DNA from: Zygosaccharomyces rouxii
Taxonomy: Eukaryota > Ascomycota > Saccharomycetes > Saccharomycetales > Saccharomycetaceae
Direction: 5' to 3'
Length of the DNA stretch: 64,000 nt
Assembly: GCF_000026365.1 (NCBI RefSeq)
Contig: NC_012992.1
Location: 372,001-436,000 of the forward strand
A model generated the notes under the pieces. It was not told the origin of the DNA and did no database searches. It worked only from the letters and a program-made list of their open reading frames with translations. Position numbers and translations under genes: made by a program. How positions within the stretch are numbered: the stretch's first letter is position 1; the number at the start of each line of letters is the position of its first letter. Of this stretch, positions 1-64,000 are shown in pieces.

Positions 1-85
1 ATAGTGGTGGTATATTTGGAGTTATCCTTTTTCATTATTTTCATTTCTGATTCGTCCTGATTAACTCCACCAAGGTCGATACTGG

Positions 86-2428
86 ATGAGTGGTAGAGTC
101 GCTACAGCTACACCAACCGCGTCTGGGAAATTTCTACATACAAGAAGTGGACCTTCTCGTCGACATGAAAAAGATACTGGCCACAATAATAACAAGAAGT
201 GTCAAAACTGCGATCACCAGCATTCGGTTTCATATCATTCATCTTCGAACTCAGAATCCAATATTGACTCACCAAGGCTTTCAGACGGTGAGAGGTCTTC
301 GTCAACACCGACTAGTGTAGACGAAAGTGCAACTGCAATTGTTGCAAAGAAGCAGTTAAATGCAAGGAAACCAACTTCGAATTCAGCTACAACTATAACT
401 GGAAATAACAACAATACTCCTTTACTGGATACAAGGGATATGGAAAACTTAAAGATTAATGGTAATGGTGATAAAAAAAATGATAGTGGTAATAATGGTA
501 AACCTGTAGATCAGAGGATCCAAGGAAAGCAAAGCTCAAAATCTTCACAGCAAAAACATCAAGAAGGCGTGAATCGCAATTACCAATTAAAGTTCGTTAA
601 TAAAGAGCAGAATCCACAAGAGGCTCAACAATTACAAGGAGATCCAATGCAGCGTAAGATTTCACCATCTTCCTCATCAGAATCTGTCTTAGAAAATGAA
701 AGTTTGGTTCATACAGATTCCTATATCCATGGTGAAGATAATGACAACGTTCTTTTGAATAAAAGAATTTCAAGAATTTCAACTAGAAAAAGCCGACAAC
801 TACCACATCAATCGAGGCAAAGCCTTTTATTACAGGATGGAGGAGGAGATCAAATACGAAAGAGTATTCCATTTTTATCTCATAAACATTCACAAATTTT
901 ACCCTTGCGTGATGATGATGGTGATGAAAAAAGACCGTCAAATGCAATGTCAAACAAATCAATGCCACAACTAAGTGGAACAGCACCAAGTGGCAGAAAT
1001 AATAGTAAATTGGCTTCCGCATCTAGTACATCTTTACCTCCAAATGGTAATGGTAATGGTATTGTTGCCGGTACAAATAATTCAAATCTTTTGAGGAGAT
1101 CTGAATCTGCAACTGCAGAAATTAAAAAGATGAGAGTTTCACTACTGCATAAGAGAGAAATGAGAAAGAAAAGAAAATCGTTTCTTATGGATGATGATAG
1201 AGTTCTAATTGGTAATAAAGTTTCAGAAGGTCACGTGAATTTTATCATTGCGTATAACATGTTAACTGGTATTAGAGTTGCAGTGTCTCGTTGTTCGGGG
1301 ATAATGAAACCGTTGACACCAGCAGATTTTAAATTTACGAAAAAATTAGCATTTGACTATCATGGTAATGAATTGACACCTTCTTCACAATATGCATTCA
1401 AATTCAAAGATTATTGCCCAGAGGTATTTCGAGAACTACGTTGTTTATTCGGGTTGGATCCTGCCGACTATTTGGTTTCGTTGACATCCAAATATATTTT
1501 GAGTGAGTTAAATTCACCAGGTAAAAGTGGGTCCTTTTTTTATTTCTCAAGAGATTACAAGTATATCATTAAAACCATTCACCATACTGAACACGTTCAT
1601 TTGAGGCGGCATCTTAATGAGTACTATCTACACGTCAAGAATAATCCTGATACTTTAATTTGCCAATTCTATGGATTACACAGGGTTAAAATGCCCATTT
1701 CATTTCAAAATAAAATTAAACATCGGAAAATCTATTTCTTAGTGATGAACAACCTTTTCCCACCACACTTAGCTATGCATTCAACTTATGATTTAAAGGG
1801 CTCTACATGGGGTCGTATGACAAAGATTAATCCAAAATTGGTCAATGATGAAAATTATAAGCCTGTACTCAAGGATTTAAATTTCTTGGATGAAGATGAA
1901 AGAATCAAATTTGGTCCACTGAAAAAGAAGAAATTTTTGGAACAATTGCGCAAGGATGCCTTGTTATTGGCCAAGTTGAATACAATGGATTATTCTCTTT
2001 TGCTGGGGATTCATGATTTAAATAAGACAAAAGACGAAGAATTGATTGTAAGTGGTATGAGCGGTGATAATTATTCTACTACTGGTGCAATTGGTGCAGG
2101 TTTAGAAACTCCAGCACCTATTAGAAATAGCACTGTCGTCCCACATTATTTCAAACAATTTGAAGGTGGTATTAGAAGTTCAGATGCCTTCAATAATGAT
2201 ACAAATATAATTTATTATGTGGGTATTATTGATTGCCTAACCAATTATTCCATAATTAAAAAGTTAGAAACTTTTTGGAGAGGCTTGAGCCACGATTTGA
2301 AAGCTGTTAGTGCGGTCCCACCAAGAGATTATGCTGAAAGATTCTATGAATTCATAGAGGACGCGGTTGATCCACTACCACCAAAGAGATACAAGGATGA
2401 CCCAACGGCTACAAAATACAAGGATTAA
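86..2428 (+). CDS. MSS4: phosphatidylinositol-4-phosphate 5-kinase
   Basis: Makes PI(4,5)P2 from PI4P at the plasma membrane, acting upstream of actin organisation. The 780-residue length matches the S. cerevisiae protein (779). Residues 1-360 are low-complexity, rich in S, N, Q and basic residues. The PIPK catalytic domain follows: a glycine-rich loop GKSGSFFYF near residue 479, the probable ATP-binding lysine K496 in YIIKTI, MDYSLL at 634-639, the metal-binding IID at 714-716, and an activation loop ending PPRDYAERF near the C-terminus. The ATG at 86 is the first in frame; only 85 bp of upstream sequence lie in the window. The gene looks complete. Family assignment is very secure. Confidence 0.96.
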
Positions 2429-2793
2429 ATGGAATAAATCAAGTAAGAAAGAGAATATAAAAAATAACTACGTATGTACTTCTCTAATTTACAGTAATAA
2501 TGATCTGAATTTTCTTCTTTCATTTTCTTCTTTCATCAACCCGTACCGCGCAGAAGGGAGCCTGCGTAGGCGGTTGCTACAGAAATTAAACCATTACTCT
2601 ATCGAATAAACATTTGACTACGAGAAGCAATAATTGGTCCAGTTGATACACCCTGACAGTTACTATACTCTTATATTTTTATTTTGTTCTTCTAAACTAC
2701 CTGCTTGTTCCCTCGTACCTACTGTTACAATAAAAAAATTAATAGTACACGGTCTCAATAGTCTTACAGAAAGGCTTAAATTAGCAAATGAGT
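2429..2793. other. convergent intergenic region
   Basis: This 365-bp spacer lies between the 3' ends of MSS4 and the unrecognised minus-strand gene. It is AT-rich and should hold both polyadenylation regions. I see no RNA gene, repeat or conserved open frame in it. Confidence 0.6.
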
Positions 2794-4026
2794 CTATCCA
2801 CTGGACTCAGTTTCACTTTGATCCTCAGGATCCTTCTCAGAGCCTCCTCTTCTGTTGGTGTCTTTACCTAGAATGTCACACCTGACTTGTAACCCAATAT
2901 CATCCAAAGTGTTACCTTGTGAGGTCATTTTGATATTCACCCAAAATCCGGAGAGGTGACCAGAATTGCTTGGTTTAAGGCTTACTTTTAATTGCCCATT
3001 TTGCTTGCATCTGACACCTCTATATATGCTAAATTTCCAGCTGCTCCCAAGGCACCCTTTGAGATCTAGATATAGCCGAGCACGGGTATCCTTCGTTTGC
3101 ATAAAAAAATCTTCTTGTTCGCGCTTATGACTCAATAAATAGTTTGCAAGCTTCCTGCATTGTCCGAGCTGAGCCTTAGCGGAATCTGGGTCATCCTGAA
3201 GTGCGGAAACAATCTTATCAAATAACTGTGAGGATGTCTCTGGTGCCTCTGGTGCCCTTTGAGCCTCTTGATCTTGACCAGGAGATGCAGATTGTGAGTT
3301 CTGTACTTCCACAGAACTGCCCTCATCGTCGTCCCCTCCTCTCTCATCAAAACCATAATCTGTTTCGTTGGTGATCATATTACACACCATCTCTCCTACC
3401 CAGAGCTCCCGGACATTGGCGGCCATAAATTGAAGTTTGAGGGGTTGTCCTAACATTGCTTTGGATGATACGAGGATTTCAACTTTACACAAACCAACCT
3501 CGAGATTTTCAACCAATGTGCCATTATGAAGTTTTTCAAAGAATCGCTGCAATCGAGGCCTTGCATTCACAGGATCAAGGAAGTTCTCACTAATCGTTTT
3601 GGTGACAACTCGTTCCTTCTTCTGTTGACCCAAAATTTCGTCTTTCCTCGATTCAGGAATGCTTACATCAGGAGCAATTAACTTATGAAGCCTTTCAGCA
3701 AAGTCTTCTTTGTCTTTATTTGCAAAGAACTTATGTTCTTTTAGGCGCTTAAGGATAGTATTTAATACCACATAAGGCTCCGGCCATTCCAAGTTCACTG
3801 GAATTACCTGGTATGGTGACTTTTTCATTAGGTATTTCACATAGAATATTGCTAAGATAGGATAGTCTCGGTAATTCTCGGCTATGTTGACCATACCCTT
3901 AGGTGTTGAAAGCATATTCTGTGCTGGTAGGTGTATAACAGTGTAAGGATATGTCATAAGCACATCGTTCATCATTCTCAGCTCTCTATCGGGTCTGGAG
4001 TCCCTAGCATCCCGACTAGTAAACAT
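2794..4026 (-). CDS. unrecognised 410-residue protein
   Basis: A clean 410-codon frame with an ATG start that I cannot assign to a family. Residues 1-130 are mixed alpha/beta-like, with hydrophobic stretches such as YPILAIFYVKYLMKK. Residues 115-170 are charged. An acidic, Q/S/E/P-rich linker covers roughly 225-285. A second folded-looking part (about 290-395) contains LYLDLKGCLGSSWKFSIYRG and ends in a polar acidic tail. There is no signal peptide, no clear membrane segment and no zinc-finger spacing. It sits between MSS4 and a CYSTM gene, where S. cerevisiae YDR208W-YDR210W has no equivalent gene, so it may be a lineage-retained or fast-evolving gene. Length and codon pattern argue that it is real; function unknown. 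Confidence 0.75.
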   Translation of the reverse strand: MFTSRDARDSRPDRELRMMNDVLMTYPYTVIHLPAQNMLSTPKGMVNIAENYRDYPILAIFYVKYLMKKSPYQVIPVNLEWPEPYVVLNTILKRLKEHKFFANKDKEDFAERLHKLIAPDVSIPESRKDEILGQQKKERVVTKTISENFLDPVNARPRLQRFFEKLHNGTLVENLEVGLCKVEILVSSKAMLGQPLKLQFMAANVRELWVGEMVCNMITNETDYGFDERGGDDDEGSSVEVQNSQSASPGQDQEAQRAPEAPETSSQLFDKIVSALQDDPDSAKAQLGQCRKLANYLLSHKREQEDFFMQTKDTRARLYLDLKGCLGSSWKFSIYRGVRCKQNGQLKVSLKPSNSGHLSGFWVNIKMTSQGNTLDDIGLQVRCDILGKDTNRRGGSEKDPEDQSETESSG

Positions 4027-4672
4027 ATTTACAACATCGCCACTTATAATCGCCGTTTCTAAATGAAACCAGAATCCTTATGCTTTAGATTTGAGCAAGT
4101 CTGAGGAAATGATCTGGGGTATGTTCCTTTTATATAGTCGGTACCCGTAGCATATGACAGGATGAGAATTTTGCAGAGAGGATATCCACTTTTCGTTTCT
4201 AAACCTCAGAAGATTTTTCTTTTGTCCGCAGAGCGCACAGGGAGCTCATTTTCGTACGTAGATTGAATTATGACTAATTCCGCTATGCGGGTGCATGCTT
4301 GTTCTAATTTCTCTTTTCTTCTTCTTCTTCTTTCACGTTAAAGGTGACACCTTTCAACTTCCCGATTTGTTTCCCATATGCTTGAAACGTTTTAGCGTGT
4401 TTGGAATAGCTGAAATTTGAACTAAATCGGAAATACCTAGGCGTCGAACGTTTGTTTTTGTAAATCCACATCGTCATACGTCTAGTCCGTGGATTTGATT
4501 CCATAATGTAAATGGCCATTGCAACGCCTCTAGATCTAGCGCCAAGACAATTTTTAAAATCAAGTTTTTTCTTCCGTATTTTAATAACTTATGAAACTTT
4601 AAATAATTTTCGTTATCGAGCTAATCGACAACTTTCCTCAGTACCACAACAAAGGACAACAAGAACAATAAG
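4027..4672. promoter_or_regulatory. divergent promoter region
   Basis: A 646-bp interval between two divergent genes (the unrecognised minus-strand gene and the CYSTM gene). A TATA-like TTTTATATAG lies near 4129-4138, about 100 bp upstream of the minus-strand ATG. A CTT/TTC microsatellite sits near 4313-4335. No convincing coding frame or RNA gene is visible. Confidence 0.5.
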
Positions 4673-4900
4673 ATGAGTTACTACGCTCAACCACCTCAAC
4701 AAGGCTACTACGGTCCACCTCAAGGTGGCTACCCACCTCAAGGTGGTTATCCACAACAAGGTGGTTACCCACAACAGCAACCTGTCGTCTATCAACAACC
4801 ACCACCACAGAAGCACGACAGTTGTCTCGATACATGTTTGAAATTACTATGTTGCTGCTGTTTGTTCGAAATGGTGTGTGGTGGTGACGGAGATTATTAA
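4673..4900 (+). CDS. CYSTM-type tail-anchored small protein
   Basis: A 75-residue protein of the cysteine-rich transmembrane (CYSTM) type. The N-terminal 46 residues are built from GGYPQQ-like and PPQ repeats. The C-terminus carries C51, C55, a CCCC run at 60-63 and C69 within a short hydrophobic segment, ending in acidic GDGDY. In S. cerevisiae, YDR210W, YBR016W and YDL012C have this layout and locate to the plasma membrane. The position next to MSS4 and tRNA-Ile(UAU) suggests the YDR210W orthologue. Function of the family is poorly known; stress tolerance has been proposed. The family assignment is sound, the exact orthology is inferred from synteny. Confidence 0.88.
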   Translation: MSYYAQPPQQGYYGPPQGGYPPQGGYPQQGGYPQQQPVVYQQPPPQKHDSCLDTCLKLLCCCCLFEMVCGGDGDY

Positions 4901-5076
4901 TTGATCTGGTCTTTTATTTTACATAATAGAGTAGTTTTGTTATTTGTAAACAGTATCTCATATTATACTATACCATATTAAACGTACTTCATCTCACTGT
5001 TTTATATTTTTTTTTCTAGATTTCCTGTCTACCGGGGTATAAAACCTGGTCCAATTTACTTCCAACCATAGAAAAT

Positions 5077-5210
5077 GCTCGTGTAGCTCAGTGGTTAGAG
5101 CTTCGTGCTTATAGTTGAATTCGGTTCTCCGAATCACACTGTGCGAACGGCCTTTCAAGGCAGGTCTTCAAGCAACGCGACCGTCGTGGGTTCGAACCCC
5201 ACCTCGAGCA
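5077..5210 (+). tRNA. tI(UAU): tRNA-Ile(UAU), intron-containing
   Basis: Exon 1 is 5077-5113 and exon 2 is 5175-5210, giving a 73-nt mature tRNA. The anticodon TAT is at 5110-5112, in the loop CTTATAA. The anticodon stem TCGTG pairs with CGCGA, and the T-arm GTGGGTTCGAACCCCAC is intact. A T-rich terminator follows within 25 nt. The sequence matches the minor isoleucine tRNA of S. cerevisiae (reads AUA). It lies beside the CYSTM gene, as tI(UAU)D lies beside YDR210W as far as I recall. Confidence 0.97.
5114..5174 (+). other. tRNA-Ile(UAU) intron
   Basis: A 61-nt intron inserted after position 37, the canonical site. It contains a self-complementary ATTCGG...CCGAAT hairpin at its 5' end. In S. 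cerevisiae the intron of this tRNA (60 nt) is needed for Pus1 to modify the anticodon; I infer the same here. Confidence 0.9.
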
Positions 5211-6229
5211 CTTTCAATTTCATTATTTTTTTGTTTTTTTTTTCGTTTCCTGTTTTTTTAATTTTGTCGGAACAAGGACAGTAAATCACCGTTGGTTAAC
5301 AAATAGTTAATTTGAAGACACTGGTATAAAAACAACAAACGTGAATAGAGAGTTTAATGTTTGGATTTTCAAGTGGTATCATTTCTAAACACTTAACGCT
5401 CTTTGTAGAATTTAGACAGTTCCTCGTAACCCAATTACAGCAGGGTTACTTCTCCTTACACTTCTTACACTTCTTACATATATTTCCACTATTGCCGCTA
5501 GTATTCGAAAACTATCTCCGCACACACACAGGTCGCGCCTATAACGTAATTTGCTTGTGATGCATCACAAGTCATTTCCCCACATCTTATAAAGAACGGG
5601 AAAATATTACAGAAAAAAAAACAACCTTCCCTTTTAACCGCCACTCTGGAATTTCACATTTACGCAGGATCGTAATACCGAACAATGGAAGTGATAAGAC
5701 TAAAAGCTTGTTAGCAGGCAGCTGAGCTTACTTCTTCGCCAAAATAGCCGCCTATGCAAACACACGTGATACAGATGCTGCCTATGTGTCACGTGTAATT
5801 ACTCTCCGTTTTAGAACCGCACTGCTTCACCGAAATCTTACGATATCAATTTTTTTATCATCGTTGTTATTATTATTATTATCATCTTTTTTTTTTTTTT
5901 TTTTTTTTTTTTTTCGGAATTAGAACTCCTTCTTCCACTGCTAACCGGTTAGTCATAAATGGATGACCACTAACAGTGACGTCGTCGTTTCTCATTGGTT
6001 CAAAACTTTATGCGCATGACGCTTCGCGGTGGGCACTTGAACGAGTGTTGCAGCGCATCGGCGAGTTAGCCTATAATACTATAAAAGATTGACCCTCAAT
6101 CATACAAAGAAGTCTCATTCTGGAAGAGACTGACAAGAATAGAGAAAAAGCTGAAATTGAAACTCTTGGATTGTTTCCGGCTCTACTGAAAAAACAAGCA
6201 ATCGTGGTAAAGCTGCACAATCCATTACA
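5211..6229 (+). promoter_or_regulatory. PYC upstream region
   Basis: A 1-kb interval with no credible gene. It holds a perfect 18-bp palindrome (5554-5571), two CACGTG E-boxes at 5763-5768 and 5790-5795 (Cbf1/Ino2-Ino4/Pho4-type core), a (TTA)n stretch near 5866-5880, and a 28-nt poly(dT) tract at 5887-5914, typical of nucleosome-depleted promoters. A TATA element lies just before the transcribed leader. Confidence 0.6.
6080..6087 (+). promoter_or_regulatory. TATA element of PYC
   Basis: TATAAAAG, 143 bp upstream of the PYC start codon, which is a usual yeast distance. It is the best TATA match in the interval. Confidence 0.6.
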
Positions 6230-9200
6230 ATGAGTACCAAGAAGTTCTCTGGTCTCAGAGACAACTTTAGCCTTTTGGGTGAAAAAAACAAGATTCTAGT
6301 AGCTAACAGAGGTGAGATTCCAATTAGAATCTTTAGATCCGCCCATGAACTGTCTATGCGCTCTGTCGCAGTCTACTCTCATGAAGATCGTTTATCAATG
6401 CATAGATTGAAAGCTGATGAAGCTTACGTCATTGGTGAAGAAGGTAAATATACTCCAGTCGGTGCTTATTTAGCAATTGACGAAATCATAGCCATTGCTA
6501 AAAAGCACAATGTCGATTTTATTCATCCTGGTTATGGGTTTCTTTCAGAAAATTCTGAATTCGCTAAAAAGGTCGAAGCAAACGGTATCACATGGATTGG
6601 ACCCCCAGCTGAAGTGATCGACTCTGTTGGTGATAAAGTTAGCGCCAGAAACTTAGCGGCTAAGGCTCACGTTGCTACCGTTCCAGGTACACCAGGTCCT
6701 ATTGAATCTGTTGACGAAGCTATCGAATTTACAAAGAAATATGGGTTCCCAGTTATCATAAAAGCTGCCTTCGGTGGTGGTGGTAGAGGTATGAGAGTGG
6801 TTCGTGAAGGAGATGATGTTGCGGACGCATTCCAACGTGCCTCTTCCGAAGCTCGTTCTTCCTTTGGTAACGGTACATGCTTTATGGAAAGATTTTTGGT
6901 TAAACCTAAGCATATCGAAGTGCAACTCTTGGCTGATAACTATGGTAATGTGGTTCATCTTTTTGAAAGAGACTGTTCTGTGCAAAGAAGACATCAAAAA
7001 GTGGTAGAGTTGGCTCCTGCCAAGGCTTTACCTGTAGAAACTAGAAATGCTATTCTAACTGATGCTGTGAAATTGGCAAAGACTGCAGGATACAGAAACG
7101 CTGGTACCGCTGAATTTTTAGTCGATAACGAAAACAGACACTACTTTATTGAAATTAACCCCAGAATTCAAGTCGAACATACTATCACCGAAGAAATTAC
7201 GGGTATCGATATTGTCGCGGCTCAAATTCAAATTGCAGCTGGTGCATCCTTGGACCAATTGGGTCTGCTGCAAGACAGAATTACTACCCGTGGATTTGCC
7301 ATTCAATGTCGTATCACTACAGAAGATCCATCTAAAAACTTCCAGCCGGACACTGGTAGAATTGAAGTGTACCGTTCCTCTGGTGGTAACGGTGTTAGAT
7401 TGGATGGTGGTAACACTTATGCAGGTGCGGTCATTTCCCCTCATTACGATTCCATGTTGGTCAAGTGTTCCTGTTCCGGTTCTACCTATGAAATTGTTCG
7501 TCGTAAGATGATCCGTGCTTTAGTGGAATTCAGAATTAGAGGTGTCAAGACCAATATCCCATTTCTGCTGACTCTATTGACTCACCCAACCTTTGTCCAA
7601 GGTCAATTCTGGACTACTTTCATCGATGATACTCCACAACTATTCCAAATGATTTCTTCTCAAAACAGAGCGCAAAAACTACTGCACTATTTGGCAGATT
7701 TGGCAGTCAATGGCTCTTCTATCAAGGGCCAAGTCGGTTTGCCTAAACTAAAGACACATCCAACTGTCCCTCGTCTGCACGGTTCCAATGGTGAAGTTAT
7801 CGATGTGCTAGCCACACCACCACCAAGTGGATGGAGGCAGGTACTCCTAGAGCATGGACCTGAAGAATTCGCTAAACGTGTGAGACAATTCAACGGTTGT
7901 TTGATCATGGATACCACTTGGAGAGATGCTCACCAATCTTTATTGGCCACTAGGGTTAGAACTTACGACCTAGCGGCCATTGCACCTACCACAGCCCACG
8001 CACTATCTGGTGCTTTCTCTCTAGAATGTTGGGGTGGTGCTACTTTTGATGTTGCTATGAGATTTTTGCATGAAGATCCATGGGAACGTTTGCGTATTTT
8101 GAGAAGATTGGTTCCAAATGTTCCATTCCAAATGCTGCTGCGTGGTGCTAATGGTGTGGCTTACTCCTCATTGCCAGACAATGCCATTGACCATTTCGTT
8201 AAACAAGCTAAGGAAAACGGTGTTGACATTTTCAGAGTTTTCGATGCTTTGAACGATTTGGACCAATTGAAGGTTGGTGTTGATGCTGTTAAGAAAGCTG
8301 GTGGTGTCGTTGAAGCTACCGTTTGTTACTCCGGTGACATGTTACAACCAGGCAAGAAGTACAACTTAGACTACTATTTGGAAGTCACTGAACAGATTGT
8401 AAAGATGGGTACTCACTTCTTGGGTATCAAAGATATGGCAGGTACCATGAAACCCGCTGCAGCCAAGTTGCTTGTTGGATCCATTAGAGCTAAGTACCCT
8501 AACTTACCTATCCACATTCACACTCACGATTCTGCTGGTACTGGTGTTGCCTCTATGGCTGCTTGTGCTGTCTCAGGTGCTGATGTGGTCGATGTTGCCG
8601 TCAATTCCATGTCTGGTTTGACTTCTCAACCATGCATGAACGCTCTATTAGCGTCACTTGACGGGGAGATCAACACTGGTATTAATGCCAACTACGCTCG
8701 TGAGCTAGATGCTTACTGGGCTGAAATGAGATTATTGTACTCATGCTTTGACACAGACTTGAAGGGACCTGACCCAGAAGTGTATGAACACGAAATTCCT
8801 GGTGGCCAATTAACCAACTTATTATTCCAAGCTCAACAATTGGGTCTAGGTGAGAAATGGATTGAAACCAAGAAAGCCTACAAGGAAGCTAATTACTTGC
8901 TTGGCGATTTGGTCAAAGTGACTCCAACTTCCAAGGTTGTTGGTGACTTGGCTCAATTTATGGTTTCCAACAAGTTGACCTCTGATGACGTCAGACGTTT
9001 AGCTAACTCTCTAGATTTCCCAGATTCCGTCATGGACTTCTTTGAAGGTTTGATCGGTCAACCATATGGTGGATTCCCTGAACCATTGAGATCCGATGTG
9101 CTAAGAAACAAGAGAAGAAAATTGACCAACCGTCCAGGTTTGGATCTTGCACCATTCGATTTGGAGGCTGTCAGAGAAGACCTACAAGACAGATTCGGTG

Positions 9201-9763
9201 ACACTGACGAATGCGATGTCGCTTCTTACAACATGTACCCTAAGGTGTATGAAGATTTCCAAAAGATCAAGGAGCAATTTGGTGACTTATCCGTATTGCC
9301 AACCAAAAACTTCTTGTCGCCACCAGGAATCGGTGAAGAGATTGAGGTCACCATTGAACAAGGTAAGACTTTGATCATCAAACACCAAGCAGTTGGTGAT
9401 CTAAACAAGGAAACTGGTATGAGGGAAGTTTACTTCGAATTGAACGGTGAATTGAGAAAGATTCCTGTGGTAGACAGATCTCAAAAGGTGGAAATCGTTT
9501 CCAAGCCAAAGGCAGATGGTCACGATCCTTACCAGGTCGGTGCCCCAATGGCAGGTGTCATTGTGGAAATTAAAGTGCATAAGGGTTCTTTGATCAAGAA
9601 GGGACAACCAGTGGCAGTCTTGAGTGCCATGAAAATGGAAATGGTCATCTCCGCTCAAACTGATGGTCAAGTCAAAGAAGTACTAGCTAATGGTGGTGAC
9701 AATGTGGACGCTTCCGACTTGCTTGTAACTTTGGAAGACGCCGTCCCACCAAAGGAGAATTGA
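6230..9763 (+). CDS. PYC1/PYC2: pyruvate carboxylase
   Basis: Cytosolic biotin enzyme that carboxylates pyruvate to oxaloacetate. Length is 1177 residues, against 1178 in S. cerevisiae Pyc1. Order: biotin carboxylase domain (about 18-480, with the ATP-grasp loop FGGGGRGMRVV and ERDCSVQRRHQK), carboxyltransferase barrel (about 565-830, MDTTWRDAHQSLLATR), and C-terminal biotinyl domain with AMKME, the biotinylated lysine being K1135. Codon use is strongly biased to preferred yeast codons, which implies high expression. S. cerevisiae has two copies (YGL062W, YBR218C); here it sits at the point where both copies' neighbourhoods merge, so it stands for the unduplicated ancestor. The start ATG is flanked by ACA and matches the family. 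Confidence 0.98.
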   Translation: MSTKKFSGLRDNFSLLGEKNKILVANRGEIPIRIFRSAHELSMRSVAVYSHEDRLSMHRLKADEAYVIGEEGKYTPVGAYLAIDEIIAIAKKHNVDFIHPGYGFLSENSEFAKKVEANGITWIGPPAEVIDSVGDKVSARNLAAKAHVATVPGTPGPIESVDEAIEFTKKYGFPVIIKAAFGGGGRGMRVVREGDDVADAFQRASSEARSSFGNGTCFMERFLVKPKHIEVQLLADNYGNVVHLFERDCSVQRRHQKVVELAPAKALPVETRNAILTDAVKLAKTAGYRNAGTAEFLVDNENRHYFIEINPRIQVEHTITEEITGIDIVAAQIQIAAGASLDQLGLLQDRITTRGFAIQCRITTEDPSKNFQPDTGRIEVYRSSGGNGVRLDGGNTYAGAVISPHYDSMLVKCSCSGSTYEIVRRKMIRALVEFRIRGVKTNIPFLLTLLTHPTFVQGQFWTTFIDDTPQLFQMISSQNRAQKLLHYLADLAVNGSSIKGQVGLPKLKTHPTVPRLHGSNGEVIDVLATPPPSGWRQVLLEHGPEEFAKRVRQFNGCLIMDTTWRDAHQSLLATRVRTYDLAAIAPTTAHALSGAFSLECWGGATFDVAMRFLHEDPWERLRILRRLVPNVPFQMLLRGANGVAYSSLPDNAIDHFVKQAKENGVDIFRVFDALNDLDQLKVGVDAVKKAGGVVEATVCYSGDMLQPGKKYNLDYYLEVTEQIVKMGTHFLGIKDMAGTMKPAAAKLLVGSIRAKYPNLPIHIHTHDSAGTGVASMAACAVSGADVVDVAVNSMSGLTSQPCMNALLASLDGEINTGINANYARELDAYWAEMRLLYSCFDTDLKGPDPEVYEHEIPGGQLTNLLFQAQQLGLGEKWIETKKAYKEANYLLGDLVKVTPTSKVVGDLAQFMVSNKLTSDDVRRLANSLDFPDSVMDFFEGLIGQPYGGFPEPLRSDVLRNKRRKLTNRPGLDLAPFDLEAVREDLQDRFGDTDECDVASYNMYPKVYEDFQKIKEQFGDLSVLPTKNFLSPPGIGEEIEVTIEQGKTLIIKHQAVGDLNKETGMREVYFELNGELRKIPVVDRSQKVEIVSKPKADGHDPYQVGAPMAGVIVEIKVHKGSLIKKGQPVAVLSAMKMEMVISAQTDGQVKEVLANGGDNVDASDLLVTLEDAVPPKEN

Positions 9764-9822
9764 TGATAGACGACCCTCCCCCATTTAATCTTATAATGAT
9801 TTGTTCTCTTTATTAATTGTTA

Positions 9823-9889
<67 letters not shown>
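9823..9889. repeat. (ATT)n microsatellite
   Basis: About 22 tandem ATT triplets, 60 bp after the PYC stop codon and just before the 3' end of DUO1. It is non-coding and probably part of the shared terminator region. Confidence 0.9.
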
Positions 9890-9893
<4 letters not shown>

Positions 9894-9927
9894 TGGTATT
9901 ATTGCTCATATTTATAATTGTTAAGAG

Positions 9928-10563
9928 TTACCGGAACATTTTCCTCGTACTACTTGCTGTTGGCCTCGTTAATCTTTCGGTGACATTCGGTATATTGGGT
10001 CTAGTAAATTTTGATCTTGGTATCCTACTATTTCCTGGTTTTGAAACTCTTGAATTTGTCTGTGGACCCTTGAGTGGATCTTGTCTTGCTGGAACCTGTG
10101 CATTTTTACGTGATACCTCTTTCTCTTGTTCCTGCTTTAACTGTTCTTTTAAAGATTCATTCTCTCTAACCTCTGCCGCCAACAATTCTTCACTAGTAGT
10201 GCCATCTTTTGTAGATAAAGTACTAGCATGCTTCAAATAAGCAGGTGATTTCATCAACCGATTGATATAACCAGCTTGAGACTGTATATCGATCCATGAA
10301 TCCAGCATGGAATTTGTTGACTTACAAATCTCATGAATACGATCTAAATGTTGCGGTATGGATAGTTTTAGAGAATTCTCCACATTTTCCACCATGGGGA
10401 TGATTTTATCAAGCACTTCCAACTCTCTAAGTAACGACTGTGTAGTAATAACTGAATTCTGCGAATTGGGATGATTGTTACTATCATCAGGCCCTTTACC
10501 TAAATTTGACCGCATTTCTTCGAACATTTGTGGGATAAGTTTATTGAGTGCAAATGAATCCAT
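9928..10563 (-). CDS. DUO1: DASH/Dam1 complex subunit Duo1
   Basis: Subunit of the DASH/Dam1 ring that couples kinetochores to spindle microtubules. The likely start is the ATG at 10563, giving 211 residues that begin MDSFALNKLIPQMFEEMRSN; the frame is open further upstream only from a TTG. Diagnostic blocks are LIPQMFEEMRSNL at the N-terminus, SITTQ-like VITTQSLL, CKSTNSMLDSWIDIQSQAGY in the middle, and the basic C-terminal end LTRPTASSTRKMFR. S. cerevisiae Duo1 is 247 residues. It is convergent with PYC, as YGL061C is with YGL062W, and lies 166 bp downstream of ATG12 on the same strand. Confidence 0.93.
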   Translation of the reverse strand: MDSFALNKLIPQMFEEMRSNLGKGPDDSNNHPNSQNSVITTQSLLRELEVLDKIIPMVENVENSLKLSIPQHLDRIHEICKSTNSMLDSWIDIQSQAGYINRLMKSPAYLKHASTLSTKDGTTSEELLAAEVRENESLKEQLKQEQEKEVSRKNAQVPARQDPLKGPQTNSRVSKPGNSRIPRSKFTRPNIPNVTERLTRPTASSTRKMFR

Positions 10564-10729
10564 CTTCAATTCACTATGGGGGTAATGCCTATTATCAGCT
10601 TTTCTAATGTCCTTTTGCAATATTGGTATTAGTGGTTTAACAATACTAACATCGCGTTATTATAATAAATCGATGAGCTTGATGAGCATGACTATATAAA
10701 GGGAAGTGCAAATTCTATTTATCTAATAT

Positions 10730-11404
10730 TTACCCAAATGCAGTTGTTCCGCAGTAACTTACAATTAATTCATCACCAACTTTAAAGTGTGACCACAGAT
10801 TACCTACAATCAATTGGGGATTTGGTGCAAAAGAATTATTAATGTAGCAAAAGACTTCATCCACCTTGATCCTCTTCTTTAAAAATTGTACCACTAATGA
10901 GAACGGTTGAGTAGCAGTTATCTTACATACCGATGGATTTATCTGTGATATTGATCCAATGGGTTGGAACCTTATCTGTACTTTCTCCTGTGACTTTGTG
11001 GTGCCACTTGCCTGTTTCTCAATCTTTTCGATTGCCCTATTAGTGACTTGAGGGAGTTGATGTAACTGTAAGGAAGCTGATATTGGTACATCTTGCGTAG
11101 GTTCGTAGCTATCGTCAGATTCAATTACATTTGTAGGTTCAATCTTTGAATTAGCATCTGGAGCAACTACTTCTTGACTACTATCTAACCCAAGCATGGA
11201 TAACCTTCTACTGTAATGTTCCAATCTGCTTTGTACTAAATTGCCTGTCGTAGCATTGCGAGGTGTACCAGAACTAGAAGACTGTTGTTGCTGCTGCTCT
11301 TGGTGTAACTGCTGCTGCTGTCGGAGACTGTCACTGACGGAACTGACAGTGCTTGATTGTAATGAATCATCATTGTCACTCTCACTCTCAAGAATTCCAC
11401 TCAT
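10730..11404 (-). CDS. ATG12: autophagy ubiquitin-like protein Atg12
   Basis: Ubiquitin-like modifier joined to Atg5 by Atg7 (E1-like) and Atg10 (E2-like). The Atg12-Atg5 conjugate then helps Atg3 lipidate Atg8. The protein has 224 residues (186 in S. cerevisiae): a Q/S-rich disordered N-terminus with a polyQ patch near residues 30-45, then the ubiquitin-like fold from about 140 (KVQIRFQPIGS) to the end, YCGTTAFG. The C-terminal glycine G224 is the conjugation residue. The extra length is all in the N-terminal region. In this genome it sits between DUO1 and YBP1/2. Confidence 0.93.
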   Translation of the reverse strand: MSGILESESDNDDSLQSSTVSSVSDSLRQQQQLHQEQQQQQSSSSGTPRNATTGNLVQSRLEHYSRRLSMLGLDSSQEVVAPDANSKIEPTNVIESDDSYEPTQDVPISASLQLHQLPQVTNRAIEKIEKQASGTTKSQEKVQIRFQPIGSISQINPSVCKITATQPFSLVVQFLKKRIKVDEVFCYINNSFAPNPQLIVGNLWSHFKVGDELIVSYCGTTAFG

Positions 11405-11578
11405 ATCACATCAACAGGACCATCACTTTTTATCTGATAGTGTTTAGTCGTAAGTTAGGTTTCAATATCAGTTAGCCATACCTTTAACAAACTACCTTAC
11501 AAAAACATACCCGAACCAAAGAACTTACTATCATAGAACATTCAAGCACTGAGAAGGTGAAAACAATATACTTACCAT

Positions 11579-13573
11579 ATGGAGAATATTGATACGGTTT
11601 GTGAGAATCTCGAAAAGGCATTTGCTGAGCAGAAGGATGACTCAGTTACACTGGCAACTATCATTGATATGTATGTGGTGCAAATCAATGATGAAGGTAG
11701 TAACAAGGACAAGGAGCAATTCTTAACCAAGTTACTTGATCAACTAAGAGCTTCTCCAGATATTGTTGCAGAGATTGGTTGGGATTTACCCAGGGGGTTG
11801 CTCAAATTCTACAACAAGAAGAATATTGATGTAGATGCTAAATTGAAATCTAACCCGATTGTGGGTCTAGTCATGCAGTGCTTTAGTGAAGTGGCATTGT
11901 CTGGTAACCCAAAAGAATGCCTACTTACTGGATGTGAAATTCTGTCAGAACTAACTACTATCCAGATTAATGAACAAATGTTAGAAGATGATAGTAAAGA
12001 AGAAGGAGACGTCACCAAGGATGAAAAGAAGACCGATGAGAAGGGAGAATGGATTCCAGAACCACCACATAGAGATCCTGTTGAATTTTTCCTTTACTTA
12101 AATTCTTACGTTCTTTTCGAATTGATTCAAACCGCTTTAAAGCGGATTGCAAGTCTTTACCCATCGAAATTTTTAGGTATGGCGGTATCTGCCATCTACA
12201 AATTTGTTAGGAATAATATCGATGAAGTCTACAACACACCATTCATACTACGTCGTATCTACACTTTTTGTAGGGGTTACATCCCTCCTGAAATACCCAA
12301 ACAGTTATTGGAAAATACTAAATTGGAGAAAAAAGAGTTGGATAAGATTACTGAAGATGAATCTATTTTACAAGGTCAATTGTTACGCAGCCTATCCACT
12401 TTTGCAGTAGGTGAGTGTTTAAAGAATAAAGCCTCTAGACTGGATCTCGAATATTTCCATCGTTTGAGAAACACTGAGTTCCATTTGTCGGAAAATGATG
12501 AAGAATTAGTCTTAATCTCCAAAAGGTTTTATCAGCTTATGTTTTCATTTGATTTAGATGTCAAGGAACAATTTCTATCTTTCATTGAAGAGACAAAGGG
12601 TATCTATAAGGCTTTACCCCCTGATTCGGAGATTCCAAACGATGAAGCTAGACGTGCCATTGGCCAAGTTGTGTACCAATTATCATACACATACCAATTG
12701 CAGAAATTGACCAAATTGAAACATTTAGAGTTGAACTCTAATGGTATATTCATTTTGTCAGGTCTTCACTACCAGGAAACTCAAAAACATTTGTATCCTG
12801 AAATCAGTATTAAAGATACAGTTCTTCTGTACATCAGATGTGCTACGCCTTCATTGTTTTCTAGTACTTATACAAACCTGTATGCCGAAGGCACTGCTAG
12901 ATACTGGGTTTGGGTTGCCATCACTAATAACAAGGTCCAGAAGTTGAGAGAGGAGTTGTCGGAATTACCATCTTATATTAGAACTGTATTCCTACAGATG
13001 GTTTTGATGCAAAGTTGCAACCAGCCAAATGAAGAGGCTAGAATGATATCATTTACCCTCCTAACACGTATTATGTGTTTAATGCCTGAGGATACATCGT
13101 TTGAATTTGTTCTGGATACTTTGTTAACATGCCCCTTCACTCATGCTAAGATCGCCGTGCTGGGTATTTTGAAAGATCTCATGTTGAGAAACTGCCAAAA
13201 CAAGCAAAGTCTAGAGGAACAATTTTCCAATATGAACTTAACATCCAAAGATTCCGATAAAAGAAGTACTTCTACATCACCCCCATCTTTACCTCCAAGA
13301 GCTTACATTGACATCAATGAAGACAGAATGGCATCCATTCACAGTGCTGCAATGATGACATTTCAAGACCAAAAAGCAAAGGGAAAAGATAAGCATATCT
13401 TGATATTGAATTTTTTGAACTTCTTCAATGGTTTAAGCCAAAAATGGGATAAGAATTTATTGCAAGCGGTACACAAAGAGGTGGCTCTTCAATATAATGA
13501 GAAGACTAAGGAAGATGTTCCAGAAGTAGGATTCATCAAGATCGCAAATGAAACTTTGGGAAAACATTTATGA
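11579..13573 (+). CDS. YBP1/YBP2: Yap1-binding protein family (Ybp1/Ybp2)
   Basis: A 664-residue protein of the fungal YBP1/YBP2 family. In S. cerevisiae Ybp1 (674) helps Hyr1/Gpx3 oxidise Yap1 under peroxide stress, and Ybp2 (641) is a kinetochore-associated paralogue. Sequence is alpha-helical throughout, with an acidic insert near 140-155 (DDSKEEGDVTKDEKKTDEKG). It lies between ATG12 and HPC2, where both YBR216C and YGL060W map, so it represents the single pre-duplication gene; I cannot say which role it keeps. The start ATG at 11579 is the first of the frame. No unusual features. Confidence 0.92.
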   Translation: MENIDTVCENLEKAFAEQKDDSVTLATIIDMYVVQINDEGSNKDKEQFLTKLLDQLRASPDIVAEIGWDLPRGLLKFYNKKNIDVDAKLKSNPIVGLVMQCFSEVALSGNPKECLLTGCEILSELTTIQINEQMLEDDSKEEGDVTKDEKKTDEKGEWIPEPPHRDPVEFFLYLNSYVLFELIQTALKRIASLYPSKFLGMAVSAIYKFVRNNIDEVYNTPFILRRIYTFCRGYIPPEIPKQLLENTKLEKKELDKITEDESILQGQLLRSLSTFAVGECLKNKASRLDLEYFHRLRNTEFHLSENDEELVLISKRFYQLMFSFDLDVKEQFLSFIEETKGIYKALPPDSEIPNDEARRAIGQVVYQLSYTYQLQKLTKLKHLELNSNGIFILSGLHYQETQKHLYPEISIKDTVLLYIRCATPSLFSSTYTNLYAEGTARYWVWVAITNNKVQKLREELSELPSYIRTVFLQMVLMQSCNQPNEEARMISFTLLTRIMCLMPEDTSFEFVLDTLLTCPFTHAKIAVLGILKDLMLRNCQNKQSLEEQFSNMNLTSKDSDKRSTSTSPPSLPPRAYIDINEDRMASIHSAAMMTFQDQKAKGKDKHILILNFLNFFNGLSQKWDKNLLQAVHKEVALQYNEKTKEDVPEVGFIKIANETLGKHL

Positions 13574-13684
13574 AAATTGCTTACCAATTACAAGATGAAA
13601 TTTATCAATGATTCTAGATTCTTCAATTCGTACTAACTCCTGTTTTTAGTTATAGTTATTATCATATCATAAAACAATTATAAC

Positions 13685-13734
13685 ATATACATACACATAC
13701 ACAGACACACACAGACACACAGACACACACACAG

Positions 13735-13797
<63 letters not shown>
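13685..13797. repeat. (CA)n/(AT)n compound microsatellite
   Basis: About 75 bp of CA-rich repeat (with interspersed CAGA) is followed directly by about 36 bp of AT dinucleotides. It lies between the convergent 3' ends of YBP1/2 and HPC2 and is likely to be length-polymorphic. Confidence 0.92.
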
Positions 13798-13802
<5 letters not shown>

Positions 13803-13856
13803 TAGCTAATTAATTCGCTATGTGTGATGAGCACTAGGTCAAAAGAATCTTCCAGA

Positions 13857-15818
13857 TTATTTGTTCTTCACCCCTCCTCTCTTCATTGTCCCATCAGCCC
13901 TCTCCAGGCTTGCATAATGTCCTTTTTCTATCAATGGCCCGAAATATACAAAGAAACCGTCTTTTGTAGCTGCTCTTTGTTCTTCCCACAACAGTTCAGT
14001 ATCATCGATGAAGGGATCCTCCGTGTCATATTTCCCAATGAGACTCTTACCTTTGTTAGGATGTGATTTTTTTTTGGGTGATGCATTCTGTTTTGATTCT
14101 TCACCTTCCTCCTCCTCTTCTTCCTCACCATCTTCTTCCACTTCTTCAATATCATCATCATCTTCCTCTGCGGCTCCATCCATATGAGTACCACTAATTT
14201 GACCGAATAAATTCCTTTTAGCGGCTTTCAAATCAGTTAAGTTACCACCACCATTGTCTACTGAAAACTTGTCTTGAACCACCTTGTAAAAATTGAATAC
14301 CACTTGTCCATTTTCATCCAAGTATTCATTAGTCTCCGTAGAATACAGTGGAACATCTACTATCAGTGCTGGATCTTCTGGCTCCTCTTGGGTCTTACCG
14401 CGTTCTAGCACCTCAAGCAGTGAAGGTGATTTTATGGGGGGAGCTGCCGTCAGTTTCTTGGGTGTTTTTGCTGGTTTGGCCGTCGGTGCAGTTTCCTTCT
14501 TTACAGGTGGTTTCTTCTTAGTATCTATGGGTTTTTTATTAGTCGTATTGGTACCACTACTAACACTATTTTCCTTTTTAACAGATGTCTTGCTTGTTGG
14601 TTTATTATCTTTCTTTTCATTAGACTTCGAGGTGTTTAGTGCAGAGTTTTCCTTTTTAACGTTTCCTGAATGAGTATCCTTTTTAGCAGTGGAATTGTTA
14701 TCCTTACTAGATGAATTATCCTTTTTAACATTACCATTGGTCCCATCTTTCTTTACACCGGCAGAGGATTCTTTTTTCGTGGATGCAGAGCTATCATTTT
14801 TTGTTGCACCGGTCTTATTGGATTCCTTGTTAGTTGATGACTTTGGTGAAGTATTTTTCTTAGGTTCGACAGAATTATTACTCGACGAGTTGTTCTGTTT
14901 GTCCTTTGACTGCGGTATTGATGACATGGAATTAGATTTTTGAGCCAGCTCAGCTTGTGTCTTATTTTCACCGACTAGGTTACTCATAGTTTTCTTTAAC
15001 TGAGCTTGTGGCGGTACGCTAACTGGAGAGCTCATTCTTGCAATAAGTACACCTGGCGTATCTGTAGACGAATCGTTAGAATCTGACGGTGCACTACCGG
15101 GTATTTGAGTCGGCAGAATAACTTTGGGGGAGGCACGAGATGCCACTGGTGCTTGTAAAGGTGCATCGACTTGACTCAACGGTGGTATTTCACTTTCCGA
15201 TTTAATTGGAGGTAAAGGTGCACTACTACTTTCTTCACCATTTGATGATAAAAGTGAAGAAATCTTAACCTGCGTTCTCTTGGCATTAGACTCCTTCTTA
15301 CTCGAATAGTCGATTGGTTCTGGGGTTTGACTTTCGGAATCACTCCTTACAGTGGGAGGTACATTGGATGCTTGAGAAATCGTCGGCGATGAAGATTCAG
15401 TCGTTGAACCGGGTGAAGGTCCTCTAGCTATATTCCTATTCTTGGCCAATTCTGCTGCAATATTAGGGATTCTCCTATTATCCCACCTAGTTCTCTTTAC
15501 ACCGTGTTGCCTGTCATCCTTCTTTGAAGCTCTCTTCTTATTAGACTTGGCTTGGGTATCTTTATTTGATGAACCATCTTTGTCCGTATCCTTATCGTTA
15601 TCGTTATCATCATTCTCTTCTAAAGCATCTTTCACTGAATTTTCAGCTCCATCACTTGCTGGTAAATCATTAGGTGCTTCCATTGGAGGTGTTTCACTAC
15701 TGGATGGAATTGTATCTTGCTTATCAGAATTTGTAGCTTTTAAATCATTCTAGTCAGTATGAAATCCAAGTTGGGAGGAAAGGTAAGGAAGATTATTAAA
15801 CTTACAATCTTGATCCAT
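13857..15818 (-). CDS. HPC2: HIR complex subunit Hpc2 (spliced)
   Basis: Subunit of the HIR nucleosome-assembly complex that represses histone genes. I infer two exons: 15818-15806 (13 nt, encoding M-D-Q-D plus one base) and 15736-13857, in frame, giving 630 residues (625 in S. cerevisiae). S. cerevisiae HPC2 also has a 5' intron and its protein also begins MDQ. The conserved HRD motif region RRIPNIAAELAKNRN lies near the N-terminus, the middle is low-complexity K/S/N/T repeats with KKEN/KKD units, and the C-terminal block DPFIDDTELLWEEQRAATKD to GGVKNK is almost identical to yeast Hpc2. Without splicing the first usable ATG would be 15683. Confidence 0.9.
15737..15805 (-). other. HPC2 intron
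   Basis: A 69-nt intron read on the minus strand: donor GTAAGT at 15805-15800, branch-like TACTGAC at 15759-15753, acceptor AAAAG ending at 15737. An earlier TAG only 3 nt after the branch sequence would bring a stop into frame and is too close to serve. Inferred from frame, the MDQ start and the known intron in S. cerevisiae HPC2. Confidence 0.8.
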
Positions 15819-15985
15819 TATGAGCTGCTAAAGGGCTCTTTGGGCTCTTCTTTGTTTGTATTCTGTACAAAATGCAATATCTTTTCATGTACAACCGTTG
15901 ATGAAACTTTTGATATTGAAGAACTTCAACTAACTTTAAACTTCAACGGTAACGATAGACAACAATTAAGCTGGTAAAAGTTACC

Positions 15986-17440
15986 ATGAAAGGGTTTCAG
16001 AAATGTAGTAGACGATTTCAACATAGTGCTATACCCTTTGACATCACTAGGATCCCCAATTTTACCAAGTATTCGGCTGTGAAGCCTATAAATGAAGAGC
16101 TAGCTCCCTATGTCGTTGAGACTATGAAGGCATTCCCCTCCAGATCTAAACATGTTAATCAACAGCACTACTATCATAATTGGGAGGTATTAATTAAATC
16201 TTACGCACAAAAGAGGCCACACCCCATGTCGCTGACGCAACTGGCTCAGTACTATGACGATTCCACTAAATTAACCAAGCAAAAGATAATCAATTCAGGT
16301 AAATTTGTGAGGGAAGAACTGGCCATTAGAATGGCGCATAAACTGAGTTTACTTCAACAATTACCGTTTTGCGTGGTGAATAATTTCCATTTCGTTCAAG
16401 TCTATGAATCTTACTACAATATATTTGAGAGATTTAGAAAATTCCCACAGATCCAAACACTGGAAGACAATTCTAGATTTGCAGACTTCTCCAGTCGGAT
16501 TCTAAGGGATTATAACACTCTAAACTTACCCCATCTAGTGATGGGGGCACTTGAGTGTACCGCACTTGGTCTTTACCCACAGGATAAGATGGATGCGTTA
16601 CTATCAGACCTTTTGAGAGCGCGTATTTCAAGAAGATTGATTGTTGAGGAGCATGTTAGCATTACGAATAATTATCTAAGTGGTAAGAAGGAAAACAAAT
16701 TGGTTTTAGGGGATATTTTCCAAAAATGTGCCGCTAAGGATTACATATTAGACGCAAGTCGAGCCTGCCAACGATTTATCCAAGACATGTACTACGACAA
16801 AGTTCCACTTCCGGAATTGATAATTAATGGTGATGTTGGATTAAAATTTTATTTCCTACCTATTCATCTGAGGTATCTATTGTACGAGATTTTGAGAAAT
16901 GCTTATGAAGCCACTACGAAGGAGTTTATTAGACGAGGGTTAGACAGACCAGAACCAATCGTAGTCACCATCATCCAGAACAGGGAATCCTTTTTGTTTA
17001 GAATTTCTGACAGGGCAGGTGGATTTCCCTACAACGACAGAAACATATGGTCATTTGGTAAATCCAAGGAAAAGGCCCGCGAATCATTATCTAATTTCCA
17101 CAAATTACCAGGCCTGCAAACCGTATCTATCTATGACCATTTGGAACCTAATGAAAATACACCTTCACTGAATAAACCTTATATGAACACATCATTGGAT
17201 CCCTTGGATCATTCGAGTCTCACAGATAGTGGGTTACAATTCGAAAAACCACTAGTTAAACTTTTAGAGAGATCTCATCGCTACAAACTGGGAATTGGGT
17301 TAGCCATGTGTAAGGTTTACGCAGACTATTGGAATGGTGATTTGACATTACATTCAATTCAAGGTTACGGTACGGATGTGGTATTAAAATTGGGAAATCT
17401 AATGAATCATACGAGCAAATTGCAAATGGACAGGGTATGA
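15986..17440 (+). CDS. PKP2: mitochondrial pyruvate dehydrogenase kinase
   Basis: Phosphorylates the E1-alpha subunit of mitochondrial pyruvate dehydrogenase and so lowers flux of pyruvate into acetyl-CoA. The protein has 484 residues (491 in S. cerevisiae YGL059W). The N-terminus is basic (KGFQKCSRRFQ), fitting a mitochondrial presequence. The C-terminal half is a GHKL-type ATPase: N box EILRNAYEAT at 301-310 (N305), G1 box SDRAGG with D342, and a G2-like GIGLAMCKVYADYW. A low-conserved insert lies between G1 and G2. It is divergent from HPC2 (167 bp between start codons) and 0.36 kb upstream of RAD6, as on S. cerevisiae chromosome VII. Confidence 0.94.
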   Translation: MKGFQKCSRRFQHSAIPFDITRIPNFTKYSAVKPINEELAPYVVETMKAFPSRSKHVNQQHYYHNWEVLIKSYAQKRPHPMSLTQLAQYYDDSTKLTKQKIINSGKFVREELAIRMAHKLSLLQQLPFCVVNNFHFVQVYESYYNIFERFRKFPQIQTLEDNSRFADFSSRILRDYNTLNLPHLVMGALECTALGLYPQDKMDALLSDLLRARISRRLIVEEHVSITNNYLSGKKENKLVLGDIFQKCAAKDYILDASRACQRFIQDMYYDKVPLPELIINGDVGLKFYFLPIHLRYLLYEILRNAYEATTKEFIRRGLDRPEPIVVTIIQNRESFLFRISDRAGGFPYNDRNIWSFGKSKEKARESLSNFHKLPGLQTVSIYDHLEPNENTPSLNKPYMNTSLDPLDHSSLTDSGLQFEKPLVKLLERSHRYKLGIGLAMCKVYADYWNGDLTLHSIQGYGTDVVLKLGNLMNHTSKLQMDRV

Positions 17441-17804
17441 ATATTCGAATATTATGGACAACTATTTAAATATTTATTATTATTATTATAATATGACGTC
17501 GGCTATCGTCACATGTTTATCACATGGCCTTTTTTCCATAGCGAAAGCTGATGAAAAAAAAGTGCCCGGCTTTGTATCTTTAACACACATTACCTAACCA
17601 CTAACGCTCATACTAAGAAGTATTCACTAGCAAGGATTTAAGGAAGTACTTTACGACTTACATATAGTTAGGGAATCGTACCTCAGGTGTTGAACACAAA
17701 CTATACAAACTTCCCTTTGCCCTACATTACATTGACACCGCTTCGTTTCAATATCTTTAGAATCTGAAATTGATCAAATAATAAGAATATAGAATAGGAA
17801 AACA
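17441..17804 (+). promoter_or_regulatory. PKP2 terminator and RAD6 promoter region
   Basis: A 364-bp spacer with a (TTA)n stretch near 17469-17490 just after PKP2, then a GACGTC and two CACATG-type sites around 17495-17530. No coding frame or RNA gene is apparent. It should contain the RAD6 promoter. Confidence 0.5.
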
Positions 17805-18378
17805 ATGTCGACACCAGCAAGAAGAAGACTCATGAGAGACTTTAAAGTATGTTTTATTTGTTCCTAAAATCGTATTTCTCGAGGGTATGAGATCACTAAC
17901 ACATTTTGATTAGCGCATGAAAGAAGATGCACCACCAGGCGTATCGGCATCGCCATTGCCTGATAATGTTATGGTATGGAATGCAATGATTATTGGACCG
18001 GCTGATACACCATATGAAGATGGTACATTTAGACTACTATTAGAATTTGATGAAGAGTACCCTAATAAACCACCACATGTTAAATTCCTAAGTGAAATGT
18101 TCCATCCAAATGTTTATGCCAATGGAGAGATATGTCTTGATATTTTGCAGAATAGGTGGACACCGACTTATGACGTAGCGTCCATACTTACGTCGATTCA
18201 AAGTCTTTTCAATGATCCAAATCCTGCGTCTCCAGCTAATGTAGAGGCAGCAACTTTATTTAAAGATCATAAATCTCAATATATCAAAAGGGTCAAGGAA
18301 ACTGTAGAAAAATCGTGGGAGGATGACATGGATGATATGGATGAAGATGAGGAAGATGAGGAAGATGGAGATAACTAA
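17805..18378 (+). CDS. RAD6: ubiquitin-conjugating enzyme E2 Rad6 (spliced)
   Basis: E2 enzyme for histone H2B monoubiquitination (with Bre1), PCNA ubiquitination (with Rad18) and N-end-rule degradation (with Ubr1). Exon 1 17805-17846 encodes 14 residues ending RLMRDFK; exon 2 17914-18378 continues RMKEDAPPG; total 168 residues against 172 in S. cerevisiae. The catalytic cysteine is C88 in [10 protein letters not shown], exactly the known position. The protein is nearly identical to yeast Rad6, including the acidic C-terminal tail, here D/E mixed and shorter. S. cerevisiae RAD6 is intronless, so the intron is a difference. Synteny PKP2-RAD6-GEP7 equals YGL059W-YGL058W-YGL057C. Confidence 0.97.
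17847..17913 (+). other. RAD6 intron
   Basis: A 67-nt phase-0 intron: donor GTATGT at 17847, branch-like CACTAAC at 17894-17900, acceptor TAG ending at 17913. Removing it joins FK to RM exactly as in intronless S. cerevisiae Rad6, which makes it convincing. Confidence 0.93.
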
Positions 18379-18552
18379 AGAAAAGAAAATGAAAAATAAA
18401 AAATAAAAAAACAAGAGAAAAATTCGAGAGAGGAGGATTTAATGTTTTTCTTTGAATATTTTGCTGCATTGGATATCATATGAATATTGTCTATTGTCTG
18501 CATATATATATATATATGTATGTATATGTATATTATTTTATCTAGAACTTGG

Positions 18553-19329
18553 TTACACGGAATTTGATAAAACTGTAATTTTGGCCTGAGGGTCCTGTTG
18601 AAGCCGCCATTCCTGCACTCCGAACACTATAGAAACTAGGATTGCTGACCAAAGTATGCATCTCGTTGCGGGATCCAGCTTTGTAGTTTGGAAAATCTTT
18701 GATCTTTGATCTGTGATTGTGTGTAAATTAACCAAATGAGAAGGCTTTAATTTGTGTATTTTAGTTTGACCATCGGTGGTTACAGGAGACGGTATTTTGA
18801 ATGCAAAATCTAGCGGTTTTTCTCTGGAATTAAATGGTATACTCAAACGAGGTCCATGTGAACCAAATGCAAAATAGAACTGTAATTGCTTCATGTATTG
18901 CGGAATTTCATTCCAATGTTTATTAGAATCCATGGAGACGGCCTCTTGAATTAGTTCGACTTGTTGGGCGTTTAATTTAGGAAATTGCTGAACTAAAAGA
19001 TTAGTTGACATAAGGGAAATAGATTCGTCTAGATTAAATTTATCTTGTAACAACCGTTCTAATTCTCCTGATTCAATCTGTTGTCTTAAATAATTCTGTT
19101 GGTTTAAAATTTCACGTTCCTCGTCCTCAGGAGTCTCTGCATTGGCTTGAAACATGGATGCAATATCCTTTAGGGAAGATACCATTAATTTGGATCCATC
19201 CGCTTGACCATCTTTCGATCTTCTAATTCGATCTGCTTGTTTAATCAGCAGAGATTTGGGCGGTAATCGAGAAGAAGCTTGTGTATAGAATCTTGTAAGG
19301 ATGCGAATTGGAAAGCGGTACTGACTCAT
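18553..19329 (-). CDS. GEP7: mitochondrial protein Gep7
   Basis: Mitochondrial protein of unknown molecular function; in S. cerevisiae (YGL057C, 287 residues) gep7 mutants show genetic interaction with prohibitin loss. The probable start is the ATG at 19329, giving 258 residues beginning MSQYRFPIRILTRFYTQASS, an arginine/hydroxylated, acid-free leader fit for mitochondrial import. The frame extends upstream only through non-ATG codons. A single hydrophobic segment near the C-terminus (about 232-250, CILWSAILVSIVFGVQEW) is a candidate membrane anchor. The assignment rests mainly on position between RAD6 and SDS23 plus length and targeting features; I cannot confirm it by detailed alignment. 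Confidence 0.82.
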   Translation of the reverse strand: MSQYRFPIRILTRFYTQASSRLPPKSLLIKQADRIRRSKDGQADGSKLMVSSLKDIASMFQANAETPEDEEREILNQQNYLRQQIESGELERLLQDKFNLDESISLMSTNLLVQQFPKLNAQQVELIQEAVSMDSNKHWNEIPQYMKQLQFYFAFGSHGPRLSIPFNSREKPLDFAFKIPSPVTTDGQTKIHKLKPSHLVNLHTITDQRSKIFQTTKLDPATRCILWSAILVSIVFGVQEWRLQQDPQAKITVLSNSV

Positions 19330-19519
19330 GATGGCATAATCTTTTGCTTGCTCCTCTCTCACTGCAACGTTCCTGTACTAAGGTCTTAGAACATTTTTCA
19401 TCCTTTAACTGACGTCGTAAAAATTGAAATAATGCGGTTCACTTGTTCACTCGTTCACATATAAACATATACAAAATAAAAATGTAAGAAGTAATGCGTA
19501 TCGATACGTTGTCCAAAAA

Positions 19520-21148
19520 TTAAACATAGACACTACCTCTCTGCCTTCTTGCACTCTGAGGATCAACCTGTTTGTGTTCTGTTTGACTCCTTGCCAAAAG
19601 ACTTAGGATATCTGTCAATGAAACGACACCAATCAATTTACCAGTACGATATTCCTTTTCGAATAAATTAGTGGTTGGAGGCGTAGGAGAAGGTGGATCC
19701 TCGATTGCTGACATGATTGGAGAATGCATGTAAGTAGGACCACTTGAATGGTGGTCTTCATGGTGTCCAGCTGAATCTAGCGGTAAATCTGGCGGTTGAA
19801 CGATCCACAATCTATGAGATTGAGTTGCTACCAACTTAGCCAGCGTTCTCGCCAGAGAACTGGTTGGATACACATGGAAGATGGGGAAAGAATCTTTACC
19901 CATCTCCAGACCTCTGACATTTAGAATGATGCTAATAAAATGACGACAGGATTTGTGCAATAATGGGTATTGCGAAGTACGGGTTACATGCTTAACGTCA
20001 GTGACGGAAATGTTACCGATTAAGTTATCCTGTTGATCCACAACTGCAATTGATGAAATTCTCTCCATGTGCATTTTATAAAGCGCCATAATCAAAGGTT
20101 CCTCGCCTTGAATCGAAATAACCCTAGACTGTCTAGAAGTAGGCTTCGTATGAGAATTTAACATACCAATTTCCAACTTCTGCAGGGAAGAGTTGAAAAG
20201 ATGCTCCAAATTATTAAATGATCTGGCATTTTCCCATAGATGCCTGATCAAACGCCTTTGAGAAAGAATCCCCTTTATCTTTGTCATCTCAGGGTTAGTG
20301 ATGGCCACACGATGTACACCGGAACCCAGAATACCCATCACATGGGATAGAGAATCGGTTTCTGGCAACTTGTAAAAAGGATTCTTTGGGGTCAATTTAA
20401 CCATTTCCCCCACGGGGACAGGCTTACCGTTCTGACAATCCTGTTGAATCTCCTTATTTTGTACTTGAATCTTATTCAATGCCAACAATAAATATGAATT
20501 CAAATCATTATAATCAAATGTCAAACAATTCATATCACCTTCATACGCTTCCACCGGCAGAGAGGTTAAATGATGTTTCATCAAAAGGTTAAACGCTTCC
20601 TCCACAGATGCAGACCCAGATACAAAGATTAGTTTGTTCTGTTCTACCAACTGTGACAGGGGGGTATGTTGCCATTTTTGAGAATGTAAATTTTGAAGAC
20701 ATTGGGTAGTCGTCGGGGTCATCTTAACAGACTCACTATCGTTATCCCTGCTTGCGGATGATAACGAATTGACCGATGTAGACGATGCGGAGCCAGTTGA
20801 AGAATGAAGTGAACCTAGATTAGGATTTACACCGAGTGGAGCTGGTGACATCGCGCTAGCGTTCGTCAACCCACCACGAAGTTCTGTCTGGGGATTTGCA
20901 GGTTGTGCATTAGATAAACGCCGTAGACGCTGCTGCTGCTGCTGCTGCTGTGATCCTAGGTGCTGTTGTTGCTGTTGTTCTTGTTCTTGTTCTTGTGATT
21001 GTTGGCCAGGAGCGATCTGTCCAGATTGTTGTTGGTTAGGGAGTTGGGGAGGGGTGGATAACATTTCTACGATGCTTGCATGTCTGGAAACGTTATTACC
21101 ACTTGAACCAGTACCTGTACCATTACCGCTACCGTTGCCATTCGACAT
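19520..21148 (-). CDS. SDS23: CBS-domain protein Sds23/Sds24 family
   Basis: CBS-domain protein that in yeasts inhibits PP2A-type phosphatase activity and supports septation and glucose sensing. Start chosen at ATG 21148 (542 residues, MSNGNGSGNGTG), since the longer frame begins with TTG. N-terminal 130 residues are low-complexity, with Q-rich tracts (QEQEQEQQQQQHL) and S/N runs. From about 150 to 510 come paired CBS motifs, for example KLIFVSGSASVEEAFNLLMK, HVMGILGSGVHRVAITN, IMALYKMHMERISSIAVVDQ and LIGVVSLTDILSLLARS. S. cerevisiae SDS23 (YGL056C) and SDS24 (YBR214W) are duplicates of this gene. It is divergent from OLE1 across 1.4 kb. Confidence 0.95.
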   Translation of the reverse strand: MSNGNGSGNGTGTGSSGNNVSRHASIVEMLSTPPQLPNQQQSGQIAPGQQSQEQEQEQQQQQHLGSQQQQQQQRLRRLSNAQPANPQTELRGGLTNASAMSPAPLGVNPNLGSLHSSTGSASSTSVNSLSSASRDNDSESVKMTPTTTQCLQNLHSQKWQHTPLSQLVEQNKLIFVSGSASVEEAFNLLMKHHLTSLPVEAYEGDMNCLTFDYNDLNSYLLLALNKIQVQNKEIQQDCQNGKPVPVGEMVKLTPKNPFYKLPETDSLSHVMGILGSGVHRVAITNPEMTKIKGILSQRRLIRHLWENARSFNNLEHLFNSSLQKLEIGMLNSHTKPTSRQSRVISIQGEEPLIMALYKMHMERISSIAVVDQQDNLIGNISVTDVKHVTRTSQYPLLHKSCRHFISIILNVRGLEMGKDSFPIFHVYPTSSLARTLAKLVATQSHRLWIVQPPDLPLDSAGHHEDHHSSGPTYMHSPIMSAIEDPPSPTPPTTNLFEKEYRTGKLIGVVSLTDILSLLARSQTEHKQVDPQSARRQRGSVYV

Positions 21149-21720
21149 TCTGCAGTGATTCAACTTTAGGTGAGCACTCTTGGTTGTTACCTTGCATGGG
21201 GATGGGGAACATGCAAACTTTTCGCCTTTTGGATCGTCTACCGGATCCCTACATTTAAATCGTACTATACGGTGCCGGGGGAAGAATGGAAGGTACCTGA
21301 AAAAAACACAATAATGGATTAATCATGTTGGATTAAAGGGAGGGTGCGCCGGAAGAGCGATCATACAGAGTCTTTAAGGATAATTAAAAAAAAAACAAAA
21401 AACAACAGGACAAAAAAACACCTCATTCAACTCTCACTTGGGCAGTCTAATTTGCCACTCCTGTTGAGACCGCCCATCCGCCCTAAAATAGTTTTTCAAT
21501 CATTCATCGGCTTATCAAAGGTGTATTCAACGCGTGCAAATTTCCTAGTTGGTAAACCGATAAAAGCGGTTACGAGACCGCTGTTATTAAACTAGACCCA
21601 AGCCTTATTACAAATAAGGTCTCGATCAAATTGATACAGCCGCACTTCAATCTTCCACTGACTCCGAGCCTCCAAGCCTTAACGCCCTATTAACAATAAA
21701 ATACTATTTCCCATACCATG

Positions 21721-21907
21721 CGAGCTTACGAGCGTAGCGAGTAAGAACTGTTTTGGTTCTTTTTTAAAAGAACAAGCCGCCGACGTCAAAAGAAGTGTGT
21801 CAACGCGTGAGAAGTGTTGGTGTTGCAGCCACTATCGTATTGACGCCATTAGCTGTTTTTTTACCAAAGAACCAAAACAGTGCCTGTTCGCTTTGCTCAT
21901 AGGTTCG
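21721..21907. repeat. imperfect 42-bp inverted repeat
   Basis: Left arm 21721-21762 and right arm 21866-21907 are inverted copies separated by about 103 bp. The inner 16 bp of each arm (ACTGTTTTGGTTCTTT and its complement) match perfectly; the outer 26 bp match at roughly 17-18 positions. No clear target-site duplication and no coding frame inside. It could be a decayed MITE-like element or a regulatory/structural palindrome. Confidence 0.75.
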
Positions 21908-22456
21908 AAGTGACATGCAAAAGATCAAGGCTGTTCTACCGCTCAGCTCCCCTTTTATACTTTTCTCTATCTATTTGCCACCCGCCCAACTCTCCGCGTT
22001 CCCCAGAAACCCTCGCACCCCCTAAAACCTCAGCGTCTCGCCGGGGACCGGCCCGTCACCTCCGCGGCTATCTGTTCATCACCCAAACACCATCTGTTAA
22101 GTCCGGTGTCACGTGTTAGCGTACGCGGTGGCTTCTCGGAATTTTTTACTACGCCAAGACTATATACGACAAAACCCGCCCCACCATCACATGATCTCCT
22201 AACCTCGTTAAATGTCCATAAAAATTCCCTAAAAGATGATTATCACCAGATTGACTAGAAATCCTCAACCATTATTCGTAAAGCTCTCCAATCGTCCGCT
22301 ATTACCGTATTACTATGGCTCATCTCCCTTACTTCTATTTGTTCCCCTTTAGGCGTCCCAACATCAGATCGCCGAGAGTCCAACAATTTTTATAACGGAA
22401 AAAAAAAGAAAAGGCCCCACCAAAGGGAATTTTTTTTTTTCACTCGTATTATGATA

Positions 22457-22460
<4 letters not shown>

Positions 22461-22488
<28 letters not shown>
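22461..22488 (+). promoter_or_regulatory. (TA)n tract upstream of OLE1
   Basis: Fourteen TA dinucleotides, ending 92 bp before the chosen OLE1 ATG. It may act as the TATA region of OLE1 and is also a microsatellite. Confidence 0.55.
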
Positions 22489-22491
<3 letters not shown>

Positions 22492-22580
22492 AATTTACCT
22501 TGAACATAAGAAGGGTTGGTGTCATCTTGACTAGTAGCAACCAGGTCCCCCAAGAAACTCATATACTTCACACAACCATA

Positions 22581-24032
22581 ATGAGCTCAATGGAGGAGGT
22601 GGATTTGAAACAGGCCAACATCTTGGCAGCCGGTGCCAACAAGAAGTCTGTCCGTATTGTTAATGGACTGGGTTCAATGATGGGATCAAAATCAATGGTT
22701 AACGTTGATTTTGAGAAAGATTCCAATATGGATTACCTGCTGGAAAGGGATCAGCAGGAAAAGATGAAGTATTCTAACCGTAAACATATTTCGGAACAGC
22801 CATGGACGCTAAACAACTGGCACAAACATATCAACTGGTTGAATATGATTCTTACTGTGGTAATTCCAAGTATTGGTTGGTACTTCTCACTAAGTGGTAA
22901 GGTACCTTTGAAGTTGGGTACTGCAGTCTTCGCGGTCTTCTACTACGCATTAGGTGGTGCTTCCATTACTGCAGGTTACCACAGACTGTGGGCACACAGA
23001 TCTTATTCGGCCCGTTGGCCACTAAGGCTTTTCTTTGCTATCTTCGGTTCAGCAAGTGTGGAAGGTTCTATCAAATGGTGGGGTCACTCTCATAGAATTC
23101 ACCACCGTTACACAGATACTACAAGAGACCCATATGATGCTCGTCAAGGTTTGTGGTTCTCTCACATGGGATGGATGCTTTTGAAACCTAATCCAAAGTA
23201 CAGAGCAAGAGCAGATATTGAAGATTTGGCCAATGACTGGATTGTCAGATTCCAGCACAGACATTACATTTTGATGATGGCCTTCACAGCTTTTGTTCTT
23301 CCAACTCTAGCCTGTGGTTATCTATTTAACGATTATCTCGGTGGATTTATCTATGCTGGTATTATCAAGGTGTTTTGCATTCAACAGGCAACATTCTGTA
23401 TCAATTCTTTGGCCCACTACTTAGGTGATCAACCATTTGACGATAAGAGAACTCCTCGTGATAACTGGATTACAGCTCTAGTCACATTTGGTGAAGGTTA
23501 CCACAACTTCCACCACGAGTTCCCAACTGATTACAGAAATGCTATCAAGTGGTACCAATATGATCCAACTAAAATGATCATTTACTGTTGTTCATTAGTC
23601 GGATTGTCTTACGACTTAAAGAAATTCTCCCAAAACGCTATTCAGCAAGCTTTGGTGCAACAACAACAAAAGAAATTGGACAAACAACGTACTAAGTTGA
23701 ACTGGGGTCCACCATTAACAGATTTACCAGTATGGGATAAGCAAGAATATTTGAACCAATGCGAAGGTAGAAAGGGCTTAGTGGTCATCTCTGGTATCGT
23801 TCATGACGTTTCAGGTTATTTGACTGAGCACCCAGGTGGTGAGACCCTTTTGAAAGCTGCACTTGGTAAGGATGCTACTAAAGCGTTCAACGGTGGTGTT
23901 TACCGTCACTCTAATGCAGCTCACAACGTCTTGGCTACCATGAGGGTTGCAGTTGTTAAAGAAGGTGAGCAACAAGCCATCAGATTTGCAGCAAGAAGAG
24001 GTGAAGTCTACTCTGCCAAGAAGGCTCAGTAA
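22581..24032 (+). CDS. OLE1: stearoyl-CoA delta-9 desaturase
   Basis: ER membrane desaturase that makes palmitoleic and oleic acid. The ATG at 22581 gives 483 residues (MSSMEEVDLKQANIL); the frame is open upstream only from a TTG. Three histidine boxes are present: H134-RLWA-H139, H171-RI-H174-H175 and H308-NF-H311-H312. Four membrane segments lie around and between them. The C-terminus is a fused cytochrome b5 domain, with heme ligands H417 in EHPGGE and a second in RHSNAAHN, as in S. cerevisiae Ole1 (510 residues). The N-terminus is shorter than in S. cerevisiae. Strong bias to preferred codons implies high expression. Confidence 0.97.
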   Translation: MSSMEEVDLKQANILAAGANKKSVRIVNGLGSMMGSKSMVNVDFEKDSNMDYLLERDQQEKMKYSNRKHISEQPWTLNNWHKHINWLNMILTVVIPSIGWYFSLSGKVPLKLGTAVFAVFYYALGGASITAGYHRLWAHRSYSARWPLRLFFAIFGSASVEGSIKWWGHSHRIHHRYTDTTRDPYDARQGLWFSHMGWMLLKPNPKYRARADIEDLANDWIVRFQHRHYILMMAFTAFVLPTLACGYLFNDYLGGFIYAGIIKVFCIQQATFCINSLAHYLGDQPFDDKRTPRDNWITALVTFGEGYHNFHHEFPTDYRNAIKWYQYDPTKMIIYCCSLVGLSYDLKKFSQNAIQQALVQQQQKKLDKQRTKLNWGPPLTDLPVWDKQEYLNQCEGRKGLVVISGIVHDVSGYLTEHPGGETLLKAALGKDATKAFNGGVYRHSNAAHNVLATMRVAVVKEGEQQAIRFAARRGEVYSAKKAQ

Positions 24033-24133
24033 GCGAATAGATACAGATGCGGATGATGACTACAAGTTTCTTTTTGACTAGTATCTTTTCTATTATTATT
24101 ATTTTATTGTTATTTATACTAGAATAATCATCA

Positions 24134-24907
24134 CTATATAGAGTACCTAGAGATTGTGTCAGGAGGGAAATCTAGAGTCCTTTTAGAATACATCTCTTGG
24201 AACAGGTTAACAAGGGAATTAACATCCATTTGATGACAATTGCGAACTCCAAATAATTCAGTACAGCGGCTCATCCATTTCATTCTAAACTTTGTTGATT
24301 CAGGCCCCTTAGCATGAATTTGAACGCTAGATCTCAGCTTTTGTAAGTTCTCTACAGATTTGCTTAAATGTAATTCAGATAACATTTGACCAATCTCATC
24401 TCTTAATAAAGCGGTAAACCTTGGACCTGCACCATTAGAACTTATCAAAACTTGTAAAGATTCATCTTCCCAATTTGCACCAAAATAAACGTCACACATC
24501 GGTTTATCGTCAGCAACATTGATCAATTGTTGTTGACCAAATTTAGACTTACCCAATGAATAGATATGTTTACTGATTGTACCATCTGGTATACAAACTA
24601 GTATGAGTGCCCAATTTGAATTAACGCCATCTTGATAGAGTGAAAGATAATCATCTTGGAACTTTTCAGGGATACAACGATAAACACCACCGTTTACTTG
24701 CCATTGATCATCTATACCTGTGCTGGGATCGCAATGACTACAGTATGCTTCCTTTAATTCCGAATTAAATTCCGGTCCAATTATTGTGATTTTACAACCT
24801 GTTGGTATCAATTTCTTTAACCTCGTTAATGCAACATCGCCAGCACCAATGACAAGTACATTCTTATTACGCAGTTGATGAGCCAATAGAAGTGATTTTG
24901 GTGCCAT
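24134..24907 (-). CDS. MET8: siroheme synthase (precorrin-2 dehydrogenase/ferrochelatase)
   Basis: Bifunctional enzyme that oxidises precorrin-2 with NAD and inserts iron to make siroheme, the cofactor of sulfite reductase. Start at ATG 24907 gives 257 residues (274 in S. cerevisiae), since the longer frame begins with TTG. The N-terminus has a Rossmann fingerprint VLVIGAGDVALTRL (17-30). Conserved QQLINVADDKPMCDVYFGA and ISSNGAGPRFTALLRDEI follow; the aspartate in the NVAD segment region is where the catalytic Asp of yeast Met8 lies. It is convergent with OLE1 (101 bp apart) and next to NGR1, as YBR213W is next to YBR212W. Confidence 0.94.
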   Translation of the reverse strand: MAPKSLLLAHQLRNKNVLVIGAGDVALTRLKKLIPTGCKITIIGPEFNSELKEAYCSHCDPSTGIDDQWQVNGGVYRCIPEKFQDDYLSLYQDGVNSNWALILVCIPDGTISKHIYSLGKSKFGQQQLINVADDKPMCDVYFGANWEDESLQVLISSNGAGPRFTALLRDEIGQMLSELHLSKSVENLQKLRSSVQIHAKGPESTKFRMKWMSRCTELFGVRNCHQMDVNSLVNLFQEMYSKRTLDFPPDTISRYSI

Positions 24908-25082
24908 TCTCAACACTTTTTTTTTGTTTTCCACTCTGTACAATTATTAAGTCAAGATTGTTCAATGAAATCGGTTAGTCATAGTATAATATAGTAAAGT
25001 ATAACAATTAAATCAAATAGAAAAATAGATAAAGGTATATAGAAGAAAAGGTAACAAAAGCATAACATTAACAATATCAAAC

Positions 25083-27233
25083 TTACCTTAGCACTGGGGG
25101 TGGAATTGGTGGTATACTACCACCTGTACTAGTTGGTTCGTTAACCAAGTCAAACCGACCATTCGAATCACCCTGAGAAGAATCTGTAGATTGAGCCCTT
25201 GCCAATTGTTGATACATAAGTGGCATATTCATCTGCTGAGGAGTCGCTAGTGGTTCGTTGCCACCAGGACCACCGCCGTAAATTCCACCTGGATAGGGAC
25301 CACCACCAGACGTAGGTACCCATGAAGGATTACCTGACCACCACATTTGTTGGGCTTGTGCGGCCTGTGCGGCCTGTGTGGCTCTTGCTTGCGCCTGAGC
25401 TTGTGCGTGGGCTTGAGCTTGAGCTTGGGCTTGAGCTTGGGCTTGGGCTTGTGCTTGGGCTTGAACTTGTGCTTGAGCTTGAGCTTGAGCTTGAGCTTGG
25501 GCTTGGGCTTGGGCTTGGGCTTGAGCCGCTTGCACCGCTTGAGCTTGCATCATCGAGTTTTGATAAACATCTAGCGGTTGAGAAGGAACTGAAGATGATG
25601 AATGTGACATGGGGACATAGGCATAAGGATTCGATTGATTTGTCAAAAATTGTTGCTGTTGTTGCTGCTGTTGCTGCTGTTGAAGAAATTGTGGAAGAAG
25701 ATTCGCATTATTACTATTATTACCAGTACCAGCACTTGTTGGCGTAGAGACTGTATTACGACCCCATGACAATCTAATTGGGCATCCGCCTACCACGAAA
25801 CCCTGCATGCCTTGAATTGCAGCTTCAGCATCAATTCTTTTCTCGAATTTAACAAATCCGCAATTTTTGCCTTGTGGAATTTTTACGGTTAGAATATTAC
25901 CAAACGGTGAGAAAAGGGTTTGTAATTGATTTTCATTAATCTTTGGGGTTAGTCCACCAATGAAAACTGTTGTATTGTTAGGATCAGTGGTATAAGCCTG
26001 GGCTGATGAAGAAAAATCTGGTAATTGCTGAGTGGAAATTGGTGGAGGTAAATTATAATGTGACAACGGTAGTGGTACGTTGTTATTGTTGTTATTGTTG
26101 TTACCACTAGTACCAGCACCAGCGGCTGTGATGGGGGCGTTAGATGCTACTGTAGCTGATGGAGCTGGGTTAGCACCGACGCCACTTGCGGCATTATTAC
26201 CACCACCAATCATACTATTGGCTGTTTTCACCAACAATGGAGTCTGAGAAGAATTTTGAGGATTTGAAGAAGATGGATTAGCAGGTTGTTGACCTTGAGC
26301 ACCTTGAACTTGCCACATCATATTATTTCTTGGAGTTGCGTAGGCAACTCTTAGACAACGACCTTGACACCAAACACCATTCATTTCCACCAAAGCTCTT
26401 CTACGCTCTTCTTCATTGCCAAACCTAACGAAACCAAAACATCTTGAAGCACCTGTAATGGGATCAGTCATTACACGGACAGTTTTGACAGACTTGAACT
26501 TCTGCTGGAAAAGTGATAGCAGATCGGCTTCCGTTGCTGTTGGTGAAAGATCGCCAACGAAAAGTGAAAATTCAGGTCTTGATGGAATAGAACTTTGTAA
26601 AGTTGCGCCTGATGCCCAATTCAGTCTAAAATTCCTTTGACCGGTTGGATTTGTCGCCAAACCACTAGATTGAGAAATGAAATTCGGTAACGGAGTTGAA
26701 TTTAATGATAGGCCAAATTGAGCATCCTGTTGAGTTTCAAACTCGACAAAACAATAACCTGCATGGTGCAACGGAGTAGTTGCGGGATCAATAAATGAAA
26801 TTCCATTAATATTAATTTTCTGAGTATTCTCAGCGGAGCTATCTTGATCCTCTTGAGTTGGTGGTGGTAATGATTGTTGTACTTGGGACTGCTGTTGAGA
26901 CTGTGTCCCTGCTGTTGAACTGCAAGGAATTAAAAGATTCTTCTTTGCTCTAATCAACTTAACAAACACTCTTTTATCTAACTGTGACCAAATCTGTTGA
27001 ATCGTAACTTCATCAAATGACGGATCTAAATCACCCATCCAAAGAGTTCTTGGTGGTTCAGAGGAAGTTTCAATCGTAGCCGTCGGTGGTAATGGAATAA
27101 CAGAATTCGAATTCGAATTCGAATTCGAGTTCGAACCTGGGCTAGGAACCTGTTGATCGGCAGTGGTAGTAGTAGTAGTAGTGGCTGTAACAGTAGTGTT
27201 ATTTTGATGATCGTTTGAGTAATTCGATGACAT
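25083..27233 (-). CDS. NGR1: RNA-binding protein Ngr1 (three RRMs)
   Basis: Glucose-repressible RNA-binding protein, a negative growth regulator that promotes decay of some mRNAs (for example POR1 in S. cerevisiae). Start at ATG 27233 gives 716 residues; the longer frame begins with TTG. RRM1 begins near residue 62 ([12 protein letters not shown]) and is split by an S/Q-rich insert. RRM2 spans about 219-297 ([24 protein letters not shown]) and RRM3 about 419-490 ([22 protein letters not shown]). The C-terminal third has a polyQ run, a QA-dipeptide tract (about 562-627) and G/P-rich sequence. It is a single gene upstream of MET8 on the same strand. Confidence 0.95.
25367..25536 (-). repeat. 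coding QA-dipeptide minisatellite in NGR1
   Basis: Tandem 6-bp units (CAAGCC/CAAGCT on the coding strand) encode about 30 alternating Q-A pairs, broken by single QV, QH and QR units. The synonymous third-base changes come in blocks, suggesting expansion by slippage or unequal exchange. Confidence 0.88.
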
Positions 27234-28205
27234 CCTGAAATAAAATAAAATAAGGATTAAAAAAAATTGGAAAATGAAGTACAATCTAATGGATCAAAAA
27301 TGCAATAGAATTGGAATATCAATTACAACAAAATAATAACAACAAACAATAACAGTAATAAAATACAATGGCGTTAATGAAATGAAAAAATCAAAATCAA
27401 ATAATAGTAATAGTACTAATGAGAATAAAAAATATGCAATATGGGAACAAAAACAGAAATTGGAATATCGAATCAATCAATCAACTTGCGGTATCTTTTC
27501 AGATGTTATTCACACGTAAGACATAAAATAAAAAGAGAATTATAATTCAAGTCAATTCAGTTAAGTTCCATCAAACAATCTGAACCCAATAATAATCTTG
27601 AAGATAATCGGTTGTGTCTCTTTTGTAGTCTGGGAACAGTTCCTTTTAATTCTTTTCAATTATTATTTTTTTTTCAGTTATATTTCTTCACTACAGGTTA
27701 GCGTCCCTAGTACCAAAAAATGAAAGTAATGAGTACAATAGGAATACAAATATGGAAGAAAGTAGAATATAACGGGTTTGCCACCAGTAGTCTGGATGGA
27801 AAGCTTCTTCTTGTTGTTGTCCTTATTTTTCCCTCCAATGGAAGTCAAATCGATCTAATAATTAAAGAGTAATTAAAAATGCACTTTGAAAAGTTTTTTG
27901 CTTCTTCTCTTTTCTTCTCGTTCTTATTCCGGTCACTTTGCTTTCACTATTCAGTAGTGTACCTGTAGCAGCACAGTCTCTAAACCTACTTCAAATGTAC
28001 AATAGAGGGGACCTGGCCAGATTAATTGGTTCACTTGGAAGTAGCAGCAGTTGTGTATTACGTGTCTGGACCGTCCGATTAGTCCCGCAAACGGTACGCG
28101 AAATCGATCGTGCAGCGTGCATAGAGTTTGGCAGTTGTAAACTGGGTATACGTTGACAGTTTTTGCTACTTTACTCTTGTAGTCAATTTAATGGAATTAA
28201 AAAAA
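27234..28205. promoter_or_regulatory. NGR1 upstream region up to tRNA-Val
   Basis: A 0.97-kb AT-rich interval upstream of NGR1. The few open frames here are short and low-complexity, so I see no gene. The T-rich CAG just before the NGR1 ATG resembles an intron acceptor, but no donor or branch site was found upstream. A long regulated promoter or 5' leader is likely. Confidence 0.5.
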
Positions 28206-28279
28206 TGATTTCGCCCGGGATCGAACCGGGGACGTTCTGCGTGTTAAGCAGATGCCATAACCTACTAGACCACGAAACC
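28206..28279 (-). tRNA. tV(AAC): tRNA-Val(AAC)
   Basis: A 74-nt intronless tRNA on the minus strand. Anticodon AAC is encoded by GTT at 28243-28245. Acceptor stem GGTTTCG pairs with CGAAATC, the T-arm has GGTTCGATCC, and an oligo(T) terminator follows immediately (A-run at 28199-28205 on the plus strand). It differs from S. cerevisiae tV(AAC) at about three bases, two of them a compensating pair in the T-stem. Confidence 0.97.
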
Positions 28280-28529
28280 ATACAAATTCTTGTTGAAGAA
28301 TTTGAAAGTGGTTCATGCTTTAGCATGGTGAACACATCATGTGTATTATCTGCAAGATTATATATGAAGCGGTACGGCTACCCCTACTTCCACTGCTGTT
28401 GCACATTATTGATCAGTCTAAAGCTCTTAAAAGGTTCCTTAATAGCGATGCAAATCCTTCCTTTGTACTCCACGTGACCTGTGCTTAAAAGAACAAGAAT
28501 CGGAATCCTCCAATTCGATATCAAACACA

Positions 28530-29462
28530 ATGGACTACGGATCGATGAGCTTTGATTTAACAGATAGAGGTATCAAACTTCTGTATAGGCAGCGAGGGTC
28601 ACATTTAAGAAAAATCGATGGTGAAATTGAAACGTTAATCATAGAGGATCAGACCCCGTCACCAACACCAGATGTGGAAGCGGAGGATGAGATAACAATA
28701 GGGCCACAACGAGAGCCAGAGTCAAATGTACCACTGCAACTTGAACCAGAACCAGAACCAGAACCAGATGTGCCAGTAGAAGCAGAAGCAGGGCTGCCAC
28801 CAAATGAATTTGAACTACCTGAAATATCGCCCGAGGTACCGCCTGAAATACCGCCTGAAGAACCGCCTGAAATAGCCGAACCTCCAAGCATACCAGATTA
28901 CCATTTCCAGAATATTCCCCTAAGACAGCTGTCATCCACCATTACTTCGATTGCATCTATTGAAACTATCAAGTCGATTTTAACGAATCTTTTAGAAAAA
29001 GATCTAATACCGCACGCCAAGTCCCATTTCGAATCGGATAGAGATCGGGAATCTAAGATGATGCATAAACTGGACGTCAGAATCTTCCAATTGGTTTCTC
29101 AAAATTTAAACAGCGATCTACAAGATATCTTGGACATTAATATTTCAAATAACCAACTGTTATACCAGTTGAGACAATTAATGTCTACTAGAGAAGATTT
29201 GAATCAGCAGTTAGTACAGACCAGATCTGAATTACAGCAGCTGAAATGCGGTGGGGAGTGGTATCAATTGAAAAATTCACAAGATAAGCTACAGTCAAGA
29301 CTCCGATTAAATCAAGAATTAAATCAATTGACAAAGACTATTGAATCAAAAGATGCACCACCGCTACCGAAAGGTCATAATCGGAAAAAATATGACATCG
29401 ATGATCTATGCGATTTGTTAAATCCACATACAGGTTTACTGAATCGTTTACAAAATAAATGA
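28530..29462 (+). CDS. AME1: COMA kinetochore subunit Ame1 (CENP-U)
   Basis: Inner-kinetochore subunit of the COMA complex (Okp1-Ame1), which links the centromeric nucleosome to the Mtw1 complex. Length 310 (324 in S. cerevisiae). The basic N-terminus LLYRQRGSHLRK corresponds to the Mtw1-contacting FRLRGSH motif of yeast Ame1. A long disordered E/P-rich middle includes PEPEPEP and EVPPEIPPEEPPE repeats (about 68-118). The conserved helical part starts at NIPLRQLSSTITSI and includes DILDINISNNQLLYQLRQL, then coiled coil to the end (HTGLLNRLQNK). ATG 28530 is the first of the frame; M6 is a possible alternative. It lies between tRNA-Val and ERV14 in convergent orientation with ERV14. Confidence 0.93.
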   Translation: MDYGSMSFDLTDRGIKLLYRQRGSHLRKIDGEIETLIIEDQTPSPTPDVEAEDEITIGPQREPESNVPLQLEPEPEPEPDVPVEAEAGLPPNEFELPEISPEVPPEIPPEEPPEIAEPPSIPDYHFQNIPLRQLSSTITSIASIETIKSILTNLLEKDLIPHAKSHFESDRDRESKMMHKLDVRIFQLVSQNLNSDLQDILDINISNNQLLYQLRQLMSTREDLNQQLVQTRSELQQLKCGGEWYQLKNSQDKLQSRLRLNQELNQLTKTIESKDAPPLPKGHNRKKYDIDDLCDLLNPHTGLLNRLQNK

Positions 29463-29541
29463 TCAATTTTCCAAATTTTTTTCAATTTCTTTTTTACATT
29501 GTATTTAGGAATCTATATTCTCTTTCCGATCACTCATTTTC

Positions 29542-29967
29542 TTAATATTCATCTTCATCGTCACTATCGGCGATGAGAGCCATGATCATCCTGTACAAGT
29601 AAAAGAAGAACATTAATAGGTAAAATGCTAATTTCAAAAAGCTCTCCCTCTTGTGTTTACCCAAAGTTCTGAAGATCTCAGTTGCATCTAATAGTTGAAT
29701 CTTTTTATAAATCTTGTTTGCATTGTATGCCAAAATTGGTAGATTCAACAAAAACACAAACCAGTAACCATTTAATAGGAAAAGAATTGACAAAACTCCA
29801 TGAAGTATCGCTTCAGGTGTAATCAAACTGTTAACTTTTGAGCATAATTCAATTGGATTGATATAATCAGCTTCCAAATCCGCGAAAAGAATTGTAAAAT
29901 GGACCTGAGCAAATAGGTTAATACAATTCACCACCACAGCAAGTATAAAGATCCAAGATGTCATCAT
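29542..29967 (-). CDS. ERV14: COPII cargo receptor Erv14 (cornichon)
   Basis: Cornichon-family receptor that loads membrane proteins such as Axl2 into COPII vesicles at the ER. Starts at one of two adjacent ATGs (29967 or 29964), giving 141 or 140 residues; the second aligns with the S. cerevisiae start. Three membrane segments: [35 protein letters not shown] and [20 protein letters not shown]. The cornichon signature [18 protein letters not shown] and the [16 protein letters not shown] loop are intact, and the tail is acidic (DSDDEDEY). S. cerevisiae ERV14 (YGL054C) and ERV15 (YBR210W) are its duplicated descendants, and it sits correctly next to AME1 (YBR211C). Confidence 0.96.
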
Positions 29968-30525
29968 TTTGGAATGATGATCGACTGACAAACTTTAATT
30001 TTATTTCAAGGTCGATATTACCGTTATGGTGGATGCCTTTTATTTTCTTGCAGTAGCCCTTTAGAATAGAGGAAAATTTTCCCCTGCCAATTTTTTTTTT
30101 TCTCTGGATCGATCTCTCCTCGTGTAGCGTGATATCGAAATGACAGTAAATATATTTATTATATTTTGAAATATGAGCGGTAAGTTAGTATTTTAATTTA
30201 GATGGTTTGAATAGGGTTATGTATTTCTATAAGCACTTGTACTTTCAAATTTTTTCAAATAATATTTGATATTTTTCTCTATTTTTTCTGGTTATTTCAG
30301 TGTCGTTTAGGTTTAACGTGTAGTCCGATCTATGAATCATTTGGCATACTGAGCAAAGAAAAATATTAATAGGGTTCGGTAAAAACACTTCTAGATCGAC
30401 ACTTTCATTAATACTACTAGAACCACAGCGTCCCAACAAGCTGCATAGCATCTGAAAACACTTATTTCGAATGTTCAAAAAGAGAATTTTGAAAAAATAA
30501 TCACTTTTAAGATATTTTAATCATT
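29968..30525. other. intergenic region between ERV14 and tRNA-Glu
   Basis: A 558-bp AT-rich stretch holding the ERV14 promoter. One 77-codon minus-strand frame has no ATG start and no recognisable similarity, so I do not call it. Nothing else seen. Confidence 0.5.
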
Positions 30526-30597
30526 TTCCGATACGGGGAGTCGAACCCCGGTCTCCACGGTGAAAGCGTGATGTGATAGCCGTTACACTACATCGGA
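30526..30597 (-). tRNA. tE(UUC): tRNA-Glu(UUC)
   Basis: A 72-nt intronless tRNA on the minus strand. The anticodon TTC is encoded by GAA at 30562-30564 in loop CTTTCAC. Acceptor TCCGATG pairs with TATCGGA and the T-arm GGGGTTCGACTCCCC is intact. It is nearly identical to S. cerevisiae tE(UUC). The first strong oligo(T) lies about 30 nt downstream. Confidence 0.97.
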
Positions 30598-31607
30598 TTG
30601 TAAGCTTGATGTATGGGACTTCCAAAATGGACTTACACACGTATAGATAATATGAATTTAAAAAGCTGAAGTCTAATCACAGTAAAGATGTGCCCAAAAG
30701 ATAGGCGGCAAGACTTCGCAAGAGCGTATTATACTGTCGCACCTCTTGTTGTGTACAAACGCTAGTCTAAGAAGGTCTAAGGACATTCTTAAATAGCTTA
30801 CTGGAACTTTCCAGTACTGCTCCGTCTTCAGTTGATTTTCCGAGGCTCAGCCTATTATTAGAATTACATGACTGTTCTCAGTTGATCACCTCACGCCATA
30901 TTTCTAGGACAAGCGTTCAAGTTACCACTACAGTGAGTGAGATTGGAAATGACTAGCGGCTGCGACATCCAGGCAAGCCTCCAACTAAAACCGTAGGGGG
31001 ATTGAGTACTGGATCTCTATACTAACGAGCGATACCTTGAGCGCGGGATTCGGACAAAAAAGGATCATCTCATTGCAATAATGGCACTTGAAGAGACGAT
31101 TTCGTATATACGCTTTTATATACATAGAGCCAGAGGAGTGGTAAAAGCACAATTTCTCTACAGTTCAAATTAAATGACCGCAAACGTTCCTATCACTACA
31201 GCTAGTTCCCTTGATCCCTCTGCTGTACTGTTAATAGCGTTGTGAATAATAATCCACATATCTCTATTTACGAAGCGCGTCTTGTTTGAGAGAAAAAATT
31301 GCCAATCGGTCTCGAGACCATTGCTAAACAAGAACATTCGCTACAAGGAGTCTCAAGACAACTAAGATAGTGTCGAGACAGAGATCTATTGCCCATATTT
31401 CTCTCTTCTGTATCTTATATTCAGGCGTTAGATCAGTAGAATAACCAAGTAAAGAGGGAACTGTTTTTTTTTGTTGTTACTATTATTATCGTTATTTGTT
31501 TTTTGAATCCATTTGTTTTGTTGCCTTTGTGTGTGTGTGTGTGTGTTTTTATGTGCATTGTTAACTAATTCTGGTTTACCAAAAATTTAGTCAATTGATA
31601 TACTGAG
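30598..31607. promoter_or_regulatory. SLG1 upstream region
   Basis: A 1-kb interval between tRNA-Glu and SLG1 without a credible coding frame. Base composition is more balanced than in other spacers up to about 31350. T-rich sequence and a (GT)n microsatellite (about 31529-31546) lie close to the SLG1 start. tRNA flanks are preferred insertion sites of Ty-like elements, but I could not recognise LTR ends here. Confidence 0.5.
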
Positions 31608-32792
31608 ATGATTTTTGGCAACTTGCTGACGTTCCTCATAACGTGTGCTACGTTAGCAAATGCATACCACTATTTGGAATGTGTTGATAGTTTACCAACG
31701 AGTTGGACATATGAAGGTAGTTTCACGGATCAAGCGGAATTTAACTGTTATGAACAATGTAATTTGAAGAAATCGAGATATTTTGCCATCACTGGCACAA
31801 CAAATCAATGTTATTGTGGTGAGGAGTTACCAGTTTTTACTACTACTACTACTACTACTACTAACAATATTAATGATGATAACGAGCACTACTATAATTA
31901 TAAGGAGGAGATTTGCGGCGGGTCCAGTTCTTCATACTCCTTGTTCTCTGTGATCGGGTCGAGCGAGAAATTTTATCGGAGAGATGATGATCAGACTGTT
32001 GTAGTTACGACCGCGCAACCAAGTGTTGTTATAAGTTCTGTAGCAGAAACTCAAGCGGTTACACAAACAGGTGGTAATTCAGGTTCAACACCAGCACCAG
32101 CACCAGCATCCTCAACGAGCGGGTCTCCAAATACTGCATCTGCAACTCCAACGGGGTCAGGATCCGCACCAGCAGAAATAACAAGTTTAATTCCAAGTAC
32201 AACTACAAATGCTGAGCATGGAACGTCTATTGTTTACAGCACATCAATTAGAACACAAAGCGGATCAACTCTAATTAAAACTGTGACTCAAAGTGCAACT
32301 CCGTCACCTACACCAAATCAAGATAAAAATGGTAAAAATAGCCGTCATCATGTGAATGTAGGTGCTATCGTTGGTGGTGTTGTTGGTGGTATTGGTGGTG
32401 CTGCTGTTCTAACTGTACTACTTTTACTACTAATTAGACATTTGAACAAACGCCGTGAACAAGAACGTATGGAACAAGAATATCAAGAGGCCATTAAACC
32501 CGTTGATTTTGTCGGATTTGGTAATCGCGGTGGTAGTACTGGTGGTGGTCTTTCAAGTACCAATAATACTAGTGATAAAGCTCCACAGGGGACAAATACT
32601 TCGGTAGTTTCATTAAATCAAGGTCCATCATCAAGCTCATTCGATGATGAGTATAAGGATGGTGTCGGTGCTGGACAGGTAACAAATCCATTTGATGATT
32701 CTCGTAGAATCAGTGACCCTGCATATATGAGAAGTGGATCACCTGCAAGCCATAAGATTTTAACAGTGGTTAATCCTGATGAGGACAACTAA
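31608..32792 (+). CDS. SLG1: cell-wall integrity sensor Slg1/Wsc1
   Basis: Plasma-membrane mechanosensor that activates Rho1-Pkc1 signalling when the cell wall is stressed. The 394 residues (378 in S. cerevisiae) comprise a signal peptide (1-19, ending ANAYH), a cysteine-rich WSC domain (about 20-115) with an unusual acidic/T-rich insertion (TTTTTTTTNNINDDNE), an S/T-rich O-glycosylated stalk (115-245), one transmembrane helix (about 253-276, AIVGGVVGGIGGAAVLTVLL), and a cytoplasmic tail. KREQERMEQEYQEAIKPV-like sequence after the membrane, NPFDDSRRIS and the terminal ILTVVNPDE match Slg1 rather than Wsc2-4. It is next to the CUB1-DOT5 block. Confidence 0.92.
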   Translation: MIFGNLLTFLITCATLANAYHYLECVDSLPTSWTYEGSFTDQAEFNCYEQCNLKKSRYFAITGTTNQCYCGEELPVFTTTTTTTTNNINDDNEHYYNYKEEICGGSSSSYSLFSVIGSSEKFYRRDDDQTVVVTTAQPSVVISSVAETQAVTQTGGNSGSTPAPAPASSTSGSPNTASATPTGSGSAPAEITSLIPSTTTNAEHGTSIVYSTSIRTQSGSTLIKTVTQSATPSPTPNQDKNGKNSRHHVNVGAIVGGVVGGIGGAAVLTVLLLLLIRHLNKRREQERMEQEYQEAIKPVDFVGFGNRGGSTGGGLSSTNNTSDKAPQGTNTSVVSLNQGPSSSSFDDEYKDGVGAGQVTNPFDDSRRISDPAYMRSGSPASHKILTVVNPDEDN

Positions 32793-33400
32793 TACTGATA
32801 GGAATAATAAAACATTGTTTTTACTGGAACAAAAAAAAATAAAAAAACAAAAAAAACAACAACCAGAAAACCAAGAATAAAGTAAAAAAAATACGAATTG
32901 TTAATTCTTTATTTCAATACCTGCTCTAAATCAACCAATACCGTTAATAACTTTTAAGGAAAATAAATAGAGTATAATTGATATGTATTACCCATAATTT
33001 GCACGATTATTATTTTGTACCTAATTAGTCGCTATTAAGCAACTTTTTGAAGCGAAGGGGGTAAAAAATTAAAGAGGCCCACCATGTGACATGGAGCCCT
33101 AATCGCTTCACACGGAACCCTAATCCAGTGATAATGAACCCTAGAATATTTGTCATTTGTGCCCTAATCAATACGTAAAAAAAAAAATTTCTCTCAAACC
33201 TCCTGAAGAGATAAACTGGGGCAAATACAGACATACACAACTATTTAAAAGACAGTTACAAGTCAAATTGACCAACTGTGTCTGCGTGACAACAACAATA
33301 ATAAGTTCATTTGGAGATTCCAATATTGTACGGTATCACTTCATTTACCTTGCCACGGAGACTTTATTTGTTTAAAGTAATTTAACTATTTAAGGGGAGT
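32793..33400. other. SLG1-CUB1 intergenic region
   Basis: 608 bp with poly(A)-rich sequence after SLG1, the TTAGGG-type array described separately, and a possible hairpin at 33251-33282 (GACAGTT pairing with AACTGTGTC). A small stable RNA is possible, because Tbf1 sites mark many yeast snoRNA promoters, but I see no complete C/D or H/ACA box set. TTTAAAG and similar AT-rich elements lie just before CUB1. Confidence 0.5.
33095..33167 (-). promoter_or_regulatory. four-copy TTAGGG-type (Tbf1-like) site array
   Basis: Four same-orientation copies of an ARCCCTAA-like octamer: AGCCCTAA 33095-33102, AACCCTAA 33116-33123, AACCCTAG 33137-33144 and TGCCCTAA 33160-33167. Start-to-start spacing is 21, 21 and 23 bp, about two helical turns. 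On the opposite strand the core reads TTAGGG. The octamer is the consensus bound by yeast Tbf1. It lies 230-300 bp upstream of CUB1. Confidence 0.7.
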
Positions 33401-35167
33401 ATGAACCATTCGACTTTATCTCAGGATATTACCAGCTCTCAACATCCTCAACATGTTCCTCAAGAGGAAGAAGGCGTGTTAAACTATTTCTTAGAAATCA
33501 GAACTCTCCTAAGTCAGTTGAAACAGAATAGGACGAAATATCTTGACTCAAAAAAGGTCCAAGCAACTTATGAACAAGTTCTAACGAGAGTCAGAGAACT
33601 AGATGATGTTAGAAAGAGTAATCATGAAACGCCTTCAAGTAGTGCAACGACTTTAATTCACAATGCTGAATTACACAATAGAGTTGATTCTGTATTGGAT
33701 GATGTCTTCCAGTTACTTTCATTGTGCTTCCTAACGGTTGGATTGAAAAACTCTGCCCCTGCAGCTTATTCATCTTTATCTACCGTCCAAAGATTATTGG
33801 AACATTTAAACGAATCTAATGTTTTCACTATGCATGATTTAAGACCAATTAAGGAAAGGTTAATTGAAATCAAGAAGATTGTTGAGAAAAGTTGTGAAAA
33901 GAACAAAGAAGCTGCAAAGGAAGAAGAAGAATATCTTAAGAATGCACCAGATTTGGATGAAGCAGACAGAAACCTTTCGGAGGAAACTAGACGGAATAAG
34001 ATTGAAGAAGATTTATTATTAAGGGCAAAACTACAACACTGTTTAGACGAATATTATAGCACGGAGGCAAAGGTGGAAACAGTTGATCCAAGCCTTTCTA
34101 ATATTATGGATAAATTGTTTCAAATTCGTAGGGAACTTTTATCATTAGCAGCATCTGCTAAAAAGACAACATCATCAGCATCTGCCGAAAAGGAATTAGA
34201 AAACAAACATGTTCTAGCGCCTGAAAGTGTTAACACAAGAGTAGAGCTTTTACAAAAGGAATTAAACGAAATAGAATCATACAGAGATGAAACTGGGAAA
34301 TTTAAATCACCAGAATCTGAACAATCTGCTGAAAAGGGTCAAAATGTTTTAAATGGTCTTTTAAGCGATTGTTACGATCTGCTTGGGGATTTGTCACATC
34401 AGAAGAATGGTGGTATCGAATTAGATCCTCGCTTACAACCAATTTACGCTAAATTAATCGACATCAAAACAACTTTGGAAAATCTATTAATCACAAGGCG
34501 GTGGACACTTAGAGAAACTGATCTTTTCACTTATCAAAAGGAATTGGGTGAAATTGATAGTCTACGTGTCAATTCTAAATTTCCAACGGATTCAGGGGAT
34601 AATAAGGGTCAGACAATTCTTCTATACCTTTTGCGCAGATGTTATGCTATAATTTACAAATTGTTGGAGAGTTCTGAACCTGTTTCCGAATCATTACAAC
34701 CTTTACATAACCAATTGTCCACAGTACGTCGTTGTCTTCTATCATTACAGAGAATGGGAGGTATTAACAATAGTAGAGAATTGTACCCATATCAAATGAA
34801 GTTAGCATCCTTAGATGGTTTACGTGTTGATGGTAAATTTTATGATCTTGATGGAAATATTCCTGAAGGTCAAGCAACTTTAAATGCATTATTAGCTGAA
34901 TGTTTTGATATTATACATGAAATGAAGATAGAAGCAGAAGAAAAAACAGAATCAGAAACTCAATCAGAAGCGGAGGGCGATGGTGATGATCTCCGTCAAA
35001 CTTATAGTGAAGCAGAAAGAGAAAACCCACGACTAGCGAGATTTCTCGATAATTCATACTCTACTGTGGAAGATGATGAAGATGATGACCGTTCTTCTCC
35101 ATCGAGCTCAAGTGATCAAAGTGTTCTCGATGACAGTGAAGTTGGTTCTTCTATAGTAAGGAATTGA
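33401..35167 (+). CDS. CUB1: UPF0662-family protein Cub1
   Basis: A 588-residue soluble helical protein of the fungal UPF0662 family, orthologue of S. cerevisiae YPL260W/CUB1 (551), linked to proteasome/Cuz1 function and DNA-damage response. Repeated helical units with the pattern ELLQKELNEIESYRDETGKF ... LYPYQMKLASLDGLRVDGKF are visible (near 290, 385 and 460), pointing to an internally repeated fold. The C-terminal 80 residues are acidic and serine-rich (VEDDEDDDRSSPSSSS). Start ATG 33401 is the first of the frame. It is upstream of DOT5, with APM1 beyond, so YPL260W-YPL259C adjacency is interrupted by DOT5. Molecular function remains uncertain. Confidence 0.9.
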   Translation: MNHSTLSQDITSSQHPQHVPQEEEGVLNYFLEIRTLLSQLKQNRTKYLDSKKVQATYEQVLTRVRELDDVRKSNHETPSSSATTLIHNAELHNRVDSVLDDVFQLLSLCFLTVGLKNSAPAAYSSLSTVQRLLEHLNESNVFTMHDLRPIKERLIEIKKIVEKSCEKNKEAAKEEEEYLKNAPDLDEADRNLSEETRRNKIEEDLLLRAKLQHCLDEYYSTEAKVETVDPSLSNIMDKLFQIRRELLSLAASAKKTTSSASAEKELENKHVLAPESVNTRVELLQKELNEIESYRDETGKFKSPESEQSAEKGQNVLNGLLSDCYDLLGDLSHQKNGGIELDPRLQPIYAKLIDIKTTLENLLITRRWTLRETDLFTYQKELGEIDSLRVNSKFPTDSGDNKGQTILLYLLRRCYAIIYKLLESSEPVSESLQPLHNQLSTVRRCLLSLQRMGGINNSRELYPYQMKLASLDGLRVDGKFYDLDGNIPEGQATLNALLAECFDIIHEMKIEAEEKTESETQSEAEGDGDDLRQTYSEAERENPRLARFLDNSYSTVEDDEDDDRSSPSSSSDQSVLDDSEVGSSIVRN

Positions 35168-35596
35168 TGATGATGTTACCACTACCACTACCACTACCAC
35201 TACCACTACAACTAATAATAATCATGATTATAAGAACTATCCCTCCCCTCATTCTTTTATTATTTTGCACACCCACTCTTGAGTGGGTCGGATCAAGTTC
35301 ATTTGTATTTTTATACTTAATGTCTAGTACGATTTTCGTTGAGGAATTGCGTTGTTATGCATGAGCACAATTAAATTCCGATTATGTATCCTTCGTGTTT
35401 GCTTTCCCTGTTACCTTTTAGTTCAAAAGTACGGGTATATATAATTTGATCTTGCTGAGTCTCGTTTGCCATACGATAGGGGAAAGGGAAGAAGGAAAAA
35501 GGATTCTTTGTCGCAACTACAGTGTACAATAAAAATCTAACTCTAATTTTTAAAGGTACTAATTCTTGAACAGCTACAGGAATAAAACTTAACAAA
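35168..35596. promoter_or_regulatory. CUB1 terminator / DOT5 promoter
   Basis: A 429-bp spacer beginning with a (CCACTA)n repeat at about 35179-35209, directly after the CUB1 stop codon. No gene is visible; the second half should include the DOT5 promoter. Confidence 0.5.
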
Positions 35597-36409
35597 ATGG
35601 CAGGACTACGTCGCTCAACAAGATTATCAAGTAAAGAGGATACATTGAAGAACAGACCTGAGGAAAATGAATCAACTCAACCACCAAAGAAGAAGTCCAA
35701 GAAGTCTGATGACAATGAATCACTAGGTGAAGAAGAAGGAGACGAAGAAGAAGAATCAGAAGGCGATTCCGATTTCAAGGAGCAGGAAGGTGAAGGTGAA
35801 GGTGAAGGTGAAGGTAAAGAGGAAGAGGAAGAGGAAGAAGAGGAGGAGGAACCAGAAGAAGCAAAGGAGTTAGAGGAAGGTGATCCAATTCCTGATATTC
35901 TTTTAAAGAATCAAGATGGTAAGGAAATTTCTTTGAAAAAAGTGTCAGACGAACATAAGATTGTGGTAATCTTTGGATATCCCAAAGCAAGTACACCAGG
36001 TTGTACACGTCAAGCCTGTGGATTCCGTGATAATTACGAGGATATAAAGGAACATGCAGCCGTATTTGGTCTAAGTGCTGATACTGTTAACGCTCAAAAG
36101 AAATTCCAAGAGAAACAACATTTACCTTTTGACCTATTAAGTGATCCTGAACGCCATTTAGTTGGTCTATTAGGAGCAAAGAAGTCACCAGAATCTGGTA
36201 TTATAAGATCGCATTGGGTCTTTGCAGATGGTGTTCTCAAACATAAGAGAGTTAAGATTTCTCCAGAAGTCAGTATTGAAGAAGGTAAAAAGGAAGTATT
36301 AGAGTTGGTTAAACAATTCGAAGATGAAGGAGAGAAGAAAGAGGAAAAGGGAGACGATGAGAAAAAAGAAGAGGAGGAAGAAGACGATAAGAAGGAAGAG
36401 GACAATTGA
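35597..36409 (+). CDS. DOT5: nuclear thiol peroxidase Dot5
   Basis: Nuclear atypical 2-Cys peroxiredoxin (BCP/PrxQ type) that reduces alkyl hydroperoxides; in S. cerevisiae its overexpression disturbs telomeric silencing. The AhpC/TSA core runs from about 95 to 250, with [20 protein letters not shown] holding the peroxidatic C136 and resolving C141 (CX4C). The 270 residues exceed the 215 of S. cerevisiae. The excess is acidic low-complexity: [22 protein letters not shown] (about 66-87) before the core and an E/K/D-rich tail (about 250-270) after it. The basic KKKSKKS near residue 34 is a likely nuclear signal. Position beside EST3/APM1 agrees with YIL010W next to YIL009C-A. Confidence 0.94.
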
Positions 36410-36615
36410 AAAAAAATAAAGGATGACTGTCTAGATTCACGATATATACATGTCTAAACAAATATCTCTTTTATCCTTTCAAAAGGTGTACGTGTTTATA
36501 AAATTCTTTACTTTTATTCCATTTTATTTTATTTTATTTTATGTTATTTTATTTCATTTTATTTCATTTTATTTCATTTCATCTTATCGCATAAGAATTA
36601 TGCAAATTGTATTCT

Positions 36616-37959
36616 TCAATTGTTCAATTTGATAGTATAATCATCACCACTTTGTGTAATATATCTTACCCATGGATAACTTTTGTACAGCAGCTTTGGT
36701 TCTGTAATTTTTAAGTAACGAACTTGTATCCCTGACGTTGTGAAATAAGGAATTTGAAATTTAATTTGTACTGGTCTTTTAACTTTTGGCTTATCTAATG
36801 CGTTAATTGATGGCAACCCCATTTGAGCTGACATTGAGTATTCTTTACCGCCCGTAAAGCTCCTTATTTTCCACAGAATTGCATTCTTCTGTGGCACCCA
36901 TTTCACTGAACCATGTGTATATTTGAAGGAAGGCGTATCTGCATCATCAGGCACTGGTATTAAAATCTCCACACTATTCGCTATTGAACGTTTCTTGATT
37001 TGAGCTCTTGCCCTACAATGTATTTCTATTCTTGATTGTGAGTGTACTTGAACGTTGACATCACACCATATTAACGGTTTGACAGGCATTGACAATCTAT
37101 AATTCATTAATTCAAACGCACCGTCCGGTGGAATAAATGTAATTATCTTTTCATTTTCAAATTTACTCAACCTTACGCACTGATGGAATTTTAAATCTTC
37201 TAATTCAATATTAGTCTTCTTTTTACCCTCAGTAACTGCCGTTGTTACTGGATCACTATCACCTTCCACATACTTAGAAAAAATACCCTTATCGTTGATA
37301 CCTAATTTTAAATCCGGCATACCTGATAATTTGGACTTAACTTTGATTTGCCCTATAATTTCAGACCTTAATACTTGGCCCTGTTGATTCATTAACATGT
37401 TAATTGATTCTACAATATCTAAGAACGCCTCATTTTTCTTGTGAACAATATTTGGAGCTCTCCAACTAACGGAATTCGTTACTTCAGTTGGAGGTCTTGG
37501 TGCTGCTTTACTCTTTTTAACTGCTTTCATCAATTTAAATGATTTTTGAGTAATATATTGTTTTAACATCTTTGTTTCCGTAATTTGTGGAATACCGTAA
37601 TCCATCATTTCATCCAATAATTCATATATTATAATAAAATTATCCCTAACCGATTCTTCTTCCACTGATTTCAAATACTCCTCTAGTACTTCCATCAATT
37701 TATGTAGAAAGGCGAAAACTTGTGCCACATTTGTTGCCAACGACGTCGCTAACGCTACCACGTAAAGATCATTGTGCTGAATGAAAAGGTATTGAATTCC
37801 ATCATGGCTTAAACAAGGTGGAATTACACTTGATTCTTCCTCTAATTGCAACAGTAGCGGTGCGAATTTATCAATTGCAGAAATTGGAATATCGTCTCTG
37901 TACCTTCTCGAAAGGATCGGCCTGCCTTTACCATCACAAAAGTAGACCGCAGACACCAT
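36616..37959 (-). CDS. APM1: AP-1 clathrin adaptor mu subunit Apm1
   Basis: Medium (mu1) subunit of the AP-1 adaptor for clathrin-coated vesicles between the trans-Golgi network and endosomes. The 447 residues (475 in S. cerevisiae YPL259C) have an N-terminal longin-like domain (1-140, VSAVYFCDGKGRPILSRRYR) and a C-terminal mu homology domain (about 165-445) that reads YXX-phi sorting signals, ending SYPWVRYITQSGDDYTIKL. Conserved WRAPNIVHKKNEAFLDIVE starts the domain. It is convergent with DOT5 and lies 193 bp downstream of EST3 on the same strand. Confidence 0.96.
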   Translation of the reverse strand: MVSAVYFCDGKGRPILSRRYRDDIPISAIDKFAPLLLQLEEESSVIPPCLSHDGIQYLFIQHNDLYVVALATSLATNVAQVFAFLHKLMEVLEEYLKSVEEESVRDNFIIIYELLDEMMDYGIPQITETKMLKQYITQKSFKLMKAVKKSKAAPRPPTEVTNSVSWRAPNIVHKKNEAFLDIVESINMLMNQQGQVLRSEIIGQIKVKSKLSGMPDLKLGINDKGIFSKYVEGDSDPVTTAVTEGKKKTNIELEDLKFHQCVRLSKFENEKIITFIPPDGAFELMNYRLSMPVKPLIWCDVNVQVHSQSRIEIHCRARAQIKKRSIANSVEILIPVPDDADTPSFKYTHGSVKWVPQKNAILWKIRSFTGGKEYSMSAQMGLPSINALDKPKVKRPVQIKFQIPYFTTSGIQVRYLKITEPKLLYKSYPWVRYITQSGDDYTIKLNN

Positions 37960-38152
37960 ATAGTAATTTAATTGAATTTATAAGCTCTTCTCTTTAGTTT
38001 AAAATCAATTCCTTGTTTCTTTTGACTCCACGTATATGGATGGAATCGATTCATTTCATGTTATGGCAGCTTTCATCATTACATTCACCGGGCTGAAAAA
38101 TCATTATATACGTAGAAATAGGTATATATAAGCTCATCGCATTCTAAATGAT

Positions 38153-38660
38153 TCAATTGAGCACCAATGGGTAAGTTTCCAGCGATTCTACTTGATCCCA
38201 ATCGAAAATTGCGGTCTGGTTTACCCTTAGAACTGGTGTCTCACCTCTGGTCACAATTTTGTAGTGATTTTCAATGTACGAAGGTGAATGGTAAATCAAC
38301 TGGCAATCGGCAATTATAAAAACGCAATTGGTCGTTTCTGCAGTTATCCTTGTGTAGTAACGTCTTTCAAAATCTGATACGCATTGGGGTGTAAACTCAA
38401 CTAAGCAATTGAGCTTTGGAATCTCTTATGGAAGCATACACTGTGTAATGATCCACATCAAAGAATCTTGTAACTTTTACGAAATGACGTATATTGGAAA
38501 GCACTTTGGAGCTTAGTTCTGGTTGGGAAAGATCCTGAGTGGGCACTGGCGGGATTAGACGATCACCCAGTCTTGGATCGTGTTCGGCTAGGGCAGTTTG
38601 TATCCATGGTTGTAGAAAGACAGAATCAAAAGGTTTTACAGATACAATTGCTTGAGGCAT
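38153..38660 (-). CDS. EST3: telomerase subunit Est3 (+1 programmed frameshift)
   Basis: Regulatory subunit of telomerase, with a TPP1-like OB fold. Two overlapping frames make the protein. Frame 1 runs from ATG 38660 to codon CTT (38405-38403), 86 residues starting MPQAIVSVKPFDSVFLQPWI, and meets a stop two codons later. A +1 shift that skips A38402 continues GTT-GAG-TTT in the second frame for 82 codons to TGA at 38155-38153, giving 168 residues (181 in S. cerevisiae). The second part retains yeast Est3 blocks such as CVSDFERR, ITAETTN, VNQTAIFDWDQV. S. cerevisiae EST3 is known to need the same +1 shift. It is next to DOT5 and URM1 relatives, as at YIL009C-A. Confidence 0.95.
38399..38405 (-). 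promoter_or_regulatory. +1 ribosomal frameshift heptamer of EST3
   Basis: On the coding strand the sequence is CTT-AGT-T followed by GA. Leucine CTT in the ribosomal P site followed by the slowly decoded AGT permits slippage to GTT, bypassing the TGA stop at 38399-38397. CUU-AGU-U is the heptamer reported for S. cerevisiae EST3. Confidence 0.93.
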
Positions 38661-38776
38661 GAAAGGCTTTATTGCTTGCACAGTGAACGGTAGAGTGTGC
38701 AACCATGGTATAGTTTCAAGCGAAGTAATGAAGCATTTAGAACTAATACTGGTAAAATGAAATTTAAAAAAATAAC

Positions 38777-38848
38777 CTCCGCGACGGGGAATTGAACCCC
38801 GATCTGGCACGCGACAAGCGCCCATTCTAACCATTAAACTATCACGGA
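38777..38848 (-). tRNA. tD(GUC): tRNA-Asp(GUC)
   Basis: A 72-nt intronless minus-strand tRNA with anticodon GTC (GAC at 38813-38815). The acceptor TCCGTGA pairs with TCGCGGA, the T-arm GGGGTTCAATTCCCC is intact, and a T7 terminator follows. It differs by one base from S. cerevisiae tD(GUC). It lies 116 bp upstream of the EST3 start codon on the same strand, so its termination is close to the EST3 promoter. Confidence 0.97.
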
Positions 38849-39309
38849 TTAGTAACTTGATGAAATCAGGTATCAAATTAACAAATTAGTGAAGAAGGAA
38901 AAATATTTGGCGGCTATTTCCTCAATAGAGATATTACAAGAAAAGGGAAGCTCATATTTACTTCTACGGTGCTACGTCGAGTATAACTGCACCGAGAATA
39001 CGCCCTTGCGGGGGGGGGGGGAGATTATCACCATATTTTGCAGGCTATTCTGTGAGCCCTTAACTCATTACAAACTATACAAAGGGGCAGTTCAGGGCCA
39101 TACGGTTTACCAGTCTCTGAATTAGTAGATAGTGCTGAAGAGATCAAATCAGTAACATCAACTGGGGATTGCAGAAAGATTGGCGGGGTATAATAGACGA
39201 CACTTGGCGGCTAAACTCTGAATTATAGCCGTGACGAAAAGACATTATCCATAAAACTATTGATATTTGTATGTACTTGCTTACACTTACAGGTCTCCTA
39301 TACATTGCA
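38849..39309. other. intergenic region with poly(G) run
   Basis: 461 bp between tRNA-Asp and the second CYSTM gene. No credible gene. A run of 12 G at 39010-39021 is unusual for this AT-rich genome. Confidence 0.5.
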
Positions 39310-39519
39310 TTACATCGCTGCATCGAGACACAGGTCTGCTAGACAACAACATGCTAATATACTACAAATAGTACCACAACAACCACAACAACAGCCATTA
39401 CCACCCCCTCGTCTACCGGTGCTTGCCGGCTGTTGTTGACAAAGATGTGGACCTGGCTGTTGGTACATAGGCTGCTGGTACATAGGCTGTTGGTAATACA
39501 TAGGTTGTGCACCGTACAT
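39310..39519 (-). CDS. second CYSTM-type small protein
   Basis: A 69-residue protein of the CYSTM type. The N-terminus consists of QPMYQ repeats (MYYQQPMYQQPMYQQPGP). A short G/R spacer leads to a C-terminal cysteine-rich hydrophobic segment with CCCGCCG, CSILACCCLADLC and the end LDAAM. The layout matches the YDL012C/YBR016W/YDR210W proteins of S. cerevisiae and the 75-residue protein at 4673-4900, though repeats and tail differ. It probably inserts by its tail in the plasma membrane. Which S. cerevisiae member it corresponds to cannot be decided by eye. Confidence 0.8.
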   Translation of the reverse strand: MYGAQPMYYQQPMYQQPMYQQPGPHLCQQQPASTGRRGGGNGCCCGCCGTICSILACCCLADLCLDAAM

Positions 39520-39889
39520 TTTGTATTATGTGGGCGATGTGTATGGAAATAAAGGGATACGATCCTTGAATGAAGAAAACATCACCGTTCACCTTTTATA
39601 TAAGTTTCTTCCTACCCAAAAGTTGGTTAAAAACCGGTAAATCTAGTGTAATATAGTAATAAAATCAGTTTGGTACCACAAAGAGGCGTGGCAGCTCAAA
39701 CGGTGATGAGATCAACTGAGCCGCACTATTGAAGCATAGATAATAAAGCAGGCCTAAGCAGTCTAAATCATTGTAGAAGAGGGTAAACTTGTCGTGTTGT
39801 ATAGAAGAGGTTTATACGTAATTTGTTGGAAATCTTGTGGGGATAAGTTATTAATAGACCTTACAATAATAGTAATTGAAAAAAATAAA
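39520..39889. other. intergenic region
   Basis: 370 bp upstream of the second CYSTM gene and downstream of tRNA-Trp. It must hold the CYSTM promoter (TATATAAG at about 39597-39604). Nothing else recognised. Confidence 0.45.
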
Positions 39890-39990
39890 TGAAACGGACA
39901 GGAATTGAACCTGCAACCCTTCGATTGCCAATTCCGGAAGTATCCAGGATTTAACTGGAGTCGAAAGCTCTACCATTGAGCCACCGCTTC
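39890..39990 (-). tRNA. tW(CCA): tRNA-Trp(CCA), intron-containing
   Basis: Minus-strand tRNA of 72 nt after splicing: exon 1 39990-39955, exon 2 39925-39890. The anticodon CCA is encoded by TGG at 39956-39958. Stem TTCGA pairs with TCGAA, the T-arm CAGGTTCAATTCCTG is intact, and an oligo(T) follows. Position 37 is G here, against A in S. cerevisiae, if the intron is placed at the canonical site. Confidence 0.96.
39926..39954 (-). other. tRNA-Trp intron
   Basis: A 29-nt intron after position 37, shorter than the 34-nt intron of the S. cerevisiae tRNA-Trp genes. It begins TTAAATC as in S. cerevisiae. Confidence 0.85.
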
Positions 39991-40117
39991 ATCTTCGGAG
40001 ATAATGAAAAGGAAATGCAGATATATGCACCGATGGGAAGCACGTGGAAAAAATCAGACATTAGGTCTACCATAATGCACATATCTTTAAAGGCGCCCAA
40101 ATATACCCTAAACATTA

Positions 40118-41842
40118 TTATATACAATTGTCACGACTCAACGAGTTTAAACATGAAATTAGAGACAAAAAGGAAGCTTGTGTAACGTCCTCGTGAATAC
40201 CAACCCCCCATTGGACGTGCGGATTATCACCAGTTGTCGATACTGAAATATAAGTAGCAGCTTTAGAATTCGAATCTTTACCAAGAGAGTGTTCATGATA
40301 GTCTTGCACATCCAATTTTAAATGCAATTTGGAATTTATAGCACTGATGAAACATGAAATTGGACCATTACCTTCACCTGATAGTTCTTTTACTTGTGGA
40401 TCACCTTTAACAGATAAAAACACTTTGAGAAAGCACGAACCCTTATTTCTTGCAAATTCGTAATCCACTAATCCAAAGTTCCCCTCGACGTCCACAAAAT
40501 AGGTGGTTGCAAATAATTTGCACAATTGCCTAGATTGTAATTCTCTACCGATTGCTTCAGTTTCAGCTTGTGCAACTCTAGAGAAGGCAACTTGTAAACC
40601 ACGAGGTAAGTCTAACTGCATGTTTTTGAGAATAACCCATGATGCACCGCCCTTACCTGATTGTGAATTAACCCTAATAATCGCTTCATAAGTCCTACCA
40701 ATATCCTGTGGATCGAGCGGTAGATATGGTAATTGCCATGGGACCACAGTACCTTGTGGTATTGTCTCCATTTGTGCATCGTATCTTTGAAATCCTTTCT
40801 TAATAGCGTCTTGATGAGATCCGCTAAATGCGCAGACGACTAATTGCCCACCATATGGAGCTCTGGGGTGTACTGGTAATTTAGTACATTTTTCCACAAC
40901 ATCGATGATAGAAGCCATATCATGGAAATCTAAATTTGGTGAAATTCCTTGTGTATAAAGATTAAGTGCCAGTGTAACCAAATCTACATTACCTGTACGC
41001 TCACCGTTGCCAAAGAGACAACCTTCAACACGATCAGCACCTGCAAGCTGAGCCAATTCTGCCGCGGCCACGGCACAACCTCTATCATTATGGGGGTGTA
41101 ACGAAACACATACAGTATCACGTTTAGAGATGTTCCTGCAAAAATATTCAATCTGGTCAGCATAAACATTGGGTGTTGCCATTTCCACAGTCGCTGGCAA
41201 ATTAAATACTATAGGATTTTCCCTCGATGGACTCCATGCTTCCTTAACGGCTTCACAAATTTCAATTACAAATTCAGGATCACTATCAGAAAAGGTCTCA
41301 GGTGAAAATTCATAGGACCAATTAGTGAATTGTGCATCAGGATTATCCTTCGTTAGTGATCTAACCAATTTTGTACACTTAACAGCCTTCTCTTTGGCTT
41401 CCTCTTGTGACATATTGTTAAACACTATTTGCCGAAAACATGTAGATGTCGCCAAATATAAGTGTACGATTGCATTTTTAGCACCTTTGAGGGATTCTAC
41501 CGTCTTGTAAATCAGTTCCTCACGACAAGGTGATAAAACTTGCACATACACATCATCGGGAACAGTCTTGACGGCATATTGTGTGAATTGGAAATCGACA
41601 CCCGATGCACTGGGGAATGAAACTTCGATTTCTTTAAAACCCATATCACATAATTTACCCAACATCAACTTCTTTTCCTCTAGGGACATCGGATCTGGCA
41701 ATGCCTGATTACCATCCCTTAAATCCGTTGCTAACCAACGAGGGGCTTTGTGGAGGGACTTAGATGGCCATTGTCTATCCTGTAATTTAACTGGATTGAT
41801 GAACTTTTTGTACTTGACAGACGGATCGCTATAGTACGGCAT
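40118..41842 (-). CDS. LEU4/LEU9: 2-isopropylmalate synthase (Leu4/Leu9 family)
   Basis: Condenses acetyl-CoA with 2-ketoisovalerate in the first step of leucine synthesis. The catalytic TIM barrel includes RWLATDLRDGNQALPDPMS (about 35-53, metal ligand D43), ATVEMATPNVYADQIEYF, SLHPHNDRG and EGCLFGNGERTGN. A C-terminal leucine-binding regulatory domain is present (GNGPISCFISAINSKL, HSLGKDSNSKAATYI). At 574 residues it is shorter than S. cerevisiae Leu4 (619): it lacks about 30 N-terminal residues that hold the mitochondrial presequence and about 20 C-terminal residues. A TAG stop lies in frame 27 bp upstream of the ATG. It would therefore match the cytosolic short form. A second, longer copy may exist elsewhere. 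Confidence 0.93.
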   Translation of the reverse strand: MPYYSDPSVKYKKFINPVKLQDRQWPSKSLHKAPRWLATDLRDGNQALPDPMSLEEKKLMLGKLCDMGFKEIEVSFPSASGVDFQFTQYAVKTVPDDVYVQVLSPCREELIYKTVESLKGAKNAIVHLYLATSTCFRQIVFNNMSQEEAKEKAVKCTKLVRSLTKDNPDAQFTNWSYEFSPETFSDSDPEFVIEICEAVKEAWSPSRENPIVFNLPATVEMATPNVYADQIEYFCRNISKRDTVCVSLHPHNDRGCAVAAAELAQLAGADRVEGCLFGNGERTGNVDLVTLALNLYTQGISPNLDFHDMASIIDVVEKCTKLPVHPRAPYGGQLVVCAFSGSHQDAIKKGFQRYDAQMETIPQGTVVPWQLPYLPLDPQDIGRTYEAIIRVNSQSGKGGASWVILKNMQLDLPRGLQVAFSRVAQAETEAIGRELQSRQLCKLFATTYFVDVEGNFGLVDYEFARNKGSCFLKVFLSVKGDPQVKELSGEGNGPISCFISAINSKLHLKLDVQDYHEHSLGKDSNSKAATYISVSTTGDNPHVQWGVGIHEDVTQASFLSLISCLNSLSRDNCI

Positions 41843-42457
41843 TCTTGGCCTATTGGAGGTGATGATGATCTATTAGACTAAGAGTAATCTGTCCTACAGA
41901 CAGAGATGGCGTGCCTTTATATTTCAACAAACCGTTCATTCATTATAAAATGAGTCAAATATGAGCCCCTCTTTTTTTCTGACGCAATACCCTCTGTTAC
42001 TGACTCAATCCTTGTACATTCTCTGTATAGTTTAAAAGGTTAGCCCTTATGCCGTATGACCCCAAGTAACCATAGCAAGCTGAAAGCTAAACCAAGAAAT
42101 GAGCGAAAAAGATGGAGAGAAAAGCGGTGGGCTATTGGCACTAAAATGGTTGGATAGCTTTCGACTGAGGTAATACTAGCATCTGATGAAAAGTTGAGTC
42201 ATAGCTTTACAGGCGTTCTAACCGCTATACGAATCTCATGGGACGGTTTCAAAAGGAAAATTGTCACTCAGATAAAATGCATTGACGGCTACGAAGTACG
42301 ATTATAGAGAATCCTCAATGACAATGCCACGTTCTTGTGGCCCTGTTTCCCTCTGTATGGTGAAGTGAATGAGTAAGTTAGTAGCTTAAAGTGAAAAAGA
42401 AAAAAGTCAATGCTCATCGCCATGATGGAAAAACCTACCAAATAACCAAAAGGAATA
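41843..42457. promoter_or_regulatory. divergent LEU4/9-URM1 promoter region
   Basis: A 615-bp interval between two divergent genes. I see short A/T stretches but no credible coding frame, RNA gene or clear Leu3 site (CCGGNNCCGG). Confidence 0.5.
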
Positions 42458-42757
42458 ATGGTTACGGTTAAAGTAGAATTTCTAGGTGGGCTGGATGTCA
42501 TATTTGACAAGCAGAGAATCCACATGGTGAATGTAGATTCATCAGAAACCCCCACAGTTAAAGATTTGATAGATTATATAGTAAAAAACATGATTCGTAA
42601 CCCAAACGATGTGGACGTATTCATTGAAAATGGGACCATTAGACCTGGTATTCTAACACTAATTAACGATACCGACTGGGAATTAGAAGGTGGTGAAGAA
42701 TACGAGTTGGAAGACGGTGATGTTATCTCATTCACTTCAACACTACATGGTGGTTGA
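42458..42757 (+). CDS. URM1: ubiquitin-like sulfur carrier Urm1
   Basis: Ubiquitin-related modifier that carries sulfur as a C-terminal thiocarboxylate for 2-thiolation of wobble uridine in tRNA (with Uba4, Ncs2/Ncs6), and can also be attached to proteins such as Ahp1. The 99 residues equal the S. cerevisiae length. The beta-grasp fold starts [15 protein letters not shown] and ends FTSTLHGG with the required terminal G98-G99. It is convergent with NAS2, with only 2 bp between the stop codons, as YIL008W and YIL007C are neighbours in S. cerevisiae. Confidence 0.97.
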
Positions 42758-42759
42758 AA

Positions 42760-43392
42760 TCACAGTTCAACAAGACGGCATCCCAATAGACCTCTACCGG
42801 CCCATTTGCGAGTAGGCGTCAGTGCCGTTTGTATAGTACGACCATTTCTAATGATTTTAACTGGCAATTGCCTATCTTCATTTTGAATTACAGTATTTTG
42901 TAAATTGGTCAATTTCATGTGATTACCTGCATGGATGTGACCCAATAACACTAGTTGATCATCGAGTTGAAAGCCTGCTTTAGCAGCAGGACTGGCGGGT
43001 ACTACTTCTGTGATCTTTGCAAAAGGTATCCGGTGCTCTACGTCAGCTGCAACATGCGTCTCTTGTCTTGTCTTTGCTTGTAATTCGGTGAAATGCTGAT
43101 TGATCAATTCATGAGATCTCTCCAGTACCTTATGCAAGTCGTTACGCAACATGTGGACGTTTCTTCTAATTAATCTAACTTGCAAAACGTCAATATCATC
43201 TCTAGGAAACCCATTAACCACCAGCGGTGAATCCATATCAGCATGCTCATCGTTAAGCCTTTGAAGATTAGACCCTAATTCCTTTTCAATTCTTTTCTTC
43301 AATGAATCCACATCTCTAATCGATAAATGTTTTAGTTGTTGTAAACCCTCAGCAATTGCCGGATCAATAGTTGCATTTGACAATTCACTCAT
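42760..43392 (-). CDS. NAS2: proteasome assembly chaperone Nas2 (PDZ)
   Basis: Chaperone (p27/PSMD9) that binds the C-terminus of Rpt5 during assembly of the 19S base. The 210 residues (220 in S. cerevisiae) comprise an N-terminal helical hairpin (about 15-110, with VVNGFPRDDIDVLQVRLIRR) and a C-terminal PDZ domain (about 115-205) with PFAKITEVVPASPAAKAGFQ and DQLVLLGHIHAGNH. Conserved end LIPTRKWAGRGLLGCRLVEL-like. ATG 43392 starts MSELSNATIDP. Nothing odd apart from the tail-to-tail closeness to URM1. Confidence 0.95.
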   Translation of the reverse strand: MSELSNATIDPAIAEGLQQLKHLSIRDVDSLKKRIEKELGSNLQRLNDEHADMDSPLVVNGFPRDDIDVLQVRLIRRNVHMLRNDLHKVLERSHELINQHFTELQAKTRQETHVAADVEHRIPFAKITEVVPASPAAKAGFQLDDQLVLLGHIHAGNHMKLTNLQNTVIQNEDRQLPVKIIRNGRTIQTALTPTRKWAGRGLLGCRLVEL

Positions 43393-43682
43393 ATCTGTCT
43401 GACTTCTTGTTTATCCAACGTTCTCTATTGATTGATTGAAGACAAAGTGAAATTTCACCCTTCCATCTGATAGACAACTCTTATTTCAAAATAAAAAGTT
43501 ATGAGAACCATTAAAGAAGCTTTCTACTTATACATAAATCTCCCTAACCAAAACCCAAGCGATTTACAGGATACAAATTGAATTCATAAAGGATTTTTTT
43601 GTGTTTATTCTATTGACAATAAGATAAAAAAGGTAGATATGTACAGTTTTAAAATGGCTTTAAGTTTAGTTTAACATTTTAC

Positions 43683-44843
43683 TCACTGAGGTGGCATTTG
43701 CAATGGGTTACCATTGACGTCCAAACCTTGTTGTAGCATTAACAATTCTTCGTTACCAGCCGTCTCAAACTGTAGACCACAACCTAATTTACTTTCAGAT
43801 TTAAAATGATCAATTTCACCACAGAACAAGACGGATAAAGTTGGTAAAATCTTCTTTTCCAAGAAGCAGGCAACTCTACCGTTACCATCAACACTACCTC
43901 TGTAAACAGAAGTTCTATATTCGTATTTGGCACCTAAAGTTGTTGAACCTTCAATTGTTGGTTGAATACCAATTGGAGTACCAACAACGGGATCAGTAAT
44001 TGGAAGCATACCTGCTTGTAAAGTAGTTTCAATACCTGCCTCTACGCTAGGTGTAACCTTTCTCCAGAAAGATGCAATCAAAGCACCGTTGGCTTGCATT
44101 TGACCAGAGAACACCCAATCTTGCTTACTTGAGACAAAACGAGTCAAATAAGAGACACCAGCATCAGCAGGCGAAGAAGATTGAATTCTAGAGTACAAAA
44201 CTTCCAAACCCAAGGATAAGTTTGGAGTAACACTTTGCAATAGAGAACCAACTGCAACACCGGTAAATGCACCCTTTGAAGAAAGAGATGGGTTTAAAGT
44301 TTTAAAGTTTAAGGAAAAATCACTACCTTGGTAATCTTGTTCCAATTGGCACATTGATGGTTGACCTTGAGCCAATTGCACATTCATTTTGAAAATGTTG
44401 TTTTTATCTAACCCATAGTTCAATCTACCAGAAAGTGATAAATCGTTATCGACATTACCTTGGATAAACATATTATCATTAGCAAAAAGAGCAGATAGTG
44501 CATAGTTTGGCAAAACGTTTGAGCCAATGGAGAATGTATGAGAAGTTTGGAATGCAGGATTCAATGAAAAGGCCTTGTTCAAATCAGCTCTTAGACCTGT
44601 GAAGAAATATTGCGTAAGGAAAACATCACGAGATACTTCTCTGTTCAAATTTTCCACAGAACCTGGATTAGATAGCGCTAGGGATTGTCTCTTATTGTGA
44701 ATACTCTTGTAAGTATCGATACAGAAACTGGAAATTGGATTTGATGACCAAAAGCCTCCTTTACTTTGTTCTGGAGTCATAGGTGAAACTCCCGGCATCG
44801 TTGGAATCTTGCTAAAATCTGTGATATTGACAGGAGTCGTCAT
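43683..44843 (-). CDS. TOM40: mitochondrial import channel Tom40
   Basis: Beta-barrel pore of the TOM complex in the outer mitochondrial membrane. The 386 residues match the 387 of S. cerevisiae YMR203W. A short hydrophilic N-terminus (TPVNITDFSKIPTMPGVSP) precedes the porin-3-type barrel from about residue 85 (YFFTGLRADLNKAFSLNPAFQ) to VLFCGEIDHFKSESKLGCGL near 355. The C-terminal tail ends NPLQMPPQ. It opens the YMR203W-YMR198W-related block of this window, with MED9 next on the same strand. Confidence 0.97.
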   Translation of the reverse strand: MTTPVNITDFSKIPTMPGVSPMTPEQSKGGFWSSNPISSFCIDTYKSIHNKRQSLALSNPGSVENLNREVSRDVFLTQYFFTGLRADLNKAFSLNPAFQTSHTFSIGSNVLPNYALSALFANDNMFIQGNVDNDLSLSGRLNYGLDKNNIFKMNVQLAQGQPSMCQLEQDYQGSDFSLNFKTLNPSLSSKGAFTGVAVGSLLQSVTPNLSLGLEVLYSRIQSSSPADAGVSYLTRFVSSKQDWVFSGQMQANGALIASFWRKVTPSVEAGIETTLQAGMLPITDPVVGTPIGIQPTIEGSTTLGAKYEYRTSVYRGSVDGNGRVACFLEKKILPTLSVLFCGEIDHFKSESKLGCGLQFETAGNEELLMLQQGLDVNGNPLQMPPQ

Positions 44844-45111
44844 CTCAGCAATTAGTCTGATTAATTCTTGGTCCTTCTTGAACTAACCCTCGAATTTGGT
44901 AGTAGTTGGGTTCCTTCAAGTCCAAGTTTTGACAACATTATACTGAAAAATTTTAAGCAGTTGAAAAAAAAAAATCGTCATAAAGAACGAAGCGATAAGT
45001 TCAACACTCTTTAAAGCGTTATAGAAGCTCAGTTAGCCGCTTTAGAGCCCGAAGACCTATTGCATTCGATTCTACGAATTTGAATTGACCATATACCTCG
45101 TTTACTCAGCT

Positions 45112-45459
45112 TTACTTACGTTCCTTAAATACTTGTAGACGTTTACCCAAATCATCCAACATCTTACGCTTGACCTCTAGCTCCTTCTCTTTGTTACGAA
45201 TATCTTGTTGCCATTCCTCAACACTCTTGCTCAACAGATTACGGCAGTCTTCATTTGTAGCTATTAAGCTTTTACAGTTTTTTAGCCTATGTTTAATGAA
45301 TCCCGTCGAAGTTTCCAATTGGTTGGAATTACTTGGATCCTTGCGAATTTGATACAGCGAATAGAACAGATGAGGAACAAATTCACTTGGCTGAGTACTT
45401 TGATCATCATGAGGTACTAGCATATCATGTACCTGCCTCAAACCTTCATTTTGGAGCAT
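45112..45459 (-). CDS. CSE2: Mediator subunit Med9 (Cse2)
   Basis: Mediator middle-module subunit. It has 115 residues against 149 in S. cerevisiae; the difference is a shorter N-terminal linker. Characteristic FVPHLFYSLYQIRKDPSNSNQLETSTG and IKHRLKNCKSLI lead into a helical C-terminus (EEWQQDIRNKEKELEVKRKM). It starts MLQNEGLRQVHDMLVPH. The neighbours TOM40 and ERG2 belong to YMR203W-YMR202W while CSE2 is YNR010W, so the gene lies exactly at an interleaving point of the two duplicated segments. Confidence 0.9.
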   Translation of the reverse strand: MLQNEGLRQVHDMLVPHDDQSTQPSEFVPHLFYSLYQIRKDPSNSNQLETSTGFIKHRLKNCKSLIATNEDCRNLLSKSVEEWQQDIRNKEKELEVKRKMLDDLGKRLQVFKERK

Positions 45460-45542
45460 TTCTATTCCTTGCTTTTGTATTTCTATATTTTTGTCTTTTA
45501 TGACTTGGTTATTTAGTTGTTAAGAATACTAATACGTAGTAC

Positions 45543-46205
45543 TTAGAACTTCTGGTTTTGAACCAAATTCTTAATCATGTCACGTCCAGTTAAATAGACC
45601 GTGCGGTACAAGTTAATCACATCTAAAGTACTTGTAAATGTGTCAAGGAATCCAAACGGTAACATACATGGAATCCAACCTTGGGCCAATTCAAGTGCAA
45701 ATGAACCCTGGGGCATGCTGTACTGCTTGGGGGTTCCTTTTACCAAATGGTGAGTCATACCAGGCTCATAGATTTCCGGCTCAGTTAGATGAGCAGAAGC
45801 AGCCGTCTGCTGACCTTTCAAAATGGTAAAATAATCATCTGCAAAATGAACACCAGTGTGGCCTTCTGTACCGACAGCACTACCGAACAAAATCACATAC
45901 TCTGAAATTGATGCATGTAGAATGATCATTTGACCCATTGCACCTCCTGCATTGTTGAAAACCCAATCTTCGTCCTTGTACTCATTGATAAATTGAGGTC
46001 CGTAATGATTAGCCAACTCATCACGCATACTTCTCAGTAGACCTTCAGTGGTATTACCTTTTTGTGAAGCAATTACCCTGTTACTAATCTCTGAAAGGGT
46101 TTGAGGATCAAAGATGTAGTTTTTTGGTAACCATGTCGAGTATAACCCATTCATGATCCATCCAATTACGCCTACGAAGACGCAAACCATGTAGAAACAC
46201 TTCAT
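45543..46205 (-). CDS. ERG2: C-8 sterol isomerase
   Basis: ER enzyme that shifts the delta-8 double bond of fecosterol to delta-7 (episterol) in ergosterol synthesis. The 220 residues (222 in S. cerevisiae YMR202W) start with an N-terminal membrane anchor (FYMVCVFVGVIGWIMNGLYS). Conserved core: WVFNNAGGAMGQMIILHASI, SEYVILFGSAVGTEGHTGVH and FALELAQGWIPCMLPFGFLD. It is related to the sigma-1 receptor fold. Complete and ordinary. Confidence 0.97.
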   Translation of the reverse strand: MKCFYMVCVFVGVIGWIMNGLYSTWLPKNYIFDPQTLSEISNRVIASQKGNTTEGLLRSMRDELANHYGPQFINEYKDEDWVFNNAGGAMGQMIILHASISEYVILFGSAVGTEGHTGVHFADDYFTILKGQQTAASAHLTEPEIYEPGMTHHLVKGTPKQYSMPQGSFALELAQGWIPCMLPFGFLDTFTSTLDVINLYRTVYLTGRDMIKNLVQNQKF

Positions 46206-46513
46206 TTTACCGATTGTCTTCGAACGCAGATTAACTCTATTTAATACAGGAGCTACTTAACCTTAATAGCGTGCAGTTGGATACTTGTACTAAGTACAAG
46301 TAAGGTATAACTAACCAAGGACCTCTTGGTTCTTTATCATATAATGTGTTATGTTGTCGTTTAATACTTCGTTTAAACTAGGTGTATCTCTTTTGGTCGA
46401 TGATTTACATCTCGCGCTCATTTAGGAAAAATCTTTAAAAAGGCTCGAAAAATCCGACACATTCCTAGAATAATGCAATTCATACTCGATGCCCGATGAT
46501 CGGTGATCAGTAC
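46206..46513. other. ERG2 promoter / NRM1 terminator
   Basis: A 308-bp spacer. It contains a short direct repeat of TTGTACTTAGTACAAG-like palindrome at about 46285-46304 (CTTGTACTAAGTACAAG). No gene is visible. Confidence 0.5.
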
Positions 46514-47212
46514 TCAATGCTGGTTGCTTGTGAATAGATGGATTAGAGATTTAGCTGCTCTAACACTCATTGGTGTCTCTTGTTGTAAGAATTTTTTACC
46601 TACTTTACCTATCGGTGTTGCCGTCGTTATGGTGGTGGTTGTCGTCATTGTTGTTGTAATAGTTGCAGCGTCTTGTGGGGCTTCACAGAAGCGTAAACGT
46701 TCTCCAATTGATGCTGATGTTGATGCAGGAGAATCTCTTTCCTGAGTTCCGAGTAAATGCGATGCCTTTGCAGGCGTTTTGAAATTTCCATGAGATACCA
46801 TAAGCTTTCTCTTGGGCAGTTTGGGTCTTTTGTTATGCATGTTACCAACCTGTCTTCGTTGTGTGTGTTTTCTGATGTCCTTAAACCTTTGATCGGTCTG
46901 GTTTGTTTTGTACTTGTAATATGCAAATTGAAGCCTTACTCGCAGTTTATTGGAGAGGTCATTATAATTGGTGTCGATATCACTATCTGTATCACTATCG
47001 ATTTCTTTAATCCTTGGTGATTGTTGATGAGGGGTATGGTTTGTCGTTGTTGGATGTCTTGGTCTTTTCTCGTAGGGTGAAAGATGAATTAGTGATCTTA
47101 TTGATGGTAATGTCTTGGCTGGCTTATCGTACATCTTACACGTCATCAGACGGTTGATTTTTGAGCTGGAAAATTCTCCCAATGGGAGTCTATTCTTATC
47201 TTCGGGGACCAT
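46514..47212 (-). CDS. NRM1: MBF co-repressor Nrm1
   Basis: Binds the MBF transcription factor (Mbp1-Swi6) and turns off G1/S genes when cells leave G1. The 232 residues (249 in S. cerevisiae YNR009W) include the conserved GTB motif region, DLSNKLRVRLQFAYYKYKTN, at about 85-104, which is shared with Whi5. N-terminal PLGEFSSSKINRL and LPSIRSLIHLSP are also conserved. The C-terminal third is basic and T-rich (ITTTMTTTTTITTATP). I prefer Nrm1 to Whi5 because it lies next to LRO1, as YNR009W does to YNR008W. Confidence 0.9.
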   Translation of the reverse strand: MVPEDKNRLPLGEFSSSKINRLMTCKMYDKPAKTLPSIRSLIHLSPYEKRPRHPTTTNHTPHQQSPRIKEIDSDTDSDIDTNYNDLSNKLRVRLQFAYYKYKTNQTDQRFKDIRKHTQRRQVGNMHNKRPKLPKRKLMVSHGNFKTPAKASHLLGTQERDSPASTSASIGERLRFCEAPQDAATITTTMTTTTTITTATPIGKVGKKFLQQETPMSVRAAKSLIHLFTSNQH

Positions 47213-47815
47213 TGTCTTATTCTTTCTTTTTTTGTTTTAGTCCTGTAGTATTACAATTGGGTTTGTGAGTTGAGAGTTAGAAGTGGAAAAGGAATTCTGT
47301 ACAATGTACTTCTAAGAAGGGGTTCTGCTTGATATTTAAATCAGTGAGAATATGATAGATTGACATTGACAGAAGAATACCTTTAGAAGCTTATCCACCG
47401 AATGCAGAAGTCTTCGAAATTCCGTAAACAAACAAACAAAAGCTCCACAAAGAGATCGAAGCGTTATAGTTTGGGTCTTTCCTTTATGCTCATGAGTTCA
47501 CTTCACAAGTAAAAGGCTTGAAAGTTTCCCTCTAATTTCTGTTGCCAAGATTGGCTTCTTCAAAGTTTACTATTTACTTTTTACCAATAAAGAACAGACC
47601 CGCGAAGAGCGAACACGATTTAAATATTGACGCGCCAGGTGCAGTGGTATAAAGGCTTGTACTCGCTACTACGGCTACCGCCACTGCTGATGTTGTTGTT
47701 AAGTAGTGGTAGTGCTTTCGGTACTGCTACAGTTAGTGCGAAGTTCCCTTAGTAGTTCAATGCGTATGCACGAATTTTTTTTCTCGTAGCTGTAGCTTTA
47801 TCTGTATGTCTCTTA
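47213..47815 (-). promoter_or_regulatory. NRM1 upstream region
   Basis: 603 bp between NRM1 (start) and LRO1 (stop). An MCB-core ACGCG at 47630-47634 lies about 420 bp upstream of the NRM1 ATG; NRM1 is a known MBF target in S. cerevisiae. No coding frame. Confidence 0.5.
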
Positions 47816-49762
47816 TTACATGGGGAAAGGAATCTGTTCAACCCAATGGGAAAGATTCGACAACAATCGTGGTTGTATAGTATCACCGTGTCCACTTGCA
47901 ATACGTAAAATATATTCGTTCAATTCTGCACTGCCAAGGATATCAACATGTTCTGCACTTTTAGCACCTCCTCTCATGTCAAATCTTTCAGGTTGATGTT
48001 TAATTTCCACAATGGTAACGTCTGAACCTCCTGGATTGTAAGGAGATTTTCCTTGTGCCCATTTATGACACATCGAATGTGTGATTAATGGAACGGTACC
48101 GTCACCTTCAGTGAAGTAGACCGGATTTGAGCTATCATAATCAATTGTAAGGTTTAATGTTGAGTTGGTGGGCTGCTCCTTGTACACGTAAGCCCTTTCA
48201 GTTGGATTATGGATACCATAGATGCAATAGACTTTCATATCAGGTGCATTGGGTAATGGAACTTCTAAAGGATTTGACCAGTGAGAGTGGTGCTTTTCGT
48301 TGTCTTTCAATTCCTTTTCTGTCTTAGCATACCCAAAAGTGTATTGATCATTAATACGGTCTTGCAGCCACCATGGGGACAATTGCATTATAGTATCGAT
48401 AGAATCTTCTACAGTAAAATTTTTGGTAAAACGTGCATTTTCTTGTAATTTTTCAAATTTAATGAAACTACCCAATGACTCAGTATTGTTATTCCATGAG
48501 TCTTCCACAGAAGAATTTAAAGTTCCCCAAATTAAGTCACCGCCCTTAGGTAACATCGAAGGTATACCACCCCAAGTTTGAAGCATTTCTAAACGCTCTT
48601 TACGGCTAAAAAACTTTTCCAATCCATACATAGCTAATGCATTTAACTGAATGGTGTCTTTCATTTCACCACTAATAAGAGCCGGTACCGCCTTTGGTGC
48701 TCCTAACATAGTACCAGCCACATTGACGAACGAATGAACATGCTTATCGGCCCATCCTTCACCACCGTTACCATAATACTTACCTTTAGCCTCAGCCCAT
48801 TTCAAGAAATAAAACACAATTTGTGAACCCATAGAATGACCAACAAGACACACTTTCTCACCACTGAGTTCGTGTATTAGTTCAATCTGTTGCTTCAATT
48901 TGGTGAAGAATCTATCACGACGTTCTAGATCCAAATACGCAAGTCTCCAATCGTACGCAGCTGTTGTCATCGTATCAGGATCGTAACCAATAGCCCCCAA
49001 ATTTTGTAAAATTTTATTCCAAATCCAATATCCTGCCATAAAGAAGTCTGCTGCTTCGAACCCTTGAGCCGCTCGTAAACGAAAATAAGGCGGATCCAAT
49101 CCAGTTATGGGGTCTAACATAATGTGTCTAAGCCAGCACATCTTATCGAGAACCATTGTTCTCAACATATAAAACGAACCCCACAATCTTTTACGAAAAT
49201 GGGGAGCACTTTCGCATTCAGAATCACCTTCGACCCCCCATGATTCAATACCAGTTGAAATAACACCAGGTACCATTACCACGGGATGCTTGGCAGTCAT
49301 ATTCAACTCCCTACGCATCTGTTTACCAACCGCAAATGACTCTGTTAAATCTTGGAAGTTATCCCCAGATGAGTATCCATTTTGCATATCACCTAAAAAT
49401 GAGGCCACACTTTGAGGCAGTATTTCTTTCCAATCGTCGATCAGATCTCTAACTGAATTCATGTTTAACACACTCAGACTATCGAATAGATCGCTATTGT
49501 TATTACGGACGTGATCTGCCCCCATATAACATGCGATTAGTACACCAACAATGGTCCCCAACGTAAACACCAGTCTTCTAGAAGTCTTCCAATTCTTCAC
49601 ATTTTGTATCACTTGCTCACGTCTTTGAGCTCTATTCTGTATAAACTCTTGTGGTATTGGTACCTCTATCTCTTCCACACCAGCGGATTTACTCTCTTCT
49701 GAGCCATTCGAATTCTTATGCTTATTGACACCAACATTAACCTTCCGTTTCTTAACCGACAT
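47816..49762 (-). CDS. LRO1: phospholipid:diacylglycerol acyltransferase
   Basis: LCAT-related enzyme that moves an acyl chain from phospholipid to diacylglycerol to make triacylglycerol. Start at ATG 49762 gives 648 residues (661 in S. cerevisiae); the longer frame begins with GTG. A basic cytosolic N-terminus (SVKKRKVNVGVNKHK) is followed by one signal anchor (about 65-83, LVFTLGTIVGVLIACYMG). The luminal alpha/beta-hydrolase has nucleophile S310 in VGHSMGSQ, and conserved TEGDGTVPL and AKSAEHVDILG segments carrying the catalytic Asp and His. Conserved end HWVEQIPFPM. It is divergent from ATG3 over 152 bp. Confidence 0.96.
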   Translation of the reverse strand: MSVKKRKVNVGVNKHKNSNGSEESKSAGVEEIEVPIPQEFIQNRAQRREQVIQNVKNWKTSRRLVFTLGTIVGVLIACYMGADHVRNNNSDLFDSLSVLNMNSVRDLIDDWKEILPQSVASFLGDMQNGYSSGDNFQDLTESFAVGKQMRRELNMTAKHPVVMVPGVISTGIESWGVEGDSECESAPHFRKRLWGSFYMLRTMVLDKMCWLRHIMLDPITGLDPPYFRLRAAQGFEAADFFMAGYWIWNKILQNLGAIGYDPDTMTTAAYDWRLAYLDLERRDRFFTKLKQQIELIHELSGEKVCLVGHSMGSQIVFYFLKWAEAKGKYYGNGGEGWADKHVHSFVNVAGTMLGAPKAVPALISGEMKDTIQLNALAMYGLEKFFSRKERLEMLQTWGGIPSMLPKGGDLIWGTLNSSVEDSWNNNTESLGSFIKFEKLQENARFTKNFTVEDSIDTIMQLSPWWLQDRINDQYTFGYAKTEKELKDNEKHHSHWSNPLEVPLPNAPDMKVYCIYGIHNPTERAYVYKEQPTNSTLNLTIDYDSSNPVYFTEGDGTVPLITHSMCHKWAQGKSPYNPGGSDVTIVEIKHQPERFDMRGGAKSAEHVDILGSAELNEYILRIASGHGDTIQPRLLSNLSHWVEQIPFPM

Positions 49763-49914
49763 ATTCGACTGAGAGACTCTTCTCTTCTCTTTTGGCACGT
49801 TGAGTGATCAGAAGAATTTTTAGTTTACAAGGTTGATTCACCTTTTAAGGTTCTTCGCCCTTACTTCAACACACCTAAAAACACTGCAAGAAACAAGTAG
49901 GTAACGAAAAGACC

Positions 49915-50787
49915 ATGATAAGATCAACTTTGAGTAGCTGGAGAGAATACCTGACGCCAGTTAGCCATAAATCCACCTTCCTAACAACCGGTAATGTTAC
50001 ACCTGATGAGTTTAGAAAGGCTGGTGATTACTTGTGCCACATGTTTCCTACATGGAAATGGAATGAACCTTCGAAGGATATAAGTTATAGGGATTTCCTG
50101 CCTCAAGATAAGCAGTTTTTGGTGAGCCGCAAAGTACCCTCCAATGAAAGAGCCCAAGAATTGGTTAGTGTGAGTCAGAATGAACCCGAAGTGGATGAAG
50201 ACGGTTGGTTAGTAGAAGGTCAATCAGTTGAAAAAAGTGCTAAACAACATCCAAAGAGTGAAAGCGCTATTGAAGTGGACGACATTGATGAAATGATGAA
50301 AGATATGGAGATTCAGGGCAATGACGATATCGTTGATATGCCAGTCAATCAAGGTGAAAGATACTACGATTTGTACATCACTTATTCCACATCATATAGG
50401 GTTCCCAAGATGTACATTGTTGGATTTAGTAGTGCAGGTGTTCCACTAACACCGCAAGAGATGTTTGAAGATATCGCACCAGACTATAGGACAAAAACGG
50501 CCACTATCGAGAAATTACCGTTTTACAAGCATTCAGTTCTATCAGTCTCAATACATCCTTGTAAGCATGCTAATGTCATGAAGACTCTGCTGGATAAAGT
50601 ACGTACGGTAAGGCAGAGACGTAGAGAGGAAGAAAATCGAGAGAAGGATGATCAAGATGATTGGGAAGATGTACAAGAAGATTTGGACGATGCACTACGT
50701 GTGGATCAGTATTTGGTGGTTTTCCTAAAATTTATCACTAGTGTGACACCAAGCATAGAACATGACTATACGATGGAAGGTTGGTAA
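49915..50787 (+). CDS. ATG3: Atg8 E2-like enzyme Atg3
   Basis: E2-like enzyme that transfers Atg8 to phosphatidylethanolamine in autophagosome and Cvt vesicle formation. The 290 residues (310 in S. cerevisiae YNR007C) have an amphipathic N-terminal helix ([13 protein letters not shown]), the E2 core starting [19 protein letters not shown], an acidic flexible region (about 105-145, [17 protein letters not shown]), and the catalytic C216 in [11 protein letters not shown]. The C-terminal end [18 protein letters not shown] is strongly conserved. It acts together with the Atg12-Atg5 conjugate, whose Atg12 gene is also in this window. Confidence 0.97.
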
Positions 50788-50908
50788 TTTTTTTCTTTTC
50801 GGTTACATAATACAATGGGCTTTTAATATATACGTATGTATGTATGTATATATTTCATCGGATTCGCAATATAGATTAATATTTGGCTAAGTAAATGAGA
50901 TGAGCAAG

Positions 50909-52020
50909 ATGAATGATGAACAAAAAGCTAGAATAGTATGTTAGCGGGGTTTACTGACTACTTATCTTGAGATGGAATGAATGTACTAACTAAGTCTTAC
51001 TAGGAAGCTAACAGGGAAAGGGCTCTGGAGAGGTTGAAGAAAAGAGGAATCCTTAAAGATAATGAGCTGAAGCAAATCGAAAAGAGGAACGAACCCACTA
51101 AGGAACCTTTTAAGGAAGCTACTGCAAACACACCACATCAGTCACTAGTTACTGAATCGCAGGCATCTGCTAATGTACCATCAAATTCAACGTCGTCAGA
51201 CGCATCAAAACCAGAAGAATCTAAAAAGCGTCCACTAGAGCGTATAAAACCTTCTATTCGAACTAGAGATTACATTGAATATGACTTTTCCACCATGAAG
51301 AATTTGCATGGTGGGTATATCAATCCAGAGGATCGTCCAAGTACATTTGATGATGAAGATGTAATGGGTTCTAAAAGACAAAAGACATTAGAAGATTGGA
51401 AAAGAGAACAACAGGAGCGTAGATATCTTTATGAAAATGCACCACCCCCAACACACATTTCCGAAGCCTCCAAGTGCATCGAATGTGGTATAAACATTGA
51501 AATGGATCCGGTTATGGATGATGTCTTCAAAATAAGAGTTTGCAAATCTTGTGTGAAAAAAATGCCACAGAAGTATTCGTTATTGACTAAAACTGAATGT
51601 AAGGAAGATTATTTTTTAACTGAATCTGAGCTTATGGATGAGACTATCTTCCACAAATTGGAAAAGCCGAACCCTCATTCTGGTACATTTGCTAGAATGC
51701 AGTTATTTGTTAGATGTGAAGTGGAAGCATTTGCATTTAAGAAGTGGCAGAGTGAAGAAGGTTTAGACGCTGAGTGGCATAGACGTGAAGCCGGTAAGGC
51801 TCAAAGGCGTGAGAAAAAATATCAGAAGGAGCTATTGAAGATGAGAATGAAGACAAGAGCCCAGGAGTTTACCACTAAGATCAAAGAGCGGAAGCATGGT
51901 AAGGCTCACGAGCACGATTTTAGTGCAGCTATGGAGGGCGGTACTGATGAAGATGGTCACAAATTGCTACGGCGTCGTTGTATTGAGTGTGGGTTAGAAA
52001 CAGAAGAAGTGACATTGTAA
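50909..52020 (+). CDS. RAD14: nucleotide excision repair protein Rad14 (spliced)
   Basis: XPA orthologue that recognises and verifies damaged DNA in nucleotide excision repair. Exon 1 50909-50935 encodes M-N-D-E-Q-K-A-R-I; exon 2 51004-52020 continues EANRERALERLKKRG; 347 residues in total (371 in S. cerevisiae, which has an intron at the equivalent place). The zinc finger is C167-X2-C170-X18-C189-X2-C192, followed by the DNA-binding region LLTKTECKEDYFLTE and HSGTFARMQLFVRCEVEAFA. A further in-frame ATG at 50900 would add MSK; I prefer 50909 for its A at -3 and its fit to yeast Rad14. It follows ATG3 on the same strand. Confidence 0.95.
50936..51003 (+). other. RAD14 intron
   Basis: A 68-nt phase-0 intron: donor GTATGT at 50936, perfect branch sequence TACTAAC at 50984-50990, acceptor TAG ending 51003. 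All three signals are canonical for yeast. Confidence 0.96.
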
Positions 52021-52056
52021 AATAAATTACACAGTATTCTAATTTTTTTGTTCGTT

Positions 52057-53880
52057 TTATAGCTCTATGAGCAGCTCTTCCTCCTTAGGAGGAGCAGCAG
52101 TTTCCTCGGCTGCTGGTTCCGACACATGCTCTGGTTCTTGTTGAATCACTTTGCGTGATGGTACTGTAGGGAAATTGAAATTTGTTATTTCACTTTGGCT
52201 TTTTACTGTGGACTCCTCTTCTACTGGATATGGTGCGGTTGCAGTCTCTTGACCTGATTTACTACGTTGATGGGTTAACAATTCCGGTGTCGATACTGAA
52301 CTTTCCATTTCCTCCTCCGTAGTTGGGTATGGAGGTTCTGAAGGAACACTGGCTAGATCTGCACGTCCAGTTGGCGTCTCAGTGACAGGCATCTGTAGAT
52401 CACGGATTTGGTCCAAATGGCGCTGGGGTGGTGCTACAGCCGCATGTGTCTCGATAGGTTGTGGTGGTTGCGCCGTGCGTTGTGCGGCTGGTGCGGTGCG
52501 GGTCTGCTGGTAATAAGTATATGGATCTGAAGGTCCCTGAGGCACAGTATATCGTTCTGAAAGGTTAATACTTTGCAGTTGTCTTTCAAGTAAATCATCG
52601 TAAATGTTCATGATGTCAGAAATTTTTGTATTCATATCTATCAGTGAATTGTATTTTTGCACAGTGTCGTTTAGGGCATGGTTGATCTTAGGTCTTGATC
52701 CAATAACCTTTTGATAAAGTCTCTGTAACTGCGTATCTTCTAAAATTTCAGTAGCTGATTGGCCTTTCATTCTTTCCACTAGGGAGGCAAACAAATGAAT
52801 ATCTTCTTCTTCTGTAGCAGTAACGTCTAATGACGGTAACTGCCGTTGTTGGAGCTGTTCTTGTTGAAGCTGTTGTTGCTGTTGATTTTGCCACTGTTCC
52901 TGTTGTTGTTGTGCTGTTTCCCTTCTACGTTTCTCCTCCTCTGCAAGAGCCAAGCTTGCAGCGATAGCGGCTTTCAACTCTGGATCATTTTCTTCTTCCG
53001 TTGTTGGAGCAGGTGCTGGTGGTGTAGTCTCCTTAATTATTTCATCACTACCACCTTTCGATTCTTTCAATGATAATTCGATGGCTTTTTTCAACTGCTC
53101 ATCTTCATCGTAAGCTTGTGACTTGGATTTCTTATGTCTACCACTATGATGATGTTTCTTCTTACCGTTAGATAGATGTTTCTTGCTGTCGTAATCTTCA
53201 AAACAGTCATCACAAACCCTTACGGGTTCGTAAATCCCCAAATCTGGCAAAACGATGCTATTTGATGAATGATCTTGGCAGAAGACACCTCCACACGATC
53301 GACAGTGATGTCTTCTTAAAAACAATGAGAATTTCTTGGAGCAGATCATGCATACATCAGAATCAACCCAATCTGCGGGGGTACGAGAATCAAACATAGC
53401 AAGCGGTGATGATCCATCTTGAACTTCTCTAGGGAAATCCACACCCCGAGCCACCAATTTCTCATAAACACGATTCACATAGCTAAATTGTAAATCGTTC
53501 TTGAATGCAATGTGTAATTCGTAGAGAATTTTCGCAACTAGAGACTCAACATCATAGTTATCAGAATTTTTCAAAATTGCGTGTTCCATCGTATCCATAA
53601 ACTCTCTTGAACAGACCTCTTTGATAAAGGGAAACCCACCATTTTTAATACATATGTCAATGAGTCTCCATGATGACAGTTGGACATTCGGATTATCACT
53701 AGTATTAACAACTCTTCTTTTTAAACATCTCATACACTCCTTAGGTGTTAGCCTTCTTGATCTCACTATATCAGAGACTTCCAACGCCACGGGTAGGTCT
53801 AACTCACCATGTGGGATACTTTCACTAGTGGCCCTTTCTATTAGGGCATCTAATTCACCACTACTAGTAGTAGACATCAT
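52057..53880 (-). CDS. VPS27: ESCRT-0 subunit Vps27
   Basis: ESCRT-0 subunit that gathers ubiquitinated cargo on endosomes. The 607 residues (622 in S. cerevisiae YNR006W) contain, in order: a VHS domain (about 8-150), a PI3P-binding FYVE finger (C177, C180, C193, C196, C201, H204, C223, C226; RRHHCRSCGG at 189-198), two ubiquitin-interacting motifs (DEQLKKAIELSLKES near 257 and DPELKAAIAASLALAEE near 300), a Q-rich stretch, the Hse1-binding coiled region, PSDP/PSEP motifs for ESCRT-I, and a C-terminal clathrin-box-like ELLIEL. Two adjacent ATGs (53880, 53877) could start it; the second agrees better with yeast MSVSTPS. It is convergent with RAD14 (36 bp apart). Confidence 0.97.
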   Translation of the reverse strand: MMSTTSSGELDALIERATSESIPHGELDLPVALEVSDIVRSRRLTPKECMRCLKRRVVNTSDNPNVQLSSWRLIDICIKNGGFPFIKEVCSREFMDTMEHAILKNSDNYDVESLVAKILYELHIAFKNDLQFSYVNRVYEKLVARGVDFPREVQDGSSPLAMFDSRTPADWVDSDVCMICSKKFSLFLRRHHCRSCGGVFCQDHSSNSIVLPDLGIYEPVRVCDDCFEDYDSKKHLSNGKKKHHHSGRHKKSKSQAYDEDEQLKKAIELSLKESKGGSDEIIKETTPPAPAPTTEEENDPELKAAIAASLALAEEEKRRRETAQQQQEQWQNQQQQQLQQEQLQQRQLPSLDVTATEEEDIHLFASLVERMKGQSATEILEDTQLQRLYQKVIGSRPKINHALNDTVQKYNSLIDMNTKISDIMNIYDDLLERQLQSINLSERYTVPQGPSDPYTYYQQTRTAPAAQRTAQPPQPIETHAAVAPPQRHLDQIRDLQMPVTETPTGRADLASVPSEPPYPTTEEEMESSVSTPELLTHQRSKSGQETATAPYPVEEESTVKSQSEITNFNFPTVPSRKVIQQEPEHVSEPAAEETAAPPKEEELLIEL

Positions 53881-54185
53881 TGAAGATAAACAGGGAACAG
53901 TATATACTTATTATTATTAGCTCTTTTAGTTGTACTTAGTTGGCTGTCTTAATGTTCCTGATTGTTAATAGTACCCTATGACAGCCTATAGTCATATTTT
54001 ACGTACTATGATAGTGTAAATTATCGGATTCTAAGATAATGAGTAAAAGTAAAAGTACGAGTATAAGTATACACCAGTATACATGTCCAGCCCAGCAATT
54101 CCACCGCTAGGAATATTAAATCAACTTTACGACAGAAATGAATTGAAAATTGAAGTGAAAAATGGTCTTTTTTTTCTCTCTTTAA
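53881..54185. promoter_or_regulatory. VPS27 promoter / ROT1 terminator
   Basis: A 305-bp AT-rich spacer. A short plus-strand frame (54083 onward) enters the ROT1 3' end and is not supported as a gene. No RNA gene seen. Confidence 0.5.
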
Positions 54186-54944
54186 CTAACTTGACAAAAA
54201 TACCACGGATCCCACACCAATCATACCAGCACTTAGGTACCAAACTAAGTCTGAGTTTAGAATGCTCTTTGGTTTTGATTTAACTGCATTTGTTCTGTGT
54301 CTGTTTTCTAAATTACGTCTAACAGTATCCCTGAGTGATCTCTTTTGCTTACCAGTAGGTTTTGCATTATCAGAGGTAGCAGCCTCGGTTGGATTTAAAG
54401 TTTCAGTTGGTAACATCATTGGTGGTCTGTAAGCCAAATACAATGGTTGTAGAGGCGATTCATCGAACTGGAATAGTTGTAATTTGTACATCCCATGATA
54501 ATCGTCTAACTGAGTGTAAAAGTGGTGGAAATTTATGGTTTGATTATAACGGTTATAAGTTGAAACACCGTTGTCATTACATGGATCGCTAACCAGCTGA
54601 CGACCATCGACAGCGATTGGATTTAGAATTAGCGTACCATTATCCAATAAATCGTAGCTACCATGTTGGAACGTTATTGCAGCTGACGGACATGTCGGAT
54701 CCTTTGGGTTTCCACTGACTAAATAGGTTGCCATTTCCCAATGGCCATCCTCTGTAAATGAATAAGAAATTCCTGGTAATGAAGGTTCTATGATTAATTC
54801 ATCAACAGGATCATAAAACCCAGGTCCTGTGAAAACTTGATTAGATTTAGAAGACCATGTACCAGTTAGGTCCTTCTTGTCCACTGCTTGGACATATGAA
54901 CTGTAGCTAACCAACAGAGCAGAAACGATTGACAACAGTTTCAT
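54186..54944 (-). CDS. ROT1: ER chaperone-like membrane protein Rot1
   Basis: Essential ER membrane protein with chaperone-like activity, needed for cell-wall beta-1,6-glucan and glycoprotein folding. The 252 residues (256 in S. cerevisiae YMR200W) start with a signal peptide (1-20, LLSIVSALLVSYSSYVQA), a luminal domain with the conserved LTGTWSSKSNQVFTGPGFYD and GISYSFTEDGHWE, N-glycosylation sequons (NGT, NQT), and a single C-terminal membrane anchor (WYLSAGMIGVGSVVFLSS). Complete, nothing unusual. Confidence 0.96.
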   Translation of the reverse strand: MKLLSIVSALLVSYSSYVQAVDKKDLTGTWSSKSNQVFTGPGFYDPVDELIIEPSLPGISYSFTEDGHWEMATYLVSGNPKDPTCPSAAITFQHGSYDLLDNGTLILNPIAVDGRQLVSDPCNDNGVSTYNRYNQTINFHHFYTQLDDYHGMYKLQLFQFDESPLQPLYLAYRPPMMLPTETLNPTEAATSDNAKPTGKQKRSLRDTVRRNLENRHRTNAVKSKPKSILNSDLVWYLSAGMIGVGSVVFLSS

Positions 54945-55711
54945 CTTAGAAGTATTCGAGGAAATGTGGTTGATATAGTTCAGAACCAGCGAAAGTAAGT
55001 TTGTTCGAGCAGACAGTTAGTTGAACAAAGGTTGGTGCTGAATGGTAGGTAGTGTCAAAGAGATGCTGATTGTTCTTTCTTCAAATGGGTTGAAAACTAT
55101 TCAACATCTTCATACTTTTCGTGTCGTTGTTTTCAGATTCCTAATGCAACGCCTCGAGGTTTCCCATCTGGAGAAACCATCTTCTCAGTCGTTCTAAGTG
55201 ATGATAATACCCATTTACATATATAAATATTTGGATTTTCTGGGCGGCAATGATTAGTTTTCAGACTGTCTTTATATTTTTAATTACTTCTTGAGACTTT
55301 ACTTTGGAATTTAGGACTTTTTTCCTAAAGATTAGGCCTTTTTTTCGATTCTTTAGTGGAAAATAAGTGGAATATAAGTACCAGGTCTGAAGTATAGAGA
55401 TGGAGTGATAATAGGGTTCAAAGCCGCATGCAATAGCGTAGAAATAACTTTACATAGCTCTGTCAAAATTTTAAATTGTATTGATGAATTTAGGACCCTC
55501 AAAATACGGCTACCAAATGGTGTAGCAAGAGACCGCCTCGTTCAGCCGTATGGGGTAGCGATAGGCGTAATACTAAAACTTACTGTAAGATCGATCAAAA
55601 AATCTCTTGTAGCAATTACCAAATGATTAAGTTACGTAGTTAACTAAAAGTCTATACTGAGGCGCCGAACTATAAGGGAATGAATTATTTATAAAAACGC
55701 TTGACCATTCA
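54945..55711. promoter_or_regulatory. ROT1 upstream / CLN terminator region
   Basis: A 767-bp spacer between ROT1 and the G1 cyclin. T-rich blocks near 55257-55345 (including repeated AGGACTTTTTTCC-like elements) are the main structure. A 73-codon plus-strand frame at 55405-55626 has no similarity that I recognise and I do not call it. Confidence 0.45.
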
Positions 55712-57283
55712 TTATGCCATGGTGTTCACATTGCCAATTGCCAACGATATTACGGATGATCTATTGCTAGAATTCGAACTGTTAACCGTTCCACTCGGGG
55801 AACCAAACATTCCATTACTGATAAATTTCGCTCTCGGAGGAATTTGATGAGCTGGAATTTGATTCTCTTTATCTTCTTGTTGATGTTGCTGATGTTGATG
55901 CTGCTGCTGTTCGTAAGATTTCTTATTAGGAATGCTGTTAACACTTAATGTGCTACCACAAGCGCTTCCACAAGTACTGCTGTCATTAACATACTGTCCG
56001 AAACTGTAAATTTGTGGGGTGATCGGCGATGATTGATCCATATTTGTACTGAAAACACTGTTATCAGACTGTGTACTTGTATTTCTCATTGGGGTATAAT
56101 GTTGAGAATAAGTGGGGGAAGGTGCCCTGGATAATTGGTCGAAATAACGAGAGCTAGCAACACCTCTTCTTGATAAGTCCATGGCGGATGCGAGTTGTAA
56201 TTTCTTGTGCAAATCTGATTGATAGCTCTTTACAGTAGAAACGAAATCTAGAACGCCTGTACGGTTCTTGTAGACTTCCAAAAGAGATGCTGGTGTATGA
56301 GCCACGGCATTGATGAAAACGTTTAGAACTTGAGCTTGATTTGTAGTTGTTGGTAAAGGCGTAACCAAAAATGGACCTTGGTCTTGATCAGTAAATCTAC
56401 TGAGCATAGAAAAGATACCATGAGAAACTTCAAACATTTCGTATTTCAATAAATCGTATTGCCAGGTAGAAAGATCGATTAAAAATCTTTTTAGGTTTAT
56501 CAATTGAATTTTCATTTCTAAATCTTCATCTTCCTCCTCCTCATAAATGTTTTCTTCGTCATCCACCGTTGCATCACTATCATGAGATTGTTGTGATTGT
56601 CTTTTTCTTAACCATTCTTTATTATGTTCTAATTGTCTTTTGTAGAGTTCGTACTGTATTAAACAGTTTTCATCAACGTTTAAAACGTAGTCATTAATCA
56701 TTGGTTCGTAAACATCCCAATTTAAAGTATCTAAAATGTGTCTCTCCATTTGCATAAACATAGATTCGTCAAAAACGTCGGCCCCGCCGCAGTAATGAAT
56801 CAGTTCAGATAGACGAGGAATACGAGCTCTTGAGTTAGGTCCATAGAACCTCCCACCAGTGGGTATGGAAATATTGTTAATGATATGATTGCAACCTCCC
56901 CAAGTTTTAGCAGCCAACCAAAGACAAGTCGCCACAACAAGCTTGGATTGGTCCTGTAAAACGACACGTTTTGAGCAATAGCGGTCATAGAGTCTTACAG
57001 CGTGATAGAATATACCATCAGTAACACGAGACATTACTGACAGTTCGAACAAAAATGTAACTATTGCTGATCTGGTATGTGTTGGTGTCATTTCTGGTTG
57101 TTGATCGATCAACTTAGGGTCGGGTTTGAATTTACTTGATAGCGTCAAAACATTTGTGGAAATTTCTTGATGATATTCTTGTACCGTTTCGTAATGTGCT
57201 AAAAGCTCAGCATTTGATAATTCAATTGGATAATAAGTTTGTTTAGCGGTAACGATGAGTCCCAATCTTGATGCATAGGCCAT
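55712..57283 (-). CDS. CLN1/CLN2: G1 cyclin (Cln1/Cln2)
   Basis: G1 cyclin that activates Cdc28 at Start. Length 523 (546 and 545 in S. cerevisiae). The N-terminal cyclin box (about 40-190) includes [36 protein letters not shown] in register with yeast Cln1/2, and the conserved [17 protein letters not shown]. The C-terminal half is rich in S, T, P, N and Q ([19 protein letters not shown]), typical of PEST/CDK-site degradation signals recognised by SCF-Grr1. S. cerevisiae CLN1 (YMR199W, next to ROT1) and CLN2 (YPL256C, next to BBP1) both map here, so this is the unduplicated ancestor. Confidence 0.95.
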
Positions 57284-58386
57284 TATGCGCGGTTTTAGTC
57301 TTTTCTCAAAAGTTCAGTAGGGTATAATTGATAAATGTGATAACAATATTGAATTCGTTAAGACCAGCAATCACAGAATTCTAATTGAATCAACTTGTGT
57401 TCTTTGTATTAAAGGAATGATGCAAACGAAAGACAAAAGCTTAGGAAGGATTGGATGAACCGAAAGTATGGATGTAATTCCAGACTAGCAATTCAGAAGG
57501 CTTACGTACACTGCAACCAAAGAGAGAGTGGATTAAACTAAGTTGGGGAATATAGAGCAGCGATGTGCGAAAGATATCCTCAAAGAGATCAGAAACAAAA
57601 AAAGCAGTGCGTATTAAAGGATTCACAATTTTTCAAATAAAGTATTCTCAGATCTCAATTCAAGTTGGTCGATTTGGATTTTTTATATAGAATTGAATAA
57701 AGGATACAACTCTGCCAAGGCCTTGTATCAATAGACGTGGAACTGCGAAAAATCGTAAAAAAAAAAATTCACCAATTGTTTACTAGACCACCATTGAACC
57801 TTCTTTACCCTTTAGCCTCATTTGCTAAATTAACAGCCCAGAACGCCAATTGCTCCCCACGAATCAATCGAGGTTTTAGCCGGGCGTGTCGGTTTGAACA
57901 ATTCCATTTGGAAGTCCCACCACGGAAGTCCTTTCCCATATCTGCATCAACCAAATGATCAACACCAAAAATGACGAACCGTAAAGACTGAGGGCCAATG
58001 CCGCTACCAGATCTGAATAGATCTTTTTTCGCATCCCAATACAACAATAAAATCAATTAACAAGTCGCCATCAGAATCCAAATCTGGTAATCGTAGACAA
58101 TTTATCTGGAGTTTTTCTGGATTCCACGAAATTTATCTGTAACTTAAGGGAATCTTGAGTCCTTTAGTTGATTTACTACCCTAATCATACAGCATTTTCC
58201 TCAACGAGCATTGGTTTGTACTAATACCACGGTCCGCGTAATTACCTAAAGGAGCGAAACGTCCTTCCACGAGATCACGTGAGTATGTCAGTATTCCGCA
58301 TTCATATTTGATAAAATTGTCGGTGGTCTTTGTTTAGTATGGTTTGATTCGAGTTCCTTGGGCTATTGGCTACTGATTGGTTCTAG
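57284..58386 (-). promoter_or_regulatory. CLN upstream region
   Basis: 1.1 kb upstream of the G1 cyclin. A TATA-like ATATAAAAAA (minus strand, about 57679-57688), one SCB-consensus CACGAAA at 58135-58141, several SCB-like TGCGAAA sites (57565, 57743, and 58028 on the minus strand), and a CACGTG at 58276-58281. No coding frame is supported. The length suits a regulated G1 promoter. Confidence 0.5.
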
Positions 58387-59199
58387 CTAGCTATTTCGTG
58401 GCAGTTGTACGATTTGTCGTAATAAGGAACTGTGATTTCGAAATTCTTGCTTGTAATAAGGTTTCTTGGGTCCCACGAAATGTAAGAGTTGGTAGTTTGG
58501 CGCCAGTTCATTTAGGCATAAGATGGTCGTAGTAAAAGGAGATGGAGCGATCTGCATCTTCTCTGCCTGGTTTTCTTTCAGCCTAACGAAATGGTAGTTA
58601 CTAAAACCTCGGGGCATTGGAGAACTGGAAAACAGCTGAAATTCAGGTAATCGGTAACAGTTCAAATGGATCGTTCTTGACTTGGTGAGATCATCATATT
58701 TCCTAACGAGACACCATAAAGTGGTAGTGTGTCTGTCAAACCACAAAGAATCCTTTGAATTCTGTTGTAAAGTAATGTACCCCAAACATTTCAGACTAGT
58801 GGTATTGAAGATGTGTAAATTGTCCAGAACCTCTTCTCCAACTAGAAGAAAGCCGAAGGACCAGATGACGTAAACTATGGAGATAACGAATTCGACTTGC
58901 AACACAACGGTTGAACTCTGCAATCCCTCATTGGAGTTGACAGCGTCACGGCAGACAAAATGATCAGAGTTCCAAATGACATCTATGGATAGGCCTTGGT
59001 CATGGTCATTGGTAACAAACACAGATATATTTTCTGGGTTCTTCAAATTCTCTTGACTCCAGGCGGCAATTACCACTGTTGACCCCTGTTCATTGATCAA
59101 CCTCGTAAATTCAAACCTATAGCCGCCAGAATCTTCTTGCAAGAGGTATAGAGTAAACCCTTGCTCGCTCCATAATGTAAAAATGTTAGCATCATTCAT
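58387..59199 (-). CDS. unrecognised 270-residue protein
   Basis: A clean 270-codon ATG-started frame that I cannot name. The sequence is rich in beta-forming and aromatic residues, with motifs such as DSLWFDRHTTTLWCLVRKYDD and VLDNLHIFNTTSLKCLGYI that resemble blades of a beta-propeller. A hydrophobic stretch VEFVISIVYVIWSFGFLLVG (about 103-122) could be a core strand pair or a weak membrane segment. No signal peptide. It stands between the G1 cyclin and BBP1, where S. cerevisiae has YPL256C-YPL255W with no gene between, so it was either lost there or is lineage-specific. Function unknown. Confidence 0.7.
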   Translation of the reverse strand: MNDANIFTLWSEQGFTLYLLQEDSGGYRFEFTRLINEQGSTVVIAAWSQENLKNPENISVFVTNDHDQGLSIDVIWNSDHFVCRDAVNSNEGLQSSTVVLQVEFVISIVYVIWSFGFLLVGEEVLDNLHIFNTTSLKCLGYITLQQNSKDSLWFDRHTTTLWCLVRKYDDLTKSRTIHLNCYRLPEFQLFSSSPMPRGFSNYHFVRLKENQAEKMQIAPSPFTTTILCLNELAPNYQLLHFVGPKKPYYKQEFRNHSSLLRQIVQLPRNS

Positions 59200-59388
59200 A
59201 GGCAGAAGCTTTTTATGCCTTTGTGTTTGTAGTCCTTTTCTCTTGTGCTTGATCCTTATTTGTTTTTGTTCATTGTTTTAGTGTTGAAAATCTTGTGAAG
59301 GGACCCAAAGTTTGGTCAACTTGAAGGTCAAAATGGTAAAATCGTTACTGAGACTCATTTGGAACCTTTAAGCATTGTTTTATGTGAA

Positions 59389-60477
59389 ATGTCAAGCGAG
59401 CAGGTGGATGAAAACACTAGTGGTGGGATTCATGGTCTTTATCGATGGACTATGGATGCCTTGTTTGGATCAAGAGTATCACCATCTCGAAAGTATAGAG
59501 AATTTGCACAAGACGATACCAATTATAAATCTAGAGATGAACTCTTCAAGGGTAGCTATAAGGATGGTAATAGCAGAGGTAGATCGAACTCTTGGAGTGG
59601 ACTAGATCCGAATTTTTACAGGCGACATGATTTACTACCGCTGGAAGAAAGTCAAAGTAGTAGCAAGAGCAGTCTAATGGATCCTGTTGATTTGCACCCA
59701 CGAGCGCCTGCTTCTCCTGTGTTAGATACTACAGATACTTTCGGCGCAAAGAAAGGCTCTTGGAGAAGAAGTGAATCTACCATTGAATTCAAATCACCGA
59801 GTGCTGATGATCCGGTGGTATCCAGACTTTTCGAAAAGAGGAAGCCAAGACATAAAGAGAACGTTATTACTCAAAGATTGGCACCACAGATTCCTGGTAA
59901 ATTTCCATCACCTGTAAAGGGCCCATCGTCGGATTATACATCAGAATACTTGGAAATCTTAAACCAATTGGATCGTAACGGTAGAGCATTGCAAGAAGTG
60001 AATAGAGGTCTATGGGAACGTTGTGAACAGCGTCAGCGTCAAGAAAAGTCGTATAGAGACAGTTATCGTGAAACTAGAGCTGAATTGATCAATGAATTGA
60101 AACAATCTCGTAAATTGTACGATAATTACTACAAACTTTATGGGAAATACCAACAGCTAAAGGCCATAAGCAAAGAAACACTAGATTTACAATCCAAAGT
60201 CAACAACTTAGAATCAGAACTGGTGGACACAGCAATTAAGAAGGAGAAGCAGATTCATGATTTACACAAGCAGCTCTTCCAAGCTGAACTTAGAGCTCAA
60301 GAAGCTGAATCCAGACGTCAACGTGATGCTATAGCATACGAGTCACGAATTGCAGATCTACAGAGGCAGTTGGAAAATCGTTATAGACCTTCTTCCCCAG
60401 TTTCGTATAGAGATCAATCTACACTTTCAGACTACAATGCGTCTGTGGATACACAATTCCTAAAGAACCTGGTCTAG
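59389..60477 (+). CDS. BBP1: spindle pole body protein Bbp1
   Basis: Spindle pole body component that with Mps2 anchors the duplicating pole in the nuclear envelope. Start at ATG 59389 gives 362 residues (385 in S. cerevisiae YPL255W); upstream the frame opens only with TTG. Conserved N-terminus GGIHGLYRWTMDALFGSRVSPS, then RSNSWSGLDPNF and IPGKFPSPVKGP. A long coiled coil spans about 200-345 (YRETRAELINELKQSRKLYDNYYKLYGKYQ). Conserved end TQFLKNLV resembles DTDYLKNI of yeast. Two upstream ATGs (59333, 12-codon frame; 59382, ATG-TGA) precede the start. It is upstream of HFI1 as in S. cerevisiae. Confidence 0.92.
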   Translation: MSSEQVDENTSGGIHGLYRWTMDALFGSRVSPSRKYREFAQDDTNYKSRDELFKGSYKDGNSRGRSNSWSGLDPNFYRRHDLLPLEESQSSSKSSLMDPVDLHPRAPASPVLDTTDTFGAKKGSWRRSESTIEFKSPSADDPVVSRLFEKRKPRHKENVITQRLAPQIPGKFPSPVKGPSSDYTSEYLEILNQLDRNGRALQEVNRGLWERCEQRQRQEKSYRDSYRETRAELINELKQSRKLYDNYYKLYGKYQQLKAISKETLDLQSKVNNLESELVDTAIKKEKQIHDLHKQLFQAELRAQEAESRRQRDAIAYESRIADLQRQLENRYRPSSPVSYRDQSTLSDYNASVDTQFLKNLV

Positions 60478-60863
60478 CCAAATGGAGTGCATGGTGGTGT
60501 CCATATGCGAAAGCTCAAATCTGACCGTTGATCGCCAATTGGTGTCAAATGTGCCTTCCACGGCTGAATTCCATCAATAATATTTACTATTGAGTGGTTC
60601 GTATTACATGATTTGGAATTTTCTAACATGTTGAGAAAGAATAGGCAAAACTATCAAGATGTTAAGATGAGCCATCAAGAGTGATTCAATAACCGGAGTT
60701 TTAAAGACGAGGTTTAAGGAACCTTTGGGAGTTTTCAAACGTCTTCCTAATTTTTCTCGAATCCCTTTTTTCTTTTGCTAGTTGAATTTACTTCAATTCT
60801 CATTTCTTTGGCATATTATTTTTATTCGAATCACTAAGATCAGAATCAAAAAATTGAAAAGAG
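60478..60863 (+). promoter_or_regulatory. BBP1 terminator / HFI1 promoter
   Basis: A 386-bp spacer between two genes on the same strand; T-rich near 60748-60830. No RNA gene or open frame worth calling. Confidence 0.5.
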
Positions 60864-62177
60864 ATGTCGTTGGTGAAGTCTCAAAGCAATGGCATTAGTT
60901 CGGAGGAATTGCGTAGAGAGCCATCCGCAGGCCCTATGTCTGAGAATGGCCCAGTGAAAAACCAAGGTGTACCAATGGCACCATCCTTATCTGATATTAC
61001 AAGGGAGAACTCAGACGCCCAACAACAACACCAACAGCAACCACAGATAGCACCATCTAATCAAAGAATTGATCTTTTAGGAGAATTTACGGGACTTCTC
61101 GGTAAGGAGAATTGGACCAAATATGCACAAGTAATTAGCTTATTCATATTGGGAAAACTATCGAGAAAAGAGCTCTGTAATGAATTGGATCTCTTATTTC
61201 AGCCTGCTGCCAATAGTGGTCCTAGTATGAGGCCTTCCCTGGTACGATTGCATAACCAATTGCTACTGGGGATTATGACCAATTCTCTGAAAAATTCTCC
61301 TTTAACTGGTAATGATAGTAGTTGGGGATTTGGTAATGGTAATGCTGGTGGTAGTAAGATGAAGCGTATCAATAAGCATAACTCACAAATTGAGACTTAT
61401 AAAAAGATTGTCATGTCACTTCCGATTAAGGATAGGCAAAGACTTAAGGGAATCACTAAGGAAGCAGGCAAAAGAGGATTTGTACTTTGTTCAGTTTTGC
61501 AAGCTCGTTTGACTAACATACCTAAAATTCCCATCGTAATTAATCCGGAAACATTGAAAAGGGTTAAGAGTAATAATTTAAAGACACCATTGGAGTGGTC
61601 GCAAGATATTATGACTGGATTCAATGCACCACTGGCTACCGATAATTATTCTTTACCAGATACCGAATCGCTTTTCCTAAGGATGGTGGGGATCGCTCGT
61701 GAGCATGGGCTAGTGGGTGCTGTAGACACAGGTTGTGTGGAGCTACTCTCGTTGGCATTGGATAATTATTTAAAAGATATTATCGAATCTGCTGTTGATA
61801 CTGTAAGATATCGTAGAAAGAGGTATTCTGAGTTTTACGACATTGGAGAGAATGGCATGTACGAACCAGTGTCAAAGGATTCGTCAATCGAAGAGCTAGA
61901 CAATAGGGAAAAACCAAAGACCTTATCTCTGAGTAATGAAGACCTTCACGAATGTTTTACACTCTTCCCTAATTTGGTGGAGCCTATGGGATCAGTTGTT
62001 GGATTGCCCATAGTAGGACTTGTCAATGATGATGAATTGGTGGCCACTAAAAGCAGCATCGATGATTTACCAGATTTCGCACAAGATAGACCAATTTTTA
62101 CGCCATTAGATGAAAGAAATGTAGGGACAAGGGAAGAATTAAATTGGTTGATCAAGGACATTTTGACGGAAGAGTGA
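60864..62177 (+). CDS. HFI1: SAGA core subunit Hfi1 (Ada1)
   Basis: Structural subunit of the SAGA coactivator with a histone-fold (SAGA-Tad1) domain that pairs with Taf12. The 437 residues (488 in S. cerevisiae YPL254W) start with a disordered Q/S-rich region, then the conserved RIDLLGEFTGLLGKENWTKY and FILGKLSRKELCNELDLLF (about 70-115). A second block GLVGAVDTGCVELLSLALDNYLKDIIESAVD with YRRKRYSEFYD (about 280-330) is the histone-fold part. Conserved end REELNWLIKDILTEE. Gene order BBP1-HFI1-CIK1/VIK1 equals YPL255W-YPL254W-YPL253C. Confidence 0.95.
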   Translation: MSLVKSQSNGISSEELRREPSAGPMSENGPVKNQGVPMAPSLSDITRENSDAQQQHQQQPQIAPSNQRIDLLGEFTGLLGKENWTKYAQVISLFILGKLSRKELCNELDLLFQPAANSGPSMRPSLVRLHNQLLLGIMTNSLKNSPLTGNDSSWGFGNGNAGGSKMKRINKHNSQIETYKKIVMSLPIKDRQRLKGITKEAGKRGFVLCSVLQARLTNIPKIPIVINPETLKRVKSNNLKTPLEWSQDIMTGFNAPLATDNYSLPDTESLFLRMVGIAREHGLVGAVDTGCVELLSLALDNYLKDIIESAVDTVRYRRKRYSEFYDIGENGMYEPVSKDSSIEELDNREKPKTLSLSNEDLHECFTLFPNLVEPMGSVVGLPIVGLVNDDELVATKSSIDDLPDFAQDRPIFTPLDERNVGTREELNWLIKDILTEE

Positions 62178-62419
62178 TCGTCATGCTGGCACATGCAACG
62201 AATCTTTTTGACTTTACTGTTCTAAACTCACAAATAGTAATGAAAAACAATAAAATAAAAATTAAAAAAATAAAGTTGATCTTTTCTTACCTTCAAAAAT
62301 CATTATCAGTTTCCCTTAAAACAATATGCTTTTCCTTTTAGTACTTTTTGTGTTTAAGTTGTATCATTAATATCATTATACAAGTAGCTACTGGGCACTT
62401 TGCCGCTGTGAATCTATAA

Positions 62420-64000
62420 TTATATCGATCTCCTACCATTTTTCAAATTTTTCATTTTGGAGATCCTATTTGACAGGTCCAGTAACGATCTATAGTTATA
62501 CTTGTCATTCAGATTGAACCAAAGACAAGATTTGGTATCTAATAGGAGTTTTTTGAATATGAGACTTATTGGGGATTTCATTGTTTGACCTGGGCTTACC
62601 ACATTATCTAGGATGGAAATCATTCTGGAATCACAGACTTCTAGGAAATAAAAATCTATAGGTTTACCTTCTAATTTAGAATCTCCTACCATTGGAGTCA
62701 GTTGAAATTTAACAACGCCAATCCCGGAAGAGACGCGTGGAGTCTCTTGTAGTATGCTAGACGGCAGATCTTCAGCACCATTCTTTATTCTTATAACGCA
62801 TGAATCTATTTCAATGGAATCTTTTTCGATCTTTAATTCAATTTCTTTATCATCTTTTGAAGCATCTTGTGAAAGCATATCTTGGGACGGCATTTCTTCT
62901 GATAGGAAAACATATTGTAAATCGATATGGTAATGTGGCAGACATTTATCGCATAGAAAGTTCAATAGGGCAAATCGAAGACTAGTCCAAGGTTTACTAC
63001 TCACAGATATTAGGTTGAAATTTATACCTCTCCCCAAACACATATCATGGTACATTTCGTATTCCTGGAACAACATTTCTTTTTCGTCCATTAGTATAGA
63101 GGGAACGATCCTGTTGAAAGAATAAGTATCATCTACGCATCTTTTGGCGTAATCCACTTCGCAATCTTGGAACTCACCTGTCACATATGCGAATCTACGA
63201 ATTTGTCCCTTCATCTCATCGATTGAATTTTCCAATTTTCTTCTACGCAGTTGTTCTTGTTCCATCTTGTCAAATTTACTGTTATAAAATTTTTCCTCCC
63301 TATGAGCCAATTCTTGAACATCTTGTGTCTTCCTATCTTCTAACTCGTATTCTATTAAAAGGGTATCTACTTCCTCCTTCAATGGTTTATTATGCTCTTC
63401 AATTTCCAGAATTTTTTGTTCAATTTGAACGACTCCATCTTCCAATTCTCTACAATCTTTATCACATGTTTCCATCTTTTGAACTAACGATTGATGTTGA
63501 GAGTCTAAATCTTGTTTCTTGTTCTTTAATTCAGTTTGTTCTTTGATTAATTCATCCATTGGACCCGCCTTTAGGGATTTAAATTTTTCCAGTTCTTGAT
63601 CTAACTCTTTAGAGTATTCATTGCATCTATCCTGGTTTTGCTTCCGTAATTCTTGCCATTTCTCCTCTACTTGAGCCATTTCCGTTTTCAACTGTCGTAT
63701 TTCTTGTTCAATTTTTTCATCAGGTTTTAAGTTTTCCAATTGTAACAATTGCTTCTCCCATTTCAACCGCCTGTCATCTTGTTCCTTACGCAATTGGGTT
63801 TCTAGTTCTTGTAATTCTACAGACCATTTCAAATGTAAATTGGAAATATTCATCTCTTCATTCCGCCTTAACATTTCAATTTCACCTTCTTTCAAATCCA
63901 ACTGTGATACTTGTTGACTTAACTCCTTCTGTAATTCAGAGCACATGGTAATTCTTTTCGAAATTGCATACTGAATGTCAGGCAACTGCCTCTCCCTTAT
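62420..64000 (-). CDS. CIK1/VIK1: kinesin-associated protein Cik1/Vik1, 5'-truncated by window
   Basis: Partner of the minus-end kinesin Kar3 in karyogamy and mitosis. 527 codons are visible; the frame is still open at the window edge and no family-like start is present, so the N-terminus lies beyond 64000. The visible part is a long coiled coil (E/K/Q-rich heptads over about 230 residues) and then the motor-homology domain (from about ENSIDEMKGQIRRFAYVTGE), which has a kinesin-like fold without an ATP-binding P-loop. It is the single gene at the joint position of VIK1 (YPL253C) and CIK1 (YMR198W). The C-terminus ends KMKNLKNGRRSI. Confidence 0.9.
   Translation of the reverse strand: MRERQLPDIQYAISKRITMCSELQKELSQQVSQLDLKEGEIEMLRRNEEMNISNLHLKWSVELQELETQLRKEQDDRRLKWEKQLLQLENLKPDEKIEQEIRQLKTEMAQVEEKWQELRKQNQDRCNEYSKELDQELEKFKSLKAGPMDELIKEQTELKNKKQDLDSQHQSLVQKMETCDKDCRELEDGVVQIEQKILEIEEHNKPLKEEVDTLLIEYELEDRKTQDVQELAHREEKFYNSKFDKMEQEQLRRRKLENSIDEMKGQIRRFAYVTGEFQDCEVDYAKRCVDDTYSFNRIVPSILMDEKEMLFQEYEMYHDMCLGRGINFNLISVSSKPWTSLRFALLNFLCDKCLPHYHIDLQYVFLSEEMPSQDMLSQDASKDDKEIELKIEKDSIEIDSCVIRIKNGAEDLPSSILQETPRVSSGIGVVKFQLTPMVGDSKLEGKPIDFYFLEVCDSRMISILDNVVSPGQTMKSPISLIFKKLLLDTKSCLWFNLNDKYNYRSLLDLSNRISKMKNLKNGRRSI

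What the first reader, a model, noticed from the sequence alone, without database searches (positions are those of the whole stretch)
38153..38660. EST3 encoded through a conserved +1 ribosomal frameshift
Seen directly: an 86-codon frame starting at ATG 38660 hits TGA at 38399, yet reading GTT from 38401 (skipping A38402) opens 82 further codons to a TGA at 38153. The joint is CTT-AGT-T. Both halves carry blocks matching S. cerevisiae Est3. Established: S. cerevisiae EST3 needs a +1 shift at CUU-AGU-U. The same heptamer is kept here in a non-WGD relative, so the mechanism predates the whole-genome duplication. A plain ORF caller would lose or truncate this telomerase subunit, and the upstream frame would be wrongly extended through tRNA-Asp.
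Basis: partly seen in the sequence, partly recalled or inferred. Interest (0 to 1): 0.75.

Follow-up and report, generated by a model that had tools for sequence, protein, structure and literature searches.

The report
Yeast EST3 telomerase gene, ribosomal frameshift
This is the normal telomerase-subunit gene EST3 of a Zygosaccharomyces yeast, which can only be read in full if the ribosome skips one base, a trick already described for this gene in related yeasts.

Summary
On the minus strand ATG 38660 opens a frame that stops at TGA 38399-38397. Skipping A38402 at CTT-AGT-T opens 82 more codons to TGA 38155-38153, 168 aa in all. The fused protein is Est3: Pfam PF10341 E 4.6e-35, with the halves meeting at profile positions 70/71, and S. 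cerevisiae Est3 E 6e-45. A sequencing error is very unlikely: three other records stop after exactly the same 87 zero-frame codons, ending Leu-Ser. The genome (9.76 Mb, 7 contigs) fits Z. rouxii in size. It has at least five Leu(UAG) tRNA genes, and no Leu(AAG) gene was found, the tRNA background linked with this shift. The feature is known. A 2010 paper whose eight genomes include Z. rouxii says that the syntenic EST3, OAZ1 and ABP140 orthologs all bear the programmed shift, without listing species there (PMC2876123). EST3 shifting is also in print for Z. parabailii and Ashbya. That it predates the whole-genome duplication is not new. A by-product: BIR1 here appears to need a +1 shift at CTT-AGT-C, against CTT-A-GTT reported in Z. 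parabailii.

The parts
38400..38660 (-). EST3 zero-frame part: 87 sense codons from ATG 38660 to AGT
   Evidence: Pfam PF10341 positions 1-70, E 9.8e-10; same end in three 87-aa homologs
38399..38405 (-). +1 frameshift heptamer CTT-AGT-T; A38402 skipped; next codon GTT (Val)
   Evidence: identical to the S. cerevisiae EST3 site as given in PMC12661321 and PMC12719033
38153..38401 (-). EST3 +1-frame part: 82 codons and TGA
   Evidence: Pfam PF10341 positions 71-152, E 7.8e-19
38397..38399 (-). zero-frame TGA stop, overlapping the Val-Glu codons of the +1 frame; by the alignment it falls where S. cerevisiae has its zero-frame UGA (codon 94)
38777..38848 (-). tRNA-Asp(GTC), separate gene upstream on the same strand, crossed by the uninterrupted zero frame

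Best explanation
It is the EST3 gene of a Zygosaccharomyces yeast (most likely Z. rouxii or a close relative). It encodes the small OB-fold telomerase subunit Est3 through a programmed +1 ribosomal frameshift. Inferred from S. cerevisiae: peptidyl-tRNA-Leu(UAG) pairs poorly with CUU in the P site, slow decoding of AGU in the A site gives it time to re-pair with UUA one base on, and Val-tRNA then reads GUU. Ribosomes that do not shift read AGU and stop at the UGA next to it, releasing an 87-aa fragment. Shown here: the two open frames, the heptamer, the homology of both halves, conservation of the stop position in relatives, and the tRNA-Leu(UAG) genes. Inferred only: that shifting happens in this species, and how efficiently.
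For: Frames and heptamer. Both halves and the fusion hit PF10341 contiguously. S. cerevisiae Est3 chains 9swn_C and 2m9v_A match along nearly the whole length at E 6e-45 and 4e-43, and the zero-frame TGA falls at the position of the S. cerevisiae UGA codon 94. Three of the four hits to the zero-frame query are exactly 87 aa and end Leu-Ser, at 74-83% identity. Z. mellis reads IPKFKCLVEF where this window's +1 frame reads IPKLNCLVEF, so its DNA can carry the same heptamer. At least five Leu(UAG) tRNA genes; no Leu(AAG) gene found by the pattern that did recover those five nor by three others. OAZ1 in the same genome has a GCG-TGA-C site. PMC2876123 makes the general statement for orthologs in a set of eight yeasts that includes Z. 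rouxii.
Against: No expression, ribosome profiling or peptide data were available. The DNA of the relatives was not available, only proteins, so the heptamer itself was not read in any other species. The search with the 87-aa query could only return proteins of about 48-152 aa (the tool's length rule), so it could not have shown a single-frame Zygosaccharomyces EST3; the search with the fused query could have, and gave only the Z. mellis model from that genus. In S. cerevisiae the EST3 heptamer shifts at about 15%, and 10% in its native context, in one reporter system, and the claimed 3' stimulator was not seen (PMC12661321), so efficiency here is uncertain.
Confidence: 0.96

Rival explanations
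1. Assembly or sequencing error: one extra base in an ordinary single-frame EST3 gene.
For: A one-base insertion would give the same picture in a single sequence.
Against: Three other records stop at the same codon with 74-83% identity. The site is exactly the known shift heptamer, at the homologous position, with a chance of about 6e-4. PMC2876123, with Z. rouxii among its genomes, treats the EST3 orthologs as bearing the programmed shift.
Confidence: 0.01
2. Recent pseudogene: a real frameshift mutation has inactivated EST3.
For: The zero-frame product is truncated.
Against: There is no other stop or frame break in the 168 codons. The downstream half is well conserved. Relatives share the same break. 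No second Est3 gene was found in this genome at E <= 0.001; the two rows are the two halves.
Confidence: 0.01
3. A small intron removes the break.
For: The public Z. mellis gene model lacks about 21 residues just before the joint, as a predicted intron would do. One GTATG lies at 38439.
Against: None of GTATGT, GTAAGT, GTACGT, GTATGA, TACTAAC, CTAAC or TTAAC occurs in the gene or the 300 bases upstream on this strand. The Z. mellis model drops a stretch that the other four proteins of the alignment keep.
Confidence: 0.02

Closest known systems
S. cerevisiae EST3 (YIL009C-A), +1 frameshift at CUU-AGU-U
   Same: Same heptamer; zero-frame UGA at the homologous position (codon 94 there, codon 88 here); same protein family along nearly the whole length.
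   Different: The protein is 168 instead of 181 aa; efficiency is unmeasured here; the S. cerevisiae DNA around the site was not compared.
EST3 of Zygosaccharomyces parabailii (both homeologs) and Ashbya gossypii ADL016C
   Same: +1 frameshifting reported as needed to translate the first (with the EST3 site written CTT-A-GTT, PMC5433688); the second is listed among genes translated across frameshifts (PMC3737163).
   Different: Different species; their sequences were not compared here.
Other yeast +1 shift genes: ABP140 and YFS1 (CUU-AGG-C), OAZ1 (GCG-UGA-C), Ty1 and Ty3
   Same: Same class of event; ABP140, YFS1 and Ty1 share the P-site CUU; Ty3 shares the AGU-U part.
   Different: Different heptamers; [quoted passage not shown]

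Membership tests
Est3 / TPP1 OB-fold telomerase subunit (PF10341) | Full-length match to the family profile | tested here: met
   E 4.6e-35, 121 bits against a cut-off of 26.5, profile 1-152 of 158; S. cerevisiae Est3 chain E 6e-45
Est3 / TPP1 OB-fold telomerase subunit (PF10341) | Binds telomerase and is needed for telomere maintenance | not testable with these tools
   experiment needed
EST3-type programmed +1 frameshift | CUU-AGU-U in the zero frame, followed by a zero-frame stop | tested here: met
EST3-type programmed +1 frameshift | Break conserved at the same position in relatives | tested here: met
   3 of the 4 hits to the zero-frame query are 87 aa and end at the same Leu-Ser; the fourth is the re-modelled Z. 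mellis record; protein-level only, and hits limited to about 48-152 aa
EST3-type programmed +1 frameshift | tRNA background: Leu(UAG) present, Leu(AAG/IAG) absent | tested here: inconclusive
   five Leu(UAG) genes with introns; no Leu(AAG) with the pattern, which recovered all five; searches also found none but would miss a gene with an intron of that length
EST3-type programmed +1 frameshift | Measured shifting in vivo | not testable with these tools
   reporter, ribosome profiling or mass spectrometry needed
EST3-type programmed +1 frameshift | 3' stimulator of about 27 nt | not tested
   the S. cerevisiae stimulator DNA was not at hand; its effect is disputed

The most novel reading that the evidence does not exclude
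The frameshift is kept because its efficiency is used as a control: supply of Ser(GCU) or Leu(UAG) tRNA, or the released 87-aa zero-frame fragment itself, tunes telomerase in these yeasts. The exact conservation of the 87-codon zero frame would fit, but so would plain inheritance.
Probability: 0.07. Interest if true: 0.5.

Novelty: already known. Interest (0 to 1): 0.12.

Why it matters
It is a clean example of a gene that ordinary ORF calling truncates: of the public records seen in the same genus, one is cut to 87 aa and one drops residues before the joint. It adds no new mechanism and no new age for the frameshift.

Tried and rejected
Sequencing error, pseudogene and intron were each considered and rejected. 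tRNA patterns: one search gave 29 matches; by their strings 12 are Ile and 12 Ser tRNA D-arm matches and 5 are others. Eight of the 29 loci were run through ARAGORN: Ile in L033, L046 and L057, Ser in L036, none in L043, L049 and L060, and in L052 only a neighbouring tRNA-Arg. One search gave 28 matches: 5 are Leu(UAG), 4 Leu(UAA) and 12 Ser(AGA) genes, and 7 loci hold no tRNA. One search gave 18 matches: 12 carry the Ile strings and 6 show no such string; of these 6 only the one in L060 was run through ARAGORN (none). One search gave 3 matches: one was fetched and is not a tRNA by ARAGORN or Rfam; the other two were judged by eye only. cannot see a Leu gene with an intron of 21-23 bases. Family MUG113 (PF13455) for YFS1 found nothing. 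Family PF08242 gave 15 matches; which of them is ABP140 was not worked out. Another window site, CTTAGTT at 975 minus, also sits in fairly long open frames (85 codons upstream, 31 more in frame, 62 in +1), but it lies antisense inside a 780-codon plus-strand ORF and was set aside.

Full report
What is in the sequence. On the minus strand, ATG 38660 begins a frame of 87 sense codons ending ...CAA TTG CTT AGT and then TGA at 38399-38397. Dropping A38402 gives ...TTG CTT GTT GAG TTT ACA... and 82 further codons to TGA at 38155-38153, 168 aa in all with no other stop. The +1 frame is closed upstream by a TAA at 38428-38426, so the frame must change within 8 zero-frame codons. CTTAGTT occurs 9 times in 127,988 positions (both strands) of the window, so an in-frame one there by chance is about 6e-4. 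Among those 9 sites the EST3 one has the longest pair of frames (160 codons upstream to the last stop, 82 downstream in +1). The site at 975 minus also has 85 and 62, but it lies antisense in a 780-codon ORF and its zero frame runs on for 31 codons.

What it is. The fused protein matches Pfam PF10341 (TPP1/Est3) at E 4.6e-35. The two halves match alone at 9.8e-10 and 7.8e-19, at profile positions 1-70 and 71-152. Against solved structures it matches S. cerevisiae Est3 (9swn_C E 6.2e-45; 2m9v_A E 4e-43); the one further hit, at E 0.87, is taken as chance (that these chains are from S. cerevisiae is recalled). Reading the printed alignment, Leu86/Val87 fall on residues 92/93 of that chain, so the zero-frame TGA (codon 88 here) falls at codon 94, where PMC5009743 places the S. 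cerevisiae UGA (passages seen). The genome has 9,764,635 bases in 7 contigs and one Est3 gene was found, as its two halves. That size fits the 9.8 Mb given for Z. rouxii in PMC2876123. Against a simple species label, the one record named Z. rouxii among the hits is only 83% identical in its 87 residues, so the name Z. rouxii is an inference and the genus Zygosaccharomyces is the safer statement. Neighbouring ORFs on the same strand are an adaptor medium-subunit protein (36616-37959) and an isopropylmalate synthase (40118-41842).

Is the break real? A search with the fused protein gave four proteins at E <= 1: Z. mellis (150 aa), Naumovozyma castellii (185), N. dairenensis (196, labelled LOW QUALITY) and Lachancea mirantina (207). 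All four carry LVEFTP across the joint; whether the last three are single-frame genes or joined by their annotators cannot be told from the records. A search with the zero-frame part alone, which by the tool's length rule could only return proteins of about 48-152 aa, gave four proteins at E <= 0.01. Three are exactly 87 aa and end Leu-Ser at the same codon, with 83, 77 and 74% identity: a Z. rouxii record named hypothetical protein ZYGR_0AI02220 and two unnamed assembly proteins. The fourth is the Z. mellis record. That record lacks about 21 residues (the HFVKVTRFF...SIRDS stretch) and reads IPKFKCLVEF; this window's +1 frame reads IPKLNCLVEF just there. The Z. mellis model therefore most likely skips a stretch and enters the +1 frame early (inference). 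These are protein records: the heptamer was not read as DNA in any relative. An intron is unlikely, since no usual donor or branch sequence was found; there is one GTATG at 38439.

Mechanism. From S. [quoted passage not shown] This is worked out for CUU-AGG-C; PMC12661321 says the EST3 mechanism may be similar and supports P-site re-pairing by the effect of an upstream stem-loop. PMC12719033 reports, after Farabaugh 2006 (not read), that Leu(IAG) is almost always absent and Leu(UAG) abundant in species with this shift. In this genome five Leu(UAG) genes with introns of 21-23 bases were found. No Leu(AAG) gene was seen with the pattern, which recovered all five Leu(UAG) genes; three further patterns also showed none but would miss a gene with such an intron. 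An atypical gene could be missed. Five Ser(GCU)-like pattern matches were found but not checked by ARAGORN. The RF00005 search scored only 63 of 894 candidates, so it cannot serve as a census. Against a strong signal: in S. cerevisiae the EST3 heptamer gave about 15% and its native context 10%, and the stimulator was not confirmed (PMC12661321), whereas PMC5009743 cites an 8-fold stimulation.

What is already in print. PMC2876123 (2010; passages) used eight genomes including Z. [quoted passage not shown] the sentence does not list the species. PMC5433688 (2017; passages) reports that +1 frameshifting is required for Z. parabailii EST3 in both homeologs and gives the EST3 site as CTT-A-GTT. PMC3737163 (2013; passage) lists Ashbya EST3 among genes translated across frameshifts. 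PMC5009743 (passages) gives conservation over 150 million years. PMC12719033 (passages) states that no species that split off before Kluyveromyces and the other Saccharomycetaceae diverged needs the shift for ABP140 and EST3. The papers seen came from three searches. The finding is ordinary and gets a low score.

By-products. In the same genome OAZ1 has GCG-TGA-C at the end of a 69-codon first frame (L062). The BIR1 candidate (L063) has two BIR-domain matches in a 447-codon frame (stop to stop) that ends at 2343. A +1 frame open from 2225 to 3175 matches eight unnamed proteins of 206-296 aa, the best at E 2.4e-74; none is named Bir1, so the link of the second frame to Bir1 rests on its position. 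The only CTTAG in the stretch 2201-2360 is an in-frame CTT-AGT-C at 2314. PMC5433688 reports BIR1 shifting at CTT-A-GTT in Z. parabailii, so the last base of the heptamer would differ here. A sequencing error in BIR1 was not excluded.

Noticed in passing
L063 2225-2343 (G000 chromosome C7, near 1431019): BIR1 candidate appears to need a +1 frameshift at CTT-AGT-C (2314-2320), a variant of the CTT-A-GTT reported for Z. parabailii BIR1; the downstream frame has conserved unnamed relatives. A sequencing error was not excluded.
   Followed up: partly
L062 1420-2227, minus strand: OAZ1 (antizyme) with a 69-codon first frame ending GCG-TGA-C, the known S. cerevisiae antizyme shift site.
   Followed up: partly
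window 38626-38706, minus strand: A 26-codon out-of-frame ORF starts at ATG 38706 upstream of the EST3 start and overlaps it; if it lies on the transcript it would be an overlapping uORF.
   Followed up: no
window 39889-39991 minus and 5077-5211 plus: ARAGORN with introns allowed calls tRNA-Gly(CCC) at 39889-39991 (also found by Rfam at 39890-39990) and tRNA-Ala(TGC) at 5077-5211; both were missed. The second stretch was not searched with Rfam and may be spurious.
   Followed up: partly
public protein records P0002 and P0006: EST3 is mis-modelled in two deposited Zygosaccharomyces records: cut to 87 aa in one, and missing about 21 residues before the joint in the other.
   Followed up: yes
L098 1-161 (G000 C6:1230200-1230360): Repeated T-arm-like strings (GTTCGAATC twice, TTCGAACC once) in a stretch that is not a tRNA gene by ARAGORN or Rfam.
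   Followed up: partly
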